This document shows positions 1 through 64,000 of a stretch of DNA of 64,000 nucleotides, in pieces. The first letter of the stretch is position 1, and each line of letters starts with the position of its first letter. The stretch covers positions 1 through 64,000 of the forward strand of contig NZ_CANMIW010000009.1 of the NCBI RefSeq assembly GCF_947498005.1. Direction: 5' to 3'. Made by a program: the position numbers and the translations under genes. Source of the stretch: an uncultured Winogradskyella sp. (GTDB lineage: Bacteria; Bacteroidota; Bacteroidia; Flavobacteriales; Flavobacteriaceae). The notes under the pieces were generated by a model that had not been told where the DNA came from, searched no databases, and saw only the letters and a program-made list of their open reading frames with translations.

Positions 1-84
1 GCTAACTGCTAACTGCTAACTGCTAACTGCTAACTGCTAACTGCTAACTGCTAACTGCTAACTGCTAACTGCTAACTGCTAACT
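1..84. repeat. Heptanucleotide tandem repeat, unit GCTAACT, 12 copies
   Basis: Twelve uninterrupted, identical copies of a 7-bp unit run from the window edge to position 84, so the true array is probably longer. On the minus strand, the direction of trpG transcription, the unit reads AGTTAGC. The last bases of the array supply part of the trpG stop codon. Because 7 is not a multiple of 3, the array could not encode a short-period peptide repeat. Copy number is likely to vary by slippage. Confidence 0.95.
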
Positions 85-649
85 ATTCATTAACCCAATT
101 CTCTAAAATCTTTTTTCCATCTGGTGTTAACACAGATTCTGGATGATATTGAACACCTTTTACATCGTAAACTTTATGCCTTAATGACATTATTTGTCCG
201 TTTTCATCAAATGACGTGGCCTCTAAGCTTTCGGGTAAATTAGCGTTTACAACCCAAGAGTGATATCTACCAACTTCAAATGTTTTACCTAATCCTTTAA
301 ATAATGGTTCGTCATCTACCGAAAGTGAAATCGTGGTTGAAACACCATGATACACATCTTCTAAATTTTCTAATGAACCACCAAAGACTTCGCCAATGGC
401 TTGTTGTCCTAAACACACACCTAAAATACTTTTTGTTGGTGCGTAGGTGGCTATGATTTGTTTTAATAAACCTGCTTCATCAGGAATTCCTGGTCCTGGT
501 GATAATACAATTTTATCAAAAGCATCAACTTCATCTAGTGTCAATTTATCGTTTCGTTTTACAATAACTTCACAATTTAAGTCTTCTAAATAATGGACCA
601 AATTGTATGTAAAACTGTCGTAGTTGTCTATTACTAATACTTTTTTCAT
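83..649 (-). CDS. trpG: Anthranilate synthase component II, glutamine amidotransferase
   Basis: Releases ammonia from glutamine and passes it to TrpE, which converts chorismate to anthranilate, the first step of tryptophan synthesis in the cytoplasm. The 188 residues are the normal length of a stand-alone class I amidotransferase. Visible are PGPG at 51-54, the nucleophile Cys79 in GVCLGQQ and the His169/Glu171 pair in QYHPES. It lies 58 bp downstream of trpE on the same strand, and the gap contains a short CCTGCT/AGCAGG palindrome. Its stop codon overlaps the heptamer array. PabA of folate synthesis is a close relative and such proteins can serve both pathways; the trpE neighbour and trp attenuator favour TrpG. 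Confidence 0.93.
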   Translation of the reverse strand: MKKVLVIDNYDSFTYNLVHYLEDLNCEVIVKRNDKLTLDEVDAFDKIVLSPGPGIPDEAGLLKQIIATYAPTKSILGVCLGQQAIGEVFGGSLENLEDVYHGVSTTISLSVDDEPLFKGLGKTFEVGRYHSWVVNANLPESLEATSFDENGQIMSLRHKVYDVKGVQYHPESVLTPDGKKILENWVNE

Positions 650-656
650 CTCAATG

Positions 657-670
657 CCTGCTAAAGCAGG
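657..670. repeat. Short palindrome in the trpE-trpG gap
   Basis: CCTGCT and AGCAGG are separated by AA, giving a perfect 6-bp-arm hairpin in the 58-bp space between trpE and trpG. It has no following T-run on the minus strand, so it does not look like a terminator. It resembles the core of small palindromic intergenic elements common in flavobacterial genomes and might act as a processing or stability element in the trpEG mRNA. Confidence 0.55.
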
Positions 671-707
671 TATCTATTAATTAAACTATTTTCTTTTTTG
701 CTTACTG

Positions 708-2108
708 CTAAATATCCTTCGCTAACTCAATCGCATTTGTCAATGCACCAAGCTTATTATATACTTCTTGCAATTCACTTTCGGCATTAGATTTTGCTAC
801 TAATCCTGCGCCTGCTTGCCAGAATAATTTGTGATTCTGACTTAAAAATGTTCTAATCATTATAGCATGGTTAAAGTTTCCGCTGAAATCCATAAAACCT
901 ATAGCTCCTCCATAATAACCTCTACTAGTTTTTTCATATTTCTCTATAAGTTGCATGGCTTTATGTTTTGGTGCGCCACTCAATGTACCTGCAGGAAATG
1001 TATCTGCTACCACTTGCATCGTATCTGTGTTTTTATGAATGGTTCCGGTTACTTTACTCACTAAATGTATCACATGAGAGAAAAACTGTACTTCTCTATA
1101 ATTTTCTACAGTGACATTGCTTCCGTTTCTACTTAAGTCGTTTCGTGCTAAATCAACTAACATTACATGCTCGCTGTTTTCTTTGTCGTCTTTTATTAAT
1201 TCCTCGGCAAGCTCTGCATCTTTAAGGTCGTTTCCGCTTCGCTTAAAAGTACCTGCAATTGGGTGAATTTCGGCTTTTCCTTCGCTAACTACTAATTGTG
1301 CTTCTGGAGAACTGCCAAAGATTTTAAAGTTGCCATAATCGAAATAAAATAAATATGGCGACGGATTAATACTTCTTAATGCTCGGTAAACATTAAACTC
1401 GTCTCCACTAAATTTTTGTGAAAACTGTTTAGATAATACCAATTGAAAAACATCGCCTCGTCCACAATGTTTTTTTGCTAATTCTACATGTTCTTTATAT
1501 TCATCGTCTGTAAGATTAGAATCAATATCGCCATTGGTATCAAAATCGTAAGAGGCATATTGTCTGGTTTGAATTAACTGTAATATATCATCAATGTTAT
1601 TTTCAGTATCAAAGCAATGCGCAAAAATATAGGCTTCGTTTTTATGATGATTAATCGCAATTATATTTTGATAAACGGCATAATATACTTCAGGAATAGC
1701 AACCGAATTTTCTTTTTTTGAAATTTCTATATCTTCAAAATATTTAACAGCATCGTAGGATGTATACCCAAAAATACCGTTGTTGATGAATTTAAATTCT
1801 TCTTTTGTATCCACTTTAAAACGTTGTGTGAATTTGTGTATTTCTTCAACAACACCAACTGTATCTACAAAATTAGATTTAGAACTACCATCGGGATAAG
1901 TTTGGTAAATGGTATCGCCTTCAACTTTTATAGAAGCAATGGGATTGCAACAGATATAAGAGAAGCTATTATCATTGGCATGGTAATCACTACTTTCTAA
2001 AAGAATGCTATTCGGGAATTTATCTCTAATCTTAAGATAAATGCTAACAGGTGTAATAGTGTCTGCTAAGATTTTTTTATAATGTGTATATAAACTAAAT
2101 GTTTTCAT
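708..2108 (-). CDS. trpE: Anthranilate synthase component I
   Basis: Chorismate-binding subunit that forms anthranilate using ammonia from TrpG. The 466 residues fit the shorter Bacteroidota TrpE proteins. The LLES motif at 36-39, associated with tryptophan feedback binding, is followed by the chorismate-binding domain with IAGTFKR, DLARND and PAGTLSGAPKHKAM. The feedback motif and the Trp-rich leader peptide upstream argue against para-aminobenzoate synthase (PabB). The ATG at 2106-2108 is the natural start and lies just after the attenuator hairpin. trpD, trpC and trpF are not in the window; they would be expected to the left of the heptamer array if the operon is intact. Confidence 0.94.
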   Translation of the reverse strand: MKTFSLYTHYKKILADTITPVSIYLKIRDKFPNSILLESSDYHANDNSFSYICCNPIASIKVEGDTIYQTYPDGSSKSNFVDTVGVVEEIHKFTQRFKVDTKEEFKFINNGIFGYTSYDAVKYFEDIEISKKENSVAIPEVYYAVYQNIIAINHHKNEAYIFAHCFDTENNIDDILQLIQTRQYASYDFDTNGDIDSNLTDDEYKEHVELAKKHCGRGDVFQLVLSKQFSQKFSGDEFNVYRALRSINPSPYLFYFDYGNFKIFGSSPEAQLVVSEGKAEIHPIAGTFKRSGNDLKDAELAEELIKDDKENSEHVMLVDLARNDLSRNGSNVTVENYREVQFFSHVIHLVSKVTGTIHKNTDTMQVVADTFPAGTLSGAPKHKAMQLIEKYEKTSRGYYGGAIGFMDFSGNFNHAIMIRTFLSQNHKLFWQAGAGLVAKSNAESELQEVYNKLGALTNAIELAKDI

Positions 2109-2121
2109 AAGTTTTTAAATT

Positions 2122-2155
2122 AAAAAAGGCTTGTCGTGAATGACAAGCCTTTTTT
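2122..2155 (-). terminator. trp attenuator terminator hairpin
   Basis: A perfect 14-bp stem (2122-2135 with 2142-2155) with a 6-nt loop ends in a run of six T on the minus strand, 14 bp before the trpE start. It sits between the Trp-rich leader peptide and trpE, the position of an attenuator. An alternative weaker pairing of CCTTGTT (minus strand, in the complement of 2170-2181) with the A-rich 5' arm AAAAAAGG could serve as antiterminator. That pairing is inferred by eye. Confidence 0.88.
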
Positions 2156-2185
2156 CTATATAATTACATAACAAGGATGGTTTCA

Positions 2186-2239
2186 CTAACTAACGTTTGA
2201 GAAATTCCACCACCAAGTATGATTTGTATTTATTTTCAT
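2186..2239 (-). CDS. trpL: trp operon leader peptide with three consecutive Trp codons
   Basis: A 17-codon frame from ATG at 2237-2239 to TAG at 2186-2188 encodes MKINTNHTWWWNFSNVS. Three adjacent TGG codons at residues 9-11 lie about 50 nt before a strong terminator hairpin and upstream of trpE, as expected for ribosome-mediated attenuation. Stalling at these codons when tryptophanyl-tRNA is scarce would leave the downstream segment free to pair with the 5' arm of the terminator. The GGTGGT of the Trp codons can also pair with ACCATC a little downstream, the likely protector stem. Confidence 0.85.
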   Translation of the reverse strand: MKINTNHTWWWNFSNVS

Positions 2240-2247
2240 AATATGGT

Positions 2248-2278
2248 CAAATATAGAAATGAAAATTCGTAAAGTCAA
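2248..2278 (-). promoter_or_regulatory. Promoter of the trp leader and trpEG
   Basis: On the minus strand TTG (complement of 2276-2278) is followed after 20 bp by TATATTTG (complement of 2248-2255), an exact match to the Bacteroidota -7 consensus TAnnTTTG. The predicted start lies around 2243, only a few bases before the trpL ATG, so the leader peptide would be nearly leaderless. Confidence 0.7.
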
Positions 2279-2340
2279 ACATTTAATTAATTTTTTGTTA
2301 ATTATTAAATGTTGGGTCATTTGATTAATAACTTTATAGC

Positions 2341-2814
2341 ATGAAACATTTCTTATTAATACTTTTAATTTTTGTTTTACCAGTCCAGGATGAAAAATTA
2401 GAAGTTTATGATTATGATGGTTTAGAACCGTTAATCAATCAGAATGACGATAAAGTTCATGTTGTTAATTTTTGGGCTACTTGGTGCGGACCATGCATAA
2501 AGGAATTGCCATATTTTGAGGCTATAAACGAAAAATATGATGATGACAATGTTGAGGTACTTTTGGTAAGCTTAGATTTTCCGAAAAAATATGACACAGC
2601 CTTAAAACCTTATATAGAGAAACATAAATTAAAATCTAGAGTAGTTGCGTTAAATGACACGGATCAAAACAGATGGATACCTGCTATAAATGAAAACTGG
2701 TCTGGCGCGCTACCAGCAACTATTATTTATAGAGGTAATAAAAGGCAATTTTATGAAAAATCTTTTACACAAGAGGAATTAGAAACCGAACTTAAACAAT
2801 TTTTAAAAAACTAG
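2341..2814 (+). CDS. TlpA-like thioredoxin-fold protein, exported
   Basis: Thiol-disulfide oxidoreductase of the TlpA/ResA type, probably acting in the periplasm. A short hydrophobic N-terminus (about residues 3-14) could be a signal peptide or anchor. The redox motif WCGPC is at 48-52 (Cys49 and Cys52) inside NFWATWCGPCIKELP, which is diagnostic of the family. The 157-residue length is that of a minimal TlpA protein. The next thioredoxin-fold gene begins 5 bp after its stop, so the two form an operon, and the nearby DsbD-like electron importer is a plausible source of reducing power. Confidence 0.85.
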   Translation: MKHFLLILLIFVLPVQDEKLEVYDYDGLEPLINQNDDKVHVVNFWATWCGPCIKELPYFEAINEKYDDDNVEVLLVSLDFPKKYDTALKPYIEKHKLKSRVVALNDTDQNRWIPAINENWSGALPATIIYRGNKRQFYEKSFTQEELETELKQFLKN

Positions 2815-2818
2815 AAAT

Positions 2819-3430
2819 ATGAAAACTTTAAAATTATTCTCGGCATTAGTGTTGGTTTTAACGCTGTCAGCATTTACGATTAACACAGAAGACAAAGGAT
2901 ATAATGTTGGAGATGTGGCAACAGATTTTAGCCTGGAAAATATAGATGGAAAAATGGTGTCCTTATCGGATTACAAGGATGCTAAAGGTTTTATAGTAAC
3001 ATTTACGTGTAATACTTGTCCTTATGCTGTTGCTTATGAAGATAGAATTGAAGCTTTAAATAAAAAATATGCATCAAAAGGCTTTCCAGTTATTGCTATA
3101 ATGCCAAATAACATAGATGTTAAACCTGGAGATAATATGAAGTCGATGCAGCAAAGAGCAAAGGAAAAGGGGTTTACATTTCCATATTTAATGGATAAAG
3201 ATCAAGAGATTTATCCGCAATATGGAGCAACAAAAACACCACATATTTATTTGTTAGAAAAAACCGATAAAGGCAATGTTGTTAAGTATATTGGAGCAAT
3301 AGACGATAATTATCAAGATGCGAGTGCTGTAAAAGAGAAGTATGTTGAAAATGCTGTTGATGCTTTACTAAAAGGAGAAGCAATCAAAGTAAACGAGACT
3401 AGAGCAATTGGCTGTTCTATTAAGGTTTAA
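2819..3430 (+). CDS. AhpC/TSA-type redoxin with a CNTCPY motif, exported
   Basis: Thioredoxin-family protein of 203 residues with a signal peptide (about 1-21, ending near LTLSAFT). Redoxin features include GDVATDFSLENIDG and the CxxC motif CNTCPY at 64-69 (Cys64 and Cys67) in place of WCGPC. Proteins with this motif are widespread in Bacteroidota and are annotated as thioredoxin family or peroxiredoxin-like; the substrate is unknown. The gene follows the TlpA-like gene with a 4-bp gap and precedes a strong terminator, so the pair is a complete transcription unit. Confidence 0.82.
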   Translation: MKTLKLFSALVLVLTLSAFTINTEDKGYNVGDVATDFSLENIDGKMVSLSDYKDAKGFIVTFTCNTCPYAVAYEDRIEALNKKYASKGFPVIAIMPNNIDVKPGDNMKSMQQRAKEKGFTFPYLMDKDQEIYPQYGATKTPHIYLLEKTDKGNVVKYIGAIDDNYQDASAVKEKYVENAVDALLKGEAIKVNETRAIGCSIKV

Positions 3431-3495
3431 TAGCCTTTAGTTTCTTTAATATGATGAGATTCTGAATTAAATTAGGGATAAAATGTTAAAATATG

Positions 3496-3526
3496 AATCC
3501 GGAGTGTAACACTTCGGATTTTTTTT
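3496..3526 (+). terminator. Rho-independent terminator after the redoxin pair
   Basis: An 11-bp stem (3496-3506 with 3510-3520, one G-T pair) with loop TAA is followed by T-rich sequence to 3526. It lies 66 bp after the redoxin stop. Confidence 0.88.
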
Positions 3527-3575
3527 CGTCTATATCATAAGGAAAAGTTAATTTTACCCAAATTTAATATACACT

Positions 3576-3893
3576 ATGGCAGATTTATCACAAGAAGATT
3601 GGATAAAACAATTAGAAGCGGACAATAATTCGGTAATTTTAGATGTTAGAACACAAGACGAAGTCGATGCAGGATTTATTCCAACCGCAAAGCATATAGA
3701 CATTTATAAAGGTCAAGGATTTATAGATGAGCTAGAGGAGTTAGATAAATCTAAGAATTATTACGTGTATTGCAGATCTGGTGCTAGAAGTGGACAAGCT
3801 TGTGGTATAATGGATCAGTTAGGATTTGAAAACGCTTATAACCTAGAAGGAGGTTTTAATGATTGGGATGGTGAGGTAGCGCACCCTGAATAG
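3576..3893 (+). CDS. Single-domain rhodanese-like protein, cytoplasmic
   Basis: A 105-residue single rhodanese domain without a signal peptide. The active-site loop is CRSGARS with the sulfur-accepting Cys66; ILDVRTQDEV and NLEGGFNDW are the usual flanking motifs. It probably transfers or carries sulfane sulfur; the physiological acceptor cannot be read from sequence. It is followed 16 bp later by a second, exported rhodanese, forming a two-gene unit. Confidence 0.88.
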   Translation: MADLSQEDWIKQLEADNNSVILDVRTQDEVDAGFIPTAKHIDIYKGQGFIDELEELDKSKNYYVYCRSGARSGQACGIMDQLGFENAYNLEGGFNDWDGEVAHPE

Positions 3894-3909
3894 TTTAATA
3901 TTATAAATT

Positions 3910-4320
3910 ATGAAAAGAATATTTACAATTTGTTGTTTTTTATTGGCTTTAAGTTTCAGTGTGAGTTGTTTAGATAATAAGCTAGAAAGCAATGAAGTAA
4001 AGTTGGTAACTGCTGAAGAAATGCAGTCTATATTAGAATTAGAAGATGTTCAGCTGGTAGATGTACGCACACCAAAGGAATACGAGGAAAGCCATATCGC
4101 CAATTCTCAAAATATTGATTTTATGTCGCCAACTTTTGATGTAGATATAACAAAACTTAATAAAGATAAACCGGTTATATTATATTGTAAATCTGGAGGA
4201 AGAAGTGCCAAATGCGCTAAAAAAATGAAAGATGCTGGCTTTGAAAAAGTATATGATTTAGAAGGCGGAATTTCTAAATGGAAACATTCCGACAACCTAG
4301 AGATAAAAGTAAAATCTTAA
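3910..4320 (+). CDS. Rhodanese-like lipoprotein
   Basis: A 136-residue protein whose N-terminus is a lipoprotein signal ending at FSVSC (lipid-modified Cys20), so it should be anchored in the inner or outer membrane facing the periplasm. The rest is one rhodanese domain with LVDVRTPKEYEESH, the active-site loop CKSGGRS (Cys93) and LEGGISKW. The pairing with a cytoplasmic rhodanese suggests matching sulfur handling on both sides of the membrane, which is inference. A strong terminator follows immediately. Confidence 0.87.
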   Translation: MKRIFTICCFLLALSFSVSCLDNKLESNEVKLVTAEEMQSILELEDVQLVDVRTPKEYEESHIANSQNIDFMSPTFDVDITKLNKDKPVILYCKSGGRSAKCAKKMKDAGFEKVYDLEGGISKWKHSDNLEIKVKS

Positions 4321-4329
4321 ATTCTTAGT

Positions 4330-4355
4330 AACCGAACGAAACGTTCGGTTTTTTT
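4330..4355 (+). terminator. Rho-independent terminator after the rhodanese pair
   Basis: A perfect 9-bp stem AACCGAACG/CGTTCGGTT with loop AAA, followed by T7 in total, begins 10 bp after the rhodanese lipoprotein stop. Confidence 0.9.
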
Positions 4356-4434
4356 ATTGCCATAATTCATTTCCTAAATTCTTAAGGTTTTTATAAATTA
4401 GACGACTGTATAACGAAGACAACTAGACTTCTGT

Positions 4435-4442
4435 TACATTTG
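4435..4442 (+). promoter_or_regulatory. Candidate -7 element for the DsbD-like gene
   Basis: TACATTTG is an exact match to TAnnTTTG and lies 19 bp before the ATG of the DsbD-like gene. No good TTG element is present at the usual distance, so this is a partial promoter call. Confidence 0.45.
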
Positions 4443-4460
4443 TAAATTAACACGTCCTCT

Positions 4461-6851
4461 ATGAACTTTAAAAAAGTATTTCTGCTTTGCTTATTGGCAT
4501 TTTCAGGTAATTTATTTGCTCAAATATATAATCCTGTAAAGTGGGAAACGAGAACCGAGAAAATATCAGACACTGAATATAATCTTATTTCTACAGCAAC
4601 AATTGATGCTAATTGGCATTTGTATTCTCAAGTAGTGCCAGAAGGTGGCCCAATTGCCACGGGTTTTTCGTATAAATCCAATTCAGATTATGACATAGTT
4701 GGAAAAACTATTGAAGAGGATGGTCATACGATTATGGACCCTGTTTACGAGATGAAAATTAAATTTTTCGAAAATAAAACTGAGTTTAGACAACGCATAA
4801 AAGTTTTAAATGAAGAATTGTCAATCGTTGATGGCGAAGTTGAGTTTATGGCATGTGACGATGAAAAATGTATGCCACCAAGTTACGTTGATCTTAAGTT
4901 TAATATAAAAGAAGCTGAACTTATTAAAGAACCTTCTGCAACGGAAGTGATTAGTTTTGGTAATCAAGGAAAACAAATTTTTGAACCTGTAAAGTGGTCA
5001 ACTTCAGTTGAAAAAGTAAATGATTCTGAATTTATTTTAGTTTCTAAAGCGACTATTGATGAGGGTTGGAAATTATATTCTCAAGTTGTACCAGATGGTG
5101 GTCCTATACCAACGAGCTTTGAGTACAATAGTGAGAATGGTATTACTCTTATTAAGAAAACTATAGAAGAAAAAGGCAAAGAGGTTATGGATAAAGTCTT
5201 CGAAATGAAGATTAAGTTCTTTAAAAACACAGCCGAGTTTAGACAAAATATAAAACTTACAGATTTAAAAACGACCACAGTAATGGCTGAGGTAGGTTTT
5301 ATGGCTTGCAATGACGAACGTTGCTTGGCACCAACTTATAAAGATCTAGAATTCGATATAACTAAAAGTGTAGCTGTAAAAAAAAACGCTGATAATTTTG
5401 AGGCTGAAAAGGAAGAAGAAACAAAAGGTTTATGGTCTATCTTTTTTATAGCCTTCTTATCTGGTTTCGTTGCTTTGTTGACACCATGTGTTTTTCCTAT
5501 GATACCAATGACGGTTAGCTTCTTTATTAAGCAAAGTCAGTCTAAAGCTAAAGGCATAAGAAATGCTATTATTTATGGATTATCTATTATTGTAATCTAT
5601 GTGTTATTAGGGACAATTATCACAGCTATTTTTGGTGCAGATGCCTTAAACGCACTAGCTACAAACGTCTGGTTTAATCTTATATTCTTTATATTACTTG
5701 TTGTATTTGCAATGTCTTTTCTTGGAGCGTTTGAAATTGTATTACCAAACTCTTGGGCTAATAAAGCAGACAGACAAGCAGATAGAGGAGGACTTGTTGG
5801 TATCTTCTTTATGGCATTAGCGTTAGCTATTGTGTCATTCTCTTGTACAGGTCCTATTGTTGGTACAATTTTAGTAGAAGCTGCTTCAAAAGGTGGAATT
5901 GCGCCAGTTATTGGTATGCTTGGTTTTTCATCTGCCATTGCATTGCCATTTGCTTTATTTGCAGCTTTTCCAGGTTGGTTAAATTCTCTACCAAAATCTG
6001 GTGGTTGGTTAAATACAGTGAAGGTAGTTTTAGGATTTTTAGAATTGGCATTAGCCTTTAAGTTCTTATCACAAGCAGATTTAGTTTTACAATTACACTT
6101 ACTTGAGCGTGAAGTGTTTATTGCTATTTGGATAGCTGTATTTGGCGCATTAACCTTATACCTATTTGGGAAAATTCAATTGCCTCACGATTCACCTTTA
6201 AAACATATTTCTGTAGGAAGATTAATGTTTGGGTTATTAACTTTAACCTTTACTATTTATATGATTCCAGGACTTTGGGGAGCACCTTTAAACTTAATTA
6301 GTGCGTTTCCGCCACCATTAGATTATTCGGAGTCGCCTTATGGTGTTGGGAATGCTAAAGGAGGAAGTTCTGCTAGTCACTCAGATTTACCTGATGGTGC
6401 ACATTTATTAGCGCCTCATGATATTTTAGCATTTAACGATTATGACAAAGGTTTAGCATATGCTAAAGAAATAGGTAAGCCAGTAATGCTCGATTTTACA
6501 GGTTGGTCTTGTGTTAATTGCCGTAAGATGGAACAGAATGTTTGGGTAAAACCAGAGATTTTAAATAAATTAAAAAATGATGTCGTTCTTATTTCATTAT
6601 ATGTTGATGAACAAATTGATTTTCCGGAAGGTGAAGCTCCAGATTCTAAATTAAGACCAGGAAAAAAATTAAGAAATAAAGGTCAGAAATGGAGTGAAAT
6701 GCAAACCATTAAATACAAAACAAATACTCAGCCTTATTATGTCTTAATGGATCATAACGAAGAAAACTTAAATGAACCTGTTGCTTATACACCAGATTAT
6801 ATGGAATATAGTGAATGGTTAACCGAAGGTATTGGGAATTTTAAAAACTAA
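4461..6851 (+). CDS. DsbD-like thiol-disulfide interchange protein with duplicated N-terminal domain
   Basis: Moves electrons across the inner membrane to periplasmic thiol proteins. After a signal peptide (about 1-20) come two homologous DsbD N-terminal-type domains, starting near residues 22 and 173. They share [17 protein letters not shown] versus [17 protein letters not shown], both contain LYSQVVP and GGPI, and each ends with a Cys pair ([16 protein letters not shown]). A transmembrane domain follows, with the two functional cysteines in TPCVFPMIP and [10 protein letters not shown], then a C-terminal thioredoxin domain with WSCVNC. The 796 residues are longer than E. coli DsbD (about 565) because of the duplication and a long linker. 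Convergent with the phosphopantetheinyl transferase gene, only 9 bp away. Confidence 0.9.
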
Positions 6852-6860
6852 ACTTCAATT

Positions 6861-7595
6861 TTAGATAAGGTTTGTTGGATCTAGTTCCATCGTTTTAAAA
6901 GAACAAAAGTTGTTTTTAACTATTACAGCTGCTATGTATTCCGCACGTGGTTTAAAAGTGTGAAAATTCCATTCTTTTTTTTCTGATTTATCCCAATGTG
7001 TTTCTTGCATTTCTGCTATGAAATCGTGGTCTAAAGTCACAGAAAATGAATCTAAAGGAAACGATAAGCCACTTCCTATTGCTTTTATAAGAGCTTCTTT
7101 ACGTGTCCAACATCTGTAAAAAGCGATATATTGTTCGGGTTTAGAAATTAATTGAAGGTCAGCTATTTCTTTTTTAGAGAAGAAGTTTGAAGCAATTTCA
7201 AAGGTATCGAAATCATTTTTTATTTTCTCAATGTCTATTCCAATAGTATGATTGGTTACAAAACCAATAGTAGCAAGATCTCCAGAATGCGATACATTAA
7301 AATTTAAATCTGTGTTTTGTTCAAATTTTGGTTTACCAAATTCACCATAACTAAACATTATATCTTGAGCATTTCTATTTAAATATTTTCCAGAGAGTGT
7401 GCGTAAAACACCTTTAGAAACAACGTAACATCTTCGGTCTTTATCAAATTTAAATTTGTTTGCGCGCGCTTGTTCATCTTGGGAGAGTAGGTGGAAATAC
7501 TTTTTAACAGCCTCATCCTCTATATTAAAATCGAAAGACCAAATGTGTACTGTATTTGGTTCTAAATTAAAAAGTGATTCTGTCAATTTAATCAT
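6861..7595 (-). CDS. 4'-phosphopantetheinyl transferase, Sfp type
   Basis: Transfers the phosphopantetheine arm from CoA to the Ser of carrier proteins, activating the PCP domains of this cluster. In the 244-residue form, GIDIE places metal-binding Asp121 and Glu123, and the WTRKEALIKAIGSGL motif (about 163-177) supplies the third acidic residue Glu167 and the catalytic Lys. NVSHSGD is also typical. I chose the ATG at 7593-7595 instead of the TTG at 7638-7640, because the longer form would overlap the upstream NRPS gene and adds 15 residues outside the family. It is the last gene of the minus-strand operon, 29 bp after the thioesterase-bearing NRPS gene. Confidence 0.9.
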   Translation of the reverse strand: MIKLTESLFNLEPNTVHIWSFDFNIEDEAVKKYFHLLSQDEQARANKFKFDKDRRCYVVSKGVLRTLSGKYLNRNAQDIMFSYGEFGKPKFEQNTDLNFNVSHSGDLATIGFVTNHTIGIDIEKIKNDFDTFEIASNFFSKKEIADLQLISKPEQYIAFYRCWTRKEALIKAIGSGLSFPLDSFSVTLDHDFIAEMQETHWDKSEKKEWNFHTFKPRAEYIAAVIVKNNFCSFKTMELDPTNLI

Positions 7596-7624
7596 GGATT
7601 TAAATTGCTTTCTAAAAGGTATTA

Positions 7625-8971
7625 TTAATCTGCAATACAAGCTTCAATTTGTTTAGAAACATAAGAAATATCTGGTTCTTTAAAAAGAGTTCTGTGATTA
7701 CCTTTTGTATAATAAAGTTTTAATTCTCCGTTAGAAATTTCTTTCCAAGAGTCAATGGTAATTTTTTGTAAATCTTTATGTGGCTTTTTAGTAAGAATGA
7801 GAGATATATCGCCATTATGAGGTCTAAATTGGTAAGCCAAACATATTTGTCTTAAATTTTCTTGCAATTTCTCTAAATCTCTGGTGTTTTCATTTCCAAA
7901 ATATTTAGCAATAAAAGGTCTTATATGCCATAATCTGTCTTCAAAATAATGCTTCGTACTTATCAATGGGTTTTTAGTAAATCTAATAGCGAAAGATTTA
8001 AGTCGCGCTTTTAATCTTAAGGGTGTGTTTAAAGACCAAGGTGATGCCATGGTATCCATTACTATAATATTTACTTTATGTCCAAGTTTGGAGAACTCAA
8101 TAGCCATTTCATTTCCTACAGTTACACTAAAGCAATAGACTAAAATATTATAAGTTCCTTTTGTCTGGACAGATTGTATAGCCTTCATATAATCTGAAGT
8201 CATTTCCTCAACATTTTTATGCATTTCTCCTCCATAAAGTCCTGACGGTTCTAGTGCATATATTGGACGATCAGTTTTCATGTACTTAGTCAAGAGGTTA
8301 TAAAATACTACGTGTCCTCCTCCTGAATGTATACAGAATAGAGGTTTTTTATTTCCTTTTTCTCTTAATGGAACTAGAAATTTAAATTGTTCTTTTTCTT
8401 CATCAATTTCTTTGTGAGATAATTGTTTGCTAAGCGTTTTTATAGTTTGATGTTCAAACAACTGATTCGCAGATAAAGAGATTCCTAATTTTCTAGCTTT
8501 AGCAATTATTTGAATACTCAATATAGAATCGCCTCCAATTTCAAAAAAGTTGTCGTCTGGTAAAACAGGCGAAAAATTTAATACTTCTTCCCAAATATTG
8601 ATTAATTGCTGTTCAACTTCAGTTAGAGTAGAATTATTTTCAGAGAGTGAAGTTTCAATTGTTGTGTTCTTCTGTTCAATCGGTTTTAAATGCTTTCTAT
8701 CCACCTTTCCGTTGGGAAGCAATGCGAAATTTGCAATTGAATGAAAAGTAGAAGGTACCATATAATCTGGTAACTGTTTTTTTAAATAGGTCTCAATGTC
8801 CTTAAGATTAAAACCTTTTTCTGTTTCAACATAGGCAACAAGACGTTTTGGTTTATCAGAACTATTAGAATCTGAACCATTTGAAACCAACTCTTTTAGT
8901 TTTAAAAGAATCAATTGGCGATCTTCATTGGGTAACTGATCTAATTTATTTTCTAAAATATCTTGTCTCAT
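7625..8971 (-). CDS. NRPS terminal protein: adenylation C-terminal lobe, PCP, Cys-type thioesterase
   Basis: Third piece of a split NRPS module, 448 residues. It starts with a helical segment and then only the C-terminal lobe of an adenylation domain: LVAYVET, the A9-like LPDYMVP at 67-73 and the A10 motif LPNGKVDRK at 85-93 with catalytic Lys89. A PCP follows (NFFEIGGDSIL, phosphopantetheine Ser149), then a type I thioesterase from about 205. In the thioesterase the usual GYSFGG nucleophile elbow reads VYCFSV, giving Cys280, with Asp306 (VMDT) and His426 (GNHRTLF) completing a triad. It overlaps the methyltransferase gene by 4 bp (ATGA). Inferred role: complete the adenylation domain in trans, carry the last amino acid and release the product. 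Confidence 0.87.
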   Translation of the reverse strand: MRQDILENKLDQLPNEDRQLILLKLKELVSNGSDSNSSDKPKRLVAYVETEKGFNLKDIETYLKKQLPDYMVPSTFHSIANFALLPNGKVDRKHLKPIEQKNTTIETSLSENNSTLTEVEQQLINIWEEVLNFSPVLPDDNFFEIGGDSILSIQIIAKARKLGISLSANQLFEHQTIKTLSKQLSHKEIDEEKEQFKFLVPLREKGNKKPLFCIHSGGGHVVFYNLLTKYMKTDRPIYALEPSGLYGGEMHKNVEEMTSDYMKAIQSVQTKGTYNILVYCFSVTVGNEMAIEFSKLGHKVNIIVMDTMASPWSLNTPLRLKARLKSFAIRFTKNPLISTKHYFEDRLWHIRPFIAKYFGNENTRDLEKLQENLRQICLAYQFRPHNGDISLILTKKPHKDLQKITIDSWKEISNGELKLYYTKGNHRTLFKEPDISYVSKQIEACIAD

Positions 8972-9756
8972 TTTACAGCCTTAATTATTACCATTGAATC
9001 TGCCCACCACGTATCTTTTACATCTGTTGGCATATCTAAAGGAATGATATGGACACTAAAGGAACTAAAATACTTTAATAACATATGTTGATGCTCTCTG
9101 CTTAAAGAGGCAATTTCATTTGAAAAATAAGTAAAACTTCCGCCTGGTTTTAAGTGTTTAGCTGCATGATGAAAAAAGTGTTCTGCAAATGTAATACTTG
9201 CATTAACGTATTGCATATATTCATCTTCGTTGAGTGGATACGTATGAAAAAATATTCCATCAAATAATCCTAAGTCATCAATACAATCTTGCCAGAGACT
9301 ATGTACCAACCTGATGTTCTTTGCTGTATATTTAGATTTCCACGGCTTAAAATGTTGTTCTATAACCAAATCATTACATTCAATAATGGTGTGAGAGTCT
9401 ATAGGATGTTCTTGAATCATATCTGCAGAAATTCCTCTGCCAAAACCTACTTCTAAAATATCGCCTCCATCTTCCGCTATTGCTTTTGCCATAGCTTTCA
9501 TCAGTGGAATTTGCCAATCTTCCATGATTTCTTGAGCCGTTAATTGGGCTTGACCTCTTTCTGATAAACCAACAACTGTTTCGCCTGGAACAAAGTTTTT
9601 TGTTTGTTCATTGAGTGCGTTTAATTCGGCTGAAAATTCTTTTAAAGCTCTATTAACTACAGCGTTTCGTTGTGCAGCTTTTGGTGGATTTATAAAATTA
9701 TCCTCTTTTACAACTAATGTGACTTCAAAATTTTCTGTTCTTTTAATTCTTTTCAT
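8968..9756 (-). CDS. SAM-dependent methyltransferase resembling guanidinoacetate methyltransferase
   Basis: 262 residues with an N-terminal helical region (1-75) and a class I methyltransferase fold. The SAM motif is ILEVGFGRGISA (about 100-111), followed by IIECNDLVIEQ, LWQDCIDDL, FDGIFFHTYPL and HLKPGGSFTYFSN. This order and wording closely match guanidinoacetate methyltransferase (LEVGFG, IIECNDGVF, FDGILYDTYPL, LLKPGG). The Asp of the family's YDTYPL, which contacts the guanidino group, is replaced by His here (FHTYPL), so the substrate may differ. The gene lies between the two halves of a split adenylation domain, 11 bp after the first NRPS gene and overlapping the next by 4 bp. Methylation of the amino acid on the adjacent PCP is inferred. 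Confidence 0.83.
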   Translation of the reverse strand: MKRIKRTENFEVTLVVKEDNFINPPKAAQRNAVVNRALKEFSAELNALNEQTKNFVPGETVVGLSERGQAQLTAQEIMEDWQIPLMKAMAKAIAEDGGDILEVGFGRGISADMIQEHPIDSHTIIECNDLVIEQHFKPWKSKYTAKNIRLVHSLWQDCIDDLGLFDGIFFHTYPLNEDEYMQYVNASITFAEHFFHHAAKHLKPGGSFTYFSNEIASLSREHQHMLLKYFSSFSVHIIPLDMPTDVKDTWWADSMVIIKAVK

Positions 9757-9767
9757 AACACTATGAC

Positions 9768-12692
9768 TTATTTCAATTGTTTGAATAAGTACGCTTTATC
9801 ATTGGTATCTAATACTTCAACAGAGTGAAGCAATTTTTTTATCTCTACTGAATTTAAGTTTTCAATTAATAATTGAGCCAGTTCTGAAGCTTCTACCGCA
9901 GTATTGGTGTTTATTGAATTGATATTCTTATTTGCAGTTTCCGCAACGACAACAGCTTTTTTAACCATTTTAAATTCATTAAGGACAGTCTCAATTTCGT
10001 TGAGTTCTACGCGAAATCCTCTAATTTTTACTTGTTGATCTGCTCTGCCTAAAAATTCAATATTACCATCTGTATTATATTTAACGAGATCACCTGTTTT
10101 GTACAATGTAATGTTCTTCTCGTTTTTTAGATAAGCTTTTTCAGTTAAGTCTGGTCTGTTTATGTAATAACCTGCTAAACTTGGTCCACTCACATAAAGT
10201 TCTCCAGTTACACCAAAAGGTACTCGTTTTAGGTTTGAATTTAATATATGAACATTAGCATTAGCGACACTTTTTCCTATTGGTATTTTATTGTGTTCTA
10301 AATCTAATTCTGAAATTTTATGCGCAATACACCAAACGGTAGCTTCTGTTGGTCCATATTCGTTATATAAATTTACATTAGGAAGTGTTGAAAAATGCTT
10401 TTTTGCAACCGTAACAGAACACGCTTCACCAGCAACCATTACTGTTCTTAAACTGGTAAGTTTAGCGTTGTTACAATGTTCTAATATCAAATGATATAGT
10501 GATGGAAGCATCAAGGCGTGGCTTATCTTATTAGCCTCAATTATTTTACCAATTCCTTCAATATCTTGCTCTAAACGTTGTTCTGAAATTACTAAATTTC
10601 CTCCTGTACAGAGTGTCCAGAAAATACCAGCTTTAGAACTGTCAAAAGAAATGGAAGACATTAAAAGGAAAGCTGTTGGGTTATTATCATAAAATGCTAA
10701 GCGTCCTGCTGTAGAATTAATTATGTTTTTATGTGTAATGGGTACACCTTTAGGATTTCCTGTGCTTCCTGATGTATAGATTACATAAGCCAGGTCAGTG
10801 TTTGATACTAAAGGTAATTTTTTATTAGTATCGTCAATATCTTCAACGGCTTCAATAGTTATTAAGTCCGTTTTAAATTCATTGAAAATCGGAGTTAAAG
10901 ATTGTTGTGTAATAATGCAATTTATATCAGCATCTTTTAATATAAAATCAATACGTTGTGAGGGATAATTTGGGTCTATTGGTAAGTAAGCGCAACCGGA
11001 TTTTAAAATGGCAAGTAAGCCAACAATCATATCAGTAGACCGTTCAATAGATAAGCCTACTATTTTATCGTTTACATTCTTCCTCGCAAGTAAACTATGA
11101 GCTAAGGCTGTAGCCCGTTTATCTAAATCTTTATAAGATAATTTTTCTGAGCCAAAAGTAACAGCTATAGTGTCTGGGTTTTTCTTAGCAATATCTTCAA
11201 TAATATGATGTATGCCTGTAAAGTTTTTAAAGATATGATTTGATGAGCTGTTATCTTTAGAGAAATACATCTTCTCATACGAGGTTAACATTGGTAGCTC
11301 AGCAATTGAATTATCTGAATTGCTAATGACTGCTTTTACTAAATTATTAAAATGTGCAGAAAAACGTTCTATTGTAGATTCATCAAATAGGTCTGTAGCA
11401 TATTCTAGAGTGGTTGCAAGTTGACCATCTTTTTCATTTATAAATAAGGTTAAATCGAATTTTGAAGATTTTAAATGAATGTCATTACGCTTTTTAAAAT
11501 CAATGTTATAATCATTGCTAGAGGTTTTTTCGTCACTGTTAAAAACAAACATTACCTGAAAAAACGGGTTCATGCTTAACGATCTGCTAGGTAATAATTC
11601 ATTAACTAAATAGTTAAATGGAATATCATTATTAGAGAATGCATCTAACGTGTTTTTTCTAACTTTAGACAGTAATTCTTTAAATGAATTGTCTTCGTTA
11701 AACTGCGTACGCAAAACAATAGTGTCTACAAAGAAGCCTAGCAAATCTTGCAATGATTTATCCTTTCTATTAGTAAAAGGTAGGCCAATTAAAATATCTT
11801 TTTGGTTGGTGTATCTATATAAAAGTGTGTAGAAAATAGTTAGAGTTACCACAAAAGGAGTTGTTTCCATTTGTTTTGAAAACGCTAAAAGACCTTCAGA
11901 ATCTTCTTTAGATAGTAGAGATGAATAATGCGCTCCTTCATACGAAGGTTGTAATGGTCTTTTATAATCCGTAGGTAATTCTAAAACTGGTATTGTGCCA
12001 GACAATTTATGTTTCCAATAGTCAACTTGTTTCGTTGGTAATGTTCTATGCTGATCCCAATAAGCATAATCTTGATACTGAATAGGCAGTTCTTTTGGCT
12101 GTATGGTTTCGCCTTTTGATAGTTTTGTGTAATACTCAGCTAATGAATTGATGAAATGTCGCATAGACCATTCATCAATAATAATGTGATGTATGTTTAT
12201 GGACAAGATATGGTGTTCCTCAGACAGTTTTAGTAGCGAAACTCTAGTAAGTGGTGCAGCATTAAGGTTGAAAGGTAGAATGATTTCTTCCGCTATAAAA
12301 TCGTTCGCTTTTTGCTTAGCCTCATCTAATTGAAAGGTACTGAAATCTACGGTGTTGATTTTTAATTTGAAATCCGAGGCAATCTTAATCGTTGTTTGTC
12401 CATCTTCAATAGGAAAGTAAGATCTGAGACTTTCTTGTTCTTCAATGATTAAATCGAAACTTTTAGATAGGAATTCAAAATTTAAATCTCCTAGTATATT
12501 ATAAGACTCAGCATGATTGTAAAACGAATTACTAGGATATAACTGTTGTAAAAACCAAAGACGCTGTTGCCCTTTAGACAAAGGAATAGCTTTACCAAGA
12601 GGTGCTTTATTTATTTTAAGCAACGTTGATGCATTTCGCTTTTGATTTTTCCACTGACTGAGTAGGGAACTTTTGTCTATTTCACTTTTCAT
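9768..12692 (-). CDS. NRPS condensation domain plus truncated adenylation domain (ends after A8)
   Basis: 974 residues. The condensation domain (about 30-470) has PLSKGQQRLWFLQQ and the active-site HHIIIDEW with His168, His169 and Asp173. The adenylation core has A3 TSGSTGNPKG (640-649), A4 region SFDSSKAG, A5 NEYGPTEATVW, A7 YKTGDLVKY and A8 GRADQQVKIRGFRVE (about 882-896). It then ends in a helical tail without A9, A10 or a PCP, all of which lie in the gene beginning at 8971. By eye the specificity residues read D-S-A-M-M-A-E-V-W plus Lys from the other protein; this matches no code I can recall, but Asp235 implies an alpha-amino acid. It begins 25 bp after the HupE-like gene. Confidence 0.9.
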   Translation of the reverse strand: MKSEIDKSSLLSQWKNQKRNASTLLKINKAPLGKAIPLSKGQQRLWFLQQLYPSNSFYNHAESYNILGDLNFEFLSKSFDLIIEEQESLRSYFPIEDGQTTIKIASDFKLKINTVDFSTFQLDEAKQKANDFIAEEIILPFNLNAAPLTRVSLLKLSEEHHILSINIHHIIIDEWSMRHFINSLAEYYTKLSKGETIQPKELPIQYQDYAYWDQHRTLPTKQVDYWKHKLSGTIPVLELPTDYKRPLQPSYEGAHYSSLLSKEDSEGLLAFSKQMETTPFVVTLTIFYTLLYRYTNQKDILIGLPFTNRKDKSLQDLLGFFVDTIVLRTQFNEDNSFKELLSKVRKNTLDAFSNNDIPFNYLVNELLPSRSLSMNPFFQVMFVFNSDEKTSSNDYNIDFKKRNDIHLKSSKFDLTLFINEKDGQLATTLEYATDLFDESTIERFSAHFNNLVKAVISNSDNSIAELPMLTSYEKMYFSKDNSSSNHIFKNFTGIHHIIEDIAKKNPDTIAVTFGSEKLSYKDLDKRATALAHSLLARKNVNDKIVGLSIERSTDMIVGLLAILKSGCAYLPIDPNYPSQRIDFILKDADINCIITQQSLTPIFNEFKTDLITIEAVEDIDDTNKKLPLVSNTDLAYVIYTSGSTGNPKGVPITHKNIINSTAGRLAFYDNNPTAFLLMSSISFDSSKAGIFWTLCTGGNLVISEQRLEQDIEGIGKIIEANKISHALMLPSLYHLILEHCNNAKLTSLRTVMVAGEACSVTVAKKHFSTLPNVNLYNEYGPTEATVWCIAHKISELDLEHNKIPIGKSVANANVHILNSNLKRVPFGVTGELYVSGPSLAGYYINRPDLTEKAYLKNEKNITLYKTGDLVKYNTDGNIEFLGRADQQVKIRGFRVELNEIETVLNEFKMVKKAVVVAETANKNINSINTNTAVEASELAQLLIENLNSVEIKKLLHSVEVLDTNDKAYLFKQLK

Positions 12693-12717
12693 TAGGGAAA
12701 ATTTTGAAAATGAGAAC

Positions 12718-13971
12718 TTAAGACCACAAGCCTAAAGCATTAATAATACGTCTTATAAAACTCTTAAACTGATCGTCTAAACCAAATTTGATATCGAAAG
12801 TGCGTTCTATTACCCAATATAAGGAAACAATAATTAGAAATATTGAACCATAAAGTAAAATCTTCTTATAGATTTTTGTCTTTCTTAGCAGATACAGAAC
12901 AGGAAACATCATTGCTATAATTAACAATTGACCGATTTCTACACCAATATTAAAGCCTAATAAAGATAAACCAAGGTTTTCTGATGATAGACCTAAATCG
13001 GATAAAACACTTGCAAATCCAAAACCATGAAAAAGCCCAAATACAAATGCAATAATCCAATCTTTACCTTTAAAAATAGGTTTTATATTATGGTATGCAG
13101 CTAACCCAATGGATAATGCAATTATAGTTTCAACAAATCTTGATGGTAGCTTCACGATCTCAAGTGAAGCCAAACTCAGCGTAATTGTATGAGCAATAGT
13201 AAAAAATGTGATTATTTTTATAACATAAAAGAAGGCATCTTTAAAACTCTCTACTGGTACCCAATTAGAAGATTCTATGCTTACTGAATTACCTGTAACG
13301 TTTGTCTCTTTTTTTCTAACTCTACGAACCACTGAAGGTAAAATCAATGCTAATAAAAATAGAATATGGTCAAGACCAATCCAAATATGCCAAACACCTT
13401 GTTTGATCATTGCGATTAAACCTTTCCATATAGACGTGTCTGAGAGATCTAATGTAGCTTCTGTTTCATTTGGTGTAAAACTCAGTGAGATATTTGCTTC
13501 TTGATTTATGACACCTGCTGCCCAACTATTTTCTGTGATTAAATAACCTCTATGTGTATCATCCTTTTCATAAACAACGTCATATTTTACATCTAGCAAT
13601 TGTGGTAATTTTTCCATATTGTCTAGCTTAAAGAAAACCTGAACCATTGTGCCTTGGGAAATATCTAGTAAACCAACATTTTTTAAGACTATGTTGTGCG
13701 ATCCATATTTAGATGAGAATGCGGCATGTTTTAAGATGTATGCTTTTAGTTGCTCTTCGTATGGTTTGAATTCTTCGGCAGTGACGTTATCTCTAAGGTT
13801 TAAATTAAAGACTTTGTTTATTTCACGTGTATTAATTTCAAATCGTCCTTCAATACCATTGGTTTCATAAACACTAATAAAGATATAACTTTGATTAGGG
13901 AAATGAGCAGCACTAATCATTGGTGTTAACAACAGTAGTATAAAAAGCGATTTTAGTAGTAGTTTTTTCAT
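12718..13971 (-). CDS. HupE/UreJ-family membrane protein
   Basis: 417 residues: signal peptide (about 1-21), a periplasmic domain to about residue 190, then a multi-pass membrane domain. The membrane part carries the HupE/UreJ signature: GVWHIWIGLDHILFLLAL, AHTITLSLAS, YHNIKP and GLFHGFGFASVL. Related HupE/UreJ proteins are linked to nickel or cobalt permeation, and the His/Asp-rich helices fit metal binding. Here it lies between the ornithine cyclodeaminase and NRPS genes (gaps 45 and 25 bp), so it is part of the biosynthetic operon. It may handle a metal or the product; the sequence does not decide. Confidence 0.85.
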   Translation of the reverse strand: MKKLLLKSLFILLLLTPMISAAHFPNQSYIFISVYETNGIEGRFEINTREINKVFNLNLRDNVTAEEFKPYEEQLKAYILKHAAFSSKYGSHNIVLKNVGLLDISQGTMVQVFFKLDNMEKLPQLLDVKYDVVYEKDDTHRGYLITENSWAAGVINQEANISLSFTPNETEATLDLSDTSIWKGLIAMIKQGVWHIWIGLDHILFLLALILPSVVRRVRKKETNVTGNSVSIESSNWVPVESFKDAFFYVIKIITFFTIAHTITLSLASLEIVKLPSRFVETIIALSIGLAAYHNIKPIFKGKDWIIAFVFGLFHGFGFASVLSDLGLSSENLGLSLLGFNIGVEIGQLLIIAMMFPVLYLLRKTKIYKKILLYGSIFLIIVSLYWVIERTFDIKFGLDDQFKSFIRRIINALGLWS

Positions 13972-14016
13972 TTAGTTTAGTTTTAGCAAAAGGGAAATAT
14001 TTAGAGATTTGTTAAA

Positions 14017-15078
14017 CTATATTGATACAGATTTTAGCATAAAGTGATAAGGGTTTTTTGCATCTTCTGAAATGTTTTCAATTGAGATTTTTTGTCCAAT
14101 TCCATACTCTTTTGCTAGGTCTAAAAATAAGTCCATAACAACTTGGTCTTCTAAAGCCCAACCAGTAGAGTCAAATACAGTTCTTTTGTTTTTAGCATAG
14201 GCATAAGTTTCTTTATGCTTAACCAAATTAGATAAATCAGGACCAATTTCAGCATCTGTCAATTGCTGGCATTCACCTTCGATTTTTGCTTGTTCTAAAA
14301 AATCTGGACAAACTAAACTTTGCTTTAAAAAATCTAAAGGAAGTTCTACCTTTCCGGGAAAATCAGAACCGATAGCATTGATATGAATATGTTCGTTAGT
14401 TTCTAAGTTATTAAATAAAGGGCCAGTACCAACGTCTATTGATGTTTCTGTACAAACAATATCACTTGTGTTTAAAATATTTTCAATTGATGAAAATATA
14501 ATCTCAATGTTAAGGTCTAACATTTCTACGCGATTACTAAAAGATGTCATAGTTGCGGTATCCACATCAAATAATAATACTTTTTTGATGTTGAATACTC
14601 TAGATAAAGCATGAAGCTGTGTTACCGACTGTGCACCACAACCAATTAATCCCAAAATTGAACTTTGCTCTTTAGCCAAAAATTTTGAAGCAACAGCAGA
14701 TGCTGCACCTGTTCTTAAAGCTGTGAGTAAAACGCCATCTACTAAACCTTTAAGATGGCCAGTTGTTGTGCAGTATGATGAAATAGATGATAAAATAGTA
14801 GGTAAATCTAGTTTTTCAGGGTTTCTAGGATGGTAACCTACAACCTTTATAACCACTTCTTCTCCTAATTTATGAACAGGCATCCATTCTACTAATCCAG
14901 GATCATTTATATCGTAGTTAAAACCAGAGCGAATTGGGATTTCAGTTTTTTCAGCATCGTATGCTTTAATACTCTCTGTTGTTCTCCTTATTAGTGTGTC
15001 CATTAATTTATTGAAACCATAAGTTTCTACTATTAAATTGACATCACTAGCAGATAAAATTAGTGTATTCTTCTTCAT
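14017..15078 (-). CDS. Ornithine cyclodeaminase family enzyme
   Basis: Predicted NAD-dependent conversion of L-ornithine to L-proline with release of ammonia. The 353 residues are typical. Features are EWMPVHKLGEEVVIKVVGYHP, LVDGVLLTALRTGAASAVASK, the nucleotide-binding GLIGCGAQSVTQL and NAIGSDFPGKVEL, which matches the active-site Asp segment of bacterial ornithine cyclodeaminase (GGDCPGKTEL). It is the first gene of the minus-strand operon. Across the divergent promoter region lies a proline-activating and proline-oxidising gene set, so a role in supplying proline for pyrrole formation is a good inference. Relatives making other amino acids (for example SbnB-like enzymes) cannot be excluded. 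Confidence 0.85.
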   Translation of the reverse strand: MKKNTLILSASDVNLIVETYGFNKLMDTLIRRTTESIKAYDAEKTEIPIRSGFNYDINDPGLVEWMPVHKLGEEVVIKVVGYHPRNPEKLDLPTILSSISSYCTTTGHLKGLVDGVLLTALRTGAASAVASKFLAKEQSSILGLIGCGAQSVTQLHALSRVFNIKKVLLFDVDTATMTSFSNRVEMLDLNIEIIFSSIENILNTSDIVCTETSIDVGTGPLFNNLETNEHIHINAIGSDFPGKVELPLDFLKQSLVCPDFLEQAKIEGECQQLTDAEIGPDLSNLVKHKETYAYAKNKRTVFDSTGWALEDQVVMDLFLDLAKEYGIGQKISIENISEDAKNPYHFMLKSVSI

Positions 15079-15493
15079 GGGTTAGCGAAGTTAAAAAAGG
15101 CTTTTTTTTTTCAATTTAGTTGATTATTAAGGATATCGAACAATTTCAATCAATACATTCGATAAAGTGGTCATTCCCAAAGATATTAGTGACAATATTG
15201 TAATAAATCAGCGTTTTTCGTAATTGATAATTGAACTAAATTAATTTTTATAACTTTATCAAAACAATGTTTTTCATCACATTAGATGTGAAAATATCTT
15301 TATTAAAGTATTTACGATAAAATCGAATTAAGGGTTTTAAAATATTTTAAATTAGTTTTTTTAGTGTTGTTTTTTGTCAATGATTTACTTCTTCCTCATT
15401 AAATCATAATATTTATTTTGGTGCACGACAAAGCCTAATTTGGTTTTGAGTTTTGTATCGCTATTGAATATAATTCTAATAATTATTACATGA

Positions 15494-15647
15494 GTATACG
15501 TAGCTTCAGCGCCTTCGCAACGTTTAGTTTTTCCTGTTGAGAATTTGTATGATGGTAAACATTATATTCAAAAGATTGATGTTTATCAAAAACTTTGATT
15601 ATTCAATGGATAGCAATATGAGGTTATTAGAAACTCAAAAGTTTTAA
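15494..15647 (+). pseudogene. Possible decayed coding fragment
   Basis: After a TGA at 15491, 34 sense codons without an initiator run to a TGA at 15596-15598 and include FPVENLYDGKHYIQKIDVYQ. Shifting frame near 15591 continues for 18 sense codons with NFDYSMDSNMRLLETQKF, ending at TAA 15645-15647. The composition looks protein-like, unlike the flanking AT-rich sequence. I do not recognise the family, and chance cannot be ruled out. Confidence 0.3.
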
Positions 15648-15725
15648 CTATAGATATAGATGAATAATCTTCTTTTATATGAATTGTAGAATTAATAAAA
15701 CCAAGCACTTCATATTTACGTAAAC

Positions 15726-15751
15726 TTACTAAAAGTATATACTTTTAGTAA
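15726..15751. promoter_or_regulatory. 26-bp perfect palindrome, candidate operator
   Basis: The half-site TTACTAAAAGTAT is followed directly by its exact reverse complement with no spacer. It lies about 200 bp upstream of the plus-strand arm. There is no T-run, so it is not a standard terminator. A dimeric regulator binding site for the divergent cluster is the simplest reading, but no cluster-encoded regulator is present. Confidence 0.55.
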
Positions 15752-15953
15752 TTGAAGCATGGATTTATTGCTGAATAACTAATTAAAACGCGAATAAAAG
15801 GGAATGTAGATGTTTAACGGATTAAAATTCATTACGACTTGATAATCAGTTTATTTATATATTTTTCGTTTAATTAGCTAAGTTTTGTTTTTTTAAAAAC
15901 AGAATATTGAGATAAAAATTACAAAACAAAATTTTAATAAAACCGATATACAA

Positions 15954-17108
15954 GTGAATTTTTCTTGGAGCCCAGAACAGATTGATTTTAAGGATAAAAT
16001 AATTGCATTCGCAAAAGAAAATCTTAATGATGATATTGAAGAACGCGATCAAAATTTAAGTTTTTCAAGAGTACTCTGGAAAAAGTGTGCTGAATTTGGG
16101 ATTCAAGGTTTGTCAGTGCCAAAGAAGTATGGAGGGAAATTTAAGGACATTGATTTACTAACAGCAACACTTGCTATGGAAGGTTTAGGTTATGGTAGTA
16201 ATGATAATGGCTTGCCATTTGCTTTAAATGCGCAAATGTGGACTGTGCAATTACCGCTTTTTGAATTTGGCACTGAAGCTCAGCGAGAAAAGTTTTTAAG
16301 GTCTATGGTAATTGGTGACAAAATAGGATGCCATGCACTAACGGAACCAGAAGCCGGTTCTGATGTGTTTAATATGAAAACACATGCTAAAAAAGTAGAA
16401 GGCGGCTATATTCTAAATGGTCAGAAACGCTTAATCACTTTTGGACCAGAAGCAGATATCGCTTTGGTATTTGCAAATGTTAATCCAAAAATTGGAAAAT
16501 GGGGAGTAACTGGCTTTATAGTAGAAAAAGGTACCAAAGGATTTACACAAGGTGTAAACAAATCTAAAATGGGATTAAGAACAGTACCCATTGGAGATTT
16601 ATTTTTCAAAGATTGCTTTATTCCAGAAGAAAATAGATTAGGAAAAGAAGGGTCTGGTTGGGCAATTACCACGTATTCTTTAGAGTATGATCGTTGCAGT
16701 ATTTTAGCAAGTCAATTAGGTGCTATGGAGCGTCAATTAGAAACCAGTATTAAATTTGTACAAGAAAGAAAACAATTTGGTCAAGCTATAAATACATTTC
16801 AATCTGTGTCTAACCGAATAGCAGATATGAAACTACGTTTAGAAACCTCAAGACTTTTACTATATAAGGTTGCTTGGCTTAAAAATGAAGGCGATTCTGC
16901 AATGTTAGATGCAGCATTGTTAAAACTACAATTAAGTGAGAGTTTTATAACGTCTAGTTTAGATGCTGTTCGTAACCATGGCGGAAGTGGTTATATAACA
17001 GAATATGGTGTAGAAAGAAATCTTAGAGATGCTGTTGGTGGTGTTTTATATGCTGGTACTTCAGATATTCAACGAAACATTATTTCACAATTATTATTTT
17101 CTAAATAA
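15954..17108 (+). CDS. Acyl-CoA dehydrogenase-like prolyl-PCP oxidase (PltE/RedW type)
   Basis: FAD enzyme of the acyl-CoA dehydrogenase fold, 384 residues. Typical features are GLSVPKKYGGKF, GCHALTEPEAGSDV (about residues 124-137), the GWAITTYSLEYDR region, RKQFGQAI, and the C-terminal RNLRDAVGGVLYAGTSDIQR. In pyrrole-forming clusters such enzymes oxidise L-prolyl-S-PCP to pyrrolyl-2-carboxyl-S-PCP. That role is inferred from the two genes that follow: a stand-alone adenylation enzyme starting in its stop codon (TAATG overlap) and a stand-alone PCP. The start is GTG at 15954; no in-frame ATG occurs before about residue 70. A fatty-acid role is possible but poorly supported by context. Confidence 0.85.
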   Translation: MNFSWSPEQIDFKDKIIAFAKENLNDDIEERDQNLSFSRVLWKKCAEFGIQGLSVPKKYGGKFKDIDLLTATLAMEGLGYGSNDNGLPFALNAQMWTVQLPLFEFGTEAQREKFLRSMVIGDKIGCHALTEPEAGSDVFNMKTHAKKVEGGYILNGQKRLITFGPEADIALVFANVNPKIGKWGVTGFIVEKGTKGFTQGVNKSKMGLRTVPIGDLFFKDCFIPEENRLGKEGSGWAITTYSLEYDRCSILASQLGAMERQLETSIKFVQERKQFGQAINTFQSVSNRIADMKLRLETSRLLLYKVAWLKNEGDSAMLDAALLKLQLSESFITSSLDAVRNHGGSGYITEYGVERNLRDAVGGVLYAGTSDIQRNIISQLLFSK

Positions 17109-18700
17109 TGTATAACGAAATGATTTATACAATCCCAAAAATATTAGAAAATGCAGTTTTAGAGCATCCAGATAAGGTGGCTCTTAGATACATGTCTCAA
17201 TCTATTAGTTATAAAGAATTTTATGAAAAATCAGAATGCTTAGCGATTACTTTGCTCCAGCTTAATGTAAAAAAAGGCGATCGTATAGGTATTTATATGA
17301 ATCGCTGTATGGAATCATTTATAGCGGTTTACGGTATTACAATGGCAGGAGCCGTATTTGTTCCTTTAGATCCTACTGCGCCAAACGAACGTACGCAATT
17401 TTTAATAGACGATTGTAAAATTGAACATCTAGTTACGGTGCCAGCACAATCTAGGGCAATTGTTAAAATAGCTGCAGTTTCAGAAGGTTTACAAACAATA
17501 ATTGGGCTAGATAAAGATTTAGATGTAAACACAGTATCTTGGTCTAATGTTTATAAATCAGACAGAAATTCTGTTGAGTTTCCTAGAGTTTTAGGTAAAG
17601 ACTTAGCGTATATAATGTATACTTCAGGTTCTACAGGATTACCAAAAGGTATTATGCATACACACAATAGTTGCTTGGCTTACGCTAAAGGTTCTAAAAC
17701 GCTTTATGATGTTGCTGCTCTAGATGTTATTGCAAGCCATGCTCCATTGCATTTTGATATTTCAACATTTGCCTATTTTACAGCACCATTGGCTGCATCT
17801 ACAATCGTTGTTTTGTCTGACGCGCATACCAAAATGCCAGTAAGTTTAGCACAGTTAATAGAACAAGAAAAAATTAGTATTTGGTATTCTGCACCACAAG
17901 CATTAATACAATTGTTCCTCAATGGACTAATTGAAGAAAAGGATTTTTCATCGCTACGATGGGTTTTATTTGGAGGCGAAGTATTTCCTAATAAATATAT
18001 TAAGCAATTATTAGCGCTTTGGCCTCAAGCCAAATTTAGCAATGTTTATGGTCCTGCAGAAGTTAATCAATGTACATATTTTAACATTGACAATACTTAT
18101 GAGATTAATGAAGATTTACCTCTTGGTACAGTTTGGGAAAATACAGATTACCGAATTTTAGACACTAATGATAAACAGGTAGAAAAAGGAACTTCAGGAG
18201 TTTTAGCGATAAGAAGCGAAACCATGATGTTGGGCTATTATAATAACAAGCCACTAACAGATAAATCATTTTATCACGAGTCAATCCTATCAGGTTATGA
18301 TCATGTTTTTTTTAAAACAGGCGACGTCGTCAAAGAAAATGAGATAGGTCAATTACTGTTTATTGGTAGAAATGATAGGCAAGTAAAAATTAGAGGTTAT
18401 CGTGTAGAATTAGATGAAATTGAAGCTATACTCCTTCAACATATAGATGTGAGAGAAGCAGTGGCATATGTAGAAAAAAATAATAATGAGTCTCGTGATT
18501 CGGTTACAGCGGTTGTTTTGTTAAAAAATGAAACAAGTGAGATTGATATCAAAGAATTAAAAATACACTGTTCGCAAAATTTACCAAAATATGCTGTTCC
18601 GGAAGAAATTTATATAATGAATGAATTCCCAAGGACAACCTCAGACAAGATAGATAGAAATAAAATTCAAATAAAAATATCAGAAAACCATAATGGATAA
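17108..18700 (+). CDS. Stand-alone adenylation enzyme, probably L-prolyl-PCP ligase (PltF/RedM type)
   Basis: Activates an amino acid as aminoacyl-AMP and loads the PCP encoded next to it. 530 residues with A3 TSGSTGLPKG, A5 VYGPAEVNQ, A7 KTGDVVKE, A8 GRNDRQVKIRGYRVE and A10 TTSDKIDRNK, no condensation or carrier domain. Hand alignment to GrsA gives the specificity residues D-I-F-Y-L-G-V-Q-C-K, which resembles the D-L-F/L-Y-L-A-L-V-C-K pattern I recall for proline-activating enzymes of pyrrole pathways. With the upstream acyl-CoA dehydrogenase and downstream PCP this forms the classic three-gene pyrrole-2-carboxylate set. The gene overlaps its neighbours by 1 and 8 bp, indicating tight co-translation. 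Confidence 0.87.
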   Translation: MYNEMIYTIPKILENAVLEHPDKVALRYMSQSISYKEFYEKSECLAITLLQLNVKKGDRIGIYMNRCMESFIAVYGITMAGAVFVPLDPTAPNERTQFLIDDCKIEHLVTVPAQSRAIVKIAAVSEGLQTIIGLDKDLDVNTVSWSNVYKSDRNSVEFPRVLGKDLAYIMYTSGSTGLPKGIMHTHNSCLAYAKGSKTLYDVAALDVIASHAPLHFDISTFAYFTAPLAASTIVVLSDAHTKMPVSLAQLIEQEKISIWYSAPQALIQLFLNGLIEEKDFSSLRWVLFGGEVFPNKYIKQLLALWPQAKFSNVYGPAEVNQCTYFNIDNTYEINEDLPLGTVWENTDYRILDTNDKQVEKGTSGVLAIRSETMMLGYYNNKPLTDKSFYHESILSGYDHVFFKTGDVVKENEIGQLLFIGRNDRQVKIRGYRVELDEIEAILLQHIDVREAVAYVEKNNNESRDSVTAVVLLKNETSEIDIKELKIHCSQNLPKYAVPEEIYIMNEFPRTTSDKIDRNKIQIKISENHNG

Positions 18701-18932
18701 TACAATTATAAATTACATAAAAAATCAACTAATTGTAAGTGACGAAGCTATTGATCTTGATGCGGAAGATGATTTGTTAGGAAGCGGATTATTAGATTCA
18801 TTGAGTATGATGAAGCTGGTTGGGTTTATAGAGCAAGAGTTTAAATTAAAAATTCCTGCTCAAGATATGGTCATAGAAAATTTTATGACGGTTGCCTGTA
18901 TTACAAATTATTTAAAAAGTAAATCAGATTAA
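18693..18932 (+). CDS. Stand-alone peptidyl carrier protein (PltL type)
   Basis: 79-residue acidic four-helix carrier protein. The phosphopantetheine site is GLLDSLSMM with Ser36. It carries the amino acid loaded by the preceding adenylation enzyme while the acyl-CoA dehydrogenase-like enzyme oxidises it. It overlaps the adenylation gene by 8 bp, and the next NRPS gene begins 14 bp later, consistent with delivery of the pyrrolyl group to the condensation domain of that protein. Confidence 0.9.
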   Translation: MDNTIINYIKNQLIVSDEAIDLDAEDDLLGSGLLDSLSMMKLVGFIEQEFKLKIPAQDMVIENFMTVACITNYLKSKSD

Positions 18933-18946
18933 GGTTTAGAACTATA

Positions 18947-21900
18947 ATGAATTCAGAAATTAATTACATAGAGACAAATATAGCATTGACGCAAAGTCAA
19001 TTAATGCTTTGGGTTGGTCAAAAACTAAATCCAGAGAGTCCTATGTATAATATGGCACATTCTTTTGAGATTTCAGGTAAATTAGATGTGCGAATTTTTA
19101 AGCAATCTTTTAATGATTTAATCGCTAATTTAGATGTGTTCAGAATAACATTCAGTGAAGACAAAGGCATTCCATCTCAAAATGTTTTAGCGAATTTTCA
19201 ATATGATTTAGAAATTGTAGAGTTTTTAAACAGAAGTACATTAGATTTAGAAAAGGAATTACAAAACAGAACTATGCAAGTTTTTGATACTTCTCAACCT
19301 CTGTTTAATTCCGTTCTTTATAAGTTAGATACAGCTAAATATGTGTGGTTTTTAAATATGCATCATTTAGTTACAGATGCGACATCGTCTACTGTTTTAT
19401 TTGATAATTTTTCAAAGCTTTACCAACAACATTTAAATTCTGAAAACGAAAGTTTACCAGAAATTCCACAGTTTAGAGATTATCTAAAATTTGAAGCCAT
19501 TATTACACATGACAAAGAAAAAGATGATATTAGAAACTACTGGAAAGAAACGGCAAAAAAAGTAACTGCAGCACCTATTTTATATGGTCAAAAGAATAAA
19601 GAATCCACATCGTCTTCAACTAGAGTTTCTGTTAGTCTGGGCAAAGATCGTATTGCAAAATTAGAGCAGTTAGTGAGTTTGCCAGAGTTTCGCTGTTGGA
19701 CAAAAGATCTTACCTATTTCAATATATTTCTAACGGCATTATTTGTCTATATAAAGCGAGTAAGCAATGAAGAAAAATTAGCCATTGGTGCATTGTCTCA
19801 CAGTAGAGTGACCAATGCATTTAAGAAAACCGCAGGTATGTTTGTGGAATTGTTTCCGCTGGTTGCTGAGTTTTCTACTGATGATACATTTCTAACTTTT
19901 TACAATAAAGTACGAAATGAAACTAATAACTATTTATGTAACGCTCAACCAGGAATGGCAACTACAGAAGCAAGTAGCGGCTTTAACGTGGTGCTGAATT
20001 ATATAAAAGCTAGTTTTTCAGATTTTAATGGTAATTCTGTGACTTCAAAATGGATTCATCCTAATCATTGTGACGCAGCACATCATATGAGATGTACGGT
20101 TTATGATATGGATGGAACAGGAGATATAGAGTTGTTGTTTGATTTAAATACAGCAGTATTTAATTCTGAAATGCAAAAAAACACGCCATCACATTTCTTA
20201 AAAATATTAGACGCTTTTCTAGAAGATAATTCTCAATTAATAGACGTGCCTTCAATGATTAGCAAGGAAAGTATAAAAGAAGAATTAGACATGGTCGCTT
20301 TTAATAATTCTTACCCATCTTTCATAAATAAGATTACTGATGTCATTGAAAATTATTCAGACAAAATAGCTATTAGAGATAAATCGGAAACATACACATA
20401 TAATGATCTAAACAGGTTGTCTAACGCGCTTTGTTTTACGTTAAAAAATAAAGGAATTAAAGCAGGTGATCGTGTGGGTTTGCATATGTATAGGTCTGCT
20501 GATTACGTTATTTCTTTATTAGCTCTTATGAAATCTCATGTAACTTGTGTTCCTATTGCTGCCGATCAGGCCAAAGAGCGCATTAAGACTATATTAGAAG
20601 ATTCTGAGTGTAAATTGGTAGTGACAACGTCAAGTTTAAAAAAGAATTTAAAAGATTCTGCCATAGAGGTTTTTGATATTTCAGATAAAAGTTGGACGGA
20701 TAACAAATCCAATACTACGTTTACTCTACAGAAATTTAATCCTAACGAAATAGCCTACATATTATACACATCTGGTTCTACAGGGAAACCTAAAGGCATT
20801 AAAATTAAAGAACAAAGTGTCTCTAATTATTTACAGAGTTGTAATAATTTTTGGGGCGCGCAAACAAAGTTTGCATTCTGTACATCGATAAGTTTTGATA
20901 TAACGTATACGGCAATTTTATTGCCACTGTATCAAGGCGGAGAAATCATTGTTTATAAAGAGGATGAAGAAGGTCCAGATGGTTCGGTATTAAGAATGTT
21001 AGAAGATAATAGAGCAGATTCTATTGTGTTAACACCATCACATTTATTATTGTTTATTGGTAAAGGAAATGCTAATTGTAGCTTGAGAAATATTATAGTA
21101 TTAGGCGAAGATTTTAAAACGGATTTGGCCAATAAAATTAAAGAAGAGTACCACAAGGATACTAGTATTTATAATTTTTATGGTCCAGCAGAAGCTACTA
21201 TTGCTTGTGTGATTTCAAAATTTAACTCTGAAAAACATAAAGGTGTTTCGGTTCCAATAGGTAAACCTATAGCTAACACAATCGCCTTGGTGTTAGACGA
21301 CTATCTTAATCCTGTTCCTAAAGGTGTGGTTGGTACGCTTTTTATTGGTGGTCATGGTATTGCAGATGGTTACGTAAAACGTCCTAATCTTACAGCAGAA
21401 CTATTTATTACAAATCCATTTTTAAATACAGATAGACTTTACAATACTGGCGATTTAGTGAGACTTAATAGTGATAATGAGTTCGAGTTTTTAGGTCGAA
21501 AAGATAGTCAGGTAAAACTGAATGGTCATCGTATTGAGCTGAGAGAAATAGAATGTGTTTTAGAACAGATTGATGGCATTATTGAAGCCGTAACACTTGT
21601 TATAGAAAAAGATGATGGTGGATTAAATAAGAACGCACAATTGGTTGCCTTTTATAGAGGCGATTATGAACTTGAAGTGTCACAAATTCAAAATTATTTA
21701 GTTAGGAAGCTTCCAAGTTACATGATACCATTGCAATTTAAATATCTACATCACTTTCCGCTAACCACAAGCGCTAAAACGGACCGTAAAAAACTTAAAG
21801 ATGAAAATAATATAGGATTTAAGTCCAATGAAGCCTATATCGCACCAACAAATGAAATAGAAGAAATTGTTGCCAATGTATGGTCAGAGTTATTACATAT

Positions 21901-22090
21901 TGAAAAAATTGGGATCTATGATAACTTTATTGCACTAGGAGGACACTCATTATTAGCTATGAGAATTACAAGTGCTTTAAACGAAATACTAGAAATGGAA
22001 AACCCACTTGATAAAATTTTCGTATATCCTACTGTAGCCTCTTATGCAACCTATGTAGAGGAAACCATAATAAGCTTATTAGCCGAATAG
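18947..22090 (+). CDS. NRPS module: condensation, adenylation, PCP
   Basis: 1047 residues. The condensation domain (about 10-440) has LTQSQLMLWVGQKL and the active site HHLVTDA (His139, His140, Asp144). The adenylation domain has A3 TSGSTGKPKG (608-617), A5 NFYGPAEATIA, A7 YNTGDLVRL, A8 GRKDSQVKLNGHRIE and A10 TSAKTDRKK with Lys944. The PCP at the C-terminus has GGHSLL with Ser1001. Specificity residues by eye read D-I-T-V-I-L-F-I-A-K, which I cannot assign. There is no thioesterase, so the chain should pass to the condensation domain of the minus-strand protein ending at 12692. Inferred role: join pyrrole-2-carbonyl to the first amino acid. Confidence 0.92.
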   Translation: MNSEINYIETNIALTQSQLMLWVGQKLNPESPMYNMAHSFEISGKLDVRIFKQSFNDLIANLDVFRITFSEDKGIPSQNVLANFQYDLEIVEFLNRSTLDLEKELQNRTMQVFDTSQPLFNSVLYKLDTAKYVWFLNMHHLVTDATSSTVLFDNFSKLYQQHLNSENESLPEIPQFRDYLKFEAIITHDKEKDDIRNYWKETAKKVTAAPILYGQKNKESTSSSTRVSVSLGKDRIAKLEQLVSLPEFRCWTKDLTYFNIFLTALFVYIKRVSNEEKLAIGALSHSRVTNAFKKTAGMFVELFPLVAEFSTDDTFLTFYNKVRNETNNYLCNAQPGMATTEASSGFNVVLNYIKASFSDFNGNSVTSKWIHPNHCDAAHHMRCTVYDMDGTGDIELLFDLNTAVFNSEMQKNTPSHFLKILDAFLEDNSQLIDVPSMISKESIKEELDMVAFNNSYPSFINKITDVIENYSDKIAIRDKSETYTYNDLNRLSNALCFTLKNKGIKAGDRVGLHMYRSADYVISLLALMKSHVTCVPIAADQAKERIKTILEDSECKLVVTTSSLKKNLKDSAIEVFDISDKSWTDNKSNTTFTLQKFNPNEIAYILYTSGSTGKPKGIKIKEQSVSNYLQSCNNFWGAQTKFAFCTSISFDITYTAILLPLYQGGEIIVYKEDEEGPDGSVLRMLEDNRADSIVLTPSHLLLFIGKGNANCSLRNIIVLGEDFKTDLANKIKEEYHKDTSIYNFYGPAEATIACVISKFNSEKHKGVSVPIGKPIANTIALVLDDYLNPVPKGVVGTLFIGGHGIADGYVKRPNLTAELFITNPFLNTDRLYNTGDLVRLNSDNEFEFLGRKDSQVKLNGHRIELREIECVLEQIDGIIEAVTLVIEKDDGGLNKNAQLVAFYRGDYELEVSQIQNYLVRKLPSYMIPLQFKYLHHFPLTTSAKTDRKKLKDENNIGFKSNEAYIAPTNEIEEIVANVWSELLHIEKIGIYDNFIALGGHSLLAMRITSALNEILEMENPLDKIFVYPTVASYATYVEETIISLLAE

Positions 22091-22092
22091 AA

Positions 22093-22563
22093 ATGCAACC
22101 TAATCAACCAAATAGTATCAAAAATAATTTGTTCAGAGTAACTGCTGTGGTTATTACGTTATGCTATATTTTGGGACCTGCAGAATTACCAATAAGCAAA
22201 ATTTTACATAACCTATCTCATCATTTACAAGCACCAAGTTATGTGCTTCAACATGATTTTGAAGGCAACCACATCGCTGTCAATAAGCTGCATATTGTAG
22301 AAAATAAAAATAGCTTTAGCAGCAATCATCAGCATAATGTTATTGATTTTATAGATGAGGTATTGAATAATTCTTCAAATGAAGATAAAAACCATCAAGG
22401 CGAGTCAATTTTAGATTTAAAAATTAATAAGCACATTACTTCTAATAAATACATTTTGGTATTTCAGAATAACAACGAAAAGGAGCCTTCAATTTATCAA
22501 AATAAATCAATGATTTTTAAAAGTAGGTATCTCGATCAACTCTACAAACCACCTATAGTTTAA
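22093..22563 (+). CDS. Small membrane-anchored protein of unknown function
   Basis: 156 residues, not recognised. A hydrophobic segment at about 15-32 (RVTAVVITLCYILGPAELP) could anchor it in the inner membrane or act as an uncleaved signal. The remainder is hydrophilic and rich in His and Asn, with clusters such as LSHHLQ, SNHQHN and KNHQGE. It begins 3 bp after the NRPS stop and sits 119 bp before a TonB receptor gene, so it belongs to the biosynthetic/transport operon. The His content and the HupE-like protein in the same cluster hint at metal contact, which is only inference. Confidence 0.7.
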   Translation: MQPNQPNSIKNNLFRVTAVVITLCYILGPAELPISKILHNLSHHLQAPSYVLQHDFEGNHIAVNKLHIVENKNSFSSNHQHNVIDFIDEVLNNSSNEDKNHQGESILDLKINKHITSNKYILVFQNNNEKEPSIYQNKSMIFKSRYLDQLYKPPIV

Positions 22564-22682
22564 CAGCTTCATTATTTAAGTTTTTCAAATTACCTATGCG
22601 ATATGGGAAGTGTTTCTATGCTTTAAATAGAAATATTTATTTGATAAAACATTTTACTGATTAAACTTTTAAAAAATAAACT

Positions 22683-24917
22683 ATGAAACAAATTATACTA
22701 AGTTTTGTGCTTTTAGCACTGTGCAATACCGTTTTTGCCCATGAAATAAACGGAACGATTACCAACGAAAATAATAAACCAATAGAAGGTGTAAATATTT
22801 ATAATCAAAATACAGGAGGTTACGCCTATACCAATGTCTCAGGATATTATGAATTAGATGATATTTCAGAAGGCGATGTCATCATCATTAGTGGGTTGGG
22901 TTATGAAAAACAAGAACTCATTATTTTAAATAGCCAATTAGACGGTACTATTAATATTGTATTACAAATTTCATCTGTGTCATTAGACCAAGTAGTATTG
23001 GTGTCTAAAGCTAATGTTTTGAGCCAGTTTGCTAATGTTGAAATTAAAACAAATCCTATAAAATCTGCACAAGAAATTTTAAGAAAGATACCAGGCTTAA
23101 TTATTGGTCAACATGCAGGTGGAGGAAAAGCAGAGCAAATATTCTTACGAGGATTCGATATAGACCATGGTACAGATATAGCAATTAGTACAGATGGAAT
23201 ACCTGTTAATTTACCTTCGCATGCACATGGACAAGGTTACGCAGATTTACACTTTGTAATTCCAGAGATTATAGATAATATCGATTTTGGTAAAGGGCCA
23301 TATTATGCAGACAAAGGGAATTTTAATACTGCAGGTTACATTGAATTAAATACTAAGAAATCTATTGAAGACAATCTTATAAAAATAGAAGCAGGAGATT
23401 TTAATACCTTAAGATCAGTTAACTTATTTAAAATCTCAGAAAGCAAACATAGTAGTGCATTTATTGCTTCTGAATTAGTTTTAACCGATGGTGTATTTGA
23501 TTCACCACAGAATTTTAATCGTTTAAATATTTTAGGACGTTATAATTTTAATAATTACGAAGATGAAGAACTAACATTATCTTTTTCACATTTTCAAAGT
23601 CGATGGGATGCTTCAGGGCAAATACCAACCAGAGCTGTGGAACAAGGAATCATTGGACGTTTTGGTGCTATTGATGATACTGAAGGCGGTAATACGAGTA
23701 GATCTAACATTTGGGTAAATCATACAAAGCAGTTAGATGAGCACCAACGTATAAAGTCTAAAGCGTTTATATCTAAATACGACTTTGAGTTATACTCTAA
23801 TTTTACATTCTTTTTAGAAGATCCTATTAATGGAGATCAAATTAAGCAAAAAGAAAACAGAACAATTATTGGTGCAGAAAGTGTTTACAATCGTACATTT
23901 CATATAGAAGATCACGACATTCAATTAAGTTTTGATGCAGGTGTTGGTTTTAGATACGATGATGTAAATGATGTAGAATTATCCAGAACAAAAAATCGTA
24001 AGGAAACTTTAGAAAGAATTGCCTTTGGTGATATAGATGAATTAAATGGGTATACTTTTTTAAGTGGTAATTTTAAATCTAAAAAGTGGACATTAAATCC
24101 AGGTCTAAGATTAGATTATTTTAAATTTAATTATGTAAATTTTCTAACTGATAATTATGAAACTTTAGGAGAATCTGATGTTATTGTTAGTCCTAAATTC
24201 AATACTATTTTTGCGGCATCTAAAGATTTACAATTATTTGCAAAATTAGGTTACGGTTTTCACTCAAACGATGCTCGTGTAGTTACAGCAAACACAGGAG
24301 AGGAAACGCTTCCGCATGCATTCGGTGCAGATCTTGGTGCTATTTTTAAGCCAGCAGACCGTTTGGTGTTAAATACATCACTGTGGTATTTATTGTCTGA
24401 GCAAGAATTTGTTTACGTCGGTGATGCAGGTGTTGTTGAACCTAGTGGAGAATCTAAACGTTATGGAATTGATTTTGGTTTCCGTTATCAAGTTACGGAT
24501 TGGTTATTTTTAAATAGTGATATCAATTATACAATAGCAAGAAGTACTGAAGAATTAGATGGCCAAGATTACATTCCCTTAGCGCCAGATTTTACATCTA
24601 CAGGTGCATTGACTGTAAACAATTTAAATGGGTTTTCTGGTAGTTTAAGCTATAGATTTGTAGATGATAGACCAGCAAATGAAGATAATTCTATTGTTGC
24701 AGATGGTTATTTTGTAACGGATTTTAATATTAATTATAACCTAACAAAAAGCTTAGTAATTGGAGTAGCAGTAGAAAACCTATTCGATGTAGAATGGAAT
24801 GAAACGCAGTTTGCTACAGAAACCAGATTATTTAATGAAACGGAATCTGTTGAAGAAATTACATATACACCAGGAACACCGTTTTTCTTAAGAGGTAAAA
24901 TTTCATTTACTTTTTAA
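22683..24917 (+). CDS. TonB-dependent outer-membrane receptor
   Basis: 744 residues: signal peptide (1-19), a carboxypeptidase-like regulatory domain (about 22-97; GTITNENNKPIEGVNIYN), a plug domain (AQEILRKIPGLI, IFLRGFDIDHGTDIA, DGIPVNLPSHAHGQG) and a beta-barrel ending in the aromatic residue of RGKISFTF, as outer-membrane proteins do. The plug carries a His-rich loop (SHAHGQGYADLHF), unusual enough to suggest metal-complex binding. It is the last gene of the plus-strand arm and is followed by a terminator. Not a SusC protein: it is shorter and has no SusD partner. Inferred role: import of the cluster's product or of a metal. Confidence 0.88.
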   Translation: MKQIILSFVLLALCNTVFAHEINGTITNENNKPIEGVNIYNQNTGGYAYTNVSGYYELDDISEGDVIIISGLGYEKQELIILNSQLDGTINIVLQISSVSLDQVVLVSKANVLSQFANVEIKTNPIKSAQEILRKIPGLIIGQHAGGGKAEQIFLRGFDIDHGTDIAISTDGIPVNLPSHAHGQGYADLHFVIPEIIDNIDFGKGPYYADKGNFNTAGYIELNTKKSIEDNLIKIEAGDFNTLRSVNLFKISESKHSSAFIASELVLTDGVFDSPQNFNRLNILGRYNFNNYEDEELTLSFSHFQSRWDASGQIPTRAVEQGIIGRFGAIDDTEGGNTSRSNIWVNHTKQLDEHQRIKSKAFISKYDFELYSNFTFFLEDPINGDQIKQKENRTIIGAESVYNRTFHIEDHDIQLSFDAGVGFRYDDVNDVELSRTKNRKETLERIAFGDIDELNGYTFLSGNFKSKKWTLNPGLRLDYFKFNYVNFLTDNYETLGESDVIVSPKFNTIFAASKDLQLFAKLGYGFHSNDARVVTANTGEETLPHAFGADLGAIFKPADRLVLNTSLWYLLSEQEFVYVGDAGVVEPSGESKRYGIDFGFRYQVTDWLFLNSDINYTIARSTEELDGQDYIPLAPDFTSTGALTVNNLNGFSGSLSYRFVDDRPANEDNSIVADGYFVTDFNINYNLTKSLVIGVAVENLFDVEWNETQFATETRLFNETESVEEITYTPGTPFFLRGKISFTF

Positions 24918-24940
24918 TAGAATAAAAAAATGGTAATTAT

Positions 24941-24972
24941 AAAAGGGTAGACTTAGTCTATCCTTTTTTTAT
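24941..24972 (+). terminator. Rho-independent terminator after the TonB receptor
   Basis: A 12-bp stem (AAAAGGGTAGAC with GTCTATCCTTTT, one G-T pair) and loop TTA is followed by a long T-run. It marks the end of the plus-strand arm of the NRPS cluster. Confidence 0.85.
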
Positions 24973-25063
24973 TTTTTAATCTAGTTTAAGTTGTTTTTAT
25001 TGCTCTATTGCGTATTCTTAAATAAGATCTTTTAAAAAGAATCAAGGTTCAAGAAAAAAATAT

Positions 25064-25093
25064 TTGTTTTAATAAGATAAAGCTTATATTTCG
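25064..25093 (+). promoter_or_regulatory. Promoter of the membrane protein gene at 25101
   Basis: TTG (25064-25066), a 19-bp spacer and TATATTTC (25086-25093; 7 of 8 positions of TAnnTTTG including both leading bases). The predicted transcription start lies close to the ATG at 25101. Confidence 0.5.
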
Positions 25094-25100
25094 TTTAGAT

Positions 25101-26111
25101 ATGAAAAGTAAAATTATAGATAATATAAATATTTGGCTCCTCCTTATTTCATTTATAGTGGCTATATATTTACCCTTTGAACTTTTTTTATTTTCGTATG
25201 CATTTCTAGGGCCATTGCATTATTTAACTGAAATCAATTGGTTAGATGATAAAAGATATTTTATAAAGTCTAAGTCTCAAGGTTATAAAATATTCATAGT
25301 TTTTGCTATCATTATTGCAATTTATCCACTTATAAAATATCTAGAATTAACAGTTACAGGAAATTTAAAAACCGTAGTTGAGTTTCTGGGTTCTCAGAAA
25401 AATATAATTTTAATCTCAGGTTTTGTTTTTTCTATTAGTCTTATATTTTTCACAAAGCTGAAGCACATTTTATTGGCCTTTTGCTTTAGTGTTTTATTCT
25501 CAATAATCAGTGATTATTATATACCCAAGATTATAATAATTCTCGCTGTTTTCTTGCCAACATTGTTACATGTTTATGTGTTTACGTTGCTTTTTATGAT
25601 TTACGGACAGTTAAAAACTAAAAACAAAGCAGGCATAGTTAGTATTATATTTTTAAGTATTGCGCCAATTGTAATTCTATTTTTAAATGTAAATCCTGAA
25701 AATTATGTGATTTCAGATTTTGTAAAAAGCACCTTTACAAGTAGCGGATTTGTATCTGTAAATAATAGTATAGCAAGTTTATTTGGCGATAGTTATAATT
25801 ACAAATTAATCTCTGTAATTGGTGTGAAAATTCAAATTTTCATAGCATTTGCATATACATATCATTATTTAAATTGGTTTTCTAAAACGTCAATTATAGG
25901 TTGGAAATCAAGTATAACAAGTACAAGGATGAAATACATTGTGTTCTTTTGGATAGCGTCAGTTGGTCTATATCTGTACGACTATGTAACAGGTTTAATA
26001 GCCTTGTTTTTTCTTAGTTTACTACATGTGGTTTTGGAGTTTCCTTTGAACCTAACTACGATAAGGGAAATTGTTTTAGCAAGTGTACAAAAGATTAAAA
26101 AACCAAACTAA
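25101..26111 (+). CDS. Multi-pass membrane protein of unknown function
   Basis: 336 residues, strongly hydrophobic, about nine predicted membrane helices. I do not recognise the family with certainty. Histidines recur at helix ends or inside helices: FLGPLHYLTEI, LPTLLHVYVFT, AYTYHYLNWFS and LLHVVLEFP. That spacing is reminiscent of membrane enzymes that hold a metal with scattered His residues, but no known signature is complete. It has its own promoter and lies after the TonB receptor terminator, so it need not belong to the NRPS cluster. Its 3' end overlaps the convergent histidine kinase gene by 17 bp. Confidence 0.7.
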   Translation: MKSKIIDNINIWLLLISFIVAIYLPFELFLFSYAFLGPLHYLTEINWLDDKRYFIKSKSQGYKIFIVFAIIIAIYPLIKYLELTVTGNLKTVVEFLGSQKNIILISGFVFSISLIFFTKLKHILLAFCFSVLFSIISDYYIPKIIIILAVFLPTLLHVYVFTLLFMIYGQLKTKNKAGIVSIIFLSIAPIVILFLNVNPENYVISDFVKSTFTSSGFVSVNNSIASLFGDSYNYKLISVIGVKIQIFIAFAYTYHYLNWFSKTSIIGWKSSITSTRMKYIVFFWIASVGLYLYDYVTGLIALFFLSLLHVVLEFPLNLTTIREIVLASVQKIKKPN

Positions 26112-27438
26112 AAACAGAGCCTTCGCCTTCTATACTTTTTACAATAATTCTGCCTTTATGAAGTAGCATAATCTGCTTACAAAGACTTAAACCTATGCCA
26201 CTGCCTGTCGTTTTACTTGTAAAGAAAGGAATAAAAATATTTTCTAAAATATCTTGTGGAATACCAGAGCCGTTATCAAAAACTTTAATCACAATATCTC
26301 TATTAGGGTTTTGAGAAGCTATAATTTTTATTTCAGGATTTTCAGAATTTTTGCAAGCATCAACAGCGTTTAAAATTAAATTAATCAAAACCTGTTCAAT
26401 AAGATGTGTGTCAATATCGAGCGCTAATTTTGGAGACGTGATTTTAAATTTTATTTCAATATGTTTCGCTTTTATAGAAGGTTCCATAAGTCGCTGAATA
26501 TTATCAAATAAGTCTTCGACTTTTACACTTTGTAAATTAAGATGCGTTACTTTGCTTAAACTTCGGTACGTTTTAGCAAATTTTAAAAGCCCTTCACTTC
26601 GATTTTTAATCGTTTTTACGCCAGCATTTAAATCTTCTAATTCTAATGAAGCTTCATCAGGTTGTTCTATAGCAAGTTGTAAATTTTTCTGAAGTGTATC
26701 TGCTAAGGAAGAAATTGGCGTAATTGAATTCATGATTTCATGGGTCATTACACTTAGTAGTTTTTTCCAAGATTCAGATTCGTTTTTATTTAATGTATTG
26801 TCAATATCTTGAATCACAACAAGCTTAAAAGCATCATCTTCAACTTGAAAAACCGTATCTGAAATAAGTATTTTTATACTCTCATTTTGAAGCGCTATAG
26901 AAATAGAATCTGGTTCTCTATGATAAGTTTCAAAAATAGTATTGAAAAGTTCTGGTTTTCTGTTCTCAACAAACCTAATATTCTTAAAAGAGGGTATATC
27001 TAAGATGTCGCCAAATGAATCATTGCTCCAAAGAACATCGCCAGATTCTAAATTATAAGCTATAATTCCGATATCTACCATTTCTAAAATCTTTTGTAAG
27101 TAGACATATTGCGCTTGATTCTGCGAATTGATTTCTTTTATGGTTCTGTTAATCTCATTAAATCCTGTATAAAGAAAACGAATATCTTTAGGACCTCTAT
27201 CTTCTGGAAACCATCTTGAAAAATCTCGATATTTTACGGCTTCAAAAAAATCATCCATGGCTACAAAACGTCGTTTTACAAATGTGTACGTATTTATGAG
27301 TAAATAAAGAATAACAAGACCTGAAACAACAGAATATGCTGTCTCGTTTTTGAAAATAGTGTAAGCTAAAGTTAGAATGGAACCAACAATAAGTGCAATT
27401 CTGAAAAACAGTTTAAAGATGTATGTTCTATAATTCAT
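26095..27438 (-). CDS. Membrane-bound sensor histidine kinase
   Basis: 447 residues with two membrane helices at the N-terminus (about 10-28 and 35-52), a PAS-like region (about 110-215) and a kinase core. The H-box is [11 protein letters not shown] with phosphorylated His233, followed by the N-box [12 protein letters not shown] and the G motifs DNGSGIP and GSGIGLSL. It overlaps the response regulator gene by 11 bp, so the two are translated together and form one two-component system, most likely acting on the sigma-54-like promoters of the adjacent export operons. It has almost no extracytoplasmic part, so the signal is likely sensed in the membrane or cytoplasm. Confidence 0.9.
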
Positions 27439-28780
27439 ACTTCTCTAATCGTCTATACAATGCAGCTCTAGTGATGCCAAGTTCTTTAGCAGATTTAGAA
27501 ACGTTGCCTTTATTTTTTTCGAGCACAGTTAATATGGCGTTTTTTTCTATATCATCTAGATTTAAACTTTTGGTTTCAAAATTGGAAGTCGTCGTGGAAC
27601 GTTCAATAGATGAAAACACTAAATCTTCAGGTTTTAAAATAGTGCCATCCGTCATTATTACGGCACGTTCTAAAACATATTGAAGCTCTCTTACGTTACC
27701 TGGAAAGTCATGCTTTTTTAATTTTGAAATAAAGCCAGTATCAAAAGAAAAAGCACTCTTATTATACTTTTCTGCATATAACGACACAAAATGATGTGCT
27801 AATTCTGTAATATCAGTACCACGATCTCTTAAAGGTGGAACTATAATATCAACAGTATTAATTCTATAGATTAAATCTTTTCTAAATTTATTTTCATCCG
27901 CCAATACTTTTGGGTCAATATTGGTTGCACAAATTAACCTAATATCAATAGGAACTGGCACGTTAGAGCCCAAAGGCGTGACCTGTCTATTTTGTAAAAC
28001 GGTTAATAGTCTTACTTGTTGATTTAGCGAAATGTTTCCAATTTCATCTAAAAATAGTGTGCCACCATTGGCAGCTTCAAATCGTCCTTTTCTATCTTCT
28101 CTAGCGTCCGTAAATGCACCTTTTTTATAACCAAATAATTCACTTTCAAAAAGTGATGCTGTTAATGCGCCCACATCTACTTTAATAAAAGGTTGATTTT
28201 TTCTGTTAGAATTATCATGTAATGCTCTAGCAATTAAATCTTTTCCGGTACCATTTTCGCCGAGAACTAAAACATTAGCATCTGTAGGAGCTACTTTTTT
28301 TAGTTTAACAAAAACATCATCCATTACATCGCTGTCTCCAATGATTTCGACAGAATTAGAGCTGAGTTGTTCTTTTTTAGAACTGGTAGATTTTTTTTTG
28401 CTTAATATAGTCGTAATGGTGTCTACAATCTTTTCATTTTTCCAAGGCTTCATTAAAAAGTCTGAAGCACCTTCTTTTAATCCGCGTATAGCTAAATCAA
28501 TATCAGCATAAGCTGTCATTAAAATTACAGAAGTTTCAGGTTTTTGTTTTTTGATTTTGTTTAACCAAAATATGCCTTCATTACCAGTATTAACTAGACC
28601 ATTAAAATTCATGTCTAATATGATAATGTCATATGTGGTACGTTCAATTTGCGACGTAATATTACTAGGATTCTTTTCTGTTACCACTTCTTTAACCAGT
28701 GGTTTTAGTAATAAACGTAGTGCTGTTAAGACATCAACATCATCATCTATAACTAATATTGTAGCGTTTTTTAATACCAT
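27428..28780 (-). CDS. NtrC-family sigma-54-dependent response regulator
   Basis: 450 residues: receiver domain with phosphorylated Asp56 (IIILDMNFNG), AAA+ domain with Walker A GENGTGKD and FLDEIGN, and a Fis-type helix-turn-helix at the end (GNVSKSAKELGITRAALYRRL). The sigma-54-contacting loop reads GAFTDA instead of the usual GAFTGA. It is divergent from the export operon starting at 28988; the 207-bp gap holds two dyads and a -24/-12-like element. Inferred role: with the kinase encoded by the overlapping gene, activate both export operons. Confidence 0.92.
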   Translation of the reverse strand: MVLKNATILVIDDDVDVLTALRLLLKPLVKEVVTEKNPSNITSQIERTTYDIIILDMNFNGLVNTGNEGIFWLNKIKKQKPETSVILMTAYADIDLAIRGLKEGASDFLMKPWKNEKIVDTITTILSKKKSTSSKKEQLSSNSVEIIGDSDVMDDVFVKLKKVAPTDANVLVLGENGTGKDLIARALHDNSNRKNQPFIKVDVGALTASLFESELFGYKKGAFTDAREDRKGRFEAANGGTLFLDEIGNISLNQQVRLLTVLQNRQVTPLGSNVPVPIDIRLICATNIDPKVLADENKFRKDLIYRINTVDIIVPPLRDRGTDITELAHHFVSLYAEKYNKSAFSFDTGFISKLKKHDFPGNVRELQYVLERAVIMTDGTILKPEDLVFSSIERSTTTSNFETKSLNLDDIEKNAILTVLEKNKGNVSKSAKELGITRAALYRRLEKYEL

Positions 28781-28850
28781 CCTTACAATATTACGATTTT
28801 ATCTTCGGCTTATAAAAATTACAAAACCTAAATTTTTCTTCAGTTAAAAA

Positions 28851-28890
28851 GTGTGCATTTCCGAACATAAAGTGTATCAAAAACGGACAC
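28851..28890 (+). promoter_or_regulatory. Paired dyads upstream of export operon 1, candidate activator sites
   Basis: Two imperfect dyads, 28851-28867 (GTGTGC...GAACA) and 28872-28890 (GTGTATC...GGACAC), have centres 22 bp apart, about two helical turns. The second is centred 75 bp before the -12 AC of the promoter. The same arrangement with related half-sites recurs before the second operon, as expected for enhancer sites of the adjacent NtrC-type regulator. Confidence 0.65.
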
Positions 28891-28942
28891 TTATTAATTT
28901 TTAAAATTATTTAAATTATTGATTTTCAATTGGTTGTTGTTT

Positions 28943-28958
28943 TGGCATCATCTTCACT
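28943..28958 (+). promoter_or_regulatory. Sigma-54-like promoter of export operon 1
   Basis: TGGCATCATCTTCACT has the -24 GG followed after exactly 10 bp by AC, where the canonical -12 dinucleotide is GC. An almost identical sequence stands before the second operon at 41109. The predicted start is near 28969, 19 bp before the adaptor ATG. Confidence 0.62.
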
Positions 28959-28987
28959 ATATAAAGAGTATAAATCAAAAATTAACA

Positions 28988-30238
28988 ATGGACGTTCCAA
29001 TACAAAAGAAAAAATTTTCAAATCAAAAGTTAGGACTCATTCTAGGAGTTATAGCAATTATAGCCTTAATAGTATATGTTATTTATCAAACTTCAGGCGG
29101 TTCAAAATTAAATGTAAATAAGGAACGAATTTCAATAAATACAGTTACTAATGATGTGTTTCAAGAAAATATTCCTGTAAATGGTATAGTGCTTCCTATC
29201 ACTACAATCTACTTAGATGCTTTAGAAGGTGGACGTGTTGAAGAGAAGTTTGTTGAAGATGGAGCAATGCTAAAAAAAGGTGAGCCTATTTTGCGTTTAT
29301 CTAATACAGATTTAGAATTGACTTTAGTTAACCAAGAAACTTCAGTGTATAATCTGTTAACGCAAATGCAAATTTCGCAAAATGCAGCACGCCAAAATAC
29401 CATTAATAGACAAAATCAATTTACTGATGTTGAAAATAGTTTGATTGAAGCTGAGCGAGTTTATAATTTAAACAAGCGTTTGTATGATAAAGGTGCTATT
29501 GGTAGAATGGATTATGAGTCTTCAGAGAATAATTATAAGTATCAAAAAGAACGTATGAAACTAGCAAAACAAGTTTTATCTGAGGATACCATTTCATCGC
29601 AATTAGAAGTAAACCAAGCAAAAAACTCGTATGCTAGAACACAAAGTGCTTTAGAATTAATGAGGAAAAAAGTAGGCGATTTGGTGGTACGCGCTCCAAT
29701 TGATGGACAGTTAACATCATTAGATGCAGAAATTGGTCAATCTATAACAAAGGGCACACGATTAGGACAAGTAGATGTTACTAGCGCATTTAAGGTAAGA
29801 GTAGATATTGATGAGCATTATATATCTCGAATTTATAATGGTCAAACAGGCACATTTACCTTAAATAATAAAACCTACACATTAACCATTAAAAAAGTAT
29901 TTACTCAAGTAACCAATGGACGTTTTCAGGTTGATATGAAATTTGAAGGTGATGTGCCAGAAGGCATTAGAAGAGGTCAAAACCTACAGATAAGAGTTGC
30001 ACTAAGCGCAGAAAAAGAAGCTTTGCTGGTTGCTAAAGGAGGGTTTTTTCAGAAAACAGGTGGAAACTGGATTTTTAAAGTCAGTGAAGATGGCACTACT
30101 GCTTATAAAGTGTCAATAAGATTAGGCAGCCAAAACACAGAATATTATGAAGTGTTAGAAGGTTTAAATCCAGGAGATAAGGTGGTAACGTCGAGTTATG
30201 ATTCTTTTGGAGATACAGAAGAATTGATTTTGAAGTAA
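28988..30238 (+). CDS. Periplasmic adaptor (membrane fusion) protein, HlyD/MacA type
   Basis: Bridges the inner-membrane MacB-like permeases and a TolC-type channel. One membrane helix (about 15-35) anchors a periplasmic part with lipoyl/barrel-sandwich halves (GGRVEEKFVEDGAMLKKGEPIL; DLVVRAPIDGQLTSLDAEIGQSI), a coiled-coil hairpin between them and a beta-barrel domain. I chose ATG 28988 (416 residues, MDVPIQKKKF) rather than the upstream in-frame codon at 28919, which would put the promoter inside the gene. First gene of export operon 1. Confidence 0.87.
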   Translation: MDVPIQKKKFSNQKLGLILGVIAIIALIVYVIYQTSGGSKLNVNKERISINTVTNDVFQENIPVNGIVLPITTIYLDALEGGRVEEKFVEDGAMLKKGEPILRLSNTDLELTLVNQETSVYNLLTQMQISQNAARQNTINRQNQFTDVENSLIEAERVYNLNKRLYDKGAIGRMDYESSENNYKYQKERMKLAKQVLSEDTISSQLEVNQAKNSYARTQSALELMRKKVGDLVVRAPIDGQLTSLDAEIGQSITKGTRLGQVDVTSAFKVRVDIDEHYISRIYNGQTGTFTLNNKTYTLTIKKVFTQVTNGRFQVDMKFEGDVPEGIRRGQNLQIRVALSAEKEALLVAKGGFFQKTGGNWIFKVSEDGTTAYKVSIRLGSQNTEYYEVLEGLNPGDKVVTSSYDSFGDTEELILK

Positions 30239-30325
30239 TATTATTCGAATAGTTTGTACCCTTCTGGCGACTTTAGGTGTGTTTTCAAACTTATTAATAT
30301 ATAAATAAAAGCTAACTAAAAACAG

Positions 30326-30345
30326 ATTCCTGCCTTCGTAGGAAT
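30326..30345. repeat. Small REP-like palindrome
   Basis: ATTCCT and AGGAAT flank GCCTTCGT in the 123-bp gap between the adaptor and ATPase genes. This type of small intergenic palindrome is common in flavobacterial genomes; it lacks a T-run and is unlikely to terminate transcription. Confidence 0.45.
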
Positions 30346-30361
30346 AACAAAAAAGAATAAA

Positions 30362-31039
30362 ATGATACAGATTAAAGACTTAGAGAAATTTTATAAAACG
30401 GAAGAAGTCCAAACCATTGCATTAAATAAGTTGTCATTTGGTGTAAAGGAAGGCGAGTTTGTAGCCATAATGGGACCATCTGGTTGTGGTAAATCTACTT
30501 TACTAAATATACTTGGATTACTCGATGATCCTGATGGTGGAAGTTTTGTGTTCAATGGAACTGAAGTTGCAGGTTATAACGAACGTAAAAGGTCTGAACT
30601 TAGAAAGCACAATATTGGTTTTGTTTTTCAAAGTTTTAATCTTATTGATGAGCTTACGGTTTTCGAGAACGTAGAGTTGCCATTGATTTATACAGGTGTA
30701 AAACCAGCAGAACGCAAAAAACAAGTCGAAGCGGTTTTAGAAAAAATGCAAATAATGCATCGTAGAAATCACTTTCCACAACAATTATCTGGTGGTCAAC
30801 AACAACGCGTCGCTGTAGCTAGAGCTGTAGTTAATAAACCAAAATTAATCCTTGCCGATGAGCCAACTGGTAACTTAGATAGCACTAATGGTAATGAAGT
30901 TATGGATTTGTTAATAGATCTAAACGAAGCAGGTACAACTATAATTATGGTTACACACAGTGAGCATGATGCCAAATATAGCCATCGTATTATTAGAATG
31001 TTAGATGGACAAAAAGTGACAGAAAATGTTTTAGCATAA
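30362..31039 (+). CDS. ABC transporter ATPase, MacB/LolD type
   Basis: 225 residues. Walker A GPSGCGKST, signature LSGGQQQRVAVARA, Walker B LILADEPTGNLDS and the switch His in VTHSEHD are all intact. It should power the MacB-like FtsX-type permeases encoded just downstream. Unlike MacB proper, the ATPase is a separate protein from the permease. It is 123 bp after the adaptor gene. Confidence 0.92.
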   Translation: MIQIKDLEKFYKTEEVQTIALNKLSFGVKEGEFVAIMGPSGCGKSTLLNILGLLDDPDGGSFVFNGTEVAGYNERKRSELRKHNIGFVFQSFNLIDELTVFENVELPLIYTGVKPAERKKQVEAVLEKMQIMHRRNHFPQQLSGGQQQRVAVARAVVNKPKLILADEPTGNLDSTNGNEVMDLLIDLNEAGTTIIMVTHSEHDAKYSHRIIRMLDGQKVTENVLA

Positions 31040-31066
31040 TAAAATTCATCAATCAAGAAACGAACG

Positions 31067-31090
31067 ATCAATCAATCAATCAATCAATCA
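31067..31090. repeat. ATCA microsatellite, six copies
   Basis: Six perfect tandem copies of ATCA lie in the 208-bp gap between the ATPase and the first permease gene; single ATCA units are scattered further along the same gap. Slippage here could change the gap length but not a reading frame. Confidence 0.9.
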
Positions 31091-31099
31091 GGTGGAAAG

Positions 31100-31152
31100 C
31101 ACTTCAGTATAACACGTAACCAACCAAAAAATCAATCAACGATACTGAAGTG
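31100..31152. repeat. Inverted repeat in the ATPase-permease gap
   Basis: CACTTCAGTAT (31100-31110) and ATACTGAAGTG (31142-31152) are perfect 11-bp arms separated by 31 nt. In the mRNA this would form a stem-loop within the operon, perhaps a processing or stability element. No T-run follows. Confidence 0.6.
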
Positions 31153-31247
31153 TTGAAACCAAACCAGCCTACTGGCAGGCAAGTCAATCAAATCAAACAG
31201 ATGTTGAAATCTATTCAACACAAAGCGAACAGTAATTACTAGAACTT

Positions 31248-33647
31248 ATGCTTAAAAATTATTTCAAAATAGCATTCAGAAACCTTATTAAAAATAAGGT
31301 GTATTCATTCATTAATATATTCGGTTTAGCCATTGGTATGGCTGCGACAATATTAATTGGATTGTGGGTTGCAGATGAGCTTACTTACGATGATCATTTT
31401 AGTAATAAAGCAACTATAGCTCAGGTTTTTCAAAGCCAAACAATGAACAATAATATTGGTACAAGTCCTGCAATTCCTAGACCATTAGAGTTTGCGTTAC
31501 GTCAAGATTATGCTGATAATTTTAAGCATATTGTTATGGCATCTTGGGAGCAACCACGTTATCTAAAATATGGGGAAACCAATATTTATAGAAAAGGAAA
31601 TGCAATGCAAGAAGGAGCACCAGACCTTTTAGACTTAGAAATTATTGCAGGAGTAAAAAACGGACTTAAAGAGAAGAACGCAATTATGCTGTCAGAATCT
31701 GCTGCAAAGTCGCTATTTGGAAACGTAACTGCACTAGGTAAAATCATTACAGTAAATAATGAGCATGAATTGGAAGTAACAGCTATTTACAAGGATATTC
31801 CTATTAATAACTCTTTCAACGAAATGGAATATATTATTCCATGGAAACATTATGTGACGACTCAAGAGTGGTTAGAGCGGTCAAAAGAATCTTGGGACAA
31901 TAATTCATTTCAATTATTTGTTCAGATTAATGAGAATATTACAATGGATGCTGTGACGGCAAAAATTATTAATGTAAAAAAGAAGGCATCGCCAACTACT
32001 GCAGAGTTTAACCCACAGTTATTTCTATTGCCAATGAAAGATTGGTATTTAAGAAGTGATTTTGAAAACGGCTTACAATCAGGAGGACGTATTGAAAACG
32101 TATGGCTTTTTGGTATAATTGGTTTGTTTGTTTTGTTACTAGCATGTATCAATTTTGTAAATCTAAGTACAGCACGTTCTGAAAAAAGAGCTACCGAAGT
32201 AGGTATTAGAAAAGCGATTGGTTCGCAACGTGGTCAGCTAATTTTTCAATTTCTAAGCGAGTCTTTTTTAATTGTGATATTATCGTTTATAGTTGCGCTT
32301 GGTATTGTGATGTTGTTTTTAAATGGATTTAACAATTTGGCGAGTAAAGCAATTGTATTTCCTTGGAGCAATTTACAGTTTTGGCTATTATCAATTGTAT
32401 TTATAGTAGTTACTGCTTTTTTAGCTGGAAGTTATCCTGCCTTATACTTGTCATCATTCAACCCAGTTACTGTATTAAAAGGCACCTTTAAAGCTGGTCG
32501 CTTTGCGTCTTTACCTCGTAAGGTTTTGGTTGTTGCTCAATTTACAATTTCGGCAGCATTAATAATAGGTACGCTTGTGGTTATGAATCAAATTCAATTT
32601 AGTAAGGATAGACCAGTTGGTTATAATAAGAATGGATTAATTCAAATTCCTGTAATGAGTAATCAATTCATTGGTAAAAAGGATCTTTTACGTGAGCAGT
32701 TTATTGCGTCAGGTGGTGCGACTGAAATGGCAGGCACAAGTGGACCAATGACGGAAGTTTGGTCTAATAGATCTGGATATACTTGGGAAGGTAAACCTGC
32801 TGGTTTTCAAGAAGATTTAGCATTTACATCAGTTTCATACGAGTTTGTAGAAACTTTAGGGCTAAATGTAACTGAAGGTCGTGGATTTTCTAGGGAGTTT
32901 GCAACAGATTCTAATGCTGTAATTCTTAATGAAACGGCTGTAAAATATATGGGAATTAAAAACCCAATTGGAAAATACATCAGAGATTCTGATACCGAAG
33001 ATCCTAGTCCTCCTTTAAAAATTGTAGGTGTAGTTGAAGATATGATCATACAATCGCCATATAGCGCAGTAAAACAAGCAATGTACGTTTTTGATAGTGA
33101 TGCTAATGTAGCTTATTATAATGTAAGACTCAACCCTAAAAAAAGCACAAGTCAAAATTTGATATTAATTGAAAATGTATTTAAAAAGAATTTTCCAAAC
33201 ACACCATTCGATTATCAGTTTGTAGATGAAGAGTATGGTGCAAAATTTAAATCTGAAGAACGCATTGCAAGTTTAGCAAGAGTATTTACAGCCTTAGCAA
33301 TATTTATAAGCTGTTTAGGTTTGTTTGGATTGGCATCTTTTGTAGCAGAACAGCGTACTAAAGAAATTGGTGTAAGGAAAGTTTTGGGAGCATCGATTAG
33401 TCAACTTTGGTTATTGCTATCTAAAGACTTTATTACGCTAGTGGTAATCGCACTATTAATCGCTTCTCCAGTGGCCTATTATATTATGGGACAATGGTTG
33501 CAGAAGTTCAGTTATAGAACAACGGTAAGTTGGGATGTGTTTGCTATTGCATGTTTTGGAGCACTAATAATTACATTGATAACAGTAAGTTTTCAAGCTA
33601 TAAAAGCGGCAACGTCTAATCCTGTAAAATCATTGCGTACAGAATAA
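31248..33647 (+). CDS. MacB-like ABC permease (FtsX family), paralogue 1
   Basis: 799 residues: an N-terminal membrane helix (AFRNLIKNKVYSFINIFGLAIGMAAT), a periplasmic MacB-type domain, three helices in the middle, a second periplasmic domain and three C-terminal helices. Conserved FtsX motifs are ATEVGIRKAIGS and KEIGVRKVLGAS. With 800 residues and two periplasmic domains these are fused double permeases typical of Bacteroidota. It is one of five paralogues here, sharing the start (NYFKIAFRN) and end (AIKAATSNPVKSLRTE). Confidence 0.9.
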   Translation: MLKNYFKIAFRNLIKNKVYSFINIFGLAIGMAATILIGLWVADELTYDDHFSNKATIAQVFQSQTMNNNIGTSPAIPRPLEFALRQDYADNFKHIVMASWEQPRYLKYGETNIYRKGNAMQEGAPDLLDLEIIAGVKNGLKEKNAIMLSESAAKSLFGNVTALGKIITVNNEHELEVTAIYKDIPINNSFNEMEYIIPWKHYVTTQEWLERSKESWDNNSFQLFVQINENITMDAVTAKIINVKKKASPTTAEFNPQLFLLPMKDWYLRSDFENGLQSGGRIENVWLFGIIGLFVLLLACINFVNLSTARSEKRATEVGIRKAIGSQRGQLIFQFLSESFLIVILSFIVALGIVMLFLNGFNNLASKAIVFPWSNLQFWLLSIVFIVVTAFLAGSYPALYLSSFNPVTVLKGTFKAGRFASLPRKVLVVAQFTISAALIIGTLVVMNQIQFSKDRPVGYNKNGLIQIPVMSNQFIGKKDLLREQFIASGGATEMAGTSGPMTEVWSNRSGYTWEGKPAGFQEDLAFTSVSYEFVETLGLNVTEGRGFSREFATDSNAVILNETAVKYMGIKNPIGKYIRDSDTEDPSPPLKIVGVVEDMIIQSPYSAVKQAMYVFDSDANVAYYNVRLNPKKSTSQNLILIENVFKKNFPNTPFDYQFVDEEYGAKFKSEERIASLARVFTALAIFISCLGLFGLASFVAEQRTKEIGVRKVLGASISQLWLLLSKDFITLVVIALLIASPVAYYIMGQWLQKFSYRTTVSWDVFAIACFGALIITLITVSFQAIKAATSNPVKSLRTE

Positions 33648-33699
33648 TCATCAATAATCAATCTTTGCTCAATTAATTTGAGTCAAAAAAACGACAATC

Positions 33700-36117
33700 A
33701 TGTTTAAGAATTATTTCAAAATAGCCTTCAGAAATCTTTGGAAGAATAGAACGTTTACTTCGTTAAATCTTGTAGGTCTTACTATAGCTTTTGGCATAGC
33801 GATATTATTGGCAATGTATGCTGTGTTTCAATTGTCTTATGATCAATTTCATGAGAATAGTGATCAAATTTATCAGGTTTATTCAGAAGATAGCTCTCCA
33901 AATGGCATTGAGTCTAATACGTCAAAATCTGAACCTTTTGCAGCAGCACTTCAAGAAGAAACTGCTGGTGTTGAAAGCATTACGCGTTATAATGGTTCTG
34001 GAGTATTATTAAGTTATAAAGACAAACAACTTGGTCTTAGCGCTACTTATGCAGATCCAGATTTTTTTAAGATGTTTAGTTTTCCAATCATTAAAGGAGA
34101 TAAGGAAAATCCAATAACATCTGAAACCTCTGTTGCAATTACGCAACAAGCTGCACAACGAATTTTTGGGGATGAAAGTGCAATAGGACAAACCGTTACT
34201 ATTCTAAGAGATGAAGAACAAGTACCATTTACAGTTTCTGCAATAATTGAAGATTTTCCAGAAACGAGTACAATGGGATTTGATGTGGTTTTAAATTTTA
34301 AAAGTCAAAATAAACATGCTTATGAACGTTCTATTGGGCGTTGGGATGTTGAGAATCATCAGGTTTATTTACAACTCGCTAAAAATGTAACACCAGAGCA
34401 GTTTGAGAAAGGTACAAGAGATTTTACCAATTTGCATTATAAAGAGGAAATCGCAAATGCAAAACGAGATGGTGCACAACCAAATAATAATGGTCTATAT
34501 AGGCAAATAAAATTGTTGCGATTGGGAGACGTGAGATTTGCCAATTTTAATCAAGGTCCAGTAACCGTTAATCGCACAATGCCTTATTTAGTATTAGGAA
34601 TTGCTATCTTAATTTTATTCATCGCTTGTGTCAATTTTGTTAATATGAGCATTGCTAAAAGCGACCAAAGATTGCGCGAAATTGGCATGCGTAAAACCTT
34701 AGGAGCAAATAATAAGCAGTTGTTTTTTCAGTTTTGGGGAGAGAGTATTTTGGTGTTTTTAATCGCCACAGGTTTAGGGATTGTATTGGCCTTTGTTCTG
34801 TTACCAAATTTTCAAACTTTATTTAATACAAGAGCATCATTTGCTACTATATTAAATCCGTCAATGCTAATTTTATTAGTGTTGAGTGTTGTTGCTATCA
34901 CGCTAGTAGCAGGCGGATATCCTGCAATTTTAATGAGTCGTCTAGGTACATTACAAAGTCTAAAGGGTAAACTAGAGATCAATGGAAAAAATCATTTACG
35001 CAATGGTCTAATGGTTTTACAATTTAGCATTGCTATATTACTAATCAGTGGCACTTTAGTCTTGTGGGATCAGGTAGAATTTATGAGAACTAAAGATTTA
35101 GGCTTTAATAAAACACAAGTCATTGCTTTTCCACTCAATGGAGAACGAAATGACCAACAAGCGCTTCAACTTTTAAGAAATAGTCTTCAAGATAATGTTA
35201 ACATTAAAGGTATTACAGCATCCAATAATATTTTAGGTTTAGGTAAAGATGGGTCGCGAACAACAAGTGTTTTGGGCTTTGAGTATCATGGAAGAGGAGT
35301 TGAAACACACATGCTCGTTGTGGATGCGGATTATATAGAAACTTTAGATTTGGAAGTAGTTCAAGGTAGAGCGTTCCGAAAAAATTTAGCGAGTGATAGT
35401 CTTTCAGTTATCATAAATGAATCGATGGCAAAGCAATTAAACGAAGAAGAAATTTTAACAGCAAAAATAGATTTAGATGATGCTATTTATAACGTTGTTG
35501 GTATTATTAAAGATTTTAATTTTCAAGAGCTCGATCAAAATATTGCTCCTATGACTTTGTTTGCACTTCCTAATTGGAACTTAAGAAATGTATATGTTAA
35601 GGTTGCACCTCAAAATTTAGAACAATCTTTTAGTGATGTTAAAGCTGCATGGAAAATCATAGAGCCTAACGCAGAATTTCAAGGATCATTTTTGAATGAA
35701 AATATAGACCGTACACTGCGAAGCGAACGTACCATGGCAACCATGATTGGTAGTGGTTCAATCTTAGCTATTATTTTGAGTTGCATAGGTCTATTTGCTA
35801 TGTCATTGCTCATTGTAGCACAAAGACGTAAAGAAATAGGAGTTCGTAAAATTGTTGGAGCAAGCGTGTCCTCAATCACAGTGCTTTTAACTAAAGATTT
35901 TTTAAAATTAGTAGGCATTGCTTTTGTCATTGCTACGCCAATTGCATGGTGGGCAATGAGTGAGTGGTTGCAGAATTATCCATATCGTATTCAATTAAGC
36001 ATTTGGATGTTTTTAACGGTTGGTGGAATAGCAGTTGTTATTGCTATGTTAACCATAGCAACTAAAACAATTAAGGCCGCAACCTCAAACCCTGTAGAAT
36101 CTCTTAGGGCAGAATAA
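33700..36117 (+). CDS. MacB-like ABC permease (FtsX family), paralogue 2
   Basis: 805 residues with the same two-half architecture as its neighbours: first helix near 20-40, LREIGMRKTLGANNKQL in the middle and KEIGVRKIVGASVSS near the end, finishing NPVESLRAE. It starts 52 bp after paralogue 1. The paralogues differ most in their periplasmic domains, so each may recognise a different partner or substrate. Probably works with the ATPase at 30362. Confidence 0.9.
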   Translation: MFKNYFKIAFRNLWKNRTFTSLNLVGLTIAFGIAILLAMYAVFQLSYDQFHENSDQIYQVYSEDSSPNGIESNTSKSEPFAAALQEETAGVESITRYNGSGVLLSYKDKQLGLSATYADPDFFKMFSFPIIKGDKENPITSETSVAITQQAAQRIFGDESAIGQTVTILRDEEQVPFTVSAIIEDFPETSTMGFDVVLNFKSQNKHAYERSIGRWDVENHQVYLQLAKNVTPEQFEKGTRDFTNLHYKEEIANAKRDGAQPNNNGLYRQIKLLRLGDVRFANFNQGPVTVNRTMPYLVLGIAILILFIACVNFVNMSIAKSDQRLREIGMRKTLGANNKQLFFQFWGESILVFLIATGLGIVLAFVLLPNFQTLFNTRASFATILNPSMLILLVLSVVAITLVAGGYPAILMSRLGTLQSLKGKLEINGKNHLRNGLMVLQFSIAILLISGTLVLWDQVEFMRTKDLGFNKTQVIAFPLNGERNDQQALQLLRNSLQDNVNIKGITASNNILGLGKDGSRTTSVLGFEYHGRGVETHMLVVDADYIETLDLEVVQGRAFRKNLASDSLSVIINESMAKQLNEEEILTAKIDLDDAIYNVVGIIKDFNFQELDQNIAPMTLFALPNWNLRNVYVKVAPQNLEQSFSDVKAAWKIIEPNAEFQGSFLNENIDRTLRSERTMATMIGSGSILAIILSCIGLFAMSLLIVAQRRKEIGVRKIVGASVSSITVLLTKDFLKLVGIAFVIATPIAWWAMSEWLQNYPYRIQLSIWMFLTVGGIAVVIAMLTIATKTIKAATSNPVESLRAE

Positions 36118-36166
36118 ATATCATTAACCTGTGCTGAATTTATTTCAGTATAAAAAACAATCAACT

Positions 36167-38545
36167 ATGATTAAAAATTATATTAAAATAGCACTGAGAA
36201 ACTTATACAGACATAAGGGATTTACTTTTCTTAATATTATTGGTCTTGCTATTGGAATGACAGCAGGTTTTTTAGTGTTACTCTATGTAAATTTTGAATT
36301 GAGTTATGATACTATGCACTCCAAATCAGATTCTATTTATAGAGTTGTTGCAGATATCGATACTCCTTCTGAAAAAATAGAAGCAGGAATGGCAGCTTGG
36401 CCCATTGGTCCTAACATAAACAAGGAATTTCCTGAAATCTTAAACTTTACGAGAGTTAATACTGAAGACTTAACATTTGTTAGAGATGGTAAGAAATTTT
36501 TAGAGGAAGATGTTATAGCTGTGGATTCTGCTTTTTTTGAAATATTTGATTTTAAATTTATAAAAGGAAATAAAAAGGAATCTTTGAAAGCTCCTAATAG
36601 TTTGGTTATTTCCGAGACTATAGCAACTAAGTATTTTGGAACTGATAATCCTATTGGGCAAAATATTATTCTAGAAAATTTTGATAACCCAGCTATAGTA
36701 ACAGGAGTCATGGAGGCTATTCCAGAAAACTCTCAAATTCAGGCAGATATATTAATTTCTATGATTACATATACGGCTGCTCCAAGTGAACGAGACGAGC
36801 AGTGGGGAAATTACGGACCATCAATTTATATCTTAACGGCTAACGGAACCAATGCTAAAAATTTGGAGGCAAAATTTCCTGATTTTCTCGAGAAGAAAAC
36901 CGGAGATGAAATGCGTGAATCTAAAATGTTTGTGACGTTATTTTTAGAGCCATTCGAAGATGTTTATTTGAGGTCTGATCGCAGTGGTTATGTTTCTGGT
37001 GATATGAATAATGTCTATATATTTTCAATAATTGGTGTTTTTATATTGCTAATAGCTAGTATAAACTTCATCAATTTAACAACTGCTCGTTCTGCAGAAA
37101 GAGCCAAGGAAGTTGGAATAAGAAAGGTTGTAGGTGCAGAAAAGAATCAATTAGCATTTCAATTCATTGGAGAATCGATTATCATTTGTCTAGTGGCCTT
37201 TGTTGTTGCTGTGGGTTTAACCGTTTTAGGGCTTCCTTACTTTAATGAATTGGCGGGCAAAACTGTTAGTTCAGGTGTTTTTTCAGAACCTATTAACATT
37301 TTGTATTTATTTATAATAGCAATTATTATTGGGTCTATTGCGGGAATTTATCCAGCTACTGTTTTATCTTCTTTTAAACCTGTAAGCGTATTAAAAGGTA
37401 GTTTTTCAACAGGCACTAAAGGAGTGTTTCTTCGCAAGAGTTTGGTGGTACTTCAATTCACTATTTCTATTTCATTAATTATTGGCACTATTGTAATCTA
37501 TAATCAGATGCAATTTATGAGAAATCAAGAATTAGGTTTTAATAAAGAGCATATTTTATTACTTCCAACAGAGGCTGGTAGTGGTCAAGAGGCATTAAGA
37601 AGTAGTATTGCCAAAATATCAAGCGTAAAGGGAACGTCATTAACCTCTAGTGTACCAGGCTCTGGAAATCCTGCGGCATATTCTGAAATTGAAAACAAAC
37701 AAGGCGATTTGCAGGTTGCGAATTTAGATTTATACTTTGTTAATGAAGATTATATAGAGCAATTAGGTATGACAATGGCTGCAGGAAGAGCATTTTCTAG
37801 AGATTTTCCTTCAGACTCAAGTAAAGCAATGATAATAAATGAAAAAGCAGTATCTCTTTTAGGTTACGCAAACGCTCAGGATGCTATTGGTGCTGATTAT
37901 CAACAATGGGGAAGTAGTGGAGAAATTATTGGTGTTGTAAAGGATTTTAATTTTAGATCTCTTCAAGAAGAAATTAGTCCAATTACTATGCGATTAGATC
38001 CTACAGGGACCAATATAATTACTGTTAAAATAGATGGTAATAATGTTTCTCAAACTTTAGCTTCCATTGAGGAGGTGTGGCAAACGATGAAGCCTAATGA
38101 TCCTTTTCAATATTATTTTTTGGATGAAGTATTTAATAATCAATATGAAGCGGAAGAACAATTTGGAGATTTGTTTCTAAATTTTGCATTATTAGCAATT
38201 TTGATTTCTTGCTTAGGCCTTTTGGGTTTAGCAGCATATAGTACTATGCAGCGTAAACGTGAGATCGGAATTCGAAAAATAGTAGGTGCATCCGTAGGAA
38301 GTATAATTAATTTACTTTCAAAAGAATTTATAAAATTAGTAGGCATTGCATTCGTTATATCCACGCCAATAGCCTGGATTTTAATGCATAATTGGTTAGA
38401 AGATTTTGCGTATAAAATTAATATAGAATGGTGGATGTTCATTGTAGCAGGATTAGGATCAATTATTATTGCCTTAATCACTGTAAGCTTTCAAGCAATG
38501 AAAGCCGCAACATCAAATCCAGTGGAATCGCTCAAGGCGGAATAA
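36167..38545 (+). CDS. MacB-like ABC permease (FtsX family), paralogue 3
   Basis: 792 residues from the ATG at 36167, chosen because the protein then begins MIKNYIKIALRNL like its paralogues; an in-frame GTG at 36131 would add 12 unrelated residues. FtsX motifs KEVGIRKVVGAEKNQL and REIGIRKIVGASVGS are present, and the end is NPVESLKAE. Same operon as paralogues 1, 2 and 4. Confidence 0.9.
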   Translation: MIKNYIKIALRNLYRHKGFTFLNIIGLAIGMTAGFLVLLYVNFELSYDTMHSKSDSIYRVVADIDTPSEKIEAGMAAWPIGPNINKEFPEILNFTRVNTEDLTFVRDGKKFLEEDVIAVDSAFFEIFDFKFIKGNKKESLKAPNSLVISETIATKYFGTDNPIGQNIILENFDNPAIVTGVMEAIPENSQIQADILISMITYTAAPSERDEQWGNYGPSIYILTANGTNAKNLEAKFPDFLEKKTGDEMRESKMFVTLFLEPFEDVYLRSDRSGYVSGDMNNVYIFSIIGVFILLIASINFINLTTARSAERAKEVGIRKVVGAEKNQLAFQFIGESIIICLVAFVVAVGLTVLGLPYFNELAGKTVSSGVFSEPINILYLFIIAIIIGSIAGIYPATVLSSFKPVSVLKGSFSTGTKGVFLRKSLVVLQFTISISLIIGTIVIYNQMQFMRNQELGFNKEHILLLPTEAGSGQEALRSSIAKISSVKGTSLTSSVPGSGNPAAYSEIENKQGDLQVANLDLYFVNEDYIEQLGMTMAAGRAFSRDFPSDSSKAMIINEKAVSLLGYANAQDAIGADYQQWGSSGEIIGVVKDFNFRSLQEEISPITMRLDPTGTNIITVKIDGNNVSQTLASIEEVWQTMKPNDPFQYYFLDEVFNNQYEAEEQFGDLFLNFALLAILISCLGLLGLAAYSTMQRKREIGIRKIVGASVGSIINLLSKEFIKLVGIAFVISTPIAWILMHNWLEDFAYKINIEWWMFIVAGLGSIIIALITVSFQAMKAATSNPVESLKAE

Positions 38546-38568
38546 AATAATAATAAAATCCATCAATC

Positions 38569-41016
38569 ATGATCAGAAATTATTTCAAAATAGCATGGAG
38601 GAATATAATGAAGCACAAAGTGTTTTCTCTTATTAATGTTATTGGTCTTACCATAGGTTTAAGTGCGTCTTTTATTATTGGTTTAATGATTTATTACGAT
38701 TATACGTTTGATGATTTTCATAAAGATGGCGAACGAATATATCGTGTGGTTACTGAATTTACAGACCCAGAAGAAAAATATTATAATGCAGGCATCACAC
38801 TGGCTTTAAAAGATGCTATTGAAGATAATTCAAATTTTGAAATTGTAAGTGAATTTTACATTGAACGGCCATCAAAAGCGGTTAATATCCAAAACGACAT
38901 TACCCTAAAATGGCCAGAATTTGTAATTTTTGCGGACCAAAATTATTTAGATATTTTTCAATATAACTTTTTGGCAGGCAATAAAACCGAAGCACTGAAA
39001 AATCCCAACCAGGTTGTATTAACACAGACGCGCGCTGAAGAATATTTCCCAAAACTTTTGCCATCCGAAATTGTTGGTAAAACATTAGTATACAACGATT
39101 CTATAAATGTAAAGGTCACAGGTGTAGTAGAAAATTATAAACAACGTACAGATATCGTTTTTAAAGAATTTGTATCACATGCGACCTTACTTCAAACTAA
39201 TAGAAAAAGAGATATTACTAAGCGCTATTGGTTTAATACAAACTCTAATTCGCAATTGTATGTTAAGTTTAAAGAAAAAGCAGATCTCTCAAGTGTACAA
39301 AAACTTTTAGACGATTTGGCACTAGAACATACGGATGAAGACGATATTAAATATGGTGAATCTCGCAAATTTAAATTACAACCACTTAGCGATATTCACT
39401 TTAATGAGGATTATGGCACTTACGATTGGGAAAAAGCACAAGCCAGTAAACCGTTATTAAGAAACTTGGCACTTGTAGCACTCTTTTTATTAGTATTGGG
39501 TTGTATTAATTTTATTAATCTAAATACGGCACAAGCCTCGCAACGCGCTAAAGAAATTGGTATAAGAAAGACCTTGGGTAGCAGCAGAAAACAACTCATA
39601 GTGCAGTTTATGGGCGAAGCTTTTATTTTAGTATTAATCTCTGCAGCGTTGTCCTTATTGCTTTCAAAATGGCTAATCGATGTGTTTTCAGATTTTGTTC
39701 CAGATGGTTTAAGTTACCAACTTTTTAAATCGCCAATACTAATTTTTGGTGTGGTTATTTTACTAGTGTTGGTTACATTCTTATCTGGATTTTATCCGGC
39801 TTTGGTACTTTCAAAATACAATGCGGTTTCTGTGATGAAAAATCAAATTTCTGCTGCCGAACAAAAAGTTGGTTTGCGTAAATTTTTAACCGTATTTCAA
39901 TTTGCAATTGCACAAGTTTTTATCATTGCCACATTATTGGTTGGTAAGCAAATAAACTATTTGTTAACTAAGGATATGGGTTTTAAAACTGATGCCATTG
40001 TTTCGGTATTTCATCCAAGAGCAGAGCAAGAATTTTCTAAGAAGTTACTGTTCGCTGAAAAGCTGAAAATAATTCCGGAAATTAAACAGGTAAGTATTGG
40101 CGGAAAAGGTCCAGCTTCAAATTCAATAAATTCTACAAATGTTACTTACACCAATGGTAAAAATATCGCAAAATCCGAAATGCAATATATTTCTGGTGAT
40201 TTGAATTATGCTAATTTGTTTGAGCTTCAACTTTTAGATGGACGCCTTTACAGAAACGATACCATTAGAGAGCTAGTAATTAATGAAACTTTATTACATA
40301 GCTTAGGATTTTCTAATCCAGCAGAAGCTATTGGGAAACTAGTTGAAACAAATAATAAGCGTATTCCCATTGTTGGTGTTATGGCAGATTTTAACCAACG
40401 TTCTTTAAAGTCCGAAATAAAACCGATGGCATTAACTGGTGATTGGTACCGACCAGACTTTAGTTTATATCAGGCTGTGCACGTATCGTTTCATAATGAA
40501 ACTTCCGAACATTTGAAATCGACATTATCAAAAATCGAAAATGCCTACCAGCAGGTCTATAACGAAACAGATGATTATCGTGTGGAATTTATGGACGATA
40601 CAATTGCTAAATTCTATAATCGCGAACAAAAAATATCTAAACTTCTCAATTGGTCAACTGGTCTATCTATTTTAATAAGCTGTTTGGGACTTCTGGGTCT
40701 GGTAATTTACACGACCAATCGTCGTGTTAAAGAAATTGGAGTTCGTAAAGTTTTAGGCGCGTCACTGTTGCAGATTAATACGCTAATATGCAAAGAGTTT
40801 TTAATACTTGTTGCTATTGCTTTTTTTATCGCAGCACCAATTGCCTACTATGGAATTAATAATTGGTTGCAAGATTTTTCATATAAAATAGGTATTAGTT
40901 TTTGGGTGTTTTTAGCAAGCGGATTCGCTATGATTTTATTTGCATTAATAGTGATTAGTGCAAAAACGTTGCAAGCTGCAAATGCAAATCCTGTTAATTC
41001 TTTACGTTCAGAATAA
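38569..41016 (+). CDS. MacB-like ABC permease (FtsX family), paralogue 4
   Basis: 815 residues, last gene of export operon 1. Motifs KEIGIRKTLGSSRKQL and KEIGVRKVLGASLLQI mark the two permease halves; the terminal sequence is NPVNSLRSE. The periplasmic domains are the most divergent of the set. The second operon's upstream dyads begin only a few bases after its stop codon. Confidence 0.9.
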   Translation: MIRNYFKIAWRNIMKHKVFSLINVIGLTIGLSASFIIGLMIYYDYTFDDFHKDGERIYRVVTEFTDPEEKYYNAGITLALKDAIEDNSNFEIVSEFYIERPSKAVNIQNDITLKWPEFVIFADQNYLDIFQYNFLAGNKTEALKNPNQVVLTQTRAEEYFPKLLPSEIVGKTLVYNDSINVKVTGVVENYKQRTDIVFKEFVSHATLLQTNRKRDITKRYWFNTNSNSQLYVKFKEKADLSSVQKLLDDLALEHTDEDDIKYGESRKFKLQPLSDIHFNEDYGTYDWEKAQASKPLLRNLALVALFLLVLGCINFINLNTAQASQRAKEIGIRKTLGSSRKQLIVQFMGEAFILVLISAALSLLLSKWLIDVFSDFVPDGLSYQLFKSPILIFGVVILLVLVTFLSGFYPALVLSKYNAVSVMKNQISAAEQKVGLRKFLTVFQFAIAQVFIIATLLVGKQINYLLTKDMGFKTDAIVSVFHPRAEQEFSKKLLFAEKLKIIPEIKQVSIGGKGPASNSINSTNVTYTNGKNIAKSEMQYISGDLNYANLFELQLLDGRLYRNDTIRELVINETLLHSLGFSNPAEAIGKLVETNNKRIPIVGVMADFNQRSLKSEIKPMALTGDWYRPDFSLYQAVHVSFHNETSEHLKSTLSKIENAYQQVYNETDDYRVEFMDDTIAKFYNREQKISKLLNWSTGLSILISCLGLLGLVIYTTNRRVKEIGVRKVLGASLLQINTLICKEFLILVAIAFFIAAPIAYYGINNWLQDFSYKIGISFWVFLASGFAMILFALIVISAKTLQAANANPVNSLRSE

Positions 41017-41017
41017 C

Positions 41018-41057
41018 TGTTCGTTTTTGAACAAGATGTGTATCAATATCGAACACA
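41018..41057 (+). promoter_or_regulatory. Paired dyads upstream of export operon 2, candidate activator sites
   Basis: The dyads are TGTTCGTTTTTGAACA (41018-41033, five paired positions at each end) and 41037-41057 (TGTGTATC...CGAACACA). Their centres are about 22 bp apart. The second centre is 75 bp before the -12 AC, the same distance as in operon 1. Confidence 0.68.
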
Positions 41058-41108
41058 TTTATTTCTAAAAAAATTTGTAAATACCTGACAGTCAAATGTT
41101 TTTGTTTT

Positions 41109-41124
41109 TGGCATCATCTTAACT
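41109..41124 (+). promoter_or_regulatory. Sigma-54-like promoter of export operon 2
   Basis: TGGCATCATCTTAACT differs from the operon 1 element at one base and keeps GG-N10-AC spacing. Sequence around it is otherwise unrelated apart from ACTATA just downstream, so the match is meaningful. The predicted start near 41135 is about 35 bp before the permease ATG. Confidence 0.62.
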
Positions 41125-41169
41125 ATAGTAATAGTATAAAACATCAATCAATTACATAAATATACTTTT

Positions 41170-43521
41170 ATGATATTTAATTACTTAAAAATAGCATTCA
41201 GAACCTTACGAAAAAACAAAGGCTACAGCTTACTGAATATTTTTGGATTAGCTATTGGTATTACATGTGCTAGCTTAATCTTTCTTTGGGTAGAGGATGA
41301 GGTTAGCTTTAATTCTCATTTTGATAAACAAGATCAAGTTTTTTATGTGCCAACACATCAAGAATATGAGGGTGAATGGCGAACATTTAATTCTACACCA
41401 GGACCATTAGCAGAAGCTATGAAAACTGAAATTCCTGGAGTTGTGAGAGCTACACGTACTAAGCGTATGGAAATTTTATTAGCGGATGGTGATAATTCTA
41501 TAAACAGTATTGGTCGCTATGTTGATGCAGATTTTATAGATATATTTAGTTTGTCTTTTGTAGAAGGCCATGCCAAAGAAGCCTTTAAAAATCCTAATTC
41601 AATTGTTATAACTAAAGAAACAGCAGAGGTACTTTATGGTAACAGCAAAAATGTTGTTGGTAAAAATTTAAAGGTTAATGATACAGAAAATTATCTTATA
41701 ACAGGTGTTATAGAAAATCTGCCAAATAATGTCACGTTTCCATTTAACTGGATTGCGCCTTTTGAGCAATACAGCAGAGGTCAAGATTGGATGAACGAAT
41801 ATGGCGGCTTTTTTGCTGATACTTTTGTTGAATTAGCACCAGAGGCCAATGTTGAAAAAGTAGATGCAAGTGTTAGAAACTTACTCGAACAAAAAACAGG
41901 TGATACCGATTCTAAAGCATTTTTGCATACAATAAAGGATTGGCATTTAAGAGATGATTTTGAAAACGCTGAACAAGTTGGTGGTCGTATAGAATCGGTT
42001 CGTTTATTTACAATAATCGCTTTAATTATTTTACTGATTGCATGTATTAATTTTATGAATTTATCTACAGCTAGAAGTGAAAAAAGAGCAAATGAAGTAG
42101 GTGTAAGAAAAGCAATGGGATCTGGTCGTACGCGGTTAATCTTTCAGTTTATTTCAGAAGCATTGATTCTTGCAGCTATTGCTAGTTTAGTGAGTGTCAT
42201 TTTGCTAATTATTCTGCTGCCACAGTTTAATCTGCTGATAGAAAAAGATTTAATTTTAGGGCTTTCAAAACCAATACACATTATCTTTTTATTAGGTATT
42301 ACGCTTATCTGTGGTGTATTGGCTGGTCTTTATCCTGCATTTTATTTATCGTCTTTCAAACCTGTTCAAGTATTAAAAGGAATAAAAGTAACTCAAGGAT
42401 CAGCTAATTTTATTCGAAAGGGCTTAGTGGTTGGTCAGTTTACGATATCAATCGTATTTATAATTAGTACCATTTTAGTTTATCAGCAAATTCAGCATGT
42501 AAAAAATAGAGATTTAGGTTTTGATAAAGATCAATTAGTTTCATTAAATGTAAATGGTACTATGATTGATAAATTTGAAGTTATAAAACAAGATTTAATT
42601 AATTCTGGAGCTGTAAAGAGTGTGGGATTAAATAATTCAGGTGTTTTAAATGGAGGAAATAATGGTTCTGGTTTAGAGTGGGCTGGTGGATCAAACACCG
42701 AAGATGTGTTAGTGTTCTTTAGGTATATTAATTCAGATTTTATTGAAACTGCAGGTATGACATTACTAGAAGGAAAAGGATTTAGCGACAATGTAGCAAT
42801 AGATAGCACTAATGTGCTAATAACGGAAGCCTTTGCAAAGTTATTGGGTGAAGGAAGTGCTGTCGGAAAAAAAATTGTTAGAGAAGATACATATACTGTT
42901 ATTGGTGTTGTGAAAGATTATTTATTTGAAGATATGTACGGACAAAGTGATCCTGTGATGTTTTTTAATTATCATGGTGAAGCGTCGTATATGTATTTAA
43001 AAACCGATCCTCAAATGGCAACAGAAGTCATATTATCGAAGGTTGAAGCTGTAATGAAAAAGCACAATCCTGCATTTCCTTTTGAGTATAATTTTGTTGA
43101 CGATGCCTTTAACGCTAAATTTAAAAGTGAACAGCTTATTGGCAAGTTATCTCAACTGTTTGCTTTATTGGCTATTCTTATTTCTTGTTTAGGACTTTTT
43201 GGTCTAGCTGCATATACGGCAGAACAACGTAGTAAAGAAATTGGAGTTAGAAAAGTATTAGGCTCTAGTGTTTCGGGTATTGTAAAGCTATTATCAAAAG
43301 ATTTTTTAAAACTCGTTGGTGTTTCAATTTTAATAGCTATTCCTATTGCATGGTATGCTATGGATAATTGGCTTCAAGATTTTGCTTATCGCATAGAAAT
43401 CAATTGGTGGATTTTTGTTATAGCTGGTTTAGTCGCAATATTGATTGCATTAATTACTGTAAGTTTTCAGGCTATAAAAGCTGCATTAGCAAATCCTGTA
43501 GATAGTTTAAAAACGGAATAA
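41170..43521 (+). CDS. MacB-like ABC permease (FtsX family), paralogue 5
   Basis: 783 residues, first gene of export operon 2. FtsX motifs NEVGVRKAMGSGRTRL and KEIGVRKVLGSSVSG; the C-terminus is NPVDSLKTE. The middle and end resemble paralogue 1 closely (WHLRDDFENAEQVGGRIESV compared with WYLRSDFENGLQSGGRIENV), suggesting these two are the nearest relatives. Probably paired with the second ATPase at 44302. Confidence 0.9.
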   Translation: MIFNYLKIAFRTLRKNKGYSLLNIFGLAIGITCASLIFLWVEDEVSFNSHFDKQDQVFYVPTHQEYEGEWRTFNSTPGPLAEAMKTEIPGVVRATRTKRMEILLADGDNSINSIGRYVDADFIDIFSLSFVEGHAKEAFKNPNSIVITKETAEVLYGNSKNVVGKNLKVNDTENYLITGVIENLPNNVTFPFNWIAPFEQYSRGQDWMNEYGGFFADTFVELAPEANVEKVDASVRNLLEQKTGDTDSKAFLHTIKDWHLRDDFENAEQVGGRIESVRLFTIIALIILLIACINFMNLSTARSEKRANEVGVRKAMGSGRTRLIFQFISEALILAAIASLVSVILLIILLPQFNLLIEKDLILGLSKPIHIIFLLGITLICGVLAGLYPAFYLSSFKPVQVLKGIKVTQGSANFIRKGLVVGQFTISIVFIISTILVYQQIQHVKNRDLGFDKDQLVSLNVNGTMIDKFEVIKQDLINSGAVKSVGLNNSGVLNGGNNGSGLEWAGGSNTEDVLVFFRYINSDFIETAGMTLLEGKGFSDNVAIDSTNVLITEAFAKLLGEGSAVGKKIVREDTYTVIGVVKDYLFEDMYGQSDPVMFFNYHGEASYMYLKTDPQMATEVILSKVEAVMKKHNPAFPFEYNFVDDAFNAKFKSEQLIGKLSQLFALLAILISCLGLFGLAAYTAEQRSKEIGVRKVLGSSVSGIVKLLSKDFLKLVGVSILIAIPIAWYAMDNWLQDFAYRIEINWWIFVIAGLVAILIALITVSFQAIKAALANPVDSLKTE

Positions 43522-43540
43522 ATTTTAATACGTATATATT

Positions 43541-44284
43541 ATGAAAATTATAAAGAAAATAACATTGTTTAGTTTGCTTTTAATATGTGGAAACCTGTTT
43601 TCACAAGCAAAGCATACTGTTGAGTCTTTTAGTAAAGTGATCATTAGTCCTCATATTGAAACCACTTTTGTTCAAGGTGATGAAGAGTCTGTAACTATTT
43701 TAGAAAATACAGAATCTAACGGTATAGTAAATATTGAAGTCAATAAAAATACACTGCGAGTATATTTAGATGATGCCAAAGAAACGACAAAACATGAAAG
43801 TGTAGAAAAAGATGGAATGAAAATGAAAGTGCCTATTTATAAAGGTAAGGTGTTAACAATTCTTGTAACCTATAAAAATATTGAAACGATGTCTTTAAGA
43901 GGTGAACAACGCACATATTGTCAAAGTTTAATAGATGGAAATAAATTTAAATTGTACGTGTATGGCGAATCTCAAATAACATTTAAAGATGTTAATTTTC
44001 AGACTTTTAACGCAGATATTTATGGAGAAAGCCAGCTCACAATTAAAAAAGGATTAATAAACTCTCAAAATATTACTGCTTATGGAGCTGGTAATATTAA
44101 CCTTATTGGTGTAGATAATAAAACTTCTAAATTAAAAGCATATGGTGAGGCTGTGTTTAAAATTCAAGCTTCAAAGCATATCAAATTTACGGCCTATGGA
44201 GAGGCAACATTGCGATATAAAGGTAAAGCTGAGGTCAATAAAGGGTTGAGTTTTGGTGATTCTGAAATCACTAAAATTGATTAA
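43541..44284 (+). CDS. Exported GIN-domain (DUF2807-like) protein
   Basis: 247 residues with a signal peptide (about 1-22, ending LFSQA). The remainder is a repetitive beta-rich domain with recurring Tyr-Gly turns (YGES, YGES, YGAG, YGEA, YGEA), as in the right-handed beta-helix of putative auto-transporter adhesin head GIN domains. Function in this family is not established. Its place between a permease and an ATPase gene suggests it is a periplasmic partner or sensor of the export system. Confidence 0.8.
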   Translation: MKIIKKITLFSLLLICGNLFSQAKHTVESFSKVIISPHIETTFVQGDEESVTILENTESNGIVNIEVNKNTLRVYLDDAKETTKHESVEKDGMKMKVPIYKGKVLTILVTYKNIETMSLRGEQRTYCQSLIDGNKFKLYVYGESQITFKDVNFQTFNADIYGESQLTIKKGLINSQNITAYGAGNINLIGVDNKTSKLKAYGEAVFKIQASKHIKFTAYGEATLRYKGKAEVNKGLSFGDSEITKID

Positions 44285-44301
44285 TATAAAAAAGCAAGAA
44301 A

Positions 44302-44979
44302 ATGATAAATACATTGTTAAGTCTTAATGAAGCTACAAGAACGGTAAATTCAGGTAGTAATAAGGTTACGTTGCTCAACAACATAAATTTAGATGTAAAG
44401 GAAGGTGAGTTTATTTCGCTAATGGGACCATCAGGTTCGGGTAAGTCTACTTTGTTAAATTGTATAGGTATGTTAGATAGTTTTACAGGTGGAGGTTATA
44501 CGTTTCTGGGTGAGCCAGTACATGCCATGAAAGATAAAAACAAGTCTAAATTATATAAAGAATATATTGGTTTTGTATTTCAGGCCTATCATCTTATAGA
44601 CGAATTGAATGTCTATGAAAACATTGAAACGCCTTTATTGTATAAGAATGTAAAATCTTCAGAACGTAAAGCGATGGTAGCAGATATGTTAGATCGTTTT
44701 AATATTGTTGGAAAGAAAGACTTATTCCCAATACAATTAAGTGGAGGACAACAACAATTAGTTGGTATTGCCAGAGCCTTAATAGGAAAACCTAAATTAA
44801 TCTTGGCAGATGAGCCTACAGGTAATCTAAACTCTAAACAAAGTGAGGAAATTATGAATTTGTTTTCTGAATTAAATAAAGAAGGTGTCACTATCATACA
44901 GGCCACACATTCAGAATCGAATGCCTCTTATGGCTCACGAATAATTAATCTACTGGACGGTAATATAGTTTCAGAATAA
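44302..44979 (+). CDS. ABC transporter ATPase, MacB/LolD type, second copy
   Basis: 225 residues with Walker A GPSGSGKST, signature LSGGQQQLVGIARA, Walker B LILADEPTGNLNS and a switch His in ATHSESN. It differs from the first copy at two usually conserved spots: Leu instead of Arg after SGGQQQ and Asn instead of Asp in the D-loop (NLNS for NLDS). Both may lower activity but neither removes a catalytic residue. Operon 2. Confidence 0.9.
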   Translation: MINTLLSLNEATRTVNSGSNKVTLLNNINLDVKEGEFISLMGPSGSGKSTLLNCIGMLDSFTGGGYTFLGEPVHAMKDKNKSKLYKEYIGFVFQAYHLIDELNVYENIETPLLYKNVKSSERKAMVADMLDRFNIVGKKDLFPIQLSGGQQQLVGIARALIGKPKLILADEPTGNLNSKQSEEIMNLFSELNKEGVTIIQATHSESNASYGSRIINLLDGNIVSE

Positions 44980-44989
44980 TATAAAAATC

Positions 44990-46411
44990 ATGAGAAATAA
45001 ATATGTGTTAGCAACTATCTTTAATTTGATGGTGTGGTCAATCTTTGCTCAAAATGATGCTACGAAACGTTATTCTTTAGAAGACTGTATTTCTATTGCG
45101 TTAGAAAATAATTTAGAATTAAAATCTACAGCACTATTAGAAAATTCTGCGAAGATAAATTACCAGCAATCAAAGGCAAACTTGCTACCAAGTGTTAATG
45201 GTAACTTTAATGTTGGTGTCAATGACGGAAGAAGTATAGATCCATTTACAAATGATTTTATAAATCAAGAATTAACATTTTCAAACTTAGGTTTAAGTTT
45301 AGATATGACAGTTTTTAATGGCTTTAGGCTATTAAACACTGCTAAGCAAAACAGGTTAAATAATCACGCTTCACAGTTAGAAACGGAAGCTGCGCAACAA
45401 GATTTAATTTTAAACGTGACCTTAGCCTTTCTTCAAGTTTTAAACGCTCAAGATGTATTAGAACTTTCTAAAGCTCGCTTAAAAGTTACGAGGCAGCAAC
45501 TTAAAATTCAAAAGGACTTTTTTGATGATGAATTAGGGAATCCTGCAGATTACGCAGATATTTTAGGTCAAGTGGCGAGTGATGAAACGAGTGTTTTAGT
45601 TTCAGAAAGTAGTTTGAACAATGCCAAATTGAGTTTAATTCAATTATTAAATATTGAGACTAATATTGAAGTTAATTCAGAAACTATGCTCTTAGGTTTT
45701 GAGGAATATAAGTTATCTGCAGATGAAGTTTATGTAGATGCTTTACAAAACTTAGCAACATTTAAAGCTAAAGAATTACGGATTGATGCTGCAAAAAAAA
45801 GTGTTAGTGTCGCTAAATCTCAATTTACGCCAGAGATTTCAATATTTGGAGGTGTTAATACTAATTACTCTAGCGCAGCAGAAACGTTTACGGCTTCAGG
45901 CACAAGTATTGTATCAACAGGCGATTATGTCACTGTAGATGGCCAAGATTTATTAGTTATGACGGAACAAACTACTTTCGATGCGCAAAATATAGCCTAT
46001 AAAGATCAATTAGATAATAACCTAAATACTGTCGTTGGTGTAGCCGTAAATGTGCCACTTTTTAATGGTTTTAGAGCAAAGAATAATGTGGCTTTACGAA
46101 AAATCGAAGTCAAAGAATCTTTGCTAGAATTAGAGCGAACACACTTAGACATCAAAAATGCGATAGCACAAGTTCATTTTGATATGAAAGCTGTTTATCA
46201 ACGTTATCAAAGTATTGAAAAACAAGTTGAAGCCTACCAAGAATCTTTCCGGATTAATGAAATAAGATTTAAAAATGGTGTTTCTAATTTTTTAAACTAT
46301 ATATCTAGTAAAAACAACTTAGATAATGCCTTAGTCAACAGGGCAAATGCAAAGTATGAGTATTTACTTAGAACTAAAGTATTAGACTATTACAGGGGTT
46401 TGGTTAACTAG
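44990..46411 (+). CDS. TolC-family outer-membrane efflux channel
   Basis: 473 residues with a signal peptide (about 1-20) and two TolC-type repeats rich in long helices (YSLEDCISIALENNLELKS; NVPLFNGFRAKNNVALRKIEV). It gives the MacB-like pump an outer-membrane exit. It is 10 bp after the second ATPase and ends export operon 2; together the two operons supply adaptor, ATPases, permeases and channel. Confidence 0.9.
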   Translation: MRNKYVLATIFNLMVWSIFAQNDATKRYSLEDCISIALENNLELKSTALLENSAKINYQQSKANLLPSVNGNFNVGVNDGRSIDPFTNDFINQELTFSNLGLSLDMTVFNGFRLLNTAKQNRLNNHASQLETEAAQQDLILNVTLAFLQVLNAQDVLELSKARLKVTRQQLKIQKDFFDDELGNPADYADILGQVASDETSVLVSESSLNNAKLSLIQLLNIETNIEVNSETMLLGFEEYKLSADEVYVDALQNLATFKAKELRIDAAKKSVSVAKSQFTPEISIFGGVNTNYSSAAETFTASGTSIVSTGDYVTVDGQDLLVMTEQTTFDAQNIAYKDQLDNNLNTVVGVAVNVPLFNGFRAKNNVALRKIEVKESLLELERTHLDIKNAIAQVHFDMKAVYQRYQSIEKQVEAYQESFRINEIRFKNGVSNFLNYISSKNNLDNALVNRANAKYEYLLRTKVLDYYRGLVN

Positions 46412-46511
46412 TGCTAATATGTTGAAGTTGAGATTGTACCTTATGAAGTTAAGTTTTTCATAAATACAGAGGAAAACCGTCGCATCATTCTTTATTCTCT
46501 TTATTAAATAA

Positions 46512-46519
46512 TAGTTTTG
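46512..46519 (+). promoter_or_regulatory. Candidate -7 element for the FKBP gene
   Basis: TAGTTTTG matches TAnnTTTG exactly, 28 bp before the ATG. No TTG partner is evident at the usual distance. Confidence 0.4.
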
Positions 46520-46547
46520 CAACTTATTTAAATGAAATTAAAAATTT

Positions 46548-46976
46548 ATGAGTCAAGTAAAAGAAAACGATACTGTAAAAGTGCATTATACAGGAAAATT
46601 AAAAAGCGGACAAGTCTTTGATAGTTCTTTAGAGCGTGAGCCTTTAGAGTTTACTTTAGGTCAAGGTATGTTAATTCCTGGTTTTGAAAAAGCAGTTATT
46701 GATATGAAAGTGAATGATAAGAAAACTGTAGACATTCCTATGGAGGAAGCTTATGGAGATGTTATAAAAGAATTATTTCATAAGGTAGAGAAAGCGCAAT
46801 TACCACCAGAAATGGAGCCTGCAGTAGGTTTAGGTTTAGCGTCTAGAGATGCACAAGGTAATGAGCATCAATTTAGAATAGTTGAAGTAAATGAGGACCA
46901 CGTAATTGTTGATGGAAATCATCCTCTAGCTGGCCAAGAATTAGTTTTTGAATTAGAAGTAGTAGAGATTAAATAA
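46548..46976 (+). CDS. FKBP-type peptidyl-prolyl isomerase, SlyD-like
   Basis: 142 residues without a signal peptide, so cytoplasmic. The FKBP half-domains KVHYTGKLKSGQVFDSS and EFTLGQGMLIPGFEKAV flank an insert-in-flap domain (about 70-125), as in SlyD. The His-rich metal-binding tail of E. coli SlyD is absent. It is a single-gene unit between its own -7 element and a terminator. Confidence 0.9.
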   Translation: MSQVKENDTVKVHYTGKLKSGQVFDSSLEREPLEFTLGQGMLIPGFEKAVIDMKVNDKKTVDIPMEEAYGDVIKELFHKVEKAQLPPEMEPAVGLGLASRDAQGNEHQFRIVEVNEDHVIVDGNHPLAGQELVFELEVVEIK

Positions 46977-46997
46977 TTAGTTTTTACATTAAAATAG

Positions 46998-47030
46998 AAA
47001 AACCTGTGAAACTTAATTCGCAGGTTTTTT
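46998..47030 (+). terminator. Rho-independent terminator after the FKBP gene
   Basis: The stem 46998-47010 with 47017-47030 (core AACCTGTGAA/TTCGCAGGTT with one T-G pair), loop ACTTAA, ends in T6. A-rich sequence on the other side means it could also stop transcription from the convergent sulfatase gene. Confidence 0.87.
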
Positions 47031-47068
47031 GCATTTGAAAATTTGCTATTAATCAAATAAGGGTAAAG

Positions 47069-48568
47069 TTATTTTTTAATATTGGCATTACACCAATCGT
47101 TGTATGCTTTTTCTAATTGTATTACTATTTCAGGATGTTGAGCCGAAAAATCGTTTCGTTCGCCAGGATCTGCTTCAATGTCAAATAACTTAAGAGTTAA
47201 ATCATCTTTTATTGGAGCAATATATTGTTCAGAAGGTTCACTTTTCCAGTGGTTTTCTTTTGTATTAGTTAGCTTCCATTTACCTAGTCTAGCAGCCCAA
47301 GTTTTTTGCCACTTCCAAACGAGTAATCGGTCGTTACTTTTGGATTCAAATAAATCAATTCCATCTAAATTTTGATCTGTTAGAGTAATGCCTGCCGCAT
47401 TGGTTAGCGTAGGTAAAATATCAGCGGCAGAGACATACTGCTTTTCAATTTTGCCTGCATCTACATGTCCTGGCCAACTTACAGCCATTGGTACACGTAT
47501 TCCGCCTTCCCAAAGTGAATATTTTCCTCCAGTTAATGGCGCATTGTTTGCACCTGTAAGTGGAGAGCCGCCATTGTCTGATATAAATACAATTAATGTA
47601 TTTTTATCGAGTTCAGTTTCATGCAGTGCATCAAGTACACGACCAATATTGTCATCTAAGCAATTAAGGTTTGCCAAATAATACTTTCTTAAGTCATCCG
47701 TATTTATTGCTCCAACTCTAGAGTACTTATCATAATAGGCAGAATAACTTCCTGGTTCGTGGTGGCTGTATTCTAGTTTGTTGTCTGGATCGTAATTAGG
47801 AATTTCTTCAACACTGTATTTGTCTAAATATTTTTTCGGTACCTCATGGATTAGGTGATGAACAGCACTATAAGACAAGGTTAAGAAAAAGGGTTCGTCA
47901 TGCTCTTGCTTAAGGTAATTGATTGATTCGTTGGTTAAAATATCTGTGAGATAGCCATCTTCATAACTTTTTTCGCCCATATTGTGCATCAACGGTCCTA
48001 GAGCAGCACTAGTACCATAAGGATCTGGTGTTCGTTCTTGTATGCTTTTTGAGTTTGCCCAATAATCATGAGCATGTGCTGAAAAACCTAAGAATTCATC
48101 ATAACCATGGTTAAGAGGGTATTCTCTAACATTATTTTTATGAAAGTTTCTACCTAAATCATTTTTTCCTATTCTGGCGGTTTTGTAGCCAGCGTCTTTT
48201 AAATATTCTGGAAGTGTTTTTACATCATCTGGTAATCCTGGTCCCCAACTTGCAGGAATATCCCAACGAAATTGATTTTTACCTGTAATGATTCCGGCTC
48301 TAGATGGACTGCAAACTGGTGCAGTAACATAGGCTTGAGAATATACAGTCCCAGATTTTCCTAATCGAGCAATATTTGGTGTTGAAACTGAGGTGTCAAA
48401 ATTATCAAAGGGTGCAAAATCTGCATAGCCTTGATCGTCTACTACAATTAAAAGAATGTTAGGTTGTTTGTTTTGTGTGGAGTCTTCAGGCGAAGTTCCG
48501 TTTTTCTTTTTGTCGGAATTACATGAAAATAATACTGCAAATACCATTACAAATAAAAATTGTTTCAT
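47069..48568 (-). CDS. Sulfatase lipoprotein (formylglycine type)
   Basis: Hydrolyses sulfate esters. 499 residues with a lipoprotein signal ending at LFSC (Cys16), so it is membrane-anchored outside the cytoplasm. VVDDQGYADFAPF supplies the metal-binding Asp pair, and VCSPSRAGIITGK is the C-x-P-S-R signature in which the Cys is converted to formylglycine. ARIGKNDLGR and ISDNGGSP are further active-site segments. It lies 12 bp downstream of the DeoR-type regulator gene on the same strand. The substrate is unknown; the neighbourhood suggests a sulfated glycerol-containing compound. Confidence 0.9.
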   Translation of the reverse strand: MKQFLFVMVFAVLFSCNSDKKKNGTSPEDSTQNKQPNILLIVVDDQGYADFAPFDNFDTSVSTPNIARLGKSGTVYSQAYVTAPVCSPSRAGIITGKNQFRWDIPASWGPGLPDDVKTLPEYLKDAGYKTARIGKNDLGRNFHKNNVREYPLNHGYDEFLGFSAHAHDYWANSKSIQERTPDPYGTSAALGPLMHNMGEKSYEDGYLTDILTNESINYLKQEHDEPFFLTLSYSAVHHLIHEVPKKYLDKYSVEEIPNYDPDNKLEYSHHEPGSYSAYYDKYSRVGAINTDDLRKYYLANLNCLDDNIGRVLDALHETELDKNTLIVFISDNGGSPLTGANNAPLTGGKYSLWEGGIRVPMAVSWPGHVDAGKIEKQYVSAADILPTLTNAAGITLTDQNLDGIDLFESKSNDRLLVWKWQKTWAARLGKWKLTNTKENHWKSEPSEQYIAPIKDDLTLKLFDIEADPGERNDFSAQHPEIVIQLEKAYNDWCNANIKK

Positions 48569-48580
48569 TTTTTTAATTTA

Positions 48581-49339
48581 TCAATTGTCTACTATAGTGA
48601 CTTTTATTTCTTTTTCTTCTAGTTTTTTGCGTTTCATTTCAGAAATGCCACTGTCCGTGATTATCTCATCAACTTGAGAAAGATCACATATTCTCGCAAA
48701 ACTCTTTTTTCCAAATTTAGATGAATCTGCAAGTACAATAACTTTTTGAGCTGCGTGTAGCATTTTTTTATTGAGTTCGGCTTCTTCTAAATTTGTGGTT
48801 GAAAGCCCATAATCTATATCTATACCATCAACACCTATGAATAATTTACTGCAAGACACATTATTTAAAATGTGCTCTGCATAATTTCCTATAACTGAGG
48901 CAGAACTATGTCTTATATAGCCACCGAGTTGAAGAATTTCAATATTGCTATCATGTATAAGGTGTAAAACAACATGAACCGAAGATGTAATAACGGTGAG
49001 TTTGTTTTTAGCCTTAATAAATTTAGAGAAGGCCTGTACAGTTGTACCTGAAGCAATCATTATAGAGTCGTTCTCTATAATACGAGAAGCAGCTAATTGG
49101 GCAATACCGTTTTTTTCTTCTACGGAGATTTTTTCTTTATCTAAAACGGTTCGTTCGTTAATATATGGATTGTCTAAGGATGCGCCTCCATGAGTTCTGT
49201 AAAGCAAACCTTTTTGTTCTAATAGTTTTAAATCTTTTCGTATCGTTACGGCTGAAACATTAAGAATCTCGCATAAATCAAGGACTTCTAAATGCTTTTC
49301 TTTGGCGAGTCTATCTAATATATTTTGGTGTCGCTTCAT
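48581..49339 (-). CDS. DeoR/GlpR-family transcriptional regulator
   Basis: 252 residues from the ATG at 49337-49339 (MKRHQNILDRLAKEKHLEVLDL), the usual start and length for the family; a 47-residue upstream extension is rejected. The N-terminal helix-turn-helix has the DeoR signature VSAVTIRKDLKLLEQKGLLYRTHGGA, and the C-terminal sugar-phosphate-sensing domain includes ASGTTVQAFS and FIGVDGID. It is divergent from glpD, so a GlpR-like repressor responding to glycerol 3-phosphate is the best guess. Paired direct repeats in the gap are candidate operators. Confidence 0.87.
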   Translation of the reverse strand: MKRHQNILDRLAKEKHLEVLDLCEILNVSAVTIRKDLKLLEQKGLLYRTHGGASLDNPYINERTVLDKEKISVEEKNGIAQLAASRIIENDSIMIASGTTVQAFSKFIKAKNKLTVITSSVHVVLHLIHDSNIEILQLGGYIRHSSASVIGNYAEHILNNVSCSKLFIGVDGIDIDYGLSTTNLEEAELNKKMLHAAQKVIVLADSSKFGKKSFARICDLSQVDEIITDSGISEMKRKKLEEKEIKVTIVDN

Positions 49340-49398
49340 GCAATATTGGCTTTTTACGATTAAACTAGCTAATTTTTTAAATAAAACACAAATATAGT

Positions 49399-49417
49399 AA
49401 AACGAAAGAAAATGAAG
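49399..49417 (-). promoter_or_regulatory. Candidate DeoR/GlpR operator, half-site pair 1
   Basis: AAAACGAAA, G, AAAATGAAG: two copies of a 9-bp unit at 10-bp spacing. It is the reverse complement of the TTTCRTTTT pair at 49458-49477 and lies just upstream of the regulator gene on the minus strand. Confidence 0.5.
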
Positions 49418-49457
49418 TGTTTTATTTGTGTAATTCTTCTTTTTTATTAATTTTTTA

Positions 49458-49497
49458 TTTCGTTTTGTTTCATTTTGCATTATATTTTATATATTTG
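49458..49497 (+). promoter_or_regulatory. glpD promoter with overlapping DeoR/GlpR operator
   Basis: TTG (49465-49467), a 22-bp spacer and TATATTTG (49490-49497, exact -7 match) form a promoter for glpD. TTTCGTTTTG and TTTCATTTTG (49458-49477) are direct repeats covering the -33 region, ideally placed for repression. Confidence 0.58.
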
Positions 49498-49526
49498 AAA
49501 GATGATTGAAATAAATACAACATATT

Positions 49527-51092
49527 TTGTTTAAAAGAGAAACCTTAATAGATCAACTAAAAGCCAATATCAATTGGGATGTCATAATAATTGGTGGTGG
49601 AGCCACAGGATTAGGTGTAGCCTTAGATTGTGTAACTAGAGGCTATAAAACATTGTTGTTAGAGCAAGTAGATTTTGCTAAAGGCACATCTAGTAGAAGT
49701 ACTAAATTAGTGCATGGTGGTGTGAGGTATTTGGCGCAAGGTAATATTGATTTAGTGCGTGAAGCTTTGTATGAAAGAGGTTTGATGTTGCAGAATGCTT
49801 CACATTTGGTAAGTAATCAATCGTTCATTATTCCTAACTATAAATGGTGGGATAATTTCTTCTACACTGTAGGCTTAAAAGTTTATGATTTTTTAGCAGG
49901 AAAATTAAGTTTTGGTAAATCGATTAGAATAAAGAAAAGTGAAACTATTTCAAGATTATCTACTTTAAAAACGGATAAGTTAAAAGGAGGTGTTGTTTAT
50001 CATGATGGTCAATTTGACGATTCAAGATTAGCAGTGAATATAGCACAAAGTTGCATTGAAAATGGAGGCACAGTGCTTAATCATTTTAAGGTAAAAAACC
50101 TTCAGAAAAATGAGCATGGTAAGATTAATGGTGTAATTGCAATTGATACTGAGACAAATACAGAATATGCTTTAAATGCCAAAGTGGTTGTTAATGCAAC
50201 AGGTGTTTTTTCTGATGAAGTCTTACAAATGGATAATAAGGATGCGGAAAATAGTATTCGTCCTAGTCAGGGAATTCACTTAGTTTTTGATAAATCGTTT
50301 TTGCCAGGTAATGACGCTATTATGATTCCCAAAACGGATGATGGTCGAGTATTGTTTTTAGTGCCTTGGCATAATAGAGTTGTGGTTGGTACAACAGATA
50401 CATTGTTAGACAGCCATAGTTTAGAGCCAAAACCCTTAGATAAAGAAATTGCTTTTGTCTTAGAAACGGCGAACAGATATTTAAATAAAAAAGCAGACAA
50501 AAATGACGTCTTAAGCATCTTTGCTGGATTACGACCTTTGGCTGCACCTAAAGATAAATCTGAGAAAACAAAGGAGATTTCTAGAAGCCATAAAATAATA
50601 GTTTCAGATTCTGAATTGGTTTCTATTACAGGCGGAAAATGGACCACTTACAGAAGAATGGCTCAAGATACTGTGAATAAAATAATTGATTTGAACAAGT
50701 TGTCAAAGGCAAATTGTAAAACTCAAGGTTTAAAAATTCATGGGTCAAATGGTTCTGTAGATAGAACAAATCATCTTTATATTTATGGCACTGACCAAAA
50801 AGGAATTGAGGAGTTGATAAAAGAAAATCCATCGTTTGGTGACAAATTGCATGAACGATTAGAATTTACAAAAGCTGAAGTTATCTGGGCAGTTAGGCAT
50901 GAAATGGCAAGAAGCATTGAAGATGTGTTGGCGAGACGTGTCCGAGTTTTATTCTTAGATGCTAAAGCGGCTATAGAAATGGCGCCAATGGTAGGAGAGC
51001 TATTAAGGTCAGAATTAAATGAAACCAATGATTGGAAATCTGCGCAGATTTCAGAATTTATTGAAATAGCAGACCAATATATTTTAAAATAA
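49527..51092 (+). CDS. glpD: Glycerol-3-phosphate dehydrogenase, FAD-dependent
   Basis: Oxidises glycerol 3-phosphate to dihydroxyacetone phosphate at the inner membrane, feeding electrons to quinone. 521 residues with the FAD-binding DVIIIGGGATGLGVALD, the family signature GTSSRSTKLVHGGVRYL and the GGKWTTYR motif near residues 370-378. Start is TTG at 49527: an upstream ATG at 49502 is in another frame and meets a TAA at 49532, so it cannot be the start. First of the glpD-glpK-glpF group. Confidence 0.93.
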   Translation: MFKRETLIDQLKANINWDVIIIGGGATGLGVALDCVTRGYKTLLLEQVDFAKGTSSRSTKLVHGGVRYLAQGNIDLVREALYERGLMLQNASHLVSNQSFIIPNYKWWDNFFYTVGLKVYDFLAGKLSFGKSIRIKKSETISRLSTLKTDKLKGGVVYHDGQFDDSRLAVNIAQSCIENGGTVLNHFKVKNLQKNEHGKINGVIAIDTETNTEYALNAKVVVNATGVFSDEVLQMDNKDAENSIRPSQGIHLVFDKSFLPGNDAIMIPKTDDGRVLFLVPWHNRVVVGTTDTLLDSHSLEPKPLDKEIAFVLETANRYLNKKADKNDVLSIFAGLRPLAAPKDKSEKTKEISRSHKIIVSDSELVSITGGKWTTYRRMAQDTVNKIIDLNKLSKANCKTQGLKIHGSNGSVDRTNHLYIYGTDQKGIEELIKENPSFGDKLHERLEFTKAEVIWAVRHEMARSIEDVLARRVRVLFLDAKAAIEMAPMVGELLRSELNETNDWKSAQISEFIEIADQYILK

Positions 51093-51145
51093 ACTAATTC
51101 TTGCCGAACCTCTACTTCGGTAATTAAATTTATAAACAACAAACT

Positions 51146-52642
51146 ATGGGAAAATATATTTTATCCTTAGATCAAGGTACTACAAGTTCTAGGGCTATTG
51201 TTTTCGATAAAAGAGGCAATATAATTTGCAGTGCGCAAAAAGAATTTACGCAGTACTTTCCAAAATCAGGTTGGGTAGAGCACGACCCTAAAGAAATATG
51301 GTCTACACAAGCTGGTGTCGCTGCAGAAGCCATTGCAAATAAAGGATTGGATGCAGAAAACATAGCTGCGATTGGTATTACTAATCAACGAGAAACAGTT
51401 GTTGTTTGGGATAAAAATTCAGGAAATCCTATTTATAATGCTATCGTTTGGCAAGATAAGAGAACAGCAGATTTTTGCGATCAGTTAAAGAAAGAAGGCA
51501 AGGCTCAAATGATTAAGGAAAAAACAGGATTAGTTATTGATTCTTATTTTTCTGGCACTAAGGTAAAATGGATTTTAGACAATGTTGAAGGTGCCAGAGC
51601 AAAAGCTGAAGCTGGAGATTTAATTTTAGGAACCATTGATAGTTGGTTGGTCTGGAATTTTACCAAAGGAAAACAGCATGTTACTGATGTTACAAATGCG
51701 TCACGTACTTTAATGTTTAACATCAACACAATGGAATGGGATGATGAGTTATTAGAATTATTAACCATTCCCAAAAGTATGCTACCAGAGGTTAAAGCTT
51801 CAAGTGAAATTTATGGCCATACAACTTCAACATTTTATGACACAAAAATTCCGATCTCTGGTATAGCAGGAGATCAGCAATCTGCATTATTTGGACAAAT
51901 GTGTACCAAACCTGGTATGGTTAAAAATACTTACGGAACTGGTTGTTTTATGTTAATGAATATTGGAGAAAAACCAATTGTTTCTAAAAACAATTTACTT
52001 ACAACAGTAGCATGGAAAATAAATGGAACAACAACTTACGCTCTTGAGGGTAGTGTTTTTATTGCAGGTGCTGTGGTACAGTGGTTGCGAGATAGTTTAA
52101 AGATTATTAGGAATTCTGCTGATGTTGAAGCATTAGCGTCTTCTGTAAAAGATACAGATGGTGTTTATTTTGTACCAGCTTTTGCTGGTCTTGGAGCACC
52201 ACACTGGAATCAGCATGCAAAAGGCACTATGTTTGGATTAACGAGAGGAAGTACAGATGCACATATTGCAAGGGCTTCTTTAGAGTCAATCGCATTTCAG
52301 ACAATGGATATTTTAAAGGCTATGGAAGCAGATTCGGGTTTGTCTATAAAGGAACTTCGAGTAGATGGAGGCGCAACAATCAATAATATGTTGATGCAAT
52401 TTCAGTCTGACGTTTTAAATACTGTAACTGTGCGACCAAAAGTGGTTGAAACCACAGCAATGGGAGCGGCATTTTTAGCAGGCTTAGCTGTCGGTTATTG
52501 GGATAATCCTGAAGAAATACAAGATATATGGCAGACAGATAAAACATTTAATCCTAAAGAAGAAAGAGCAGAAATAGAAGCCAATATAAAAGGTTGGTAT
52601 AGAGCAATTGAAGCATTAGAGTATTGGACAAATAATAACTAA
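51146..52642 (+). CDS. glpK: Glycerol kinase
   Basis: Phosphorylates glycerol to glycerol 3-phosphate, the substrate of GlpD. 498 residues, the standard length. FGGY-family motifs include [42 protein letters not shown] and [19 protein letters not shown] and YFSGTK are typical of glycerol kinases. It is 53 bp after glpD and 14 bp before glpF. Confidence 0.95.
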
Positions 52643-52656
52643 TTAAAACTGAATTT

Positions 52657-53385
52657 ATGACACCATTTATAGCAGAGATTATTGGTACAGCGATATTAAT
52701 TTTACTGGGAGGAGGCGTAGTTGCAAATGTAGTTTTAAATAAAACCATCGGAAATAATAGTGGTTGGATTGTGATAACAACAGGTTGGGCACTTGCAGTT
52801 TATGTGGCAGTTGTAATAGCTGGTCCTTATAGTGGTGCGCACATCAATCCGGCTGTAACGGTTGCTGTGGCCATTGCAGGTAAGTTTCCTTGGGCAGATG
52901 TGCCAATGTACATTTTAGGACAAATGATTGGTGCAATGATAGGTGCAACTTTGGTTTGGGTAATGTATAAAAATCATTTTGATGCCACTGATGATGCAGA
53001 TGGTAAAAAAGCAGTTTTTTGCACTGCTCCTGCAATCAGAAATACGTTTTCTAATTTCTTTAGTGAAATGTTAGGCACCTTTGTGCTATTGTTTACCATA
53101 TTCTTTTTTACTGATGCAAATATCAGTGATTCTGGTACGGTTATAGGTTTAGGTTCGTTAGGTGCATTACCCGTTGCATTTTTAGTTTGGTCTATAGGCT
53201 TGTCGTTAGGAGGAACAACAGGTTATGCTATAAATCCTGCGAGGGATTTAGGACCTAGAATTATGCATGCTATTTTACCTATTAAAAACAAGGCAAAAAG
53301 TGATTGGTCTTATGCTTGGATTCCGGTTTTAGCACCTATAGTGGGTGGAGCACTTGCAGCTTTGTTGATGCTTGTATTATTATAG
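52657..53385 (+). CDS. glpF: Glycerol facilitator, aquaglyceroporin family
   Basis: Passive glycerol channel of the inner membrane. 242 residues, six membrane helices and the two pore loops with NPA boxes: [12 protein letters not shown] and [13 protein letters not shown]. The Asp after the second NPA box (NPARD) is a marker of glycerol-conducting members. It follows glpK directly and is followed by a terminator. Confidence 0.95.
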
Positions 53386-53416
53386 AATTATATAGTTTTT
53401 TTGTTATAGTTAGAAG

Positions 53417-53444
53417 TGTCAACTCGTTTTGGGTTGGCATTTTG
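53417..53444 (+). terminator. Terminator after glpF
   Basis: The stem TGTCAAC/GTTGGCA (one T-G pair) with a 9-nt loop is followed by TTTTG and more T-rich sequence, 32 bp after glpF. Confidence 0.7.
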
Positions 53445-53472
53445 TTTGTTCGTAATCTAAAAACTATATTTA
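53442..53472 (+). promoter_or_regulatory. Promoter of the propeller regulator gene
   Basis: TTG (53442-53444), a 20-bp spacer and TATATTTA (53465-53472, 7 of 8 consensus positions). The predicted start is about 20 bp before the ATG at 53499. Confidence 0.5.
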
Positions 53473-53498
53473 CATAAATAGAATTTTTAAATAGGCAA

Positions 53499-56264
53499 AT
53501 GAAATCTTTTCAGTTTATTATTTTATGTTTTTTGTGTTTCATGTCTTTTGGGCAAGAGTTACCTCCTGTTGAGACATTTTCTACTTCAGATTATAATGGA
53601 GAAAACCAAAACTGGATGATCACACAAAATACCAATAAGTATATTTATGTCGCTAATAATTTAGGATTATTAGAATATAATGGATCAGATTGGACGCCTT
53701 ATCGATCTCCAAATCATACGATTTTAAGAGCTGTGAAAGCCATAGATAATAGAATTTATTCTGGCTGTTATGAGGAGTTTGGTTATTGGGAACGTCATGA
53801 GTATGGCCACTTAGTATATCAGTCGCTAATACCAAAATTGGGTGATAAAATTCTAAGCGATGATCAAATTTGGGATATTTTAGATTATGAAGATTGGGTG
53901 TTGTTTCAAGCAGGTCATGCTCTTTATTTCTATGATAAAGTCTCTGAAGAATTTAAAACTATAAATTCTGAAAATATTATTTACAAGGTTTTTAATGTTA
54001 ATAATAGAATCTATTATCATGTTGCAAATGAAGGTATATATGTTTTAGAGGAAGGAGAGCCTAAGTTAATTTTAAATGATAAAATAGTCATAGAAGATCG
54101 TGTAATCGATATTTTTTATAAGAACGAAAAGCTGATTATTCTTACTAGAAATTCTGGATTTTTTCAATTTGTAGATAAAGAGTTTGAAGCTTGGGATGTT
54201 TCATCAAATAAAAGACTAAAAGAACTCAATATCTTTAGTAGCATACAATTAAGAGATCAAAGTTTTGTGCTAGGTACTATTTCTAATGGATTAGTAAAAG
54301 TTAGTCAAGATGGCGAAATAGATTATGAAATAAATCAAAGGAAAGGATTAGCAAATAATACTGTGTTAACTCTTTTTGAAGATTATGAAAATAATGTGTG
54401 GACAGGATTAGATAACGGTATAAACTGTATTAATGTGAACTCGTCTATAAAAACATTTATAGATTATAACGGAAGTATAGGGACGGTTTACACAACTTTG
54501 ATATTTAATAATCAGCTCTATGTTGGCACAAATCAAGGATTGTTCTTTAGATCTTTAGAGTCTAAAAATCAAGATTTTAAATTTGTAAAAGGAACTGCAG
54601 GGCAAGTTTGGAGTTTATTTAATGATGAAAATGAGAATCTGTTTTGTGGTCATCATTTAGGTACATTTCTAATAAATGAAGATAAAGCGACAAGTATAAG
54701 CTCAATTTTAGGTGCTTGGAATTTTAAAACTGTACCAAATCGAAATAATCTTTTGCTTCAAGGTAATTACGATGGGTTGTATGTGCTTCAAAAAGAAGGA
54801 AGCACTTGGAAGCTAAGGAACAAGATTGATGGCTTTAAAAACTCATCTCGATTTTTTGAAATTAATGATCATAATCAAATACTTGTTAATCATGAATACA
54901 AAGGTGTTTTTAATATTCAATTAGATAGCACTTTGCATAAGGTAATAGATATAAAACACCAATCTGAGTTAGAGCTAGGAAAAAATTCTGGTTTAATATC
55001 ATATAAAAACAATATTCTTTACACCTCTGAAGATGGTGTGTTTGATTACATCAAAAAAGAAGGAAAATTTAAAAAGAATTTAGATTTATCAGAAAAGTTT
55101 TCGCCTTATAAATCAGTGAAAATGGTTGTAGATCAAAAAGGTAAGTTATGGCTGTTCTCAGAAGATAATATAAGTTTTGTGAGTTATGATAATCTTACTA
55201 ATAAACCAGAGGTAACGACGATTTCAATTCCAAATAATTTAAGAAAAGGTGTGTTGGGTTTTGAAAACATTCAGCATATTGAAAAAGAAAATTATGTGTT
55301 AGGAACTTCTAATGGTTACCTAACTATGGACTTATCACAAATAAAAAATAAAAGAGAATATCATATTTATCTGAATGCGGTTACGATTTCGTCTCTTAAT
55401 GATGAAACTAAAGATTTACCACTAGCACTTAACGGCGATTTTAATTACGATTACGGCACGCTACACTTTAATTTTTCTGTGCCAGAATATGATAAATTCC
55501 TAGAAGTAAATTATCAGTATAGATTAGAAGGTAAAATGGAAAAGTGGAGTTCTTGGTCAGAGTCACCTAATATTCAATTTGAAAACTTGACGTTCGGCGA
55601 TTATAAATTAGAAGTAAGGGGAAAAGTTGGGAACCAACAAACTGAAAATAGTGTTAGTTATGCATTCACAATTAATAGACCTTGGTATTTATCTAATGTC
55701 GCCATATTTGTTTATTTATTATTGCTTCTAGTTATTGGTCTTTTAATCCATAAAGCCTATAAATTCTATTACGAACGTATTTTAAGGCTTGAGCACATTA
55801 AGAGTGAACGTGCTTTTATGCAGATTAAAAATGAAAAGTTAAATCAAGATATTGAAGGTAAAAATAGAGAGTTGGCTATTTCTACCATGAGTATCATTAA
55901 GAAAAATGAATTACTTCGTAAGATAAAGAAAGAGCTAAAAGTTACTAAGGATAAAGAAGACATAAGTAGTGCAATTAAACTTATAGATACCAATTTAAAT
56001 AATAATAAAGATTGGAAATTCTTTAAACAAGCCTTTAACAATGCAGATAAAGATTTTATGGATAAAATTAAGGCTGCGCATCCAGATCTTACACCAAATG
56101 ATCTAAGGTTTTGCGCCTATTTAAGGTTGAATTTATCCTCAAAAGAAATGGCGCCATTATTGAATATATCTACAAAAAGTGTCGAGACTAAACGTTATAG
56201 GTTACGCAAAAGATTACAATTACATCATGATGAGAGCCTTGTTAACTATATCTTAAAATTCTAG
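53499..56264 (+). CDS. Membrane-bound beta-propeller regulator with C-terminal LuxR-like HTH
   Basis: 921 residues: signal peptide (1-19), a large periplasmic domain built of two-component-regulator-type propeller repeats (for example NNTVLTLFEDYENNVWTGLDNG), a Y_Y_Y domain (about 635-725; YQYRLEGKMEKWSSW), one membrane helix (VAIFVYLLLLLVIGLLI), a coiled coil and a cytoplasmic helix-turn-helix (LSSKEMAPLLNISTKSVETKRYRLRKRL). There is no kinase domain, so the sensor would act on DNA directly. Such proteins commonly control adjacent SusC/SusD genes in Flavobacteriia; here the target is probably the susCD pair starting 301 bp downstream. Confidence 0.85.
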   Translation: MKSFQFIILCFLCFMSFGQELPPVETFSTSDYNGENQNWMITQNTNKYIYVANNLGLLEYNGSDWTPYRSPNHTILRAVKAIDNRIYSGCYEEFGYWERHEYGHLVYQSLIPKLGDKILSDDQIWDILDYEDWVLFQAGHALYFYDKVSEEFKTINSENIIYKVFNVNNRIYYHVANEGIYVLEEGEPKLILNDKIVIEDRVIDIFYKNEKLIILTRNSGFFQFVDKEFEAWDVSSNKRLKELNIFSSIQLRDQSFVLGTISNGLVKVSQDGEIDYEINQRKGLANNTVLTLFEDYENNVWTGLDNGINCINVNSSIKTFIDYNGSIGTVYTTLIFNNQLYVGTNQGLFFRSLESKNQDFKFVKGTAGQVWSLFNDENENLFCGHHLGTFLINEDKATSISSILGAWNFKTVPNRNNLLLQGNYDGLYVLQKEGSTWKLRNKIDGFKNSSRFFEINDHNQILVNHEYKGVFNIQLDSTLHKVIDIKHQSELELGKNSGLISYKNNILYTSEDGVFDYIKKEGKFKKNLDLSEKFSPYKSVKMVVDQKGKLWLFSEDNISFVSYDNLTNKPEVTTISIPNNLRKGVLGFENIQHIEKENYVLGTSNGYLTMDLSQIKNKREYHIYLNAVTISSLNDETKDLPLALNGDFNYDYGTLHFNFSVPEYDKFLEVNYQYRLEGKMEKWSSWSESPNIQFENLTFGDYKLEVRGKVGNQQTENSVSYAFTINRPWYLSNVAIFVYLLLLLVIGLLIHKAYKFYYERILRLEHIKSERAFMQIKNEKLNQDIEGKNRELAISTMSIIKKNELLRKIKKELKVTKDKEDISSAIKLIDTNLNNNKDWKFFKQAFNNADKDFMDKIKAAHPDLTPNDLRFCAYLRLNLSSKEMAPLLNISTKSVETKRYRLRKRLQLHHDESLVNYILKF

Positions 56265-56565
56265 CACCTTGACAATAGCAATATTTACCTAGACCTTACC
56301 ACGACAAACGTCTATTCACGTTGAAAATCAATATTTTATTGCAAATTTCGTAATTCTAGTTATCTCAATGTTTATAGGAAGTTAAAGCAATTTCACAGAA
56401 CTAAAGGTTGTTAAATTTTGCGATGTTCGTTTTTTATCGAGGTGTAAATTATCATATTAACATATTCTTAAGATTAAATTTACAATATCTTAAAATTTGA
56501 AGATCTGAATAGGGTTTCAGTATTTTCTAATTTTGGTAACTAAATAATTAATCAAAACAATATTT
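56265..56565. promoter_or_regulatory. Regulatory gap upstream of the SusC gene
   Basis: 301 bp without a gene. TAATTTTG at 56528-56535 matches the -7 consensus and is 31 bp before the SusC ATG; no TTG lies at the proper distance, which suits an activator-dependent promoter. Upstream are the related segments CTTAAGATTAAATTT and CTTAAAATTTGAAG (about 56467-56502), candidate sites for the preceding regulator. Confidence 0.45.
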
Positions 56566-59500
56566 ATGAAATTAAAATTTCAAAGATCAAGAATTGAAAT
56601 ATTCTTTTTTGTCTTTTTATTGTGTAGCTCTTTTGCTCTATTTGCGCAGACTACTGTAAAAGGAAAAGTGGTTTCTGAATCAGATAATATGCCGTTACCT
56701 GGCGCATCTGTTATAGAAAAAGGAACAAGTAGAGGAACTCAAACAGATTTTGATGGAAGATTTACTTTAGAGGTATCTAGTGATGATTCTGTAATATCTA
56801 TATCTTATGTTGGTTTTAAAACACAAGAGGTAAAGGTTACTGATGGAGAAATGACAATTATGCTACAAGATAATTCTTCATTGACAGAAGTGGTAGTCGT
56901 TGGTTATGGTACACAAAAGAAAAGCGATATTGTTAATGCAGTAGCAACAACTAATTTGGAAAAAGCTATATTATCACCAACATCAGATGTTAATGAGATG
57001 TTACGTGGTAGAATTGCTGGCTTACAAGTTGATGTTGGAGGAGGTACTCTAAGACCAGGTGGAACTTCAGATATTATTTTTAGAGGACAAGGTTCTATTG
57101 AAGGTGCTGTGAGTGCAATTTATGTTGTAGATGGCATCATTAGAGATGGTGGTATTGAAGATATAGACTCAGATGATATTGAATCTATTGAGTTTTTAAA
57201 AGATGCATCAGCGCAAGCAATTTATGGATCTAGAGGTGCAAACGGTGTTGTTTTAATTACAACAAAACGTGGTAAAGCAGGTAAAATTAGTGTGAGTTAT
57301 CATGGTTATTTATCTACAAAATCTATTGAAAGAAATTTTGATGTTTATAATGGACAAGAATTTGCGCAACTGAGAAGAGAGGCTGTAAGGTCTACGAGAG
57401 CTGACGATAGTTACGCTGATGATGAGCTTGATAATGTATTCTCTGACATAGAACTAGAGAATATTGCGAACAATAATTTCGTTGATTGGGAAGACGAGTT
57501 AATGAGAAATGGTTTTGTAAACAGCCAAGCCATTAGTGTAAGTGGTGGTACAGATATGACTAAAGTATTTGGAAGTATCAATTACTTTAAAGAAAATGGA
57601 ATAATCCCAACATCGAGTTACACCAGAAAAACGTTACGATTAAATGTAGATCAAAAAATCAGTGATAAATTCTCTGTTAATTTTGATTTAAATATATTAA
57701 ACGATGATGTAGAAAGAGCTGCTAATGTAAATGTTATTACTACATCGCCTTTAGGAAATGCTTATAATGCTGATGGAAGTATAACGCGTTTTCCAAGTGG
57801 AGAAGAAGGTTCTGCTGTAAATCCATTATGGAATTTACGTCAACAAGACCATGATGAGAAAGGAAATGATTTTGTAATAAATGTAACGCCAAGGTGGCAA
57901 ATCACCAAAGATTTACAATATCAGTTAAAAGCGAATTTAACACGAAGAAACTCAGAAAGAGGACAGTATCAGTCTTCATTAAGTTCTGCAGGAGACGATG
58001 TAAGAGGTATTGCCAGAATTGATAATCAATTAAGAGAATCTTATTTAATCGAAAATATCTTAACTTATGACAAGGCGTTTGGAGACGATCATAAATTCAA
58101 TTTAACATTGGTACAATCTTCTCAAGAAAATGAATATTCTAGAACTTACACGGAAGGTCAAGGATTCTCAAATGAAGATTTAGGATACAATGGTATAGCA
58201 AGTGCAATTGGCAATGTCCTTGTAGAGCGCGATGGTAATACATTTAGATATTTGGGCTATATGGCTAGAGCTCGTTATTCGTTATACGACAAATACAGCT
58301 TTGAAGGAACTATAAGAGCAGATGGTGCTTCTTTAAATGGAGAAGGGAATAAATGGAGTTATAATCCTGCAGGTTCTTTTGCTTGGAAAATTCACAGAGA
58401 AGGCTTTATGGAAGATGCGGATGCCGTACAAGAATTAAAATTTAGAGCAAGTTATGGTTCGTTAGTCAATGATTTAGGACGTGCTTATACATCATTATTT
58501 ACAGCAGACGCACAACCGTATATTTTTGATAGTGAAACAGGATCAGGATTTTCGCCATCAACTATATTGCCAAATCCAGATTTAAAATTCGAAAGAATTA
58601 CTACGTTAAACCTTGGATTAGATTTTTCATTGTTTGAAAGATTGTTAGTGGGTAACATTAACTGGTATGATGCAAGAACAAATGATTTATTATTAAGAAG
58701 AGGTGTACCATCTACAACAGGTTATACATCAACCTTCTTTAATGCTGGTGAGATGCAAAACACAGGTTTTGAGCTTAGTTTAACTGCAAACATTATTAAT
58801 ACAGACGATTTTAAATGGGCTGTATCTACAAACTGGTCTAACAACAAAAACGAGATTTTAGAACTGTATAATGATGGAAATGGCGATGCTATAACAGAAG
58901 ATAATACGTACAATTATTACGTAGGTCAGCCAGTAGGTGTAATCTATCAATATGAGTTTGACGGTATTTGGCAAGAAGGCGAAGATTTTGCTGGTTCTGC
59001 TCAAGCAAATCCAGATTCAGCATTACCACAACCAGATTTAAGAGCTGGTGATATAAAAATTAAGGATGTTAATGGCGTAGATGATGAAGGAAATATAATT
59101 CCTGGTCCTGATGGAAAAATAACACAAGAAGATCGTGTATTTATTGATCCAAATCCAGACTTCTTTGGGTCGTTATCTACTACGGTAGAGTATAAAGGTT
59201 TTGATTTACTTTTAGATTTCTATGCTGTAGAAGGTGCTACAAAAGTTAATCCTTTTTTAAATACGTATAATAATGGTGGTACATTAAGAGGTGATATTAA
59301 TGGTGTAAAAGTAGATTACTATACACCAGAGAATCCTTCAAATTCATTTCCTAGACCAAATGCAGATTCTGCACCATTGTATTTAAATGCCTTAGCAGTG
59401 AAAGATGCATCTTATATTAGACTAAGAACTGTGAGTCTTGGATACACGTTATCAGATAAGGTTACTGATAAGTTAAATTTTGATCAAATAAGATTTTATG

Positions 59501-59640
59501 TAACAGCAACTAATGTTTTTACTGATACAGATTATATAGGTTATAGTCCTGAGGTTAATATTAGAAGTACATTTTCTAATGCAGATACAGGTTATCCAGA
59601 TGCGAGTTCATTCACTTTTGGAGTAAGAGTTAAGTTTTAA
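56566..59640 (+). CDS. SusC/RagA-type TonB-linked outer-membrane transporter
   Basis: 1024 residues, standard for the family. A signal peptide (about 1-28) precedes a carboxypeptidase-like domain (about 30-108), the SusC box LTEVVVVGYGTQKKSD, a plug domain (NEMLRGRIAGLQV; YVVDGIIRDGG; IEFLKDASAQAIYGSRGANGVVLITTKRG) and a beta-barrel ending in FGVRVKF. It imports a ligand captured by the SusD partner encoded next. Position in a glycerol gene set suggests a glycerol-containing ligand. Confidence 0.93.
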   Translation: MKLKFQRSRIEIFFFVFLLCSSFALFAQTTVKGKVVSESDNMPLPGASVIEKGTSRGTQTDFDGRFTLEVSSDDSVISISYVGFKTQEVKVTDGEMTIMLQDNSSLTEVVVVGYGTQKKSDIVNAVATTNLEKAILSPTSDVNEMLRGRIAGLQVDVGGGTLRPGGTSDIIFRGQGSIEGAVSAIYVVDGIIRDGGIEDIDSDDIESIEFLKDASAQAIYGSRGANGVVLITTKRGKAGKISVSYHGYLSTKSIERNFDVYNGQEFAQLRREAVRSTRADDSYADDELDNVFSDIELENIANNNFVDWEDELMRNGFVNSQAISVSGGTDMTKVFGSINYFKENGIIPTSSYTRKTLRLNVDQKISDKFSVNFDLNILNDDVERAANVNVITTSPLGNAYNADGSITRFPSGEEGSAVNPLWNLRQQDHDEKGNDFVINVTPRWQITKDLQYQLKANLTRRNSERGQYQSSLSSAGDDVRGIARIDNQLRESYLIENILTYDKAFGDDHKFNLTLVQSSQENEYSRTYTEGQGFSNEDLGYNGIASAIGNVLVERDGNTFRYLGYMARARYSLYDKYSFEGTIRADGASLNGEGNKWSYNPAGSFAWKIHREGFMEDADAVQELKFRASYGSLVNDLGRAYTSLFTADAQPYIFDSETGSGFSPSTILPNPDLKFERITTLNLGLDFSLFERLLVGNINWYDARTNDLLLRRGVPSTTGYTSTFFNAGEMQNTGFELSLTANIINTDDFKWAVSTNWSNNKNEILELYNDGNGDAITEDNTYNYYVGQPVGVIYQYEFDGIWQEGEDFAGSAQANPDSALPQPDLRAGDIKIKDVNGVDDEGNIIPGPDGKITQEDRVFIDPNPDFFGSLSTTVEYKGFDLLLDFYAVEGATKVNPFLNTYNNGGTLRGDINGVKVDYYTPENPSNSFPRPNADSAPLYLNALAVKDASYIRLRTVSLGYTLSDKVTDKLNFDQIRFYVTATNVFTDTDYIGYSPEVNIRSTFSNADTGYPDASSFTFGVRVKF

Positions 59641-59659
59641 TTAAAAAAATAATAAGATT

Positions 59660-61273
59660 ATGAAAACGAAGTTTTTTTATACAAAATTAAAGGGTAGCAT
59701 TTTGCTAACCATGGCTATTTTCTTTGTTGTAACTTCATGTGAAGATTACTTAGATGAACAGCCAAGTACACTAATTGATTCAGATTATATTTTCACTACA
59801 GAGGAAGGATTAAAGTCTGGTGTAGTGAGTTTATATAAATTTGAGCGCGACCGTTATGATGCAAGTACAGAAGATTATATGGGAGCTGTTTTAATGTCTT
59901 CTAGAAGTGATTTAGCTTTTTCTAGATCTGGTTATACAGGTTTAATGGGAAGATACCAAAGGGGTATTTCTCCAGTAGATCAAGGTTCAAATTTTGCTTC
60001 ATCTTTATTTTGGAAGCATTTCTACAACATGACCAATAAGGCAACAGCAATTATAAATGCTGCAGATGAAATAGATGGTATTGATGAAGATGCTAGAAAA
60101 AAAGTTTTAGCTGAAGCCAAGTATTTTAGAGCACATTCTTATTTCTATTTGTATAGAATGTATAATAATATTTTTGTGACAACAGAAACTGTAACTGTAG
60201 AAAATGCATTCGATGTTGTAAACGATAGATCTACTGACGAAGAGATATTTGCTCTTATTAATAGTGATCTAGATTATGCTATTGAAAATTTAGAATGGGT
60301 AGATACTTTTGGCCGTGTAACTAAAGGGACTGCAAAACATGTTAAAGCTAAAGTAGCGATGTGGCAAGGTGATTGGACAGAAGCGAAGAATCAAGCATTA
60401 GACGTAATAGAAGGGCCAGATTCTCCACACAGCTTAGTCGCTAGTACTGCAGATGTATTTGAAGGTGATAGAAATAACTCAGAATCTTTATTTGTAATTC
60501 AATCGCAAGATGATTTGCTTGGTGGTGGTGGAACAACCATGATGAATGCAAACTATGTAGCTCAGTTCTTTCAAATTTCTGGTGTTGATTATAACAACGA
60601 ACAAGGCGGAAGAGGTTTTGCTAGAATTCTACCAAATTTATATTTGCTAAATCTTTTGGCAGAAGATCCTAACGATACAAGAGATGATGATACGTATTTT
60701 AGATTAAAATTCTATTACACGTCAGGAGATAGAATTGGTGAAGAGGTAGATAATTATGCGCCAATAACAGATTTAAATAATCCAAGTAGCAACTATACAT
60801 CTTACTATCAAAGAATGCATCCATGTTGTATAAAATTTGCTCAAGAAGACGGCAATGAAGCGTCATATTTAATAAGAGGTAATATCACAGTTTATAGATT
60901 AGCAGAAACTTACTTAATCGCTGCAGAAGCAATCATGAGGTCTTCTGGAGATCCTTTGCCATATATAAACGCTGTAAGAGAAAGAGCAGGAGCAGCACCA
61001 GTAACGAGTGTTACACAACAAACTATTTTAGATGAACGTGCACGTGAATTAGCTTTTGAAGGGCAACGTTGGTTTACTTTAAAAAGAATGGGACAAGATG
61101 TTATTGATGCTCAAATTACAAATTACGCTGGAGATGGAGAGTATTTTCCAGCAAATTTAGGGGTTAAAGACCCAAGGACAAATTGGCAACCACATTTCAT
61201 AAATTGGCCAATTGCACAGAGAGATCTAGATTTATTAGGGCCAGATTACCCTCAAAACCTAGGTTATAATTAA
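59660..61273 (+). CDS. SusD/RagB-type nutrient-binding lipoprotein
   Basis: 537 residues with a lipoprotein signal ending at VVTSC (about Cys27). Family features are EDYLDEQPST just after the lipidated Cys, the TPR-like helices (KATAIINAADEI; AEAKYFRAHSYFYLYRMY) and the C-terminal NAVRERAG and ERARELAFEGQRWFTLKR. It forms the surface lid of the SusC transporter encoded 19 bp upstream and determines ligand choice. Confidence 0.93.
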   Translation: MKTKFFYTKLKGSILLTMAIFFVVTSCEDYLDEQPSTLIDSDYIFTTEEGLKSGVVSLYKFERDRYDASTEDYMGAVLMSSRSDLAFSRSGYTGLMGRYQRGISPVDQGSNFASSLFWKHFYNMTNKATAIINAADEIDGIDEDARKKVLAEAKYFRAHSYFYLYRMYNNIFVTTETVTVENAFDVVNDRSTDEEIFALINSDLDYAIENLEWVDTFGRVTKGTAKHVKAKVAMWQGDWTEAKNQALDVIEGPDSPHSLVASTADVFEGDRNNSESLFVIQSQDDLLGGGGTTMMNANYVAQFFQISGVDYNNEQGGRGFARILPNLYLLNLLAEDPNDTRDDDTYFRLKFYYTSGDRIGEEVDNYAPITDLNNPSSNYTSYYQRMHPCCIKFAQEDGNEASYLIRGNITVYRLAETYLIAAEAIMRSSGDPLPYINAVRERAGAAPVTSVTQQTILDERARELAFEGQRWFTLKRMGQDVIDAQITNYAGDGEYFPANLGVKDPRTNWQPHFINWPIAQRDLDLLGPDYPQNLGYN

Positions 61274-61291
61274 TTGTTTATTATTAGTTTG

Positions 61292-61323
61292 AAAATTGGG
61301 CAAGAGTTCTTGCCCATTTTTTT
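61292..61323 (+). terminator. Terminator after the SusD gene
   Basis: A perfect 9-bp stem TGGGCAAGA/TCTTGCCCA with a 2-nt loop is followed by T7. It separates susCD from the phosphodiesterase gene, which needs read-through or its own promoter. Confidence 0.88.
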
Positions 61324-61368
61324 AATTTTTTAATAAAAATTTATTTTTTTAATTAAATAATATTCGGA

Positions 61369-62163
61369 ATGAAATATGTTATTATACTCTGTATATATGT
61401 CTTAATGTTGTCATGTAAAACCTCTACTACAGAAACAGAAATTGTGTTTGCGGATAATCCTGTAATAGCACATAGAGGTGCTTGGAAGGCAAATGGTTTA
61501 CCTAAAAATTCCATAGCAGCACTAAATGAGGCAATACGTCTAAAGTGCACAGGCTCTGAGTTTGATGTGCGTATGACCGCAGATGAAGTACTTATAGTAA
61601 CTCATGATGCTGATTATGGTGGTTTACATATAGAATCTTCAACATATGAAACATTGGCGCAACATAAATTACCAAATGGAGAATCGTTACCAACCTTAAA
61701 GGCGTTTATTAAAGCAGGTATGGTTAATAATTCTTCAACAGGTTTAGTATGTGAAATTAAACCTTCTAAAATAGAAGGTCGCAATACTTTAATGGCAGAA
61801 AAAGCTGTAGCATTAGTAAAAGAACTTAAGGCAGAAGCTTATATATCTTATTACATTAGTTTTAGTTATGAGGTTATAAAGCACATTAGACAAATAGATC
61901 CTAATTCTAAGGTTTTATATTTAGATGGTTCAAAAACTCCAGAAACACTAAAACTGGATAATATTACAGGCTTAGATTATTTTGTTTATAAATTAAAAGA
62001 TAAACCAGAATGGATTGATGAGGCTAGAAAATTAGATCTAATTCTTAATTCATGGACAGCAAATAAGCAAGAAGATATAGATTGGTTATTGTCTCATAAT
62101 TTTGACTACATTACAACAGATGAACCTGAACTCGCTTTTGATAGGTTGAAGCTGCATAAATAA
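61369..62163 (+). CDS. Glycerophosphodiester phosphodiesterase lipoprotein
   Basis: Cleaves glycerophosphodiesters to glycerol 3-phosphate and an alcohol. 264 residues with a lipoprotein signal ending at LMLSC (Cys16), so it acts outside the cytoplasm. The catalytic set is complete: His35-Arg36 (IAHRGAW), Glu64 and Asp66 (SEFDVRMT) and His79 (VTHDAD). Glycerol 3-phosphate or glycerol from this reaction would feed GlpK, GlpF and GlpD encoded upstream, tying the locus together. Confidence 0.9.
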   Translation: MKYVIILCIYVLMLSCKTSTTETEIVFADNPVIAHRGAWKANGLPKNSIAALNEAIRLKCTGSEFDVRMTADEVLIVTHDADYGGLHIESSTYETLAQHKLPNGESLPTLKAFIKAGMVNNSSTGLVCEIKPSKIEGRNTLMAEKAVALVKELKAEAYISYYISFSYEVIKHIRQIDPNSKVLYLDGSKTPETLKLDNITGLDYFVYKLKDKPEWIDEARKLDLILNSWTANKQEDIDWLLSHNFDYITTDEPELAFDRLKLHK

Positions 62164-62192
62164 TTAAATTATAATTGATGTAGGTTACAATA

Positions 62193-62206
62193 ATGATTTA
62201 AATCAT
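62193..62206. promoter_or_regulatory. FNR/CRP-family-like palindrome upstream of the stress protein gene
   Basis: ATGATTTAAATCAT is a perfect 14-bp palindrome of the form of an FNR box (TTGAT-N4-ATCAA). TAAATTTA at 62229-62236 could be the -7 element, which would place the box centre about 43 bp before the start, the normal activating position. Confidence 0.5.
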
Positions 62207-62245
62207 TTTAGGTCTTTTAATCTTTGGTTAAATTTATAAAAACCG

Positions 62246-63085
62246 ATGATGATGAGACAGATACTCCTATTAACAGATTTTTCAAATAATTCAATTAATG
62301 CAATACGTTATGCTTTAAACCTATTTAAAGATGAGGTATGCGATTTTCATGTGCTACATGTAGAAAGCTCTAAAGTTTATGTAAGCGATGATTTGGTAAT
62401 GGGAGGAGGTCAAAGTATTTATGACTCCATTCTGAAAAAATCGAAGGAAAAACTATCCGTTTTAGTTGATGATTTTAAATCAGAATTTTTAAACAATAAT
62501 TTTACATTTCATCAAGTAGTTGATTATGATGATTTAACGGAGTCTATAAATCAACTAAACTCTATCACACCATTTGACTTATTAATTATGGGAAGTAATG
62601 GTGTTTCTAGTGCAAAAGAAGTGCTTTTTGGTAGTAATACAATTAATGTAATAAGAAATGTTAAATGCCCTACGTTAGTTGTTCCTGAGGGATTCTTATA
62701 TTCTAAACCGTCCGAAGTATTAATTCCTTTAGATGTTGATGATACATTAAATAGTAAGGCATTTAATCAATTAATTCAATTTATAGAGCATTTTGGTGAT
62801 AAATTACATTTACTTAGAATAAGTGCAGCTGATGAAATTGCTCTAGAACGAGAACAAGATATAGAGACAATTAATACGGTATTCAATGCAATAAATTATT
62901 TATATAACTCAATTGAAAATGTACCTATGGAATATGCCGTAGCAAGTTATATTCAAACACATCCTATTAACTTAATGGCCTTAATGGTTCAGAAAGAAAA
63001 TTTTATTGAACGCTTTTTTAAAGGGTCTTCTACAACTAAGATAAGTTCTAAATTAAGAGTTCCATTATTGGTATTTCATTCTTAA
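62246..63085 (+). CDS. Universal stress protein, two tandem UspA domains
   Basis: 279 residues in two halves. The first (1-148) is a complete UspA fold with LLLTDFSNNSINAIRYAL and the nucleotide-binding motif MGSNGVSSAKEVLFGSNTINVI (about 113-134). The second (about 155-279) is more degenerate and lacks the G-x2-G-x9-G motif. Cytoplasmic, probably ATP-binding and induced under energy or oxygen stress. Three ATG codons stand in a row at the start; the first is listed. The upstream FNR-like palindrome supports oxygen-linked control. Confidence 0.87.
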   Translation: MMMRQILLLTDFSNNSINAIRYALNLFKDEVCDFHVLHVESSKVYVSDDLVMGGGQSIYDSILKKSKEKLSVLVDDFKSEFLNNNFTFHQVVDYDDLTESINQLNSITPFDLLIMGSNGVSSAKEVLFGSNTINVIRNVKCPTLVVPEGFLYSKPSEVLIPLDVDDTLNSKAFNQLIQFIEHFGDKLHLLRISAADEIALEREQDIETINTVFNAINYLYNSIENVPMEYAVASYIQTHPINLMALMVQKENFIERFFKGSSTTKISSKLRVPLLVFHS

Positions 63086-63123
63086 ATATTACATATTTAT
63101 TTATAAAGCATTTGATGGTTCAA

Positions 63124-63768
63124 TTATTTTGTAGTTTCAGTGGCGTCAATTAATTTTTGATTTTCTAATACCGCGATTACTAAATTTACGTATTCATTAA
63201 CAGTTTTTTCGATAGATCTAGGATCAGTAATACTGACATAACCTTTCCAAACAATGCTATGTTCTTTATTAGGACATATGCAAAACATAGTGGTCTCTGC
63301 ATTGTATATTTGGTATTCATTATAATCATTGGGATTATAAAATTGATCTTGATACTTTAAATAATCTTCACTAAAATTTATATTAGTTTCGTGATGTTTT
63401 TTATAATTCTGTCTGTAAACTATTTTGTCTTCAACACCAATTACTTTCGAAAATAGAATCGTATCGAACCCTGCTTCAATTAAATCTAATTCTAAATTCA
63501 TAAACTGAATTTTTGTCATCATTTCTGTTCTAAATTGAGGATCTAGAAATTCTAAACTTGAAACGGATTCTATATGGCGTAATTCTAATTGATTTTTTAT
63601 TTGATTTTCAAATTTTTCTCTTGCTTCAATATTAGAAGTTAATCCAATTATAAAAATTTTCTTTGGCGAGTAGTTCTCGATATCAGGGTTTTTCCATTGT
63701 TCTGTAAGCTGTGTTGAATTACAACTAAAAATTATAGATAAAATTATTGTAAGAAATAGCCGTTTCAT
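63124..63768 (-). CDS. Lipoprotein of unknown function
   Basis: 214 residues with a lipoprotein signal ending at IFSC (Cys16). The domain beyond starts with TEQWKNPDIENYSPKKIFIIGLTSN, which suggests an alpha/beta fold, and contains two Cys in MFCICPN. I recognise no catalytic motif. It is convergent with the universal stress protein gene, 38 bp away. Confidence 0.75.
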   Translation of the reverse strand: MKRLFLTIILSIIFSCNSTQLTEQWKNPDIENYSPKKIFIIGLTSNIEAREKFENQIKNQLELRHIESVSSLEFLDPQFRTEMMTKIQFMNLELDLIEAGFDTILFSKVIGVEDKIVYRQNYKKHHETNINFSEDYLKYQDQFYNPNDYNEYQIYNAETTMFCICPNKEHSIVWKGYVSITDPRSIEKTVNEYVNLVIAVLENQKLIDATETTK

Positions 63769-63858
63769 GTGGTTTTATTTTTAAGTTTTATCAAGTAAAT
63801 AATTTCTTTTATCTTCTTTTTTTATGACTTTAAAAGTTTTGAAGACTCGCTTTTTTAA

Positions 63859-64000
63859 TTATACGTAAAACTTTTTAAATTCTTTTAATTCTATTATTAA
63901 GCCATAATGCGATTTTCTGTAAGCCTTTTCCTCTTCTGTTTGATTGATCCCGTCTAACATGATTTTAAGATCATTTTCGTGTACTTTAATCGCTTCAATT
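63859..64000 (-). CDS. 3' end of an unidentified gene, cut by the window edge
   Basis: An open frame enters from the right edge on the minus strand and ends at TAA (63859-63861). The 46 visible residues are charged and probably helical (for example NQTEEEKAYRKSHYGLIIEL) and end EFKKFYV. The start and most of the protein are outside the window; no family can be named. It is 90 bp upstream of the lipoprotein gene on the same strand and could be its operon partner. Confidence 0.6.
   Translation of the reverse strand, partial: IEAIKVHENDLKIMLDGINQTEEEKAYRKSHYGLIIELKEFKKFYV

Follow-up and report, generated by a model that had tools for sequence, protein, structure and literature searches.

In the window, a stretch of 64,000 nucleotides from an uncultured Winogradskyella sp., the parts of one adenylation (A) domain of a nonribosomal peptide synthetase (NRPS) are encoded by two separate genes with a methyltransferase (MT) gene lying between them. 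The reading proposed here, to which a probability of roughly 0.8 is assigned, is that the two proteins together make one A domain, in the manner laid out under the proposed mechanism. The split, its recurrence across phyla and the conserved motifs in both halves were directly observed. Because relatives from many bacterial phyla share this division, the split reflects a genuine, ancient design and not a sequencing error.

Organization of the split A domain in the window

Open reading frame and domain search identified P0001 (974 aa; 9768..12692, minus strand, as for all features named here unless stated otherwise) to comprise a condensation domain, the A core with motifs A1 to A8 and a C-terminal tail, the search having found condensation and AMP-binding domains in this protein and no AMP-binding C-terminal domain. 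Motif A8 (GRADQQVKIRGFRV) locates to 10008..10049 and is followed by the tail of 79 residues (9771..10007), a presumed docking element. The seam between A8 and A9 is occupied by P0003 (262 aa; 8968..9756), an MT of the guanidinoacetate methyltransferase (GAMT) type possessing its own gene, the stop codon of which overlaps the P0002 start codon in an ATGA. P0002 (448 aa; 7625..8971) starts with a head of about 40 residues (8852..8971), likewise presumed to serve docking, and continues with the A9/A10 subdomain, where A9 reads LPDYMVP (8753..8773) and A10 reads NGKVD (8699..8713) with K89 as the catalytic lysine, followed by a carrier (PP-binding, T) domain (8426..8611) and a thioesterase (TE) domain (7679..8344). 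The original prediction had described three open reading frames at these positions, an A domain divided between A8 and A9, an MT gene exactly in between, the ATGA overlap and an A10 lysine located on another polypeptide than the A core, all of which was recovered. The cut had been drawn too tightly, however, since P0001 was said to end just after A8 and P0002 to begin just before A9, while the actual borders are found 79 residues past A8 and 66 residues ahead of A9.

Next to these genes the window encodes a 4'-phosphopantetheinyl transferase overlapping the P0002 end (6861..7640) and, recurring as neighbours in relatives, a HupE/UreJ-type membrane protein (12718..13971) and an ornithine cyclodeaminase/mu-crystallin family enzyme (14017..15078). 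The plus strand carries an acyl-CoA dehydrogenase of the PigA / prolyl-carrier dehydrogenase type (under curated cut-offs; 15954..17108), a stand-alone A domain (17108..18700) and a C-A-T module (18947..22090), the latter two with A9/A10 of their own. A repeat search of 7600-12800 returned short imperfect pairs only and thus no sign of a mobile insertion.

Recurrence of the split among relatives

A scan of named genomes for the MT yielded 65 loci, the MT end being on the contig in 64. The MT is a gene of its own downstream of the A core in 47 of the 65 loci, these coming from many assemblies and having starts and stops near the same places, and is fused to the A core in 12, while a separate gene for A9/A10 and carrier was seen in 57; split forms are present in ten phyla. 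An MT reading on into A9/A10 was encountered in none of the 64 loci. L083 and L086 possess no A9/A10 gene beside the MT despite several kb of sequence beyond it, nor anywhere else in the two draft genomes at the search threshold. On the 3.4-kb contig of L054, the MT is not preceded by an A core and is followed by a condensation domain.

It was considered that frameshifts, erroneous stops or gene decay in the assembly of the window had broken a single A-MT-T gene, and broken copies do exist among the relatives: the MT lies in two frames in L078 and L088, its frame is incomplete in L051 and L052, and in L025/L052 the A core gene is also broken. Chance or artefact is nonetheless excluded because the split recurs in independent assemblies, and given the 47 loci with a separate downstream MT gene, the purifying selection on core, MT and carrier documented below and one relative (L066) with its halves on opposite strands, next to no credence can be given to this explanation. 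Continuous relatives combined with an assembly error had been named beforehand as the outcome that would speak against the split; some relatives are indeed continuous (L103 and L104), whereas the error is excluded by the recurrence of the split.

Alternatively, recoding by frameshifting, stop read-through or restart could yield some continuous A-MT-A9/A10 protein resembling ordinary interrupted A domains, for which it speaks that short overlaps such as ATGA are common among the loci at the MT/A9-A10 border and that in L053, L055 and L070 MT and A9/A10 share one frame with a single stop codon between them. Yet in L066 A-MT is encoded on the plus strand and A9/A10-T-TE on the minus strand, and in L069/L105 the A core gene ends at 9282, the MT frame runs from 13812 and the A9/A10 frame from 14691, the A core thus being more than 4 kb away and separated from the MT by opposite-strand genes. 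Because their genes are far apart or on opposite strands, L105 and L066 are not recodable into one chain, and recoding is regarded as very improbable.

Selectivity and conservation of both halves

The P0001 code DSAMMAEVW together with the A10 lysine predicts selectivity for L-histidine; DSALIAEVWK is among the codes listed for this amino acid, and the continuous relatives possess DSALMAEVW and DSAMIAEVW. With the code columns for the histidine substrate mapped by motif, D, S, A, E, V and W did not vary across all 46 rows, the window being one of them, and the same holds for N87, G88 and K89 of A10 in 23 of 23 rows. Judged by sequence, the code DSxxxAEVW plus lysine is that of histidine-activating domains. 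The automatic motif reading missed A3 in 17 core-containing rows; of the 50 rows in which A9 was matched, it failed to read A10 in L038, L061, L064 and L070. On separate reading the lysine was present in L038, L061 and L070, and the head row of L064 looks out of frame.

Comparison of the window with L065 gave dN/dS values of 0.14 for the A core, 0.07 for the MT and 0.11 for T, by which measure purifying selection acts on the core, the MT and the carrier; A9/A10, for which dS is saturated, gave a pN/pS of 0.31. Pairwise distances between the parts correlate (core-MT 0.79, core-A9/A10 0.69, MT-A9/A10 0.49; 0 of 999 permutations each), as is also expected from shared ancestry alone, within the 46 rows left after taking out L051, L052, L055, L067 and the loci lacking a part.

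These data bear on the idea of the split A domain as a dead remnant, with the P0002 carrier charged by a different A domain in the cluster. Two more complete A domains are in fact at hand in the window (17108-18700 and 18947-22090), but selectivity code and lysine are invariant across phyla, and within the cluster of the window only P0001 is devoid of A9/A10 and only P0002 possesses A9/A10 but no core, which renders this idea improbable. Assembly error, dead remnant and recoding were hence rejected on the grounds of recurrence, invariant code and lysine, and genes lying far apart or on opposite strands.

The methyltransferase at the seam

P0003 matches guanidinoacetate methyltransferase 3orh over residues 72-212 (E 3.4e-27), and no PDB chain other than GAMT was hit at E<=0.01, integrated NRPS A-MT chains included; Pfam returned solely MTS, below its cut-off, and NCBIfam solely weak general methyltransferases at E<=0.1. 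By these matches, the MT is of the guanidinoacetate-methyltransferase type and not of the usual NRPS type. It resembles GAMT (3orh, 1xcj) over the catalytic domain and differs from it by about 70 extra N-terminal residues. A further difference concerns H171, located where GAMT has an aspartate before TYPL; the histidine was found in 11 of 11 aligned rows and in 54 of 64 rows, the remaining 10 being unread by the pattern. The GAMT aspartate presumably binds the guanidino group. The earlier view, an A-MT domain of the ordinary integrated kind that retains its order but is broken in three, finds no support in that form: a one-piece A-MT-A9/A10 relative was found in 0 of 64 loci, P0003 falls outside the usual NRPS MT type, and the continuous A domains of L103 and L104 have no MT inside, their MTs being encoded elsewhere (L085/L103, L072/L104).

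This arrangement of L085/L103 and L072/L104, with the MT away from a continuous A domain, is also what would be seen if the split were functional while the MT were merely an operon neighbour whose substrate is a different residue or the completed peptide, its position at the seam being accidental. The large distance between MT and A core in L069/L105 points the same way, as does G246/L026, where the MT is cut to 87 residues and the split retained, so that retention of the split does not depend on the MT. The remaining MT parts of L026 gave a dN/dS (pN/pS where dS is saturated) of 0.16-0.53 as compared to 0.10-0.18 in one intact control pair, and the shortened MT, considered as a candidate adaptor linking the two halves, is present in one of the two genomes of its genus only. 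Opposed to an accidental position are the MT following the A core in 47 and being fused to it in 12 of the 65 loci, the fused state requiring two changes on the tree, the core-MT distance correlation being the best of the three (r 0.79), and the freestanding MTs still residing beside histidine modules of the same code. The A-core tree was built by a quick method and leaves 27 of its 61 inner branches open. Taken together, an accidental neighbour is considered unlikely, albeit with some weight left to it.

Tail and head at the cut

The tail and the head go with the split: extra stretches after A8 (P0001) and before A9 (P0002) recur in relatives, and conserved tail and head are absent from the continuous relatives L103 and L104. 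In the model of L071, a relative with A core and MT fused, the segment corresponding to the tail is helical. For the P0002 head two helices (residues 3-11 and 15-30) are predicted, and the head model matched carrier and A-T portions of NRPSs already known. Conservation of the tail is weak, with 47% identity and a dN/dS of 0.36 as compared to L065. Both elements look like docking helices, docking being presumed.

Comparison with known systems

Within the open-licence full-text literature, corallorazine was the sole characterised split case found. As described for Crz1/Crz2 (PMC11342130), A9/A10 and carrier are encoded by the next gene and a stop directly follows the MT, both as in the window; Crz A2 was reported active only when both proteins were mixed, Crz1.2 alone being inactive and turning over near-quantitatively with Crz2. 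That the enzyme would need assembly in trans, as originally predicted, is supported, the published pair documenting that such assembly can work. In Crz, however, an N-methyltransferase described as conventionally embedded is fused to the A core and the substrate is glycine (PMC11342130), while in the window A9/A10 and carrier are likewise on a separate gene, the MT stands as a third protein, belongs to a different family and is not fused to the A core, and histidine is predicted. Trans-assembly of a split A domain was already shown for corallorazine, so the present system adds to a known arrangement a variant that is far more widespread and has been dissected in more detail.

Interrupted A-MT domains (TioS AMA4, PDB 5wmm; KtzH; PMC11355689) are described with their MT between A8 and A9, an order shared by the window, but as one chain with A9/A10 after the MT, whereas here three open reading frames are found and a GAMT-type MT ends its own protein. 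When the L071 model is superposed on 5wmm, 582 residues of A and MT align (Z 50.8, rmsd 11.1); the high rmsd suggests that the model arranges its domains in another way. Type S engineered NRPSs (PMC9315016) are reported to stay productive when modules are cut, there in A-T linkers and joined by artificial zippers, here between A8 and A9. An additional construct made of three parts reportedly failed (PMC9315016). A search of open-licence full texts returned no paper joining guanidinoacetate methyltransferase, nonribosomal peptide and adenylation.

Proposed mechanism and implications

A domains are usually treated as one chain, the C-terminal piece of which turns by about 140 degrees between the two reactions. 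The proposed mechanism assumes that the P0001 A core would bind ATP and, as predicted, L-histidine, with P0002 supplying the swinging A9/A10 subdomain and its catalytic lysine already joined to the carrier. Tail and head would dock the two halves, whereupon P0002 may close on P0001 for adenylation and then turn to load its own carrier. The His-S-carrier would subsequently be presented to the separate MT, the upstream condensation domain and the thioesterase. As to its history, the MT gene probably arrived at the A8/A9 seam in the distant past, bringing a stop codon of its own; A core and MT would have fused in some lineages, and in two relatives the MT lies at another site, next to an A domain that is continuous and shares the selectivity. 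Going further, an ancient class of NRPS modules with a detachable arm can tentatively be envisaged, at slightly less than even odds, in which an A9/A10-carrier shuttle docks on the histidine core by paired helices, visits the stand-alone MT and returns.

The corallorazine split was reported as unique by its authors (PMC11342130), whereas the present data suggest splits to be the rule in one gene-cluster family. A natural separate A9/A10 protein in many phyla would offer evolved docking parts at the very cut that engineers want, and the half-reactions could be studied by mixing two proteins. If the detachable arm holds true, a way of dividing an A domain at its hinge would already have been found by bacteria in about ten phyla.

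Split module and its occurrence in relatives

Within the window, the split module is encoded on the minus strand, whereby P0001 (12692-9768, 974 residues; condensation and AMP-binding domains) is followed by the methyltransferase (MT) P0003 (9756-8968, 262 residues) and by P0002 (8971-7625, 448 residues), which comprises A9 (LPDYMVP) and A10 (NGKVD) together with carrier and thioesterase domains. The MT gene hence lies between the A core and A9/A10 proteins as originally predicted, and the ATGA overlap was likewise seen, formed by the P0003 stop and the P0002 start. P0001 was said to stop just after motif A8; its end does lie past A8, but 79 residues separate the two. As both other A domains of the cluster possess their own A9/A10, the P0001 core and the P0002 A9/A10 are each other's only partners therein.

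An assembly error, named by the original prediction as part of the refuting alternative, is counted out by recurrence of the split in relatives. An MT match was identified in 13 of 397 family genomes (even draw, the window's own genome counted), and the loci of the 12 others were retrieved, 10 of which encode core, MT and A9/A10 as separate intact frames. In locus L025, whose stretch contains 106 N, the core gene occupies two frames and the MT lacks a start, the parts being separate, while in the retrieved locus L026 (genome G246) the MT is shortened to 87 residues. The split in the window is not an assembly error. The G246 remnant (L026:9837-10100) is an open frame of 57 N-terminal and 30 C-terminal residues which keeps start and stop, with the split A domain intact on both flanks.

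A scan of named genomes with an alignment of 11 MTs yielded 65 loci (L032 and L051 from the same single genome), among which 11 of the 12 family loci recur, the contigs being matched by length; G246 and the window complete the set. The MT is its own gene downstream of the A core in 47 of the 65, with the core distant in L069 and the MT incomplete in L051 and L052. Core and MT are fused in 12 (L066, L071, L073-L075, L079, L081, L082, L084, L086, L087, L091), and the MT lies apart from a continuous A domain in L072 and L085; L054 and L083 were left unclassed, and the MT lies in two frames in L078 and L088, the latter of the fused kind. The order of integrated A-MT domains, predicted to be kept, found no one-chain counterpart: the MT reads through into A9/A10 in none of the 64 loci with the MT end on the contig (the MT of L091 runs beyond its contig). 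A separate A9/A10-carrier gene is present in 57 of 65 loci, namely 46 of the 47 own-gene loci (the contig of L076 ends there), 9 of the 12 fused ones (none seen in L086; the L087 and L091 contigs end) as well as L078 and L088, whereby in L067, L081, L082, L084 and L088 the carrier alone was detected first and A9/A10 then read from the sequence, most weakly in L084. A single stop codon alone divides MT from same-frame A9/A10 in L053, L055 and L070. Own-gene loci (Bacteroidota 30, Pseudomonadota 7, Rhodothermota 4, Chloroflexota 2, Acidobacteriota 2, Gemmatimonadota 1, Planctomycetota 1) and fused loci (Planctomycetota 5, Cyanobacteriota 2, Verrucomicrobiota 2, Pseudomonadota 2, Calditrichota 1) together span ten phyla, although individual phylum names may be incorrect, since many records are drafts or metagenome-assembled.

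Downstream, A9/A10-T-C followed by C-T-TE without A domain is frequent (L017:10341-14730 by Pfam; also e.g. L027, L053), next to short A9/A10-T-TE forms (e.g. window, L065, L035, L038, L042) and tandem carriers after A9/A10 (e.g. L028, L029, L031, L037, L039, L043, L046, L049).

Separated and continuous relatives

In L066 (Phycisphaeraceae) the A-MT gene lies on the plus and A9/A10-T-TE on the minus strand, and in L069/L105, from a gammaproteobacterial draft genome, genes of the opposite strand separate the end of the core gene (9282) from the start of the MT frame (13812). L085/L103 (Rhodohalobacter) possesses a continuous A domain in a 1510-residue frame, its MT lying at another place of the same contig, on the opposite strand. 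L072/L104 (Myxococcota) likewise has its MT elsewhere, the first A domain of its 1980-residue frame being continuous. The selectivity codes of these two continuous domains (DSALMAEVW and DSAMIAEVW) mark them as equivalents of the split domain, whereas the second A domain of L104, truncated by the contig end, has a different code. The MT tree, unrooted and hence giving no direction, requires two changes for the fused state and four for all three known states. The L085 MT groups with those of window and L065 inside the flavobacterial split clade (support 99/94), suggesting transfer of this gene.

After A8, the P0001 tail runs from a strand (V.eAhV) through a loop into a helical part, the latter with the patterns L..L and hE.L (57 rows, window included); the tail of the fused relative L071 was modelled as three helices (447-490) at low to middling confidence. 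The P0002 head before A9 shows the pattern M....h..RI..LS.....LL (50 rows), modelled (P0002 1-190) as two helices, block pLDDT 71-84. Both are missing from L103 and L104, which fits their presumed role as docking elements in the split domain. As the head is also similar to widespread NRPS linker helices, it may be nothing more than that.

Constraint, selectivity and methyltransferase

Comparison with L065 shows purifying selection on core (dN/dS 0.14), MT (0.07) and carrier (0.11), and weaker constraint on the putative docking elements (tail 0.36, head 0.23); for A9/A10, pN/pS is 0.31 with dS saturated. Motifs A3, A5, A7 and A8 are present in the P0001 core, and all 23 aligned rows share the A10 residues N87, G88 and K89 of P0002. 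Among the selectivity columns, placed by motif, D, S, A, E, V and W are invariant (46/46 rows), the variable ones being A/V/T, M/C/L/G/S and I/M/V/L/S. The L063 code is DSALIAEVW, and DSALIAEVWK is among the histidine codes listed in PMC12283262.

P0003 matches guanidinoacetate methyltransferase, with about 70 extra N-terminal residues. Its H171 is invariant in an 11-row alignment, and histidine occupies this position in 54 of 64 rows, the other 10 not being readable with the pattern. Carrier-bound histidine is the likeliest MT substrate, with imidazole and alpha-amine as candidate methyl sites.

Neighbouring modules

A PP-loop domain with CxxC pairs is inserted between A8 and A9 of the neighbouring module's A domain in L026 (912-5054, minus strand), in L018 (15220-19377, plus strand; same contig as L030) and in 17 named-set loci (e.g. 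L053, L064, L072, L085); it is absent from the window's own neighbouring module (18947-22090). The insert matches the N-acetyl sugar amidotransferase WbuX (E 2.6e-33, score below cut-off). In 9 of the 17 loci these A domains carry the code DLTLIGEVG, which is Asn/Asp-like, and in the remainder a similar one. A literature search for PP-loop domains with NRPS adenylation found nothing on such an insert among the papers listed, and an amidotransferase-like insert within an A domain may be new.

A HupE/UreJ-type membrane protein (window 12718-13971) adjoins the cluster in several phyla (e.g. L050, L062, L063, L064, L072, L080). Together with a TonB receptor (window 22683-24917) and the predicted histidine residue, it hints at a metal-binding product.

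Comparison with corallorazine

The closest case, and proof of principle for a split A domain, is the corallorazine pair Crz1/Crz2: according to PMC11342130, Crz1 C2-A2-MT given only Gly yielded no turnover, which became almost quantitative once Crz2 was present. New as compared to this pair are the MT as third protein, stemming from another MT family, the predicted histidine specificity, the spread across phyla, relatives whose halves are distant from each other or differ in strand, and continuous relatives with the same code. Function of the window's cluster would presumably require assembly in trans.
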